Shown here piece by piece: positions 1 through 34,964 of a stretch of 34,964 nucleotides of DNA. A model generated the notes under the pieces. The model did not search any database and was not told the origin of the DNA. It saw only the letters and a list, made by a program, of their open reading frames with translations. Positions within the stretch are counted from its first letter, which is position 1; each line of letters starts with the position of its first letter. This DNA is from Prevotella sp. (GTDB lineage Bacteria > Bacteroidota > Bacteroidia > Bacteroidales > Bacteroidaceae). A program made the position numbers and the translations under genes. The DNA lies in contig JAFVGN010000010.1 of assembly GCA_017474925.1 (NCBI GenBank), positions 1 to 34,964 of the forward strand, given 5' to 3'.

Positions 1-14
1 CTATATGCTGTTAG

Positions 15-29
15 CTTACATAATGTAAG
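15..29. promoter_or_regulatory. Operator-like palindrome next to a leftward promoter
   Basis: CTTACAT at 15-21 and ATGTAAG at 23-29 form a perfect 7-base inverted repeat around a single base. It lies a few bases downstream, in the leftward sense, of the TACCTTTG box at 43-36. It therefore covers the expected start of transcription, where a dimeric repressor could bind. The gene it would control lies outside the window. The palindrome is seen directly; its role is inferred. Confidence 0.3.
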
Positions 30-35
30 TTGCTG

Positions 36-43
36 CAAAGGTA
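36..43 (-). promoter_or_regulatory. Leftward Bacteroidetes -7 box
   Basis: On the minus strand this reads TACCTTTG, a perfect match to the Bacteroidetes -7 consensus TAnnTTTG. The nearest TTTG upstream (70-67) is 23 bases away, slightly further than the usual 19-21, so the -33 element is uncertain. It would drive a gene to the left of the window. Confidence 0.5.
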
Positions 44-140
44 GTCATTTCAAAACCTCCGAGTGACAAATGGGGCAGAAAACAAAGTGTGCATCAGTGA
101 TTCGAGAAATTGTTAACGGATTTTAGTGGACACTAGTGGA

Positions 141-318
141 ATAAAATCAGGCAAGGACCAAGAGGAGGATCGCCTTCACAGAGCTACATGTCGCTAAACT
201 GATACCCCAGGGAACTGGAGTAATCGAGGGCAAGTTGGCGCACACGCTGAAGCTTGCTTAAAAGCCAGGCAAACAGTCAATCCCCTAAGAGCTATTGGAT
301 AAGACCCAGCCTGAACCC
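141..318 (-). ncRNA. Putative structured small RNA, possibly 6S-like
   Basis: No convincing protein is encoded here, but the minus strand has a full promoter (TTTG at 354-351, 20 bases, TACCTTTG at 330-323). The expected transcript starts near 318. Its 5' arm TCAGGC (314-309) pairs with GCCTGA (152-147), which is followed directly by a T-run (146-143), so the ends form a closing stem and a stop signal. Inside, GGGA/ACUG near the 5' side can pair with CAGUUCCC in the middle, giving a long rod-like fold. The length of about 178 nucleotides and the closed rod shape suit a 6S RNA. I did not recognise the primary sequence, so a stable RNA is moderately likely and the 6S identity is a guess. Confidence 0.45.
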
Positions 319-322
319 GTCG

Positions 323-354
323 CAAAGGTACGCCAAAGAGACACAAAATGCAAA
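323..354 (-). promoter_or_regulatory. Promoter of the putative small RNA
   Basis: On the minus strand TTTG (354-351), a 20-base spacer and TACCTTTG (330-323) match the Bacteroidetes sigma factor consensus at both boxes. No start codon with a credible reading frame follows, which supports a non-coding transcript. Confidence 0.6.
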
Positions 355-421
355 CTTTATGGCAAAAACGTTAATTACCGTTAAACGCATTAACATCTTT
401 ATGGGTCAGGAAGCCTATTTA

Positions 422-453
422 TTTGGTCTTTTGCCTGCTAATTCGTACCTTTG
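422..453 (+). promoter_or_regulatory. Promoter of the pantothenate kinase gene
   Basis: TTTG (422-425), 20 bases, then TACCTTTG (446-453): both boxes match the Bacteroidetes consensus at ideal spacing. The box overlaps the TTG codon at 451, which rules out translation from there and supports the ATG at 484. Confidence 0.65.
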
Positions 454-483
454 CGCCGTCATATCAAAACAACAACAAAGAAA

Positions 484-1311
484 ATGGGAATCATCATTGG
501 AATAGACGTGGGCATATCGACCACCAAGATAGTAGGACTTCGAGACGGGCGCATTCTGTCGCCCATTCGCATTACAGCTGCCGACCCAGTGACATCGCTC
601 TATGGTGCTTTTGGCAAATACCTGCATGACAACACGATACAGATTTGTGACGTAGAACAGATTATGCTGACAGGTGTCGGGGCTGGCTATATCGACGAAG
701 CCTTGTACGGTATCCCGACCCAGAAGGTGGACGAGTTTATTGCCGACGGTTTGGGGGCGCGCTTCGAGAGCGGGCTGAACAAAGCCATTGTTGTTTCAAT
801 GGGCACAGGAACGAGCTTCGTTCAGTGCGACGGGGACAACATCCGCCATATCGGCGGACTGGGCATCGGCGGCGGGACACTTCAAGGACTGAGCCGAGTC
901 ATGCTCAACACACGCGACCCCAACCAGATACAGAGTCTGGCCATGAAAGGCGACATCCACAACATCAATCTCCAGATTGGCGACATCTCCACCCATCCGC
1001 TACCCGGACTGCCTATGGATGCCACTGCATCGCTATTCTCAAAGGCACAGTACGATGCGCCTAAGGAAGACTTGGCGCTAGGACTCGTTGTCATGGTGTT
1101 GCAGACCATCGGTTCGGCAGCAATCCTGGCAGCGCTCAACTCAGGAATCAGTGACTTCGTGCTCATAGGCAACCTGACTCTGTGGCCCCAGTGCAAGGAC
1201 ATCTATCCCATGCTGGAAAAACTCTACAACGTCCGTTTCCACATTCCCAAGTACTCTGAGTTCTGCACCGCCATCGGTGCCGCACTCAACTACCATGCAG
1301 CCATCAAATAG
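484..1311 (+). CDS. coaW: Type II pantothenate kinase
   Basis: This kinase would phosphorylate pantothenate with ATP, the first step of cytoplasmic coenzyme A synthesis. The 275-residue product has the sugar-kinase/actin-like fold signature of eukaryotic-type and staphylococcal CoaW enzymes. Visible features are a first phosphate loop GIDVGISTTK (residues 6-15), a second phosphate motif SMGTGTSF (105-112) and a Gly-rich stretch GGLGIGGGTLQG (124-135). Length is close to S. aureus CoaW (about 267). An in-frame TTG at 451 lies inside the promoter, so I start at ATG 484. It is monocistronic with its own promoter and runs convergently towards the MgtC-like gene. A second CoA gene, coaE, lies at 11.8 kb. 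Confidence 0.85.
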   Translation: MGIIIGIDVGISTTKIVGLRDGRILSPIRITAADPVTSLYGAFGKYLHDNTIQICDVEQIMLTGVGAGYIDEALYGIPTQKVDEFIADGLGARFESGLNKAIVVSMGTGTSFVQCDGDNIRHIGGLGIGGGTLQGLSRVMLNTRDPNQIQSLAMKGDIHNINLQIGDISTHPLPGLPMDATASLFSKAQYDAPKEDLALGLVVMVLQTIGSAAILAALNSGISDFVLIGNLTLWPQCKDIYPMLEKLYNVRFHIPKYSEFCTAIGAALNYHAAIK

Positions 1312-1347
1312 CCTGTCTGAGTCACCCGTCAGGCCATGGCAGTCGCA

Positions 1348-1791
1348 TCACTTGCGATACTTGTCGAATTTGTGCAGAAAGAAGTTGAAGCACTCCAGTC
1401 CTACCAGCACCAACAGCGTACTGGCAATGGAGAGCATGTACATGCCACCTCCACAGGCTAATCCGATGGCAGCAACGACCCACAGTCCTGCCGCCGTAGT
1501 CAGTCCGCTCACCACATTCTCGCTCTTGCGGAAGATGATGGTACCAGCGCCTATGAAACCTATGCCGCTGACCACCTGGGCGGCTATTCGCGACAGGTCC
1601 CACCGCTGGGGCTCCACCAGTTGCACCTCGCTGAACCCGTATGCCGACACGATCATGAACAGCGCAGAGCCCAAGGCCACCAGGAAGTGGGTGCGGAAAC
1701 CGGCTTCCTTCGACCGGTACTCACGTTCCAGTCCTATCAGTCCACCAAGAATGGCAGCAACGAAAATTCTCAGTATAAATTCGTATTCCAT
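1348..1791 (-). CDS. MgtC/SapB family membrane protein
   Basis: This is a 147-residue integral membrane protein. The N-terminal block GGLIGLEREYRSKEAGFRTH (residues 16-35) is the hallmark of the MgtC/SapB family, with its conserved Arg and Glu after the first membrane helix. A second conserved part, VVSGIGFIGAGTIIF (about 93-107), follows, and three to four hydrophobic helices span the chain. In pathogens MgtC supports growth at low magnesium and inhibits the F-type ATP synthase. Many family members have no known role, and this one lacks the long C-terminal cytoplasmic domain of Salmonella MgtC. Its promoter is divergent from the tat operon promoter. Family assignment is firm, function is not. 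Confidence 0.85.
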   Translation of the reverse strand: MEYEFILRIFVAAILGGLIGLEREYRSKEAGFRTHFLVALGSALFMIVSAYGFSEVQLVEPQRWDLSRIAAQVVSGIGFIGAGTIIFRKSENVVSGLTTAAGLWVVAAIGLACGGGMYMLSIASTLLVLVGLECFNFFLHKFDKYRK

Positions 1792-1817
1792 ATAGTTAAA
1801 TGTTGTTTATTTGACTG

Positions 1818-1825
1818 CAAAGGTA
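1818..1825 (-). promoter_or_regulatory. -7 box of the MgtC-like gene
   Basis: The minus strand reads TACCTTTG, 26 bases before the ATG at 1791. No clear TTTG is found at -33. It lies back to back with the tatA box, the two separated by 44 bases. Confidence 0.5.
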
Positions 1826-1869
1826 CGAAAAAGTTTGGAGTTTAAAGTTTATAGTTGATAGATTTTTCG

Positions 1870-1877
1870 TACCTTTG
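1870..1877 (+). promoter_or_regulatory. -7 box of the tat-redox operon
   Basis: TACCTTTG lies 31 bases before the tatA start codon. A weak TTTA at 1848-1851 is the best -33 candidate. It would drive tatA, tatC and the two redox genes behind them. Confidence 0.55.
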
Positions 1878-1908
1878 CAAAAGTTACAACTAAAAGAGAC
1901 TGAAAAAG

Positions 1909-2100
1909 ATGTTTGGATTAGGAATGCAGGAAATCGTCGTCATCGCTCTTATCGTGCTGCTGCTGTTTGGCGGCAAGAAGATTCCCGAGCTGATGAAGGG
2001 CCTTGGAAAAGGCGTCAGGAGCTTTAAGGACGGTATGAACGAACTGGACGCTGCCGACACGAAGAAAGCGGACGACAAGCAGGACGAAGTGACCAAGTGA
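1909..2100 (+). CDS. tatA: Twin-arginine translocase subunit TatA
   Basis: A 63-residue pore-forming subunit of the Tat system, which exports folded, cofactor-loaded proteins across the inner membrane. It has the short N-terminal membrane helix (about residues 5-20), the FGGKKIPEL hinge (20-28), an amphipathic helix, and a charged, probably disordered tail rich in Asp and Lys. TatC follows after 7 bases. No tatB is present, as is usual in Bacteroidetes, where a TatA-type protein probably serves both roles. Genes for a likely Tat substrate lie in the same operon. Confidence 0.92.
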
Positions 2101-2107
2101 GTGACCG

Positions 2108-2881
2108 ATGGACGGAACGCGGAAAGCTGACAGCCCTCAGTCAGGCATGACCTTCTGGGACCACTTGGACGAGTTGCGCACGTCGCTCATCCGTACGACC
2201 GTGGCCGTAGTGGCTTTTGCCATACTGGCCTTCGTCATGAAGGACACGCTGTTCACTGTCGTACTGGCACCTCACACCAGCGACTTCGTGACCTACCGGC
2301 TATTGGGAACCGACGCCTTCAGCCTGCATCTGATGAACACCGGCCTGACCGAGCAGTTCATGATTCACGTCCGCACGGCACTCTATGCCGGTGTGCTGCT
2401 GGCCTCACCCTATGTGCTCTACGAGCTGTTCCGCTTCGTGTCGCCGGCACTCTATGCCAACGAACGGCGCTATGCCGTCTGGATTGTGGGGGCAGCCTAC
2501 GTCATGTTCATCATAGGTACGCTGACCGACTATTTTGTCGTTTTCCCGCTGACGGTACGCTTCCTGGGTACCTACCAGGTGTCGCCCGACGTCGCCAATA
2601 TGCTGACACTCCAGTCCTACATCGACACGCTACTGGGCATGAGCCTGGTGCTGGGCATCGTCTTCGAGCTCCCTGTCGTCTGCGGCATCATGGGACGCAT
2701 GGGTCTGCTTACCGAGCACCGCATGAGCGAGTACCGCCGGCATGCCATCGTCGGCATCCTGGTCGTTTCGGCAGTCATCACGCCAACGACCGATGTCTTC
2801 ACGCTGTTCGTCGTGGCACTGCCCATCTGGCTGCTCTATGAAGCCAGCATCCTCGTCGTCCGTCTTACCCGCCGCCGCTGA
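2108..2881 (+). CDS. tatC: Twin-arginine translocase subunit TatC
   Basis: TatC is the Tat substrate receptor: it binds the twin-arginine signal peptide at the cytoplasmic face. The 257-residue product has the N-terminal MTFWDHLDELRTSLIRT block (residues 14-30), the classic TatC signature, and six hydrophobic helices. The conserved FxFVSPALYANERR-type segment after helix 2 (about 108-122) is also present. Size matches the family (240-260). It sits between tatA and the polyferredoxin gene, which follows after 39 bases. The last gene of the operon carries a clear Tat signal, so the operon pairs exporter and cargo. Confidence 0.93.
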   Translation: MDGTRKADSPQSGMTFWDHLDELRTSLIRTTVAVVAFAILAFVMKDTLFTVVLAPHTSDFVTYRLLGTDAFSLHLMNTGLTEQFMIHVRTALYAGVLLASPYVLYELFRFVSPALYANERRYAVWIVGAAYVMFIIGTLTDYFVVFPLTVRFLGTYQVSPDVANMLTLQSYIDTLLGMSLVLGIVFELPVVCGIMGRMGLLTEHRMSEYRRHAIVGILVVSAVITPTTDVFTLFVVALPIWLLYEASILVVRLTRRR

Positions 2882-2920
2882 ACGCCATCCGCTGACTATT
2901 TATTAAACTAAAAATACTTT

Positions 2921-4420
2921 ATGACATTAAGAAAAATCAGGATTACATTGGCCGCCGTGATGTTCATTTGCATCACATGGCTCTTTGTCGACTTCACCGG
3001 AACGGCCAACGAACTGCCGTTCGTCACGTGGATGCCTAAGTTGCAGCTGCTGGAAGCCATTCTGGCCGTCAACGTCGTGGCACTCGTCCTGCTCGTCGTG
3101 CTGACGCTGGTCTTTGGACGTATCTATTGCAGCGTCATCTGTCCCTTGGGTGTCATGCAGGACCTCTTCGGCTGGCTGGGCAAGAAAGCCCGAAAGAACC
3201 GCTACACCTTCTCACGCGCCCTGTCATGGCTACGCTACACCATGCTGGGCCTCCTCATCGTAGCCTTCGCTGCCGGTGTAGGTTCCATCGTACAGCTGCT
3301 GGCACCCTACTCGGCCTACGGGCGCATTGCCGCCAACTTGCTGCAGCCTGTCTACCAAGCTGGCAACAACGTACTGGCAACCATTGCCGAGCACTACGAC
3401 AGCTATGCCTTCTATCAGTCCGACATCTGGCTGCGCTCAGCCGTCTCAGTGGCCATCGCCGCCGTGACGCTCGTCGTACTGGCTGTGCTGGCCTGGCGCA
3501 ACGGACGCACCTACTGCAACACCATCTGCCCCGTGGGTACACTGCTGTCCTTCCTGTCGCGCTTCTCGTGGATGAAGATACGCTTTGATGCCGACAAGTG
3601 CAAGAACTGCTCGCTATGCACGAAGAACTGCAAAGCGAGCTGCATCGACTACAAGAACCATGCCGTCGACTACAGCCGCTGCGTGGTGTGTGGCGACTGC
3701 CTCAGCAGCTGCAAGTTCGGGGCATTGAAGTATGCTGGCGGCACGCTATCCAGTCAGACGGCTGCCACGACTGCCGACAGCCAGACGGCCGATGCCGGCA
3801 AGCGCTCGTTCCTCCTGGCCTCGGCCATGATGACCACAGCGGCCCTGGCTCAGCAGAAGGACAAGATGATGGACGGCGGACTGGCCGAGATTGAAGACAA
3901 GGTGGCACCAGAGCGCCAGACGCCCCTGTCGCCACCGGGTTCGCTGTCTGCCAGCAACATGGCCACGCGATGTACGGGCTGCCAGCTCTGCATCTCAGAG
4001 TGTCCCAACCAAGTGCTGCGTCCCTCTAGCGACCTCCTGCACCTCATGCAACCCGTCATGTCCTACGAGCGGGGCTACTGCCGTCCTGAGTGTACACAGT
4101 GCTCCGAGGTGTGTCCTGCTGGTGCCATCAAGCCCATCGAGAAGGCCGTCAAGGCCTCCACGCAGATTGGCCATGCCGTATGGATCAAGAAGAACTGCAT
4201 CCCCCTGACCGACGGCGTCGAGTGCGGCAACTGCGCCCGCCACTGTCCCACGGGAGCCATCGAGATGGTTCTCGCCGACCCCGACGACGAGGAGTCGCCC
4301 GTCATCCCTGCCATCAACGAGGCCCTGTGCATCGGCTGCGGTGCCTGCGAGTACCTGTGTCCTGCGCGTCCCTTCTCAGCCATCTACGTCGAAGGCCACG
4401 AAGTACACAAGGAAATATAG
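2921..4420 (+). CDS. Fused NapH/NapG-like membrane polyferredoxin
   Basis: This 499-residue iron-sulfur protein probably passes electrons from the quinol pool to periplasmic partners. The N-terminal half resembles NapH/CcoG/NosR: about four membrane helices, two CxxxCP motifs (C70/C74 and C199/C203), then two ferredoxin clusters (C227-C237 with C241, and C254-C264). A short linker leads to KRSFL (294-298) followed by a hydrophobic stretch. The C-terminal half resembles NapG/MauM, with four Cys-rich cluster motifs starting near C351, C387, C435 and C470. In Nap systems these are two proteins, NapG being Tat-exported, so the KRSFL segment looks like a retained signal anchor. No nitrate reductase is encoded nearby. 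The electron acceptor is probably the downstream reductase, by inference. Confidence 0.75.
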   Translation: MTLRKIRITLAAVMFICITWLFVDFTGTANELPFVTWMPKLQLLEAILAVNVVALVLLVVLTLVFGRIYCSVICPLGVMQDLFGWLGKKARKNRYTFSRALSWLRYTMLGLLIVAFAAGVGSIVQLLAPYSAYGRIAANLLQPVYQAGNNVLATIAEHYDSYAFYQSDIWLRSAVSVAIAAVTLVVLAVLAWRNGRTYCNTICPVGTLLSFLSRFSWMKIRFDADKCKNCSLCTKNCKASCIDYKNHAVDYSRCVVCGDCLSSCKFGALKYAGGTLSSQTAATTADSQTADAGKRSFLLASAMMTTAALAQQKDKMMDGGLAEIEDKVAPERQTPLSPPGSLSASNMATRCTGCQLCISECPNQVLRPSSDLLHLMQPVMSYERGYCRPECTQCSEVCPAGAIKPIEKAVKASTQIGHAVWIKKNCIPLTDGVECGNCARHCPTGAIEMVLADPDDEESPVIPAINEALCIGCGACEYLCPARPFSAIYVEGHEVHKEI

Positions 4421-4453
4421 AGTATCACCCCTAACAACCAATATACGACAAAC

Positions 4454-5872
4454 ATGAAGAAGCAAGATATATCACGGCGCTCGTTCCTGAAACTCCTGGG
4501 AGGCGGTGCATTGGCCACTGCCGCCGTCGTTACGGGATGCAAACCCAAGACCGGTAGCCAGACTGACAGCGAGTACGCCCGCCAGGTGGAGCCCCCCGTG
4601 GGCAAGATGACCTACCGCACCAACCCCTTCAACGGTGACAAGGTGTCGCTGCTGGGCTACGGCATGATGCGCCTGCCGTCGAAGACCGAGAACAAAGATG
4701 ACTACGACCAGGACATGATCAACCGCCAGATTGACTACGCCATCGAGCATGGCGTCAACTACTTCGACACCAGCCCCGTCTACTGCCAGGGTAAGTCCGA
4801 GGCGTGCACGGGCATAGCCCTGAGCCGCCACAAGCGCTCCGAGTACTTTGTGGCCACCAAGCTCTCCAACTTCAACCCCGCCACCCATAGCCGCGAGGCC
4901 AGCATGGCCATGTACCATAACTCCATGCGCGAGTTGCAGGTCGATTACATAGACTACTACCTGCTCCACGCCATTGGGGGCGGCATGGAAGAGTTCAGCC
5001 GCCGCTATGTCGACAACGGTATGATGGACTTCCTCATGGAGGAGCGCAAGGCCGGTCGCATCCGCAACCTGGGCTTCTCGTTCCACGGCTATCAGAACGT
5101 TTTCGACGAGGTGCTCGCCATGCATGACAAGTACCACTGGGACTTCGTACAGATTGAGCTTAACTACCTCGACTGGAACTTCGCCAACGAAATCAACGAC
5201 CGCAACGTCGATGCCAGCTACCTCTACGAGGAGCTGCAGAAGAAAGGCATCCCCTCCGTAGTCATGGAGCCCCTGCTGGGCGGACGCCTGGCCAACCTGC
5301 CACAGTATCTGGCCAGCGAGCTCAAGCAACACGATGCCGAGCGCAGCATTGCCTCGTGGGCGTTTCGCTATGCGGGCACACCCGAGGGTGTACTCACCGT
5401 GCTCTCAGGCATGACCTACATGGAGCACCTGAAGGACAACCTGCTGTCCTACTGTCCCCTGGTGCCGCTGACTGAGAAAGAGCAGACCTACCTTGACAAG
5501 GACGTTGCCGAGCGCATCGTCGGACTCGAGAACATCCCCTGCAACGACTGCAAGTACTGTATGCCCTGCCCCTACGGCATCGACATACCCGCCATCTTCG
5601 TCCACTACAACAAGTGCAAGAACGAGGGTACGCTGCCCCTCGACAGTGGCGATGCCAACTACCGCGAGCTGCGCCGCCAGTATCTCATCGGACTCGAGCG
5701 CAAGGTTCCCAAAATGCGCCAGGCCGACCACTGCGTCGGCTGTGGCCAGTGCGAGCCCCACTGTCCGCAGAACATCCGCATTGTCCGCGAGCTGCGCCTC
5801 ATCAGCAACTTCGTCGAGTCCCTGAAGCAGGACACGCTGACCAGGACTAAGGGTGAAAAGAAAAAAGCCTGA
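4454..5872 (+). CDS. Tat-exported aldo/keto reductase lipoprotein with ferredoxin domain
   Basis: This 472-residue protein starts with a twin-arginine signal, SRRSFLKLLGG (residues 7-17), and a lipobox ending at C29, so it should be exported folded and anchored by lipid. An aldo/keto reductase barrel follows with the full catalytic tetrad D105, Y110, K136 and H172. The C-terminal part has ferredoxin-type cysteines: CNDCKYCMPCP, then CVGCGQCEPHCP at about 427-438. Soluble relatives use NADPH, which is not expected outside the cytoplasm. Electrons may instead come through the iron-sulfur clusters from the membrane polyferredoxin encoded upstream. Substrate is unknown. It is the last gene of the tat operon and converges on the next gene, six bases away. 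Confidence 0.82.
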   Translation: MKKQDISRRSFLKLLGGGALATAAVVTGCKPKTGSQTDSEYARQVEPPVGKMTYRTNPFNGDKVSLLGYGMMRLPSKTENKDDYDQDMINRQIDYAIEHGVNYFDTSPVYCQGKSEACTGIALSRHKRSEYFVATKLSNFNPATHSREASMAMYHNSMRELQVDYIDYYLLHAIGGGMEEFSRRYVDNGMMDFLMEERKAGRIRNLGFSFHGYQNVFDEVLAMHDKYHWDFVQIELNYLDWNFANEINDRNVDASYLYEELQKKGIPSVVMEPLLGGRLANLPQYLASELKQHDAERSIASWAFRYAGTPEGVLTVLSGMTYMEHLKDNLLSYCPLVPLTEKEQTYLDKDVAERIVGLENIPCNDCKYCMPCPYGIDIPAIFVHYNKCKNEGTLPLDSGDANYRELRRQYLIGLERKVPKMRQADHCVGCGQCEPHCPQNIRIVRELRLISNFVESLKQDTLTRTKGEKKKA

Positions 5873-5882
5873 CAACAGTCAG
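5861..5882 (-). terminator. Small intrinsic terminator of the flavoprotein gene
   Basis: Read on the minus strand, CTGAC-TGTT-GTCAG is followed after two bases by six T (5866-5861). It overlaps the stop codon of the flavoprotein gene and the 3' end of the reductase gene. The stem is only five pairs, so termination may be weak. Confidence 0.4.
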
Positions 5883-7060
5883 ACCCTTGCGGCGATGCTC
5901 CGTGCCACGACTGCAGCCATGGTCCATGCCGCCTGGAAGTTGAATCCTCCTGTGATGCCGTCCACGTCCAGCACCTCACCGGCAAAGTACAGCCCCGGCA
6001 CGTGACGGCTCTCCAGTGTTGACAGGTTGACGGCCTTCAGCGCGATGCCCCCGCAAGTAACGAACTCGTCCTTGAAGGGTGCCCGTCCCGCCAACTCGTA
6101 CATATCATTCATCAGGATGTTGACCAGTCGGTTGACGTCCTTTTTGTTCATTTCCGTCCAACGCACCTGCGCCCGTGTTCCCAGTGCTTTCTCAAGCAGG
6201 TAGGCCCACAGCCGCTGTGGCAGTCCCAGCGGGCAGAACGTCGTCATCAGCTTCTGCGGCTCGCGCACGGAAGCCTCGTACAGTGCCGCCCTGATGTCCT
6301 GCTCCGTCTGCCGGCACCATGCCACGCTCAGCGTTCCCTGGTAGCCATTCTCAGCCAGCTGGCGTGCCGCATAACTGGTCAGCTTCAGTACTGCCGGACC
6401 ACTCATGCCCCAGTGGGTCAGCAGCAGCGCACCCTCGGCACGTAGCTTGGTGCCTGGCAGGTGTACTACGCTGTCGTCCACCACCAATCCTTGCAGTGTC
6501 GTGATGCGCTCGTCCGCAATGCGCAGCGAGTAGAGCGATGGCACAGGAGCCTCTATCTCGTGACCCGTCTCCGCCAGCCAGCGCAGTCCCTCACCCTTGG
6601 GTGAACCGCCTGTCGTTACGGCCACGAAATCGTAGCCGCTCACCTCGTCCAGCGATTGTATCTTCCTGCTCGTACATATCTCCACACCGTAACGCCGTGC
6701 CAACGATACGAAACAGTTGATGACGGCATGCGAGTCCTGTGCCTGCGGAAACACGCAACCGTCATCCTGCACCGTCAGCGGCACACCGTGATCTTCGAAC
6801 CAGCGGTAGGCATCCTTGTAGTCGAACACGTTGAACAGCCGCTTCATGAGCCTGTGTCCGCGTGGATACACTGCCGCCAGGTCGCGCACGCCTTGGAAGG
6901 AGTTCGTACAATTGCAGCGTCCACCGCCGCTCACCTCGACCTTGGCCAACACGCGCTGGCTGCGTTCCATGATGGTCACCTGCATCGCAGGCACCAGTTC
7001 CTTCAGACTGACAGCCAGGAAGAATCCTGCAGCCCCACCTCCTATGATAGCAGTCTTCAT
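5879..7060 (-). CDS. HI0933/BaiN-type FAD-dependent oxidoreductase
   Basis: A 393-residue cytoplasmic flavoprotein of the HI0933 (YhiN/BaiN) family. The N-terminus has the FAD-binding dinucleotide fold AIIGGGAAGFFLA (residues 4-16). The Cys-containing GGGRCNCTN motif follows near residues 46-54. The family's second FAD contact, GLYFAGEVLDVDGITGGFN, lies near the C-terminus, followed by the conserved AWTMA helix. Some relatives reduce flavin-linked bile-acid intermediates (BaiN), but most have no assigned substrate, so the annotation stays at family level. It is transcribed alone on the minus strand, 64 bases beyond the ABC transporter genes, and its length is normal for the family. Confidence 0.85.
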   Translation of the reverse strand: MKTAIIGGGAAGFFLAVSLKELVPAMQVTIMERSQRVLAKVEVSGGGRCNCTNSFQGVRDLAAVYPRGHRLMKRLFNVFDYKDAYRWFEDHGVPLTVQDDGCVFPQAQDSHAVINCFVSLARRYGVEICTSRKIQSLDEVSGYDFVAVTTGGSPKGEGLRWLAETGHEIEAPVPSLYSLRIADERITTLQGLVVDDSVVHLPGTKLRAEGALLLTHWGMSGPAVLKLTSYAARQLAENGYQGTLSVAWCRQTEQDIRAALYEASVREPQKLMTTFCPLGLPQRLWAYLLEKALGTRAQVRWTEMNKKDVNRLVNILMNDMYELAGRAPFKDEFVTCGGIALKAVNLSTLESRHVPGLYFAGEVLDVDGITGGFNFQAAWTMAAVVARSIAARV

Positions 7061-7124
7061 TGTTTGTATTTGTTATATGATTCTTGTCTCAATATGTCTT
7101 TCGCTCACTCTTCTGGCATTCATA

Positions 7125-7832
7125 TTATTCCGTTGAAGCAAAATAGCTTTTCAGTTCATCAAGGGCACTGCCATTCCTGTTGGGCACGTCCTTGATGATT
7201 TTCCCTTTTTCCAGAAGCAATATCCGTGTGGCGACGTCCGTGATATAGGCGAGGTTGTGGCTGGAAACAACCACAGTAGTACCCTGCCGTTCATTCATCT
7301 GTTTGAGGAGTTCTGCCACAATAATCTGTGATGACGGATCCAGATAGTTGAATGGCTCATCGAGAACAAGCACCATAGGATTAATCATCATGGCAGCGAT
7401 GATGCCAATCTTCTGCTGGTTGCCTTCCGAGAAATGGCGTATCTGCTTGCCGGTGCCAAGGATTTCGTCATGCATCATCTGGCGGTATTCTTCTAGCCGA
7501 CTGTCAAGATCTTCACGACTTATGTTATACAATTTGGCCACAAACAGGAAAAACTCTTCTGGCGTGTAAAAGGGTATGAGGAATCGCTTGTCAACGTAGG
7601 AGCCTGTGTAGAACTTCCACTTCGCGTCTTCGCTGACAGCCTTGCCATTGCTGCAAACATTGCCCGAATCTGCTTTGATAAGGTCGAGCATCAGCCGTAG
7701 CATCGTCGTTTTCCCTGCACCGTTGTTTCCAACCAATCCAATAATTTCTCCCGAAGAGATGACCTGTTGGGAAATGTCAAGCACAATTTTGTCTCCGTAA
7801 ATTTTTGTAAGGCCATTGATTGTCAGTTCCAT
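7125..7832 (-). CDS. ABC transporter ATP-binding protein
   Basis: A 235-residue ATPase subunit of an ABC-2-like system. Walker A is GNNGAGKT (residues 35-42), the signature is a variant FSEGNQQK (134-141) and Walker B is LVLDEP (155-160), followed by the D-loop and an SSH switch. The membrane partner is the gene just upstream, whose stop lies six bases before this start. The cargo cannot be read from sequence; family members move peptides, drugs or lipids. The base composition of this pair is more A+T-rich than its neighbours, which may hint at separate ancestry. Confidence 0.88.
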   Translation of the reverse strand: MELTINGLTKIYGDKIVLDISQQVISSGEIIGLVGNNGAGKTTMLRLMLDLIKADSGNVCSNGKAVSEDAKWKFYTGSYVDKRFLIPFYTPEEFFLFVAKLYNISREDLDSRLEEYRQMMHDEILGTGKQIRHFSEGNQQKIGIIAAMMINPMVLVLDEPFNYLDPSSQIIVAELLKQMNERQGTTVVVSSHNLAYITDVATRILLLEKGKIIKDVPNRNGSALDELKSYFASTE

Positions 7833-7838
7833 AATATC

Positions 7839-9215
7839 TCAGTTTCTATAGCGTTCAAAGTATTTATATCTGTTTGACTCGTATTTTTGGGCAAACCAAT
7901 TCAACAGGAATGGATGCAACAGGATTCCGATTAAGCCTGACACTGCCGAGACAATGTTATCAATAGGCGAAGGCAAGAAATAATAGAGAAGTAGTAATAC
8001 TACAATGGGGGACAAATTAACTGCGGCTATTAGGAAGGAACTCCGAGAGGATGAAAAACCCAATGAGTTCGAGAACATTTCAAGTCTGTTTGCGAGCAAG
8101 CTTGTAAAGAACACGACATGATTGGACACTCCCGCTGAAAAGATGAACGTCGAAAAGAAGAACCAAGGCGACAATTCAATCTCACCGTGAAAGAAACAGT
8201 AAAAGACATAGCATAAGATTGTCATCAAGACGGCATCGATGGTGTAACCGACATATTTCACCTGCATGATTTTCTTGATTTCTATGGGACGTGTCCAAAG
8301 GCCGTCCATATAGTTCCCTTCAAAGGCAAACATGTACAGACCAAAGAAGACAGGAAGCCCTATGACAGACAACACGACAAACAGTTCTGCGAAAAAGATG
8401 CTTGACAGATATGGGGTTCTCAATGCAAGGAACAGTCCCCAAAGACCACTCAAAATGATAAACAAGGGCTGAAGGCGATATCTCGTTGCCCTCATCATAC
8501 TTATATATTCCATGCTGATCCATGAGAAATGAGTGGAATATGTTTTCCCTGTACTGCGTGAATAATCCGCATAGCAATGAAGCGTACAACTGTATTTATA
8601 CAAGCCATATATCATCAGCATGCATAGAAGAATAAAACCGGCTACATGCTGTGCCCAAGGTAATGACAACGGATTAAGTACATAACATGCCACTACGGGA
8701 ACCCAGAAGAAGCCAACTAGTAAGACAGGAGCCTTGTATTCCCACCCCTGGGCAAGACGGTAAACCGTAACCGCATAGCCATTCAACCAGAATACAGAGA
8801 AGAACAAGAGTGACGACAGCACAGCTTCCTCCAAAGGAATCAACAAAAAAGCGACAGGAATTAATATGGATAGTGAAAGCAAATTCCAGTAGTTTAAAAG
8901 ACTATTCAACAACACGAACCTATTCCACGATATTTCACTGATAGGTCGTGTCTTCATACTGTCACTCATAACAAGACTTTCTTTATTTACGAAAAATCTA
9001 AAAAGAAAATCTGGCAACAATATTGAGAGGGCGATATAAGGAACAAAGGAATAAAGACTTTTCTTACCAGACAGTTCTTCCATCCTATCACCAAAGACGA
9101 AAAACAAGATGGGGAAGAGTATTGATATGGAAATTAGCGCAACGACCAATTTATACCATCGTTTCTCCCTGATGATATAATCCAGCCACACTTTAACTAT
9201 CATTTTCGTTACCAT
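7839..9215 (-). CDS. ABC transporter membrane protein, probable DUF5687 family
   Basis: A 458-residue polytopic membrane protein with ten or more hydrophobic segments. It starts with a short charged head (WLDYIIREKRW), typical of the Bacteroidetes DUF5687/ABC-2-like proteins found beside a lone ATPase gene. The adjacent ATPase gene follows after six bases, so the two are cotranscribed and probably form one transporter. A promoter with both boxes lies 90-120 bases upstream. The family name rests on overall resemblance and context, the membrane-partner role on gene pairing. The A+T-rich composition differs from the neighbouring tat and nusB operons. Confidence 0.65.
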   Translation of the reverse strand: MVTKMIVKVWLDYIIREKRWYKLVVALISISILFPILFFVFGDRMEELSGKKSLYSFVPYIALSILLPDFLFRFFVNKESLVMSDSMKTRPISEISWNRFVLLNSLLNYWNLLSLSILIPVAFLLIPLEEAVLSSLLFFSVFWLNGYAVTVYRLAQGWEYKAPVLLVGFFWVPVVACYVLNPLSLPWAQHVAGFILLCMLMIYGLYKYSCTLHCYADYSRSTGKTYSTHFSWISMEYISMMRATRYRLQPLFIILSGLWGLFLALRTPYLSSIFFAELFVVLSVIGLPVFFGLYMFAFEGNYMDGLWTRPIEIKKIMQVKYVGYTIDAVLMTILCYVFYCFFHGEIELSPWFFFSTFIFSAGVSNHVVFFTSLLANRLEMFSNSLGFSSSRSSFLIAAVNLSPIVVLLLLYYFLPSPIDNIVSAVSGLIGILLHPFLLNWFAQKYESNRYKYFERYRN

Positions 9216-9303
9216 GATTTTAACCTTGGCAGAATCTAACCTTTATTGCTTTTAAACAAGACGCTGAGACAAACCGTTCTATGATGATTCATCTCTTGCG
9301 GTG

Positions 9304-9335
9304 CAAAACTACATATTCCTTCTTGAATTTCCAAA
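9304..9335 (-). promoter_or_regulatory. Promoter of the ABC transporter pair
   Basis: On the minus strand TTTG (9335-9332), 20 bases, then TAGTTTTG (9311-9304), matching TTTG and TAnnTTTG. The untranslated leader is about 85 bases. The rest of the 282-base gap between the divergent transporter and nusB genes is A+T-rich, and I see nothing else in it. Confidence 0.55.
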
Positions 9336-9428
9336 TTTTCGAGATACTTTTCTCTGTAGCCAATCCATTATTCTTTATTATACAATAGAACGTTTTTTTC
9401 CACGTAAATGATAAATAGCCGAAAAAAA

Positions 9429-9459
9429 TTTGCCCTTTGACCTTTTTTTCGTACCTTTG
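9429..9459 (+). promoter_or_regulatory. Promoter of the nusB operon
   Basis: TTTG (9429-9432), 19 bases, then TACCTTTG (9452-9459): a full consensus Bacteroidetes promoter, 38 bases before the nusB start. Confidence 0.65.
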
Positions 9460-9497
9460 CAGCTGATAAGCGAATCAAAGCGACAAGAAAAGCAATT

Positions 9498-10427
9498 ATG
9501 ATTAACAGAGAACTAATTAGAACAAAGATAGTACAATTGACCTATGCGTACTATCAGAATGGAAGTAAAAACATTGACACGGCAGAGAAGGAACTACTTT
9601 TCAGCCTGTCGAAAGCCTACGACCTTTATAACTATTTACTGGCACTGATAGTGAGTATCACCCGCGAGTCGAGACGTCACCTGGAGGTGGCCGAGTCGAG
9701 GGCCAAACGCGAGGGTACACCGATGCCGTCGCGTAAGTTTGCAGACAACCGCTTCGCACTGCAGCTGGAACAGAACAAGATGCTGCAGGACTTCATGGAA
9801 ACACAGAAGAAGACGTGGAGTGACGAGCCAGAATTCGTGAAGAAGATATACACGAGCATTACAGAGTGCCAGGTTTACAAGGACTATATGGAATCGGAGG
9901 AAGACTGTTACCAGGCCGACCGCGAAGTGTGGCGCAAGCTGTACCGCACGCAGATAGAGAATAACGCGGCACTGGACGCACTGCTGGAAGAGCAGAGCCT
10001 GTACTGGAACGATGACAAGGAGGTGGTGGACTCTTTTGTACTGAAGACTATCAAGCGCTTCGAGGAAAAGAACAGCACAGCGCAGGAACTGCTGCCCGAA
10101 TACGACTCGGAGGAGGACAAGGAATATGCACGCAAGCTGTTCCGTGCCACTATCCTGAATGCTAACGAATACCAACACTACATGAGCGAGTCGTCGCGCA
10201 ACTGGGACTTCTCGCGACTGGCGTACATGGACATCGTCATCATGCAGATAGCCATCGCAGAGATGCTGACGTTCCCGACGATACCCATCAGCGTGACCAT
10301 CAACGAGTTCGTGGAAATCAGCAAGCTATATTCCACCCCCCGCAGCGCCGGCTATATCAACGGCATGCTGGACACTATTGCCCATCATCTGGTGAATACG
10401 GGCAGGATGCTGAAAGCGGTCAAATAG
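9498..10427 (+). CDS. nusB: Transcription antitermination factor NusB
   Basis: NusB binds boxA RNA with NusE (ribosomal protein S10) and keeps RNA polymerase from terminating early on rRNA operons. The 309-residue product is twice the E. coli size (139), as usual in Bacteroidetes. The first MINRELIRTKIVQLTYAYYQ is the NusB opening helix. A long charged, mostly helical insert follows. The C-terminal block WDFSRLAYMDIVIMQIAIAEM, with PTIPISVTINEFVEISKLY and GYINGMLD after it, is the conserved NusB core. First gene of a five-gene housekeeping operon. Confidence 0.92.
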   Translation: MINRELIRTKIVQLTYAYYQNGSKNIDTAEKELLFSLSKAYDLYNYLLALIVSITRESRRHLEVAESRAKREGTPMPSRKFADNRFALQLEQNKMLQDFMETQKKTWSDEPEFVKKIYTSITECQVYKDYMESEEDCYQADREVWRKLYRTQIENNAALDALLEEQSLYWNDDKEVVDSFVLKTIKRFEEKNSTAQELLPEYDSEEDKEYARKLFRATILNANEYQHYMSESSRNWDFSRLAYMDIVIMQIAIAEMLTFPTIPISVTINEFVEISKLYSTPRSAGYINGMLDTIAHHLVNTGRMLKAVK

Positions 10428-10469
10428 CAAGAATCATTATCACAACAAAAACAACATAACGTAAGAACT

Positions 10470-10796
10470 ATGACACAGATTATCTTAGCAGCACAGGCCG
10501 CTGGTGGCGGCGGTGGCGGCATGAGTTTCATCATCATGATGGTGGCTATCTTTGCCATCATGTATTTCTTCATGATCAGACCCCAGCAGAAACGTCAGAA
10601 GGAGATTCAGAAATTCCAGAACTCGCTGGCTGAGGGTACGGAGGTGGTCACCGGAGGTGGCATCTACGGCGTGGTGAAGAAGATTGACCTGACAACAGGC
10701 ATCATCGAGGTGAAAATTGCCGACGGTGTAGTGATCAAGGTTGACAAGAGCTACGTGTTCAAGGACATGTCAAGCACCCCGATTCAGCAGAAATAA
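10470..10796 (+). CDS. yajC: Preprotein translocase accessory subunit YajC
   Basis: YajC is a small inner-membrane partner of SecDF that helps Sec-dependent export. The 108-residue protein has a Gly-rich start, one membrane helix (about residues 16-34) and the diagnostic FMIRPQQKRQKE just after it. The cytoplasmic tail begins with GTEVVTGGGIYGVV, the conserved YajC beta core. It follows nusB by 42 bases and precedes the YbbR-like gene by three, so it is cotranscribed. Length fits the family. Confidence 0.93.
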   Translation: MTQIILAAQAAGGGGGGMSFIIMMVAIFAIMYFFMIRPQQKRQKEIQKFQNSLAEGTEVVTGGGIYGVVKKIDLTTGIIEVKIADGVVIKVDKSYVFKDMSSTPIQQK

Positions 10797-10799
10797 GAC

Positions 10800-11786
10800 A
10801 TGGGGGAAGAGGGAATTCTGACAACCATCAAGCGATTCTTGTTCAGCAACCTGAACAGGCAGTTGATGATGTTCCTGTTCTTCCTGTTCCTCTCGGCCAT
10901 CTTCTGGCTGATACTGACTCTGAACGAGACGTACGAGAAGGAACTGAAGGTTCCTGTCAAGTTGTACAACATACCGAAGAACGTAATGCTGACGTCGGCT
11001 GACGTGGACACGGTGCGTGTTACCGTGCGCGACAAGGGCTGGCAAATGCTGGCCTACATGTATGGTGACAACCCGCCAACGCTGAGCTTCAACTTCAAGA
11101 ACTACGACCGTGGCAACAACGGCGGTGTCATCATGGCTTCGGACGTGAGGCGCCACATGGAACGGCAGCTCGAGATGACGTCGAAGGTGACGAACGTGAA
11201 ACCCGAGAAGCTGGAGTTTTTCTACAACAACGGGGAGCGCAAACGGGTTCCTGTTGCATGGAAGGGACGCGTCATCCCCGACCACCTGTACTTCATATCG
11301 CACGTGGACTACTCGTCGGACAGCGTGGACGTATATGCCTCGCGCGAGAAGCTGGACAGCATCAACGTGGTATACACTGAGCTACTGAACTATGTAGGGT
11401 TCCGCGACACGCTGATAATACCTTGCAAGCTAGCGCATGAGGTTGATGTCAAGGTGGTGCCCGACAACATAGCAATCAGGTTCTATACGGACGTGCTGAC
11501 GGAGGAGAGTATCGCTGTTCCCATCAAGTGCCTGAACCTGCCACAGGGCAAGCTGCTGCGTACCTTCCCTGCGAAAGTGGCGGTGAACTTTGTGTCAGGT
11601 ATAGGCGAATACAAGACGCTGCGTCCTGAGGATTTCGAGGTCGTGGCAGACTATTTGGAGATAGAGCAGAAACCCTCGGAAAAGTGTAACATCTACCTGC
11701 GCAAAGCACCTCCGGGCATCACGCGAACGACGCTGGCCGCAAAGCAGGTAGACTACCTGATAGAAGATGAGGAGGTGAACCGATGA
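10800..11786 (+). CDS. YbbR-like domain protein
   Basis: A 328-residue membrane-anchored protein with an N-terminal cytoplasmic stub, one membrane helix (about residues 20-40) and an extracytoplasmic part made of YbbR-like repeats. The first is recognisable from LNETYEKELKVPVKLYN. In Firmicutes the YbbR protein CdaR controls the cyclic-di-AMP cyclase CdaA; no cyclase gene is visible here. In Bacteroidetes this gene commonly sits between yajC and coaE, as here. The 3' end overlaps coaE by four bases (ATGA), so translation of the two is probably coupled. The regulatory role is inference. Confidence 0.8.
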   Translation: MGEEGILTTIKRFLFSNLNRQLMMFLFFLFLSAIFWLILTLNETYEKELKVPVKLYNIPKNVMLTSADVDTVRVTVRDKGWQMLAYMYGDNPPTLSFNFKNYDRGNNGGVIMASDVRRHMERQLEMTSKVTNVKPEKLEFFYNNGERKRVPVAWKGRVIPDHLYFISHVDYSSDSVDVYASREKLDSINVVYTELLNYVGFRDTLIIPCKLAHEVDVKVVPDNIAIRFYTDVLTEESIAVPIKCLNLPQGKLLRTFPAKVAVNFVSGIGEYKTLRPEDFEVVADYLEIEQKPSEKCNIYLRKAPPGITRTTLAAKQVDYLIEDEEVNR

Positions 11787-12349
11787 TGAAGAAGGGTATA
11801 ACAGGCGGCATAGGCTCAGGGAAGAGCTACGTATGCCAGCGGCTGGCCCTTCACGGCATTGCGGTGTACGATTGTGACGCTGCCGCCAAGAGACTTATAC
11901 GCACCTCACCGACCCTACAGCAGCAACTGATTGACCTGGTGGGTTCGCTGGACAAGGCAGCCATGAGCCGGTTCCTGCTGGCCAGCGAGGACAATGCCCA
12001 CGCCATAGATGCCATCGTCCACCCTGCTGTCTTCGACGATTTCAGGCAGAGTGGCATGGAATGGATGGAGAGTGCAATTATGTATGAGTCAGGTGCTGAC
12101 AGACTGGTGGACCGCGTGGTGGTGGTGACAGCTCCCGAGGAGGTACGCATCAGGCGGGTTATGGAGCGCGACGGCATCAGCCGTGAAAAAGCCCAGCAGT
12201 GGATGCTGCGCCAGTGGCCACAGGAGAAAGTCAGGGCCATAGCCGACTTTGAAATAGTAAATGACGGCATGGCGGACATCGACGCCCAGATAGAGCAGCT
12301 GCTACGGTGGCTACGGCAAGAGTGCAAGCAACAAAACACATTATTATAA
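11783..12349 (+). CDS. coaE: Dephospho-CoA kinase
   Basis: CoaE phosphorylates the ribose 3'-hydroxyl of dephospho-CoA with ATP, the last step of CoA synthesis. The 188-residue product opens with the P-loop GGIGSGKS (residues 8-15) and has the CoA-domain DAIVHPAVF block and the RxxxRDGISREKAQQW lid region. It lacks part of the usual C-terminus but is near normal family length (about 195-205). Two consecutive ATG codons (11783 and 11786) are possible starts; the first overlaps the YbbR-like stop codon. Confidence 0.93.
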   Translation: MMKKGITGGIGSGKSYVCQRLALHGIAVYDCDAAAKRLIRTSPTLQQQLIDLVGSLDKAAMSRFLLASEDNAHAIDAIVHPAVFDDFRQSGMEWMESAIMYESGADRLVDRVVVVTAPEEVRIRRVMERDGISREKAQQWMLRQWPQEKVRAIADFEIVNDGMADIDAQIEQLLRWLRQECKQQNTLL

Positions 12350-12365
12350 CAATAAGAAAGCAAAA

Positions 12366-12806
12366 ATGAAACAAACCATCTTATCGATTTCCGGCAAGCC
12401 CGGACTTTACAAGCTCGTATCGCGTGCCAAGAACAGCCTCATCGTGGAGGCACTGGACGAAACACATAAGCGCATGCCAGCCTTTGGCACTGACCGCATC
12501 ACGTCGCTGGCCGACATCGCCATGTTCACTGAAACGGAGGACGTGCCTCTGATGAAGGTGCTGGCAGCCATGCGCGACCTGGAGGGCGGCAAGGTGTCGA
12601 GCGTAAACTTCAAAAAGGCTTCGGCATCCGAGCTTCACGAGTACTTCACCAAGGTACTACCCGACTGGGATCAGGACAGGGTGCAGAACAGCCACATCAA
12701 GAAGCTTATACAGTGGTATGATATCCTTGTGACTGCGGGCATCACCGACTTCGAGGAGGAGCTGGCACCCACGGAGGGCGACAACATAGACGACCGACAG
12801 GAGTAA
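12366..12806 (+). CDS. DUF5606 family protein
   Basis: A 146-residue soluble protein of the Bacteroidetes-specific DUF5606 family. It opens with the conserved SISGKPGLYKLVSRAKNSLI (residues 7-26), then MPAFGTDRITSLADIAMFT, and has a helical part ending in IKKLIQWYDILVTAGITDFE. The start resembles a small beta-barrel that could bind nucleic acid or protein, but no function is known. It is the last gene of the nusB operon, 16 bases after coaE, and ends just before a strong terminator. Confidence 0.85.
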   Translation: MKQTILSISGKPGLYKLVSRAKNSLIVEALDETHKRMPAFGTDRITSLADIAMFTETEDVPLMKVLAAMRDLEGGKVSSVNFKKASASELHEYFTKVLPDWDQDRVQNSHIKKLIQWYDILVTAGITDFEEELAPTEGDNIDDRQE

Positions 12807-12837
12807 GAGGAAAAAGGAGGAGAAATAGAAGAGGGGG

Positions 12838-12904
12838 GGTGAAGAATCTGCCTGCGCCACACGATTGATAGGCAAGAGGCAGGTTCTTCACCACCCACTT
12901 TTTT
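12838..12904. terminator. Bidirectional intrinsic terminator
   Basis: A 16-pair stem (12838-12853 with 12877-12892, one G-U wobble in the plus-strand RNA) closes a 23-base loop. On the plus strand it is followed by a T-run at 12899-12904. It separates the nusB operon from the Fur-family gene, which approaches from the other side and whose stop codon lies in the T-run. Confidence 0.75.
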
Positions 12905-13322
12905 ATCGGCAATGGGGACAGCGCCCCTTGACGATGAAATTGACTGACGACATCTCAAATCCCTCAGGTAGCTGAACGTCGGGGATACCTATGTCCTCTA
13001 GACAATAGGTACGACGGCAGTGCTCGCAATAGAAATGCACATGGAGGTCATCATCGTTGTGGGCATCATGACTGCGGCACAGCTCGTAGCGCACACCATC
13101 GCCACCGTCCTCGATGACATGTACCAGATGGTGCTCACGGAAAAGAGTCAGGGCACGGAACACACCCGACTTGTCGATAGTGAGAATAGCATACTCCAGT
13201 TCAGAGAGCGACATGGGACGAGATGCTGCAGCCAGAGCCTTGACCACCACGATGCGGTTGGCCGTAGGCTTCACACCATGGTGAAGGAGCAGTTCGACGC
13301 ATGATTTCTCGTCCATAGTCAT
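12903..13322 (-). CDS. Fur family metal-responsive regulator
   Basis: A 139-residue DNA-binding repressor of the Fur/Zur/PerR family. The N-terminal winged helix contains HHGVKPTANRIVVVKAL, the usual Fur entry, then the recognition region SLSELEYAILTIDKSGVFRAL. The dimer domain has the metal cluster HDAHNDDDLHVHFYCEHC and a second CPHC pair at the very end, so a structural zinc site is likely. Which metal it senses cannot be told. A GTG at 13346 is possible, but ATG at 13322 (or 13316) gives the usual family start. The beta-barrel gene ends 40 bases upstream on the same strand, so the two may share a message. Confidence 0.8.
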   Translation of the reverse strand: MTMDEKSCVELLLHHGVKPTANRIVVVKALAAASRPMSLSELEYAILTIDKSGVFRALTLFREHHLVHVIEDGGDGVRYELCRSHDAHNDDDLHVHFYCEHCRRTYCLEDIGIPDVQLPEGFEMSSVNFIVKGRCPHCR

Positions 13323-13362
13323 GAGATTCTGGTAGAAAAGTGACACACATCGTGACTAGGAA

Positions 13363-16311
13363 TCAGAAGCGACCGGGACGGCCACCACCGAAGCCTCCTC
13401 CGAAGCCACCGCCGCCACCTCGACCTCCAAAGCCGCCACGTCCACCACGTCCACCACGTCCGCCAGGACCGCCAGGGCCACGCATGCTGGACATGCCACC
13501 GAAGATGTTGATCTTATAGATGACGTGTAACATGGCATAACTGGTGATGGCGTTGTACTCGGTATCCACACGCTGGGTACTCGTGATGCTGCGGCTGAAG
13601 GTTGACTGGCGGTTCAGGATATCATAGAACTGAAGCGACAGCGTCAGCGCGTTGCCACGCAGGAAGGACTGCGACAACTGAGCGTTCCAGATGAGCTCGT
13701 TGGTGTTCATGGACTCATCGCTATATCCGCGGCGTGAGTTCATGCTCATGCCGGTAGACAGCTGAGTGCCCCAAGGAGCCGTCAGCATGAGGCTGGCACC
13801 ATAGGAGAAAGTCCATGTATCGAGGTTATTGTTGCTCTGCAGTACGCTACGGGCATGCATGTAGTCAAGCGAGCCGTTGAGCTCGAACTCAAGCCAGTCG
13901 TTGCGGTAGCTGGCAGCCAGGCGCTCACCTATATTGGTAGTGCGGGTCGTTGACTCTTGCGAGCTCGAGCCTCTGTCAACACTAACGTAGCCCACGGCAT
14001 TGTTGTAGCGCAGGGTGGTGAAGGTGTTGATGTTGAAATAACCTGCAGAGTCAATGGCGGTATTAAACATGAACATACCATTGGCATTCCAGTTGCCATT
14101 GATATTCTCAGGGCGCGTGGTGCGTGAACCTGTTCGCTCATCATAGGATACCATGTTGGAAATGCTGTTTCTGGTGGTCGAGAAGTTGATGTTGGCCATC
14201 AGGCTGCGCTGGTGGTTCTGGATATAGTTGTTGTAGAAGAGCCGGAAGGACTGTGTGAACGAAGGTTTCAAGCCAGGGTTACCCTTACGGATGAACAGCG
14301 GATTGGAGTCGTCGGTGATGTCGAGCAGGTCGGACATAGACGGCTGGCTAGTAGTACCACGATAGTTAAAGCGCAGCTGGCTAACGTTGGAAATCTTCCA
14401 GCGGAAGTCGGCCGTTGGTGAGAAGTTGGTGACTATGCGCGTAGTGTCGGAATGGACACTCTGATAGTCCTGGATGAAGTGCGACTTCTGGGGGATGACC
14501 TGGAAGCCTACGTTCAGGTTGTAATCCTTGCGGGTGACGCGCAGGCCAAGCTCGGCAGTATGGGTGTAGTTCTTGTATTCTGAGAAGCGGCTGAGGTTAT
14601 CGCTCTTGAATTCGTCAAGGTTGTCAGTACCAATCAAGTCTAGCAGCTTGTCCCAGCCACGGTATTCAGGCTCGATGCTGAAGAAAGGTAGTCTCAGCTT
14701 GCTAAAGTCGTAGGTGGTACGGTCGCTCTTGGTGTAGCTGTACTGATACTGATAGGAGAGCTGCAGATAGACACGGTCGAAGATGGGCTCGCTATAGCTG
14801 GCACGGACGTTATAGTTCCATTTCTTGGTAGGCGTCACAGCATAGCGGTTGGACTGATAGACGGAGTCCTTAAACAAATAGTAGTTTACGGAGTCGTTGG
14901 TGAACGACTTGCTGTCGCCCTCGCTGTAGTTACCGCCCAGGCGCAGGGTAATGTTACGTCCATTGTTGCTGAGCCTGCGATTGATCTGCAAGTTACCACC
15001 CAAGGACTTGTTGTCGCTATAGTCGATGGCATCGGAGAGTTCGCTGTTCTTGACAACGCCCTCTTTGACGAGCAAATCGAGTTGTTCCAAGGGCTCAGTG
15101 ATACCACGGATGGTATAGGGGTCAACGTTGAACGTTGCAGTCTTTCCGATTGTCACAGCATCGCTGGAATTATACTGTAAATTAGGACGGAACATGATGT
15201 TGGTCATAGAGTCGGGCGTCCACTCCAGACGGAAACGCGCATCCCAGCTGTTGCTACGATTATTGTCCTTATTGATACTGTTGCCGAAGACAGAGGAAGT
15301 CTGAGAGACGAATTCCTCAGTGGAACGACGCACCAAGGCGTCACCATCGTTATGGTTCCAGCGGACGCTACCGTCGAGTATCAGCTTGTCTTTCTTCTCG
15401 TAGTTCAGGTTGACACCTGTCATCTTGGTAGCCGTGAGTCCCTGGCGTCCACCACCAAAGCGTCCTCCACCCATGCCGAAGCCCATGTCGTTGACGTTGT
15501 TGGCACTCGACATGAGAAATAGCTTCATATTGTCCTTCATCCAACCGCCAAATAAGCGCCCGCTATAGCGGTCGTGGGTACCGGCAGCAACGTCGGCATT
15601 GACCATGAGACCCTTGTTCATACCCTGTTTGATGCCAAAGTCGAGCACGGTTTCCTCCTCACCGTCATCAATGCCACTGACACGGGCCAGGTCGCTCTTT
15701 TGGTCGTAAGCCTTGACGCGCTCGACGATAGAAGTGGGCAGGTTCTTCATGGCCGTCTTGGTGTCACCGGTCATAAACTCCTTACCATCAACCATAATCT
15801 TCTTGACCTCCTTGCCGTTGATGGTTATCTTGCCGTCATCAGAGATTTGGGCACCAGGCAGTCGCCTGACCAGCTCCTCAACGACCGACCCCTCAGGAGT
15901 GCGGTACGCTGAGGCATTATATATAAAGGTGTCTGCCTTGAGAGTTACCTTAGCTGCCTGACCGGTAATGGTGGCGCCTTTCAGCATGACGGCATCGGGG
16001 TCCATAGCGATGGTGCCCAGACTGACATCCTTGTCGCCGCTGACGGTGATAGGCTTGGAATAAGACTTGAAACCCACGCAGGTAACCTGCAAGATATACT
16101 TTCCTGTCGACGGGGCGTTCACACTGAACTTTCCGTCCAACTTTGTCAGTGTACCTTTGACAAGAGTACTGTCTGTGCGCAGAAGACGTACAGTTGTCTG
16201 GGGCAATGCTTCGCCCGTTTCGTTTTCCACTACTGTTCCTGTTACGTTTCGCTGTGCCATAGCCACCACGGCCATCAGAGGCATCAATACGAGAAGAAAT
16301 AAGCGTTTCAT
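13363..16311 (-). CDS. Outer-membrane beta-barrel (TonB-receptor-like) protein with Gly/Arg-rich tail
   Basis: A 982-residue outer-membrane protein. It has a Sec signal peptide (MKRLFLLVLMPLMAVVAMAQ), a carboxypeptidase-regulatory-like Ig-fold domain (about residues 21-110), a plug-like domain, then a large barrel of the OMP_b-brl_3 type. The barrel ends with MLHVIYKINIFGG. A Gly/Arg-rich tail of about 45 residues follows (GGRGGRGGRGGFGG in its middle) and ends in Phe. A smaller Gly-rich patch, GFGMGGGRFGGG, sits near residue 280. Ligand is unknown. A -7 box lies 71 bases upstream and the Fur-family gene lies behind it. Confidence 0.85.
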   Translation of the reverse strand: MKRLFLLVLMPLMAVVAMAQRNVTGTVVENETGEALPQTTVRLLRTDSTLVKGTLTKLDGKFSVNAPSTGKYILQVTCVGFKSYSKPITVSGDKDVSLGTIAMDPDAVMLKGATITGQAAKVTLKADTFIYNASAYRTPEGSVVEELVRRLPGAQISDDGKITINGKEVKKIMVDGKEFMTGDTKTAMKNLPTSIVERVKAYDQKSDLARVSGIDDGEEETVLDFGIKQGMNKGLMVNADVAAGTHDRYSGRLFGGWMKDNMKLFLMSSANNVNDMGFGMGGGRFGGGRQGLTATKMTGVNLNYEKKDKLILDGSVRWNHNDGDALVRRSTEEFVSQTSSVFGNSINKDNNRSNSWDARFRLEWTPDSMTNIMFRPNLQYNSSDAVTIGKTATFNVDPYTIRGITEPLEQLDLLVKEGVVKNSELSDAIDYSDNKSLGGNLQINRRLSNNGRNITLRLGGNYSEGDSKSFTNDSVNYYLFKDSVYQSNRYAVTPTKKWNYNVRASYSEPIFDRVYLQLSYQYQYSYTKSDRTTYDFSKLRLPFFSIEPEYRGWDKLLDLIGTDNLDEFKSDNLSRFSEYKNYTHTAELGLRVTRKDYNLNVGFQVIPQKSHFIQDYQSVHSDTTRIVTNFSPTADFRWKISNVSQLRFNYRGTTSQPSMSDLLDITDDSNPLFIRKGNPGLKPSFTQSFRLFYNNYIQNHQRSLMANINFSTTRNSISNMVSYDERTGSRTTRPENINGNWNANGMFMFNTAIDSAGYFNINTFTTLRYNNAVGYVSVDRGSSSQESTTRTTNIGERLAASYRNDWLEFELNGSLDYMHARSVLQSNNNLDTWTFSYGASLMLTAPWGTQLSTGMSMNSRRGYSDESMNTNELIWNAQLSQSFLRGNALTLSLQFYDILNRQSTFSRSITSTQRVDTEYNAITSYAMLHVIYKINIFGGMSSMRGPGGPGGRGGRGGRGGFGGRGGGGGFGGGFGGGRPGRF

Positions 16312-16381
16312 ATCTTATGGCTATTTTGTTTTTTACTACACCTATGACGCTTTCCAATGTGGAAAGTTTAAGACATGGGTG

Positions 16382-16389
16382 CAAAATTA
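16382..16389 (-). promoter_or_regulatory. -7 box of the beta-barrel gene
   Basis: The minus strand reads TAATTTTG, a match to TAnnTTTG, 71 bases before the ATG. No TTTG is found at -33. It is divergent from the aroB box. Confidence 0.45.
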
Positions 16390-16443
16390 GCGTAAAAAAT
16401 ACAATTATTACGTTTTTTAGATACGAGTTACACATTTTTATAT

Positions 16444-16451
16444 TAATTTTG
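16444..16451 (+). promoter_or_regulatory. -7 box of aroB, very close to the start codon
   Basis: TAATTTTG matches TAnnTTTG and ends only seven bases before the aroB ATG at 16459. Transcription would start at or just before the start codon, giving a nearly leaderless message. No -33 box is clear. Confidence 0.45.
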
Positions 16452-16458
16452 CAAACCA

Positions 16459-17505
16459 ATGGAACCACAGAAACTAATTCTATCAGAAGACTTGCAGCAG
16501 TCGTTAAGCCAAGCCATAGCCAACTGCAAGTATGACCGTCTATTCGTCCTATGCGACGAGACGACGCGAAAAGTTTGTTTGCCCATCATATCCGGCTACC
16601 GTTGCATGGAGGGGGCTCAGTGTATCACCATCCCTGCTGGCGACAAGCACAAGACAGTGGAGTCGCTTGCACACGTCTGGAGCAGTCTGCAACAGGGCGG
16701 TGCCACGCGGCACTCGCTGCTGGTAAACCTGGGGGGAGGCATGGTGACCGATCTGGGAGGCTTTGCAGCCTCGACATTCAAGCGCGGCATACCTTATATT
16801 AATATACCCACCACACTGCTGTCGATGGTCGATGCCAGCGTGGGGGGGAAGACCGGTGTCAACTTCGGTGGACTGAAAAACGAGGTAGGAGTGTTCAACA
16901 ATGCGCAATACGTCATTCTGGACACGACATTCCTCAAGACGATGGACCACGAGAACATCCTGTCAGGCTATGCAGAGATGCTGAAGCACGGCCTCATCAG
17001 CAACGAGCAGATGTGGGCGGCACTGATCAGCGAGGAGATAGACGTGGAGAGCGGGCGTTTTGCCGATGCCATCGCGCAAAGTGTAGCCGTAAAACAGCGC
17101 ATCGTACTGGAAGACCCCACAGAAAAAGGACTGCGCAAGGCACTGAATCTGGGACATACGGCAGGACACGCCTTCGAGTCGCTGGCCCTGGAGCGCAAGC
17201 CCGTGTTGCATGGATATGCCGTGGCTTGGGGACTGGTTGTTGAGCTATGGCTGTCGTGCGTCAAGACGTCGTTCCCACAAGAGCGCATGCGCCAGACAGT
17301 GGCCTTTATCCAGGAGCACTACGGCAAGATGGCCATCACATGTGACGACTACCCGCACCTGCTGGAGCTGATGCACCACGACAAGAAGAACATGGGAAAG
17401 GAAATTAACTTCACCTTACTGGGCGGCATCGGTGACATACGCATCAACCAGACCGCCACTGAGGAGGAAATCAAAGAGGCACTTGACTTCTACAGAGAGT
17501 CGTAG
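16459..17505 (+). CDS. aroB: 3-dehydroquinate synthase
   Basis: AroB converts DAHP to 3-dehydroquinate, the second step of the shikimate pathway. The end product, chorismate, also feeds the menaquinone genes next door. The 348-residue product has the NAD-binding GGGMVTDLGGFAAST stretch (about residues 93-107) and the active-site block PTTLLSMVDASVGGKTGVNF. The zinc ligands sit in GYAEMLKHG, LGHTAGHAFE and HGYAVAWG. The start matches the usual N-terminus of the Bacteroidetes enzyme. The last 35 bases overlap the 3' end of menE on the other strand. Confidence 0.95.
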   Translation: MEPQKLILSEDLQQSLSQAIANCKYDRLFVLCDETTRKVCLPIISGYRCMEGAQCITIPAGDKHKTVESLAHVWSSLQQGGATRHSLLVNLGGGMVTDLGGFAASTFKRGIPYINIPTTLLSMVDASVGGKTGVNFGGLKNEVGVFNNAQYVILDTTFLKTMDHENILSGYAEMLKHGLISNEQMWAALISEEIDVESGRFADAIAQSVAVKQRIVLEDPTEKGLRKALNLGHTAGHAFESLALERKPVLHGYAVAWGLVVELWLSCVKTSFPQERMRQTVAFIQEHYGKMAITCDDYPHLLELMHHDKKNMGKEINFTLLGGIGDIRINQTATEEEIKEALDFYRES

Positions 17506-18466
17506 CCAGCAGTTCAGCATCGTGACGGGCTGGCTTGCCTGTACCTGTAAGCGGCAGGCTACGGACAGAAAAGACACGGCGAGGGATCCAATACTTAGGC
17601 AGATGCTGGCGGCAGACGGCAAGCACAGCATCGGCATCGTTTGACTCGGTGAGCAGGACAACCTGTTCACCGAGTTGCGTGTCAGGGGTCTTGGTAATCA
17701 GGAAAGGATGGTCCAAATGAGGATGTAGCAGCCTTTCAACCTCTTCTATCTGTATCTTGACGCCACCAGAGCAGACCACATTGTCGCAACGACCCAAAAT
17801 ACGGAAGCGACAGCCGTCAAGCTGGGCAATATCGTTGGTAACCAGCGTCTCCTGACACACTTCAGGAGCCTGGATGACCAGACAGCCCTCGTCCGTGAGT
17901 GAGAGGGTGACACCCTGGAAAGGTGTATACCATTCTGAAGCGTCAGGACCGTTCAGGCGTCGCAAGGCTATGTGCGACAAGGTCTCTGTCATGCCATAGG
18001 TACTCCAGACATGGTGGGGAAAGGAACGCAGTTCACAAGCCAGGGCCTCGTCAATAGCCCCTCCACCAATGATCAGGTGGTGAATCTGCATCAGACGGCG
18101 GCGTTCGTCAGGAACCTGAAGTGAATTCCATACCTGCATGGGTACCATGGCCGCAAAGTCCACCGGCTGGTCATGTAAAGAGGCATGTGCCAGTGGATGG
18201 CTGCTGGGGGGGGCATCGATAAGACGAAGTCCACATGTCAAAGCACGCACAACCATCATCTTGCCTGCTATATAGTCCAGAGGCATGCAGAGCAAGGCAC
18301 TGTCACCCTCCTTCAGTCCCAGGAAGCGACAAGTAGTAATAGCAGAAGCCTGCATGCGACGCTTCTCGACATACATGGGCTTAGGACTACCCGTCGAACC
18401 GCTGGTATGCACCAGAAGCGTAGGGCTGTCATCATGCCACTGGGCTAAGAATTCCTGCAAATCCAT
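17471..18466 (-). CDS. menE: o-Succinylbenzoate-CoA ligase, short form
   Basis: MenE activates o-succinylbenzoate to its CoA thioester with ATP. The 331-residue product has the AMP-binding loop TSGSTGSPKP (residues 20-29), the STYGMTET motif, and the C-terminal lid region with PLTGTGKPARHD near the end. It is about 120 residues shorter than E. coli MenE (451) because the N-terminal subdomain is missing; the chain starts just before the P-loop. The upstream menC overlaps it by 22 bases, so the short start is forced by context. Short forms seem normal in Bacteroidetes. Last gene of the menaquinone operon. Confidence 0.85.
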   Translation of the reverse strand: MDLQEFLAQWHDDSPTLLVHTSGSTGSPKPMYVEKRRMQASAITTCRFLGLKEGDSALLCMPLDYIAGKMMVVRALTCGLRLIDAPPSSHPLAHASLHDQPVDFAAMVPMQVWNSLQVPDERRRLMQIHHLIIGGGAIDEALACELRSFPHHVWSTYGMTETLSHIALRRLNGPDASEWYTPFQGVTLSLTDEGCLVIQAPEVCQETLVTNDIAQLDGCRFRILGRCDNVVCSGGVKIQIEEVERLLHPHLDHPFLITKTPDTQLGEQVVLLTESNDADAVLAVCRQHLPKYWIPRRVFSVRSLPLTGTGKPARHDAELLATTLCRSQVPL

Positions 18467-19509
18467 AGTTGGTCACCACGTATCTCCAATGGCATAGGAA
18501 TGTTGTCGGTAAACAGCTGTCCTGTACCCAATCCCTGTGGTAGGGTCAGCTGGTTACCATAGACGTCACTGCAGAACTGCGCAATGGCATTGAGTCCGAT
18601 ATTGCTTTCGAGTGCCGAGGTTATCCAGGTGCCGATACCCATGTCGCGGGCAATTTCTATCCATTCGCGACACCCTGCCATACCTCCATGCAACGAAGGT
18701 TTGAGAATGATATAACTGGGACGGATAATATTGAGCATCTGGCGCTTCTGCCCAGGATCGTTAATGCCAATGAGTTCCTCATCGAGTGCAATGGGCAGGG
18801 GCGATTCACGGCACAGCTCAGCCATATTGCTCCACTGACCGGCCTTGATGGGCTGCTCGATGGAATGTAGGGCATACTGCGACAATAGTTCCAACTTGTA
18901 GAGTGCCTCCTCGAAAGGGAAAGCGCCATTGGCATCAACACGCAACTGCAATTGCCGGGGGCCGTAGTGCTGGCGCAACTCGCGCAGGAGGTCGAGCTCG
19001 GCATCGAAATCGATGGCTCCAATCTTCAGTTTGATACAGCGAAACCCCTGTTCCAGTTTCTGACTGATACGCTGATGCATCTCATCGTAGCTACCCATCC
19101 ATATAAGTCCGTTGATGGGGATGCCTTGCTCGCCACGTGCAAAGGGAGTGGAAAAGAGCAAGGGGGGCTGACTGTCGCGCGTGGAGTGAAGTGTGTTCTG
19201 TGAAGCTTGCTGAGCATGGAGAGAGCGCATGGCCGTCTCAAGGCCAAAAAGCATGGAGGGATAGTCGCGCAACGATTCTTCATCAATGACACCTGTCTGT
19301 TCCACGTCGTCGCAAAACCGTCGTAGCACGGTCTGATAATCAGACAGGTCATCACAGCTCAACAGGGGCAGGGGTGCACACTCACCCACTCCGACAGCAT
19401 CACCGTCAGCTATGCTCACCAGCCATATCTTCCTCTCAGTATATACGCCCCGACTGGTACCTGCCGGCTGCCGGAAGTGGAGCACGCGTTCTACTATGCT
19501 GATCTTCAT
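18445..19509 (-). CDS. menC: o-Succinylbenzoate synthase
   Basis: MenC dehydrates SHCHC to o-succinylbenzoate and belongs to the enolase superfamily. In the 354-residue product the first catalytic Lys region is [12 protein letters not shown], the metal ligands appear in [15 protein letters not shown] and ALDEELIG, and the second Lys in [11 protein letters not shown]. The capping domain is at the N-terminus. Its ATG overlaps the menB stop by four bases and its 3' end overlaps menE by 22, so translation along the operon is probably coupled. Confidence 0.9.
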
Positions 19510-20363
19510 GGAATCTGGGGATATTTGTCAAAGTCAGGCTTACGCTTCTCCAAGAAGGCCTTGCCACCCTCCTGAGCCTCGTCCAGGAAATAGTAGAGCA
19601 TCGTAGCGTCGCCTGCCAGCTGCTGTATGCCAGCTTGTCCATCGAGCTCAGCATTCAGTCCAGCCTTAATCATGCGCAGGGCGATGGGCGAATGCAACAT
19701 CATATGCTGTGCCCAGCGCACACACTCATCTTCCAGTTCACTGAGGGGAACGACCTTGTTGACCATACCCATAGCCTCAGCCTCACTGGCCGTATACTGA
19801 CGACACATGAACCATATCTCACGAGCCTTCTTCTGACCTACGATGCGAGCCAGATAGCTACTGCCAAAACCTGCATCAAACGAGCCTACCTTGGGTCCCG
19901 TCTGTCCGAAGAGGGCATTCTCTGAAGCTATTGTCAGGTCGCACACCAGATGCAGCACATGGCCACCGCCAATAGCATAACCGTTCACCATAGCAATGAC
20001 GGGCTTGGGCAACCGACGAATCTGCATCTGCACATCCAACACACTCAGACGGGGCACTCCGTCGTCATCAATATAGCCACCACGCCCCTTGACATGCATG
20101 TCACCTCCAGAGCAGAAGGCGTGTTTGACGTCTTCCAAACGCTGTCCTTCAGGAACTTCCGACATGGCCCCAGTGAGCAGCACCACACGGATGCGCTGCA
20201 ACTCACGGCACATGGCAAAGGCCTGGCTCAGCTCAAGTGTCGTCCTAGGCGTAAAAGCGTTCCTGTATCTGGGACGGTTGATGGTAATCTTCGCGATACC
20301 CTCGTACTCCTCGAAAAGTATCTCCTCGAATTTCTGAATCTCTTTCCAATCTCTCTGTTGCAT
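19506..20363 (-). CDS. menB: 1,4-Dihydroxy-2-naphthoyl-CoA synthase
   Basis: MenB closes the second ring of the naphthoquinone from o-succinylbenzoyl-CoA. The 285-residue crotonase-fold protein has [16 protein letters not shown] near the N-terminus and the oxyanion-hole region [11 protein letters not shown]. The MenB-specific block [20 protein letters not shown] follows, and the C-terminus [14 protein letters not shown] is typical. All conserved parts are present. It follows menD by 20 bases. Confidence 0.95.
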
Positions 20364-20383
20364 ACGATTTCTCTTGCTATGAT

Positions 20384-22132
20384 TTATTTCTTTGGTTTCT
20401 CTCTTTCCATAGAATGTGCTACAGTCTGGTAATACTGCTTAAAGGCCCTCTCGTCTGCAGCTGCATCGGTAATCACCTCCAACAACAAAGGACGCTGACT
20501 TTCCGCCTGCAACAGCCAACGGATGCCCTGCTGCATGGACGCCATGTCGACTGCCTGGCGATAAACGACACGATTCTGCTGGCAGATACCCTCTGCGGTT
20601 GTCTGATGCTCAGCGGCTACATACTTGTCACGGGCAGGGCTCTGTTCCAGTCCTGGCAGCATGTTAAAGATGCCGCCACAACCATTGTTTAGCAGCAGGA
20701 TACGCAGTTTCCCGTTGAGATCCTGGTTCCACAGTGCATTCTGGTCATAGAAGAAGCTCAGATCGCCAATGACGATGAATGTAGGATTCTTCGCAACCAA
20801 AGAGAAGCCAGCCACTGTGGACAGCGAGCCGTCAATACCATTGACCCCGCGGTTGCAGTAGACATAGCCGGAGGAATAGATGCAGGACAGGCGCACAGCC
20901 ATAGAATTTGCAGAAAAAAGATTCCAAGTGATATCGGAATCCCCCAATTGCTGTTCAAAATCCTTCACGACGGCCATCTGTGAATAAGGAGGAGAATACG
21001 TTTCTGTTACAACTGTCACACATTCGAGTTCTTTTTGCCAACGGAGCACATATTCTGACTTGTCTACCAATGCTCCCAAAGATTCCTCGGCATCCTCATT
21101 GTATTCTTCGATAAGGGTAGGATTGCCCAGATAATTATCCAGCCATAAAAGCATGGTGAGGAAAGTGCTCTTCATCACTCCCTTGGTACGCATAAAGGTA
21201 TCGTGCAACTGTCCGTCGGCCGATATTTCCCAGAAATCGGCATGTGTATCTTTACGCAAGAACTTTTTCAATCGCTTGCTGACGATGGTTCCTCCATAAA
21301 GCACAAAATCTGGTTGCAAACTTTCATCCTCGCCCTTGGCATAAAGCACTTCGTCAAAATGAGTGGTGCCCAGGTCGCTGCCCAAAGGCTCATAGAGCAA
21401 TACTGCGTGCTTCCTCAGATGCTCCAGCTCATGGTCTTTCAGTACGGTCTCCCTATTCTGGCCTATCACAATCATCGGGCGTTTGGCACCCCAAAACTCC
21501 GCTAACAATCCGCTGTTTTCTATGTCCAGATAACCCACAGAGCCATCCCATCTGCTAAAGATAGCCTCGCGTGGCAGTTCCTTCACGTCAAATTGGAAAA
21601 GCGGTTCTGAGATTGGTACATTGATATGGACAGGACCTCCACCTCGATCTAGGTCTTCATTTAGGTCTTCCGTAAGAGCTTCGCAGATTAGTCGATTGCA
21701 ATACCAATGTTCTTCTGGGTCATGCGGCTCAGGCAGAGAAACGGCCTTACGTACAAAACGTCCTAAGGCGTCAGGTTGGGGAAGTGTCTGACCATCCAAC
21801 TGGTCTATCCACTGGGGAGGACGATCGGCAGAAACCACCACTAAGGATACATGCTGATAGTATGCCTCGGCAACAGCAGGGGCCAGATTGAGCAGGGCTG
21901 TGCCACTGGTGACACAAACCACGACAGGCTCACATGTACACAATGCCATTCCCAAAGCATAAAAGCCAGCCGAGCGCTCGTCTGTCACGGGATGGCACTG
22001 GATATCAGGACACTCATGGAAATTATGGACAATGGGGGCATTCCTACTTCCTGGGCATACCACGGCATGCCGAACACCATGAGCCACAAGCAGCGCCGTC
22101 AATATGTTAACATTCTCCTTATTGCTATACAT
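20384..22132 (-). CDS. menD: SEPHCHC synthase
   Basis: MenD joins 2-oxoglutarate and isochorismate with thiamine diphosphate, the committed step of menaquinone synthesis. The 582-residue product has the N-terminal [11 protein letters not shown] block, the ThDP glutamate region and the C-terminal cofactor motif [14 protein letters not shown] with [16 protein letters not shown]. The reading frame stays open for 91 more codons upstream, but that part overlaps menF and looks unlike MenD. The ATG at 22132, which gives [15 protein letters not shown], is the natural start, 19 bases after the menF stop. Confidence 0.94.
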
Positions 22133-22151
22133 GATTATGATAGTATTCCGT

Positions 22152-23183
22152 TTATAAAATATTCCGCATGGTGTCCAACTTGGCTTCTGTCTCTTGCCAC
22201 TCTTGTTCCTCGTCGCTGTCTGTGAGCAGTCCGCCGCCAGCATATAGTCTGTAGCCGTTGGCATGAATGGCCATGCAACGCAGGGTGACAAACAGGCTCG
22301 TAAGGCCGTCAACAGCCAACGGTCCCATGAATCCGCTATAATAGGAACGGTCGTGGTGCTCATTCTGAAGAATGAAGCGGAAGGCTTCCTTCTTGGGCAG
22401 TCCACAGACTGCTGGGGTCGGATGTAAGGCCTCTATCAGCAGTCCAATCCGTGAACGGTCAGACAAGGTGAAACGGAAATCGCTACGAAGATGGGCCAGA
22501 TGACCAGCACGCACGGTACACGGACCTTCCTCTGAGAAGTCATTGGTAAACTGCTCCAACTGCTGGGCAACATAGGTGGCAACAAAGCGCTGTTCCTTCA
22601 GGTTCTTGTCGCCCCAAAGCAAATGCTCAGCCCATGGCTGAGTGCCTGCAAGGGCTACTGTCTGCCATTGCCGATCACTACTGGCCAACAGCACTTCAGG
22701 TGTCGCTGCCAGCCAAAGACCGCTTTGCTTGGTATAGGACAGCGCGATGAACATACGGGGATAGCATTCACACGCCCTGTTGAACAGTTCGAGCGGTGCC
22801 ACTTCTTCCTTACTTTTCAACTCGACACTTCTCGACAACACAAGTTTCTGGAAATCACCGTTGAGCAGATGGGAATGGAAGTTGACAAAGTCAATATGGT
22901 AGTTTTCGCGTGTACAAGGGGACGTGGAAGTGTTGCTTTCCTCCAGAGTGGAGCATGCAATGTCTGCGGGAAGAATGAAAGAATGCGGTTCTCCCACCTG
23001 AATACCATCAGGTTGCTGAGGACGAATAACCAATATAGGCCGTTCAGCAGATGGTGCAAAAGGAGCCACAACGAATCCGCACTGAGTACCCAACTCAACA
23101 GGCGATGCTACCTCTAAGACCTCGCCCGTCAGCAACGTACACTTGCTGGCATACGGCATACGATACAAAGCAAAACCTGTCAT
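22152..23183 (-). CDS. menF: Isochorismate synthase
   Basis: MenF isomerises chorismate to isochorismate, the entry to menaquinone synthesis. The 343-residue protein has the chorismate-binding fold. Conserved segments are LVLSRSVELK, LAATPEVLL, ALAGTQPWAE, the WGDKNLKEQRFV helix, HLRSDFRF and, near the end, the LYAGGGLL loop with the following metal-binding acidic residues. It is shorter than E. coli MenF (431), mainly at the N-terminus, as is common here. Its ATG overlaps the stop codon of the preceding thioesterase gene by one base. Confidence 0.9.
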   Translation of the reverse strand: MTGFALYRMPYASKCTLLTGEVLEVASPVELGTQCGFVVAPFAPSAERPILVIRPQQPDGIQVGEPHSFILPADIACSTLEESNTSTSPCTRENYHIDFVNFHSHLLNGDFQKLVLSRSVELKSKEEVAPLELFNRACECYPRMFIALSYTKQSGLWLAATPEVLLASSDRQWQTVALAGTQPWAEHLLWGDKNLKEQRFVATYVAQQLEQFTNDFSEEGPCTVRAGHLAHLRSDFRFTLSDRSRIGLLIEALHPTPAVCGLPKKEAFRFILQNEHHDRSYYSGFMGPLAVDGLTSLFVTLRCMAIHANGYRLYAGGGLLTDSDEEQEWQETEAKLDTMRNIL

Positions 23184-23593
23184 TACTTTTTCTTGATAAT
23201 ATAGTTTGTCACTCTGACTGTACTGATGAGTTCACCTGCAGAGTTACGGATGTCGACATTCCACACATGTAGTGTCTTGCCTTTGTGCTGCAGACTGGCA
23301 TAAGCGGTCACCGTGTCACCCTCACTGACGGCCTGCACGTGGCTGCCGCTGACCTCTATGCCCACACAGGCACAGCCTGGGCATAGGGCCGAAGATCCGA
23401 CGCCTGCCACATTCTCAGCCAAAGCCAGCGACGCACCACCACTAAGGAAGCCAAAGGGCTGACGATTACGCTCGTCTACTTTCATCCGCGCCATACAAGT
23501 ATCGTCCTCGGATGTAGAGATGAACTCCATTCCGAGGGCGGTACTCAAATTGGGCTTTGATGCTATAATCTGATTGATTGTTTCTACGTTCAT
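23183..23593 (-). CDS. menI: Hotdog-fold thioesterase, probable DHNA-CoA hydrolase
   Basis: A 136-residue single-domain hotdog thioesterase of the PaaI/YdiI type. The motif PFGFLSGGASLALAENVAGVGS carries the catalytic Glu in the AEN turn, equivalent to the Glu in E. coli YdiI (MenI). Within a menaquinone operon the natural substrate is 1,4-dihydroxy-2-naphthoyl-CoA, whose hydrolysis is otherwise missing here; that role is inferred. The frame extends 15 codons further upstream into the ROK gene, but ATG 23593 is one base past the ROK stop codon and fits the family. Confidence 0.75.
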   Translation of the reverse strand: MNVETINQIIASKPNLSTALGMEFISTSEDDTCMARMKVDERNRQPFGFLSGGASLALAENVAGVGSSALCPGCACVGIEVSGSHVQAVSEGDTVTAYASLQHKGKTLHVWNVDIRNSAGELISTVRVTNYIIKKK

Positions 23594-23594
23594 C

Positions 23595-24578
23595 CTATTT
23601 GAACAATGAGTATTCCTGAACTTCCCAAGCCAGGGCACTGGCGCCTAACACCTCACGTTCGTGGTCGTTCAAACTGGAGACAATAATCTTAATATTACCA
23701 CGCATGTTCGGGAACACATGAGAGTCAAACGACTCGCGCAGCGAATCCATCATCCACTTGCCAGCATGCGAAATACCACCTGTCAGGATGATTGCTTGCG
23801 GATCAACGACCGATGCATAATTGGCCAGCCCGATACCCAACAAGTAACCTGTACGTCGATAGACCTCCATCGCCAACTCGTCGTGTTGTTCACAGCATTC
23901 TGAAATAACACGTGGCGACAGATAGTCCAAGTCACGCATCAGCGAGGGGGCACTGCTCTCGGCCATCAGCTCATGGGCTGTCTGCACAACACCTTTGGCA
24001 GCACAATAAGCCTCCAGACAACCGTTTTTCCCACAACCGCACTTGCGACCGTTGTCTACCAGACAGGTATGTCCTATCTCGCCAGCAAAGCCCTTGAAGC
24101 CTTTGTGCCCGCGACCTTGAGAGAAGAAACAGCTGCCCAAGCCCACGCCAAGGGAAACAACGACAAAATCCTTCATTCCATGAGCCATACCATAGCTATA
24201 CTCGCCCAAGGCCGACACATGTGCATCATTGGCAACAGCAACGGCTAATCCCAGGCGGTCGCGCAACATGGCAGCCAGGGGGAGAACTCCTTTCCACGGC
24301 AGGTTTGCAGCATTGACAATGCAGCCTGTCAAGGAATTAGCACTTGGAGCCGCAACGCCTACAGAACGGATACTCATGAATCCGCCGTTGGCTTCCATCA
24401 GCTCCACCATCTTCTCTACCAGTTTCGTTACATAGTCATTAACATTGCCATAGTCGGACGTCGCAAACTCATCTTCAGCAATGATATTGCCCCGTATATC
24501 CACAATAGCATACGTTGTACGCTCGTTGCTAATGTCAATACCCATGACACGTGATTTGATCACCTCTTCTTCCATCAT
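23595..24578 (-). CDS. ROK family sugar kinase, probable glucokinase
   Basis: A 327-residue ROK protein without the N-terminal helix-turn-helix of ROK repressors, so likely a kinase acting on glucose or a related sugar. The catalytic Asp is present in ANDAH (D118). The sugar-binding EIGH and the zinc-binding CGCGKNGCLE (C-x-C-x4-C) follow, then the second nucleotide motif LTGGISHAG. Two ATG codons in a row (24578 and 24575) are possible starts. It follows a paralogue by 49 bases and sits one base before the thioesterase gene, so it is read as part of the menaquinone message. The exact substrate is unknown. Confidence 0.82.
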   Translation of the reverse strand: MMEEEVIKSRVMGIDISNERTTYAIVDIRGNIIAEDEFATSDYGNVNDYVTKLVEKMVELMEANGGFMSIRSVGVAAPSANSLTGCIVNAANLPWKGVLPLAAMLRDRLGLAVAVANDAHVSALGEYSYGMAHGMKDFVVVSLGVGLGSCFFSQGRGHKGFKGFAGEIGHTCLVDNGRKCGCGKNGCLEAYCAAKGVVQTAHELMAESSAPSLMRDLDYLSPRVISECCEQHDELAMEVYRRTGYLLGIGLANYASVVDPQAIILTGGISHAGKWMMDSLRESFDSHVFPNMRGNIKIIVSSLNDHEREVLGASALAWEVQEYSLFK

Positions 24579-24627
24579 TGAAAATAGTTGTTGTTAGTTG
24601 ATATTGTATTTTCTTCGTTCTTTCGTG

Positions 24628-25608
24628 TCACTTAAACAGCGAATACTCTTCCACTTCCCAAGCCAGTGCACTGGCCCCCAGCACGTCCATTTCTCCTTCT
24701 TCCAAAGCCGAGGCCAAAAACTTCACGTTGCCTTGGATGTTATGGAACACATGCTCATTGAAAGCTTTCTCGACAGGGTCAATCAGCCACTCACGGGCAT
24801 GAGTCACCCTGCCAGTAAGAATGATGGCCTCTGGATTGACCACCGAGGCATAGTTGGCCAGTCCAACGCCCAACATGGTTCCAACGCGACGCATCGTCTC
24901 ACGAGCCACTGCGTCACCCTCAAAGCAGAAAGCAATAACCTGTTTATACGTCAGATTTTCCACCTGACGCAATGGAGAAGGCTCGCTGCTCTCGGCAAGA
25001 ACCTCTTTGGCCGTCAACACGATACCCTTGGTTGAGACGTACATTTCCAGACAGCCCTTGTGGCCACAGCCACACTGACGGCCACCAACCACTGCACAAG
25101 TATGGCCTATCTCACCAGCAAAGCCGTTCTGTCCCAAATGGGGCTGTCCTTCTGAGAACAAGCAACTGCCCACTCCATTGCCAATGGTCAGCAAAATGAA
25201 GTTCTTCAAACCGTGAGCAGCACCATAGGCATGCTCACCAATAGCACGCACGTGGGCATTATTACCAAGTGCCACAGCCAACCCCAAGCGATCGCGCAAC
25301 ATAGCCGCCAGAGGTACTACACCTTTCCAAGGCATATTAGGCGAATTGACCATGCTGCCCATACGGAAATTGCCACTGGGCACGCTGATACCCACAGAAC
25401 GGATGCTTTCATAGCCGCCGTTTTCCTCAACCAGCATCAATATCTGCTCACTCAGACGAGAGGTATAGTCTGCTATATTAGGGTTATCACCTGTAGGAAA
25501 AGAACTCTTCGCAAGAATGTTTCCACGAATGTCAACCACAGCTAACATGGTTGTGTCCAAACCAATATCTACACCGACGACACGGGTCTTCAAAATTTCA
25601 TATGCCAT
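24628..25608 (-). CDS. ROK family protein with altered catalytic residue
   Basis: A 326-residue paralogue of the next gene, similar along its whole length (for example the shared LAAMLRDRLGLAVA, EIGHTC and LTG blocks). It keeps the zinc site CGCGHKGCLE, but the catalytic Asp position reads GNNAH: residue 117 is Asn (AAT at 25260-25258, minus strand). ROK kinases use this Asp as the base that activates the sugar hydroxyl, so activity should be very low or absent. It may instead sense sugar or regulate its partner. An in-frame TTG at 25620 exists, but ATG at 25608 fits better. First gene behind the operon promoter. Confidence 0.82.
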   Translation of the reverse strand: MAYEILKTRVVGVDIGLDTTMLAVVDIRGNILAKSSFPTGDNPNIADYTSRLSEQILMLVEENGGYESIRSVGISVPSGNFRMGSMVNSPNMPWKGVVPLAAMLRDRLGLAVALGNNAHVRAIGEHAYGAAHGLKNFILLTIGNGVGSCLFSEGQPHLGQNGFAGEIGHTCAVVGGRQCGCGHKGCLEMYVSTKGIVLTAKEVLAESSEPSPLRQVENLTYKQVIAFCFEGDAVARETMRRVGTMLGVGLANYASVVNPEAIILTGRVTHAREWLIDPVEKAFNEHVFHNIQGNVKFLASALEEGEMDVLGASALAWEVEEYSLFK

Positions 25609-25642
25609 ATTTTTGTACAAATGTGTGGGTTCGTATGGGGTA

Positions 25643-25674
25643 CAAATATAGCCATTTATTTCTAAACATCCAAA
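25643..25674 (-). promoter_or_regulatory. Promoter of the ROK-menaquinone operon
   Basis: On the minus strand TTTG (25674-25671), 20 bases, TATATTTG (25650-25643): full consensus, 35 bases before the ROK start. No other promoter is evident before menE, so the eight genes may form one transcription unit. Confidence 0.6.
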
Positions 25675-25775
25675 CTTTTGTCAAATATTTAGCATTTATT
25701 TATAGTGCCAGTCAGTATTTCCTTGCTTTTAAACTATTTTTGTTGTCTTTTTCTCCTCAATTCATTTTTTTTTCG

Positions 25776-25783
25776 TAACTTTG
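25776..25783 (+). promoter_or_regulatory. -7 box of lysS
   Basis: TAACTTTG matches TAnnTTTG, 33 bases before the lysS ATG. No TTTG is found at the expected -33 distance; the upstream stretch is T-rich. Confidence 0.5.
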
Positions 25784-25816
25784 CAAGCGTATTGTGAACA
25801 TATAGCATAACAAGAT

Positions 25817-27547
25817 ATGAACGTTTTAGAACTCAGCGAGCAAGAAATTGGCAGACGAGAAAGTCTGCAGGAGCTGCGCGCTATGGGCATCAACCCCTAC
25901 CCTGCAGCCGAATATCCCACCAATGCATTTTCAACAGAATTACGTGATAATTTCCGTGACGACGAAGAGCCACGTGAGGTGTGCATAGCCGGCCGCATGA
26001 TGAGCCGCCGCGTCATGGGTAAGGCCAGTTTTGCAGAGATACAGGACTCCAAAGGCCGCATACAAGTGTATATCACGCGCGACGACCTTTGCCCTGGTGA
26101 AGACAAGGACTTATATAATAAGGTATTCAAGCGACTGCTCGACATTGGCGACTTCATCGGTGTCAAGGGTTTCGTCTTTCGTACGCAAACAGGTGAAATC
26201 AGCGTCCATGCCCAGGAGCTGACGCTGCTTTCGAAGGCTCTGAAACCGCTGCCCATCGTGAAATACAAGGACGGTGTAGCCTACGACAAATTCGACGACC
26301 CCGAGCTGCGCTACCGCCAGCGCTACGTCGACTTAGTGGTCAACGACGGTGTGAAGGACACTTTCCTACAGCGTGCTACTGTCATCAGAACGCTTCGCAA
26401 AGTTCTTGACGAGGCTGGCTATACTGAAGTAGAGACCCCAACTCTCCAGATGATTGCCGGTGGAGCCAGTGCCCGACCGTTCATCACCCACTTCAATGCG
26501 CTCGACCAGGACATGTACATGCGCATTGCCACTGAGCTCTATCTGAAGCGATTAATCGTTGGAGGTTTTGAGGGAGTCTACGAAATTGGCAAGAACTTCC
26601 GCAACGAGGGTATGGACCGCAACCACAATCCCGAATTTACCTGCATGGAGCTCTATGTCCAGTATAAGGACTACAACTGGATGATGGCTTTCACCGAGAA
26701 ACTGCTTGAGACCATCTGCATTGCCGTCAATGGCAAGCCCGAGCGCGAAATCGACGGAAACATGGTATCATTCAAGGCCCCCTATCGACGACTGCCAATT
26801 CTTGAGGCTATTCAGGAGAAGACAGGTTTCGACTGCAACGGCAAGACCGAGGAGGAGATTCGTGCATTCTGCCTTTCCAAGGGTATGGACGTGGATGAGA
26901 CCATGGGCAAGGGCAAACTGATAGATGAACTCTTCGGTGAATTCTGCGAAGGCACATTTATCCAGCCGACTTTCATTACCGACTATCCCGTCGAGATGTC
27001 GCCCCTCACCAAGATGCACCGGTCGAAACCCGGACTTACAGAGCGCTTCGAGCTGATGGTTAACGGCAAGGAGCTGGCCAATGCCTACTCTGAGCTCAAC
27101 GACCCTATAGACCAAGAGGAGCGCTTCATCGAACAAATGAAGCTTGCTGACAAGGGCGACGACGAGGCAATGATTATCGACCAGGACTTCCTGCGTGCCT
27201 TACAATATGGCATGCCCCCAACCTCTGGCATTGGTATTGGCATCGACCGCCTCGTCATGCTCATGACGGGCAAGACATTCATCCAGGAGGTATTATTCTT
27301 CCCACAGATGAAACCCGAGAAAAAGGCGCCTCAGTCTACCATAGCAGAATGGGCAGCCATCGGGGTTGGCGAGGAATGGGTTCCTATCCTGCGCAAGGCA
27401 GGCTTTAACCTGGTACAGAACATCGTTTCAGAGAAGGCACAGGGCTTGCAACAGAAAATTGGCGATATTGTCAAGAAATACAAGCTCGACCTGCAAAAGC
27501 CGTCTGTCGACGAAGTACAGCAGTGGATTGAAAAAGCCTCAAAGTAA
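25817..27547 (+). CDS. lysS: Lysyl-tRNA synthetase, class II
   Basis: LysS charges tRNA-Lys with lysine. The 576-residue protein has the N-terminal OB-fold that binds the anticodon (IAGRMMSRRVMGKASFAEIQ, about residues 56-75). Class II motif 2 is at FRNEGMDRNHNPEFTCMELY and motif 3 at TSGIGIGIDRLVML. About 70 residues follow motif 3, making it longer than E. coli LysS (505); this C-terminal extension is usual in Bacteroidetes. gpsA follows after 41 bases without a visible promoter or terminator. Confidence 0.96.
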   Translation: MNVLELSEQEIGRRESLQELRAMGINPYPAAEYPTNAFSTELRDNFRDDEEPREVCIAGRMMSRRVMGKASFAEIQDSKGRIQVYITRDDLCPGEDKDLYNKVFKRLLDIGDFIGVKGFVFRTQTGEISVHAQELTLLSKALKPLPIVKYKDGVAYDKFDDPELRYRQRYVDLVVNDGVKDTFLQRATVIRTLRKVLDEAGYTEVETPTLQMIAGGASARPFITHFNALDQDMYMRIATELYLKRLIVGGFEGVYEIGKNFRNEGMDRNHNPEFTCMELYVQYKDYNWMMAFTEKLLETICIAVNGKPEREIDGNMVSFKAPYRRLPILEAIQEKTGFDCNGKTEEEIRAFCLSKGMDVDETMGKGKLIDELFGEFCEGTFIQPTFITDYPVEMSPLTKMHRSKPGLTERFELMVNGKELANAYSELNDPIDQEERFIEQMKLADKGDDEAMIIDQDFLRALQYGMPPTSGIGIGIDRLVMLMTGKTFIQEVLFFPQMKPEKKAPQSTIAEWAAIGVGEEWVPILRKAGFNLVQNIVSEKAQGLQQKIGDIVKKYKLDLQKPSVDEVQQWIEKASK

Positions 27548-27588
27548 GTAATTTAGGCACAGGGACCAAAGGACATTAATCAAGAGCC

Positions 27589-28584
27589 ATGTACGACTGC
27601 GGGAGAGTAGCAATCATCGGTGGCGGAAGCTGGGCCACAGCCATTGCCAAGATTGTGGTGGGACACACCCACCACATCGGTTGGTATATGCGACGCGATG
27701 ACCGCATAGACGACTTCCGTCGCCTGGGTCACAATCCTGCCTATCTCATGAGCGTCCACTTTGACATTAACGAGATATTCTTCTCGTCAGACCTCAATAA
27801 GATTGTGCAGCAGTACGACACCTTGGTTTTTGTCACACCCTCACCCTATCTGAAGAGCCACCTCAAGAAGCTCAAGACGCGCCTGCGCGACAAGTTCGTC
27901 GTTACAGCCATCAAGGGCATCGTACCTGACGAGAACCTTGTCTGTTCGGAGTTTTTCCATCAGGTCTACGATGTCCCTTACGACAACATCGCCTGCATTG
28001 GAGGTCCCTCACATGCAGAGGAAGTGGCACTGGAACGTCTCTCCTACCTCACCGTTGGATGTTCGGATCTCAACAAAGCAGAGTCGTTCTCAACCATTTT
28101 AGGCAGCGAATACATCAAGACCAAGACATCTACTGACGTCATAGGAATCGAATACGCTTCGGTACTCAAAAACGTATACGCCATCGCAGCAGGTATCTGC
28201 AACGGCCTCAAGTTCGGAGACAACTTCCAGGCCGTCCTCATGTCCAATGCCGTACAGGAGATGGCGCGTTTCCTGAAAGTGGTACACCCCATAGAGCGCA
28301 ATATCACTGACAGCGTCTATCTGGGCGACCTTCTGGTTACGGGCTACTCCAATTTCTCACGCAACCGCACTTTCGGCACCATGATAGGCAAGGGCTACTC
28401 TGTCAAGTCAGCGCAGATTGAGATGGAGATGATTGCCGAAGGCTACTTCGGAACCAAATGCATGAAAGAAATCAACCGCCATTGCCATGTTAACATGCCC
28501 ATCCTCGATGCTGTCTACAACATCCTTTACGAACGCATCAGCCCACAGATTGAAATCAAGCTGCTAACCGATTCATTCAGATAA
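27589..28584 (+). CDS. gpsA: Glycerol-3-phosphate dehydrogenase, NAD(P)+
   Basis: GpsA makes sn-glycerol 3-phosphate from dihydroxyacetone phosphate for phospholipid synthesis. The 331-residue product has the nucleotide-binding GGGSWATAIAK motif (residues 11-21), the IKGIVPDENLVCSE segment after the Rossmann fold and the catalytic Lys in EYASVLKNVYAIAAGICNGL. Length is normal. It is probably cotranscribed with lysS; pgi downstream has its own promoter. Confidence 0.93.
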   Translation: MYDCGRVAIIGGGSWATAIAKIVVGHTHHIGWYMRRDDRIDDFRRLGHNPAYLMSVHFDINEIFFSSDLNKIVQQYDTLVFVTPSPYLKSHLKKLKTRLRDKFVVTAIKGIVPDENLVCSEFFHQVYDVPYDNIACIGGPSHAEEVALERLSYLTVGCSDLNKAESFSTILGSEYIKTKTSTDVIGIEYASVLKNVYAIAAGICNGLKFGDNFQAVLMSNAVQEMARFLKVVHPIERNITDSVYLGDLLVTGYSNFSRNRTFGTMIGKGYSVKSAQIEMEMIAEGYFGTKCMKEINRHCHVNMPILDAVYNILYERISPQIEIKLLTDSFR

Positions 28585-28666
28585 ACGAAAACCCTGCTTG
28601 CAGGAAGGTACTTGTTTTCATCCCTTTTCATACTCCAATATTTATAATTATTTCACACTAAGATAT

Positions 28667-28697
28667 TTTGAGATACAAGAAATATTCCGTAATTTTG
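28667..28697 (+). promoter_or_regulatory. Promoter of pgi
   Basis: TTTG (28667-28670), 19 bases, TAATTTTG (28690-28697): full consensus, 39 bases before the pgi start. Confidence 0.6.
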
Positions 28698-28736
28698 CAT
28701 CCACTATAAACAAATAACGCTAAAACAAGAAAAACA

Positions 28737-30092
28737 ATGAGCAACATCAAACTTGACATCACAAAGGCAGCCTGTTTTCTGGAAGCAGGAGCAGTGAAGG
28801 CTTTCGAGCCTAAGGTTAAAGCCGCTCAGCAGGCTTTGGAAGAGGGCACATGCCCTGGTAATGACTTTTTAGGCTGGCTGCACTTGCCCAGCAGCATCAC
28901 ACCTGCCTTTCTGAATGAGCTTCAGAACTGTGCCAACGTACTGCGCGAAAACTGCGAAGTAGTGGTCGTTGCAGGCATTGGAGGCTCGTACTTAGGAGCC
29001 CGTGCCGTCATAGAAGCCCTCGGCAACTCGTTCGCTTGGCTGGTGCAGGACAAGAAGAACCCCACCATCATGTTTGCAGGCAACAACATCGGTGAAGACT
29101 ATCTGGCCGAACTGACCGACTATCTGAAAGACAAGAAATTCGGTGTTATCAACATCTCGAAGTCTGGTACAACGACAGAGACAGCGCTGACATTCCGCTT
29201 GCTGAAGAAGCAGTGCGAAGCCCAACGTGGAAAGGAAGAGGCCAAGAAAGTGATAGTGGCCGTAACTGATGCCAAGCGTGGTGCAGCACGTACCTGTGCT
29301 GACAAGGAAGGCTACACCTCATTTATCATTCCTGATAATGTAGGCGGTCGCTTCTCTGTGCTGACTCCTGTGGGTTTGCTGCCTATCGCCTGTGCAGGAT
29401 TCGACATCTGCGAACTGGTGGCTGGTGCCCAGGACATGGAGAAACAGTGTGGTAAAGACATCGCATTCGACGAGAACCCTGCAGCCCAGTATGCTGCTGT
29501 ACGCAACGCACTTTACCAAGGTGGGAAGAAGATTGAAATCATGGTGAACTTCCAGCCCAAACTACACTTTATGAGCGAATGGTGGAAGCAGCTTTACGGT
29601 GAGTCCGAGGGTAAGGACAAGAAAGGCATATTCCCTGCATCTGTAGACTTCACCACCGACCTGCACTCGATGGGTCAGTGGATTCAGGACGGTGAGCGCA
29701 CCATCTTCGAGACTGTCATCAGCATAGAACAGCCCGAGAAGAAGCTTCTATTCCCAGAAGACGAGGAGAACCTTGACGGTCTGAACTTCCTGGCTGGCAA
29801 GCGCGTGGACGAGGTGAACAAGATGGCTGAACTGGGAACACGTTTAGCCCATGTTGACGGTGGCGTGCCCAACATCCGCATCACGATGCCGAGACTTACT
29901 GAGCGTTATCTTGGACAGCTCATCTATTTCTTCGAGATTGCCTGCGGCATCAGCGGCAACTTGTTGGAAGTCAACCCGTTCAACCAGCCTGGCGTAGAGG
30001 CTTACAAGAAAAACATGTTCGCCCTGCTGGACAAGCCCGGATACGAAGAAGATTCCAAGGCCATCAAAGCCCGACTGGCTAATGAGGGCTAA
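28737..30092 (+). CDS. pgi: Glucose-6-phosphate isomerase
   Basis: Pgi interconverts glucose 6-phosphate and fructose 6-phosphate in glycolysis. The 451-residue protein is the short bacterial type found in Firmicutes and Bacteroidetes (about 445-450 residues; the E. coli type has 549). Visible are the phosphate-binding [16 protein letters not shown] (about 83-98), [12 protein letters not shown] (about 140-151), [14 protein letters not shown] (about 203-216), and the C-terminal [13 protein letters not shown] with its catalytic Lys. The HAD gene follows after 11 bases. The ROK gene product nearby could supply its substrate. Confidence 0.95.
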
Positions 30093-30103
30093 ACACATGG
30101 AAG

Positions 30104-30835
30104 ATGAAAGGCCACAACGAATTGAACCAGGCTATTAATCAATATTTAGGGAAGTACGGCTTCGGGCATTTCAGCCCGAAAGCCGTACTTTTTGATATGG
30201 ACGGGGTACTCTACGACTCTATGCCCAATCACGCCATCAGTTGGCACAAGGCGATGGCTACGTTCGGGCTTGAAATCCCCTATGACGGAGCATACCGTTA
30301 CGAGGGTATGAGAGGCGTTGAGACCATCAAGCTTCTTGCTCGCCAGCAATGGCAGCGCGAGCTGAGCGACGAGGAAGCACAACACATGTATGACGTCAAA
30401 TCACAATTCTTCAGGAAGCAAGGTGCACCGCGAAAAATGTACGGCATTACACCATTGATGCAACAAATCAAGGAGGAAGGACTAAAGATTGGCATCGTCA
30501 CAGGCAGCGGACAACATTCACTGCTTGACCAATTGGAGACGGCTTTCAAGGGACTTGTTCATCGCAGTCTTATCGTGACCAGCTACGATGTCAAGCATGG
30601 GAAACCAGCTCCTGATCCCTATCTTATGGGAATGGAGAAAGCGCAAGTAGAACCCTGGCAAACCATTGTGGTCGAAAATGCTCCCTTAGGCATTCGCGCA
30701 GCAACGGCAGCACACTGCTTTACAGTGGGCGTTAATACAGGACCGCTTCCCAACGAAGAACTGATAGAAGCGGGTGCCGACCTTGTACTACCGAGCATCA
30801 ACAGTCTGAATAAGAACTGGCGAAAGTTCTTCTGA
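30104..30835 (+). CDS. HAD family sugar-phosphatase/phosphoglucomutase-like hydrolase
   Basis: A 243-residue HAD protein of the beta-phosphoglucomutase/phosphatase subgroup. The nucleophile motif is FDMDGVLYDSMP (first Asp about residue 31). A helical cap domain follows, then motif II IVTGSG, the Lys in HGKPAPDPY and motif III VVENAPLGIRAA. The first 27 residues before motif I are longer than in most relatives and contain a terminator-like hairpin in the DNA. It lies 11 bases behind pgi, which suggests a sugar-phosphate substrate; none can be named. It converges on the lipoprotein gene, ten bases away. Confidence 0.85.
   Translation: MKGHNELNQAINQYLGKYGFGHFSPKAVLFDMDGVLYDSMPNHAISWHKAMATFGLEIPYDGAYRYEGMRGVETIKLLARQQWQRELSDEEAQHMYDVKSQFFRKQGAPRKMYGITPLMQQIKEEGLKIGIVTGSGQHSLLDQLETAFKGLVHRSLIVTSYDVKHGKPAPDPYLMGMEKAQVEPWQTIVVENAPLGIRAATAAHCFTVGVNTGPLPNEELIEAGADLVLPSINSLNKNWRKFF
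30152..30193 (+). terminator. Terminator-shaped hairpin inside the HAD coding region
   Basis: The arms 30152-30167 and 30174-30190 form a 16-pair stem with one bulged A and a six-base loop (ATTTCA), followed by a run of five T (30189-30193). This is the form of an intrinsic terminator, yet it lies within codons 17-30 of the HAD gene. It could end pgi transcripts or attenuate the HAD gene when ribosomes do not cover it. The structure is seen; the function is inferred. Confidence 0.5.
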
Positions 30836-30845
30836 CAGCCGCGTT

Positions 30846-31427
30846 TCAAACGCCGTCCCCGTCGTCTTCGGGTAAAAGCCCATCCTGCTGGGGATTGGAG
30901 GTATCCATCTGAGTGTCCTGAGAAATATTCAACACACCCATACGTGACAGCTTAATAATCAACGGAATATATTCGTCTGTCTGAGGATGACCGACACTGG
31001 CTGCAAATATTAGCCAATCGCCTTCTGCCCTATCGAACACGATACCTTCCAAAATACCCGTCTGACGATAATCATCGTTGATATACTGGGAGAATTGCTT
31101 TTTGGTAAACTTGCGACTAAAGAAAACAGAACCATCGCTACGCGACACGGTAACGGTAAAAATGTTGTCGACAAACTGCTGATCAGTATCATCTTTGACC
31201 ATAGGCAGACTGTCGCAGGGTTGACGATTGACTGCAACATGATAGGTGCGCCCCTCTACCCATGTCACGTCACGCTGGTCAGTATACTCCTGCATCTTAA
31301 TAGGTGCAGAAGGCTTTACCTTCACCACCTTTGGAGCTATAATGTCATCAGTTTTTTTCTTATTGCCACATGCAGCCATACCACAGACAAGAACTGCGAA
31401 AACTGCCATATACAAATATTCCTTCAT
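30846..31427 (-). CDS. DUF4738-like lipoprotein
   Basis: A 193-residue probable lipoprotein: the signal peptide ends with the lipobox GMAAC (C20), followed by a basic stretch and GNKKK. The mature part is a small beta-rich domain with a Bacteroidales DUF4738-like pattern (DQRDVTWVEGRTYHVAVNR, DGSVFFSRKFTKKQF). It ends in a short acidic tail. No enzymatic residues stand out and the function is unknown. It has its own promoter, squeezed against the terminator of the helicase gene. Confidence 0.7.
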   Translation of the reverse strand: MKEYLYMAVFAVLVCGMAACGNKKKTDDIIAPKVVKVKPSAPIKMQEYTDQRDVTWVEGRTYHVAVNRQPCDSLPMVKDDTDQQFVDNIFTVTVSRSDGSVFFSRKFTKKQFSQYINDDYRQTGILEGIVFDRAEGDWLIFAASVGHPQTDEYIPLIIKLSRMGVLNISQDTQMDTSNPQQDGLLPEDDGDGV

Positions 31428-31453
31428 AACGGTTACATTGTTGCTTCAGTTTG

Positions 31454-31484
31454 CAAAAGTACGAAAAAACGAGTGAAATGCAAA
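31454..31484 (-). promoter_or_regulatory. Promoter of the lipoprotein gene
   Basis: On the minus strand TTTG (31484-31481), 19 bases, TACTTTTG (31461-31454), 27 bases before the ATG. The -33 box lies within the loop of the helicase terminator, so the stop signal of one unit and the start of the next share DNA. Confidence 0.55.
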
Positions 31485-31500
31485 AAGAAAACTCGTTTTT
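31464..31500 (-). terminator. Intrinsic terminator of the helicase gene
   Basis: AAAAACGAGT and ACTCGTTTTT (31465-31474, 31491-31500) form a perfect ten-pair stem around a 16-base loop. On the minus strand it ends in a six-T run (31469-31464). It lies 53 bases past the helicase stop codon. Confidence 0.55.
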
Positions 31501-31552
31501 CTTTTTATTTCCGAGAATATATGGCGAGAGCCATCTCTATTGATACGTTGCT

Positions 31553-33874
31553 TCAGACCTTCACGGTTTCATCCGGATGGTCACTTTGCACTGGCGAAGC
31601 AATCAACAGTCTTTCCTTCCTCTGCTGCCACTTCGTGGCTGCTGTCATATGACCGTTGGCAACACTGTTTCTCCCTGGCTTTTTGTTCTTAGGTTTTTCA
31701 GGTTCCCTTTCCGACTCGATACGACGCTCTGCAAACAGGTGCTGCCAGTCACGCTCGTCGGTGGGCAGGCCGAAGGTCTCTCCCATCTTTACATGGTCTA
31801 TGACCAAGAGCTTGTTGTCACTGTCCTCTATACGCTCACCCTTGGTGAAGTCCGTAGTCACTCTCATACGTGTTTCCACCATGCTCAGGTATTCGCTCAA
31901 CAGTTGTGTGGGGTATGCCAACTGCACAAACTGCACTTCCGGCAAAGGGAAGTCTACACTCATGCCATGCACGTCGACGAGTACCTTCAGTTTTCCAGAA
32001 CAGAAATCCTCCATCGGGAATCTCGGCTTCGACGGACTATCGCCATATAACACCTTTGCCGCCACGCCATGCCGTGAGTAGTATTCCGCAATGCCCCGTG
32101 CATGCAGATCGTTGAGTGCATAGACGATGCCCCGCCTGCCATCGGCATAATCTTTATACGCCTTAAACAGGCTGGCAATACACTCCAGGCTTGTCAACCT
32201 GTTGTATAGCTCCCACGGCACATAGTCTTCAGGATGCTTCCTGGGCTTGAGTATGCCAAGGAGCGCACCAGTAAGTCCTGTATGGGGAACGGACACGTAT
32301 TCCACATCTTTCAGCAGTCCTTGGCCAATATAGTCTTTCAGGCTCTGTGACGGCTCTACCCTATCGAAAAGTCGGAATTCTGGTGCGGATATGCTGTCAC
32401 ACGGTGCCAACGAAAGACCTACGGTCTTTGCCTTGGGCCAGACATGCAAGGTATTCCAGCAGGCTCTTGGCTCTGCACTGTTGCCATCCCAGAAAACTAT
32501 CAGCGATGGTGTGTAGAACAGGACCAAGTCAATATGGTACAGGAACTGTTCATGGCATACGACCAGTTGTCTGTCTTTCATCCTGGCGTAATAATTGTTC
32601 GGACACCCGACATCCAACAATCCGTTTTTCCTGAACTCCTGTTCTACCAAGCCTGTCAGACTATCCCGTTTTACCACGACAAGCGTTTTCGGTGGCTCCA
32701 TGCGCATACGTTCCTTGTTCCATACCTGTTCCTTGCACATCAGACTGATGACAAACTGGGCCTTCTCGACAAACGGTGGAACCTGCACCATCACCTTCCG
32801 ATTCGTCCTTAGTGTTTCCTTAAGCTTCCCGGCCATCTCTTCACAGAACTCCATTGCCGGTGAGTTGAAATCCTTAGCCACCAGCGCATATTGCAGTTCA
32901 CTGTTTTCATAGGCAACAGATGACTGCAGGTTTCTTTCTTGATTCTTTCCTCCTACAACCGACTTGATGCGGAACATCTGTTCGTTGACGAGCCACTTCT
33001 CCCCACCATTTCCACTTAGACGGTTATTGGTTGGCTCACGGTCATTGTTCAATACTCTTCCCTTGCCGCTGATTCTCCCGAGGAAAGTGCCCTGCCAGTT
33101 GCGGTCACTTGTCGGAAGGCTGAACATCAGGTAGAGTCCCACCTGGTCAAGGATGACTACCTCGCTTTTGCCTTTCGCCACTCTCATACCGCGGCCCACC
33201 TGTTGCAGGTATTTCGAAAGCGACAGGGTGGGACGGGCCAGCTGTATGAACTCCACTTCCGGAACATCGAAGCCCTCAGAGAAAATATCCACATTCACCA
33301 GGATGTCAATTCCCCTGTCTTCCCGTCCATCTGATCCGTATGATTGGTGATTCACGTTGTTCCTGTATTCCTCAACAATCCGTTGTCTCTCTTTGGCCGG
33401 GGTCTTGCTGTCGATCACGGCACAACGCAGTCCACGCTCTGAGTAGTACTCAGCGATATGCCTTGCATGGTCTCGGTTGATGGCATAGACAATGCCCTTC
33501 TTCCCGTTAGCGAACTCCTCGTACGACCTGTACAGGTGTTCTATGCTCTCCTCCGTGTCCAGCACCAGCGCGGCCTGCTTCGTCTGGTAGTCACCGTCGG
33601 CATCGCGCTTGTTCAGGCTGGCCACCTTCCTTACGGCAATGCTGTCCGAGCGTACTGACACGTAGTCAAGATCGCTCAGCCAGCCTTTCTGTATGAACTC
33701 ACGGATGCTCCACGACTGTAGCAGCGTGTCAAAGAGGTCTGTAAACGGTGCCCCATTCAGTCGGCATGGTGTTGCCGTCAGTCCTAGGAACCGTGCTTTC
33801 GGCCACCGTTCCCACAGCATCCTATAGGTCTCAGCTACCGCATGGTGCGCTTTCCGTGCTATAGGCAGGTACAT
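31553..33874 (-). CDS. Helicase 3' fragment: end of module 1 plus degenerate module 2
   Basis: Open frame of 773 codons; its first ATG lies in the insertion. Residues 10-270 finish active module 1: TATPC (33-37), the C-terminal helicase domain with EGFDVPEVEF, and motif VI QVGRGMR (225-231). Residues 355-720 repeat the module with lost motifs: PPFVEKA replaces PTGTGKT, FWDGN replaces IIDEA, LAPC replaces TATPC and MVETRMR replaces QVGRGMR. Fold-level matches remain throughout, such as RGIVYALNDLHARGIAEYYS against KGIVYAINRDHARHIAEYYS. The last 50 residues are basic. On its own this piece cannot hydrolyse ATP. Confidence 0.6.
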   Translation of the reverse strand: MYLPIARKAHHAVAETYRMLWERWPKARFLGLTATPCRLNGAPFTDLFDTLLQSWSIREFIQKGWLSDLDYVSVRSDSIAVRKVASLNKRDADGDYQTKQAALVLDTEESIEHLYRSYEEFANGKKGIVYAINRDHARHIAEYYSERGLRCAVIDSKTPAKERQRIVEEYRNNVNHQSYGSDGREDRGIDILVNVDIFSEGFDVPEVEFIQLARPTLSLSKYLQQVGRGMRVAKGKSEVVILDQVGLYLMFSLPTSDRNWQGTFLGRISGKGRVLNNDREPTNNRLSGNGGEKWLVNEQMFRIKSVVGGKNQERNLQSSVAYENSELQYALVAKDFNSPAMEFCEEMAGKLKETLRTNRKVMVQVPPFVEKAQFVISLMCKEQVWNKERMRMEPPKTLVVVKRDSLTGLVEQEFRKNGLLDVGCPNNYYARMKDRQLVVCHEQFLYHIDLVLFYTPSLIVFWDGNSAEPRACWNTLHVWPKAKTVGLSLAPCDSISAPEFRLFDRVEPSQSLKDYIGQGLLKDVEYVSVPHTGLTGALLGILKPRKHPEDYVPWELYNRLTSLECIASLFKAYKDYADGRRGIVYALNDLHARGIAEYYSRHGVAAKVLYGDSPSKPRFPMEDFCSGKLKVLVDVHGMSVDFPLPEVQFVQLAYPTQLLSEYLSMVETRMRVTTDFTKGERIEDSDNKLLVIDHVKMGETFGLPTDERDWQHLFAERRIESEREPEKPKNKKPGRNSVANGHMTAATKWQQRKERLLIASPVQSDHPDETVKV

Positions 33875-33894
33875 TCGTCACGATGATACCGCGC
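33851..33894 (-). other. 44-base insertion resembling a D-2-hydroxyacid dehydrogenase fragment
   Basis: These bases interrupt the DEAH codons of the helicase gene. GCGC occurs at both edges (33847-33850 and 33891-33894). In a frame offset from the helicase, the minus strand reads RGIIVTNVPAYSTES, which I recognise as the conserved segment after the NAD fold of D-2-hydroxyacid (glycerate-type) dehydrogenases. No such gene is in the window. Best explained as a short copied patch joined at GCGC microhomology; it shifts the frame by two. Confidence 0.7.
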
Positions 33895-34377
33895 CTCGTC
33901 AATGATGATCAATGAGAAATCCGTGTGTAATTCATGGTCCTTCGTGCCCAGAACATCATCCGTTGTTCTGATTCTCCGTGTCAGCGTCTGTATGCTTGCC
34001 ACCTGCACCTGTTTTGTCTCGTCAACCGTTTTTCCGCTGACTATCAACCCATGTTCTAAGCCGAACCTATCCAGCGTCTGTGAAATCTGTTCTATCAGCT
34101 CAATCCTGTGCGCCACAACCAGCACCGATTGCTTACAGCGATTATCGTCACTCGGCCAAACAAGCAAGCTTGATGGCTCTCGTTGCTCCGATAATTCTTC
34201 ACTCTTCACTCTGCACTCTTCACTTCTGATGACTTCCGCCATCAAGTACGTCTTCCCCGTACCTGTCGGCATCTGCACCATTACGCTCTGTTGTCGTGAA
34301 TTTGCAATTCCTGACCAGGCCTGATGCAGCCGCTCAAGCATCTCTAACTGATAATCCCTCAAAACTTGACTCATCAT
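33859..34377 (-). CDS. Helicase 5' fragment: motif I domain
   Basis: Open frame of 172 codons: an N-terminal RDYQLEMLERLHQAW Q-motif-like region, Walker A MPTGTGKTYL (residues 36-45), motif Ia VLVVAHRIELIEQI, and motif II up to DEA (160-162). Ten off-frame residues and a stop caused by the insertion follow. Between motifs I and Ia it has about 30 extra residues, partly coded by a tandem repeat (SEECRVKSEELSE). This fragment could fold but lacks the second RecA domain. Confidence 0.6.
   Translation of the reverse strand: MMSQVLRDYQLEMLERLHQAWSGIANSRQQSVMVQMPTGTGKTYLMAEVIRSEECRVKSEELSEQREPSSLLVWPSDDNRCKQSVLVVAHRIELIEQISQTLDRFGLEHGLIVSGKTVDETKQVQVASIQTLTRRIRTTDDVLGTKDHELHTDFSLIIIDEARYHRDECTCL
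34191..34227. repeat. Short imperfect tandem repeat within the helicase gene
   Basis: The plus strand shows TTCACTCTTCACTCTGCACT-type units of 7-9 bases repeated about four times, read in frame as SEECRVKSEEL on the minus strand. This sequence type occurs as junk-like repeats in many Bacteroidetes genomes. Here it sits in frame inside a conserved domain. Confidence 0.6.
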
Positions 34378-34388
34378 GAGTTGTTATT

Positions 34389-34422
34389 AAAAGAAATTAG
34401 AATAATGAGAATAATTTCTTTT
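34389..34422. other. A+T-rich hairpin between the helicase gene and the repeat cluster
   Basis: AAAAGAAATTA (34389-34399) and TAATTTCTTTT (34412-34422) pair perfectly over 11 bases around a 12-base loop. It lies just upstream of the helicase start. No promoter boxes are found here. It may be a two-way terminator remnant or the edge of an inserted element. Confidence 0.35.
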
Positions 34423-34434
34423 TTACAAAAAAGC

Positions 34435-34850
34435 CATCGCGTCGCCTAATAAAAAAACCATCGCGTCGTCCCGCGATACCAAAACACCACAAAAGGTTGT
34501 CGGCTTCTGCAACCTTTTGTTTTTCCCTCGCCTGAGAAGAGGGGATACGGGGAGAGGTGGACCCCCTTCAAGGGTGAAGGGGACTGGGGATGTTCGGAAA
34601 AAGGTTATCGCTTCCCAACGCGCAGCCGTCAAAGACTTCATCGCGTCGTCCCGCGATACCATTTAGGAAAGGTTATCGCTTCCCAACGCGCAGCCCTATA
34701 AAAGAAGCATCGCGTCGTCCCGCGATACCAAAACACCACAAAAGGTTGTCGGCTTCTGCAACCTTTTGTTTTTCCCCTCGCCTGAGGAGAGGGGATACGG
34801 GGAGAGGTGGAGCCCCTTTAGGAAAAGGGGACGGGGGATTTCGAAAAAAA
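34435..34850. repeat. Nested palindromic intergenic repeat cluster
   Basis: Two long copies (34459 to about 34600, and 34708 to about 34850) share a unit beginning ATCGCG-TCGTCC-CGCGAT, a perfect 6-pair hairpin. A terminator-like hairpin follows (AAAAGGTTG...CAACCTTTT, 34491-34518 and 34740-34767), then a G-rich part. A third hairpin unit lies at 34639-34660 and a truncated one at 34435-34446. A second unit (GGTTATCGCTTCCCAACGCG) occurs twice between them (about 34603 and 34671). No transposase is present and the short frames here are not genes. It accounts for most of the 482-base gap between the helicase gene and the partial gene. Confidence 0.8.
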
Positions 34851-34859
34851 CTTTTGTTT

Positions 34860-34964
34860 TTATAGAACCTCAATGTTCCTTCGTTTCAACTCCTCGACGT
34901 ACCACTCCCAGAAATCACCAAGGTGACCATAGTATTTGTTCTCATCGTCAAACATGTCATCCCA
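34860..34964 (-). CDS. C-terminal end of an unidentified protein (partial)
   Basis: The minus strand is open from the window edge to a TAA at 34862-34860. It encodes the last 34 residues of a protein, acidic and rich in aromatic residues at first (DDMFDDENKYYG), then an amphipathic helix (EWYVEELKRRNIEVL). The codon pattern is credible and the frame runs off the edge, so it is likely real. I do not recognise the family. Confidence 0.5.
   Translation of the reverse strand, partial: WDDMFDDENKYYGHLGDFWEWYVEELKRRNIEVL

Follow-up and report, generated by a model that had tools for sequence, protein, structure and literature searches.

A 44-base insertion matching a D-2-hydroxyacid dehydrogenase gene interrupts the DEAH box of a helicase gene in a Prevotella assembly

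The interrupted helicase gene

The stretch of DNA that we analyzed, called the window here, spans 34,964 nucleotides of a Prevotella sp. contig (GenBank assembly GCA_017474925.1, contig JAFVGN010000010.1). On its minus strand lies a helicase gene whose reading frame is broken at positions 33851 to 33894, within the DEAH motif. The break leaves two overlapping frames. The N-terminal piece (33859-34377, minus strand; 172 amino acids) carries the ResIII and DEAD domains and ends in ...IIIDEA-RYHRDECTCL; past IIIDEA it reads through unrelated codons and then reaches a stop. The C-terminal piece (31553-33874, minus strand; 773 amino acids) carries the Helicase_C domain and starts with MYLPIARKA-HHAVAETYR, its ATG lying within the insert and the frame continuing as HHAVAETYR. 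The initial annotation had described a 44-base insert that hits the catalytic DEAH motif of a helicase and whose removal leaves a single frame, and we found each of these points to be correct. The helicase codons ahead of the insert (33895-34377, minus strand; the ResIII/DEAD part, from MPTGTGKT to IIIDE) and those past it (31553-33850, minus strand; AHHAVAETYR..., Helicase_C, and a long second part that metagenome-assembled genome [MAG] RUG13967 has as well) each make up a whole number of codons, with 0 internal stops.

For the family to which the disrupted helicase belongs, RadD (YejH) is the best match both among NCBIfam models and in the PDB. However, the cut-off of the RadD equivalog NF053632 (720 bits) was missed by the intact RUG13967 protein, which scored 149.1 bits, and by the two helicase pieces, which scored 103.9 and 40.8 bits. 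The solved RadD protein also differs in length, with 586 residues versus 927 in the intact RUG13967 relative. Judged by these comparisons, the disrupted gene is a RadD-like superfamily II helicase gene and not RadD. By eye, the second half of the gene (31553-32800, minus strand) resembles a worn second helicase part (LVDVHGMSVDFPLPEVQFVQLAYPTQLLSEYL). This half is found in RUG13967 too, and the other relatives listed align only to about residue 300 to 460.

To the RUG13967 orthologue, dN/dS is about 0.24 for the N-terminal piece, 0.12 for the first 300 codons of the C-terminal piece, and 0.30 for the rest. These ratios indicate that the helicase gene has been under constraint, and it shows no second lesion. 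Since the gene is open and conserved elsewhere and has no second lesion, the break is either recent or not real; by its sequence it looks recent. If the insert is real, the DEAH box and the connection between the two halves of the helicase are lost, and the protein is very probably inactive.

The site in related genomes

The closest relative of the helicase gene is that of RUG13967, which has an intact frame of 927 amino acids without the 44 bases. Across the empty site, RUG13967 and the window share 38 identical bases (15 before the insert and 23 after it). No recipient base is missing relative to RUG13967, so that the change is a net insertion only.

We then compared the site across the genus. 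A protein search for the helicase family in 299 congeneric genomes (E ≤1e-60) gave 50 matches in 40 genomes, the window's own included. A scan for internal stops is blind to breaks of this kind, the row for the window itself also reading "none," and therefore the motif was read directly in fetched loci. Of the 49 matches other than the window's own, 29 were read and the other 20 were left out of the motif count; nine further loci came from other searches. In every one of the 38 helicase loci examined outside this record, about 31 of them distinct, the DEAH motif was uninterrupted. Thirty-six met a text pattern, and two (L087 and L100) were read by eye; in L036 and L038 the sequence starts at the motif itself. 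Seven pairs of loci share an exact 200-base stretch and are each one gene present in two collections, among them RUG13967 (L034) with L072 of G221 and RGIG3782 (L035) with L085 of G087. The helicase relatives that carry names are MAGs assigned to Prevotellaceae and Prevotella sp., and titles such as Roe_deer_Abomasum make the rumen a likely origin. The initial reading of the 44 bases as an insertion agrees with this species-level comparison, in which the helicases of other species are without the insert (38/38 loci).

Among 398 congeneric genomes, the right junction itself (23 bases, at most 3 mismatches) was detected in two, with 0 mismatches in the window's own genome and with 3 in G199. The match in G199 lies 8 bases past the end of a 272-amino-acid frame that is not a helicase, and we took it for chance. 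Thus, the right junction was not found in the helicases of the 397 other congeneric genomes (one genome per species), and an insert common to a lineage was not seen among the congeneric genomes compared, again with one genome per species.

The source of the insertion

A BLAST search of the window's own genome with 244 bases around the site hit, besides the site, a single further place, which lies on contig C14 (E = 8.7e-17). In an ungapped comparison, positions 33848 to 33894 (minus strand) match C14:3590-3636 at 46 of 47 bases. A chance match was ruled out by this E value and by the single other place in the genome. The lone mismatch is at position 33888, where the window has T (minus strand) and C14:3596 has C; in the donor frame it falls on the third position of a Gly codon, and the difference is synonymous. 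The donor gene is an intact frame of 316 amino acids (C14:3333-4283) that encodes a D-2-hydroxyacid dehydrogenase and reads ...ERGIIVTNVPAYSTESVAQ.... Its protein scores above the cut-off for the domains 2-Hacid_dh (PF00389, 105.1 bits) and 2-Hacid_dh_C (PF02826, 187.4 bits). The proposal in the initial annotation that the inserted bases come from a D-2-hydroxyacid dehydrogenase gene is therefore borne out by a near-identical donor in the same genome. Its extent and identity needed correction: the match is 47 bases and not 44, because the junction bases are common to both loci, and it contains the one synonymous C/T difference. An IS1634-family transposase gene (L003:382-2055, on C14) precedes the donor dehydrogenase gene by about 1.3 kb; we saw no connection to the patch.

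The dehydrogenase gene was matched in 29 of 60 genomes, the window's own included. Among the fetched loci, the best stretch from another genome agrees with the donor at 41 of 47 bases, and another locus agrees with the patch at 41 of 47. The RUG13967 dehydrogenase gene is 72% identical overall and 38/47 over the matching stretch. At the position of the mismatch, T is present in some genes of other species. A donor from another species was rejected, the best foreign stretch among the fetched loci reaching just 41/47; since the fetched foreign stretches do not exceed this value, the source belongs to the window's own species. On this evidence, the source is the dehydrogenase gene of the same genome or a very near allele of it.

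The junctions

At the left junction (33891-33894), GCGC is common to recipient and donor over all 4 bases. At the right junction (33847-33850), the recipient again has GCGC, and 3 bases (GCG) are common, the donor reading GCGT. The initial annotation had noted that the insert is flanked by GCGC at either end. This is correct for the insert, but the donor match is full only at the left junction and extends to 3 bases at the right. The microhomology that it had claimed was thus found, with 4 and 3 bases at the two junctions. Because GCGC stands on both sides, several placements of the 44 bases are equivalent, and the position given for the insert (33851-33894, minus strand) is ambiguous to that extent. 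The same four bases of the recipient serve both junctions. This explains why nothing was lost and why GCGC flanks the insert on either side; it also means that neither microhomology is evidence independent of the other.

When the window and the donor locus were joined at random 20,000 times, 5.4% of the joins shared at least 3 bases and 1.8% at least 4. The combination of sharing at the two junctions points to microhomology, short of proof. We also compared wider stretches. The recipient sequence upstream resembles the donor patch (ATCATC..TGACGA) in 12 of 14 columns, with one gap and one mismatch, but 77 of 2000 shuffles reached as good a likeness. The corresponding likeness was equalled in 81/2000 shuffles at the left junction, in 1800/2000 at the right junction, and in 682/2000 for the reverse complement. 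Thus, no wider homology at the junctions was convincingly shown in these 2000-shuffle tests.

Relation to known events

Harms et al. reportedly described, in PNAS in 2016, short-patch double illegitimate recombination (SPDIR). In SPDIR, a donor patch replaces a stretch of the recipient, and in the strict sense the term denotes a short single strand annealing, independently of RecA, within a replication gap. The insertion described here is like SPDIR in that a short intragenomic segment lies at an unrelated locus with short microhomologies at both ends. The inserted bases have an ectopic source (46/47 to C14:3590-3636), both junctions carry microhomology (4 and 3 bases, not independent), and the RUG13967 orthologue keeps the ancestral empty site (38 identical bases). 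Replacement, as in strict SPDIR, was not seen, no recipient base being missing relative to RUG13967. The case also differs in that it comes from the assembly of an uncultured Bacteroidota species and is known from sequence alone. PMC7192050 uses the term SPDIR and calls short-patch events insignificant in natural populations, and PMC8116780 has Harms et al. 2016 among its references. The initial annotation had called such an insertion unusual in bacteria. This was fair, but the insertion is not without precedent, since its outcome has already been named SPDIR.

Quasipalindrome-type mutations, which arise by replicative template switching, are known from E. coli (PMC7202029) and yeast (PMC5677150). 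Such mutations are likewise templated by brief pairing elsewhere followed by a return to the original template. However, quasipalindrome switches use a nearby inverted repeat on the same molecule, whereas the template here lies on a different contig and is oriented like the reading strand. The insertion is best described as a microhomology-mediated templated insertion, an already known kind of event.

Proposed mechanism and alternatives

We consider it likely that, in a single recent mutation, 40 to 44 bases were copied via microhomology from the dehydrogenase gene of the cell itself, or of a very close strain, into the helicase gene at its DEAH codons. The donor, the recipient, the empty site in relatives, the 4- and 3-base microhomology, and the loss of frame are demonstrated, while the strand pairing, copying, and return steps are what we infer. 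While DNA was being synthesized, or a gap repaired, at the helicase gene, a single strand would pair through GCGC with the dehydrogenase sequence. Either the polymerase could switch to that sequence as its template, or a short single strand derived from the dehydrogenase gene could anneal in the gap. About 40 bases would be copied, and the strand would go back through GCG onto the same GCGC of the helicase gene. The outcome would be an insertion flanked on either side by a 4-base repeat, with nothing lost, and a helicase split into two overlapping frames and very probably inactive. The T/C difference, at the third base past the left microhomology, could be a synthesis error, later drift, or an allele of the donor. 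The sequence does not separate template switching from integration of an annealed fragment (SPDIR). Of the earlier suggestion of template switching or microhomology-mediated repair, a microhomology-templated insertion stands, and the sequence fits either route. RecJ is a suppressor of short-patch events. It is present with an open frame in the window's own genome; therefore, RecJ offers no sign of a mutator state, and a mutator by loss of RecJ was ruled out. A local duplication or hairpin as the source was also rejected, no fitting repeat being found and the upstream likeness to the donor patch being weak.

It is somewhat unlikely that the cell acquired the source from its surroundings, as DNA of a sister strain (extragenomic short-patch integration). 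Such DNA would fit the lone synonymous difference from the genome's own donor and the presence of T at that position in some genes of other species. However, one mutation accounts equally well for the T/C difference. Moreover, even the best stretch from elsewhere has 6 mismatches to the patch over 47 bases, so that just an unsampled strain of the same species could be the outside donor. We also think it unlikely that the insert is a chimeric library molecule or a low-coverage amplification chimera and that the cell keeps an intact helicase gene. The assembly (2,280,226 bases in 66 contigs, 63.65% complete) is presumably a MAG, the insert is known from one genome, and the gene is otherwise constrained and free of other damage; chimeras likewise use short microhomology. 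Yet an artefact needs two switches 44 bases apart, the second returning to the same four bases. Assemblers join no unrelated reads over 3 to 4 bases, and therefore the junctions must exist in the reads. One synonymous base also sets the insert apart from the assembled donor, and on the open reading frame map, judged by eye, the window's other main frames appear whole. No other short, near-identical, single-copy patch was present among the scored candidates in own-genome searches of the window (40 of 81, 40 of 104, and 40 of 60 candidates scored). In addition, contigs end 138 to 141 bases inside a common repeat, which would fit assembly with long words. One pair of contig ends shares 141 bases and five other pairs share 138, the end of an IS-like repeat; as a sign of the type of assembler, this overlap is suggestive only.

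It is very improbable that non-homologous end joining captured a short fragment where both strands had broken. Filled-in staggered ends can give a pure insertion with a 4-base repeat, and the structure of the insert is compatible with this. However, the bases at both junctions are common to the donor, and no Ku was found in any of the 35 genomes searched, of which 24 are near-complete and one is the window's own, incomplete genome. As a control for this search, there was a signal in Bacillus subtilis among 14 named control genomes. The lack of Ku in these 35 genomes makes end-joining capture unlikely. It is barely credible that the insert is a reversible or programmed element that toggles between the GCGC copies or splits the helicase into two cooperating proteins. 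GCGC does lie on either side, and an ATG in the insert opens the C-terminal frame, which overlaps the N-terminal one. Against such an element, the insert is absent from the relatives read, the break falls inside the catalytic motif, and the repeat is just 4 bases long, a weak substrate for the reversion between GCGC copies that the initial annotation had suggested. Only short inverted repeats (9 to 10 bases) are present in 33700-34000, and no Rfam family matches 33000-34964, a result by which an RNA element was rejected as well. The insertion is most probably a loss-of-function accident, and we found no support for a switch.

If reads confirm the microhomology-templated insertion, it would be a natural ectopic event in an uncultured bacterium for which the donor, the recipient, the empty site, and both junctions are identified, in a group with no Ku found in the genomes searched. 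Such cases let one ask how often short-patch events break or build genes outside the laboratory. A single event changes no principle; we regard this one as a clean natural example, from one genome, of moderate interest.

Dispersed repeats

The N-terminal part of the helicase gene also contains a dispersed repeat (34128-34227, minus strand; RSEECRVKSEELSEQREPSSLLVWPSDDNRC), which is in frame and lies apart from the 44-base insert. Parts of it match many places in the window's own genome and in the genus. One copy lies inside the GMP synthase gene guaA (L026:346-2073, minus strand, on contig C44 of the window's own genome), in frame and read from the other strand. Over 98 bases, the guaA copy and the helicase repeat are 87% identical. 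The guaA repeat directly precedes the VQFHPE motif; between the two aligned stretches, guaA has 46 residues, as against 7 in its best PDB relative (5tw7). We take this in-frame repeat of the helicase and guaA genes to resemble, in spirit, the Rickettsia palindromic elements. It may deserve more attention than the 44-base insert.

Two helicase loops, one between motifs I and Ia and one just before DEAH, carry in-frame, repeat-like stretches that differ by species when compared by eye (L034, L037, L039, L074, L095, L097, and L098). These stretches include HPQPLPKGGE, PNPSPKKGGE, a DDGRGKM tandem, SEECRVKSEE, PPPGGWGG, and a GNQGIRDS tandem. A literature search on in-frame repeats in Prevotella found nothing on point. 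It is doubtful that short ectopic patches are frequent in this Prevotella group and that the 44-base patch is a fresh, harmful product of the process by which the in-frame dispersed repeats reached the loops of this helicase family and of GMP synthase, with selection sparing only patches that are in frame and in loops.

Other repeats are intergenic. The block at 34564-34860 has near copies on C14, C15, and C34; it contains ATCGCGTCGTCCCGCGATACC and AAAAGGTTGTCGGCTTCTGCAACCTTTTG, both of which recur at 34430-34530. The repeat at 31445-31516 is found in at least 15 other places in the genome, with 79 to 91% identity. At the other end of the window (1-141), the contig starts 138 bases into a repeat common to the ends of C19, C31, and C41, which is probably the end of an insertion sequence.
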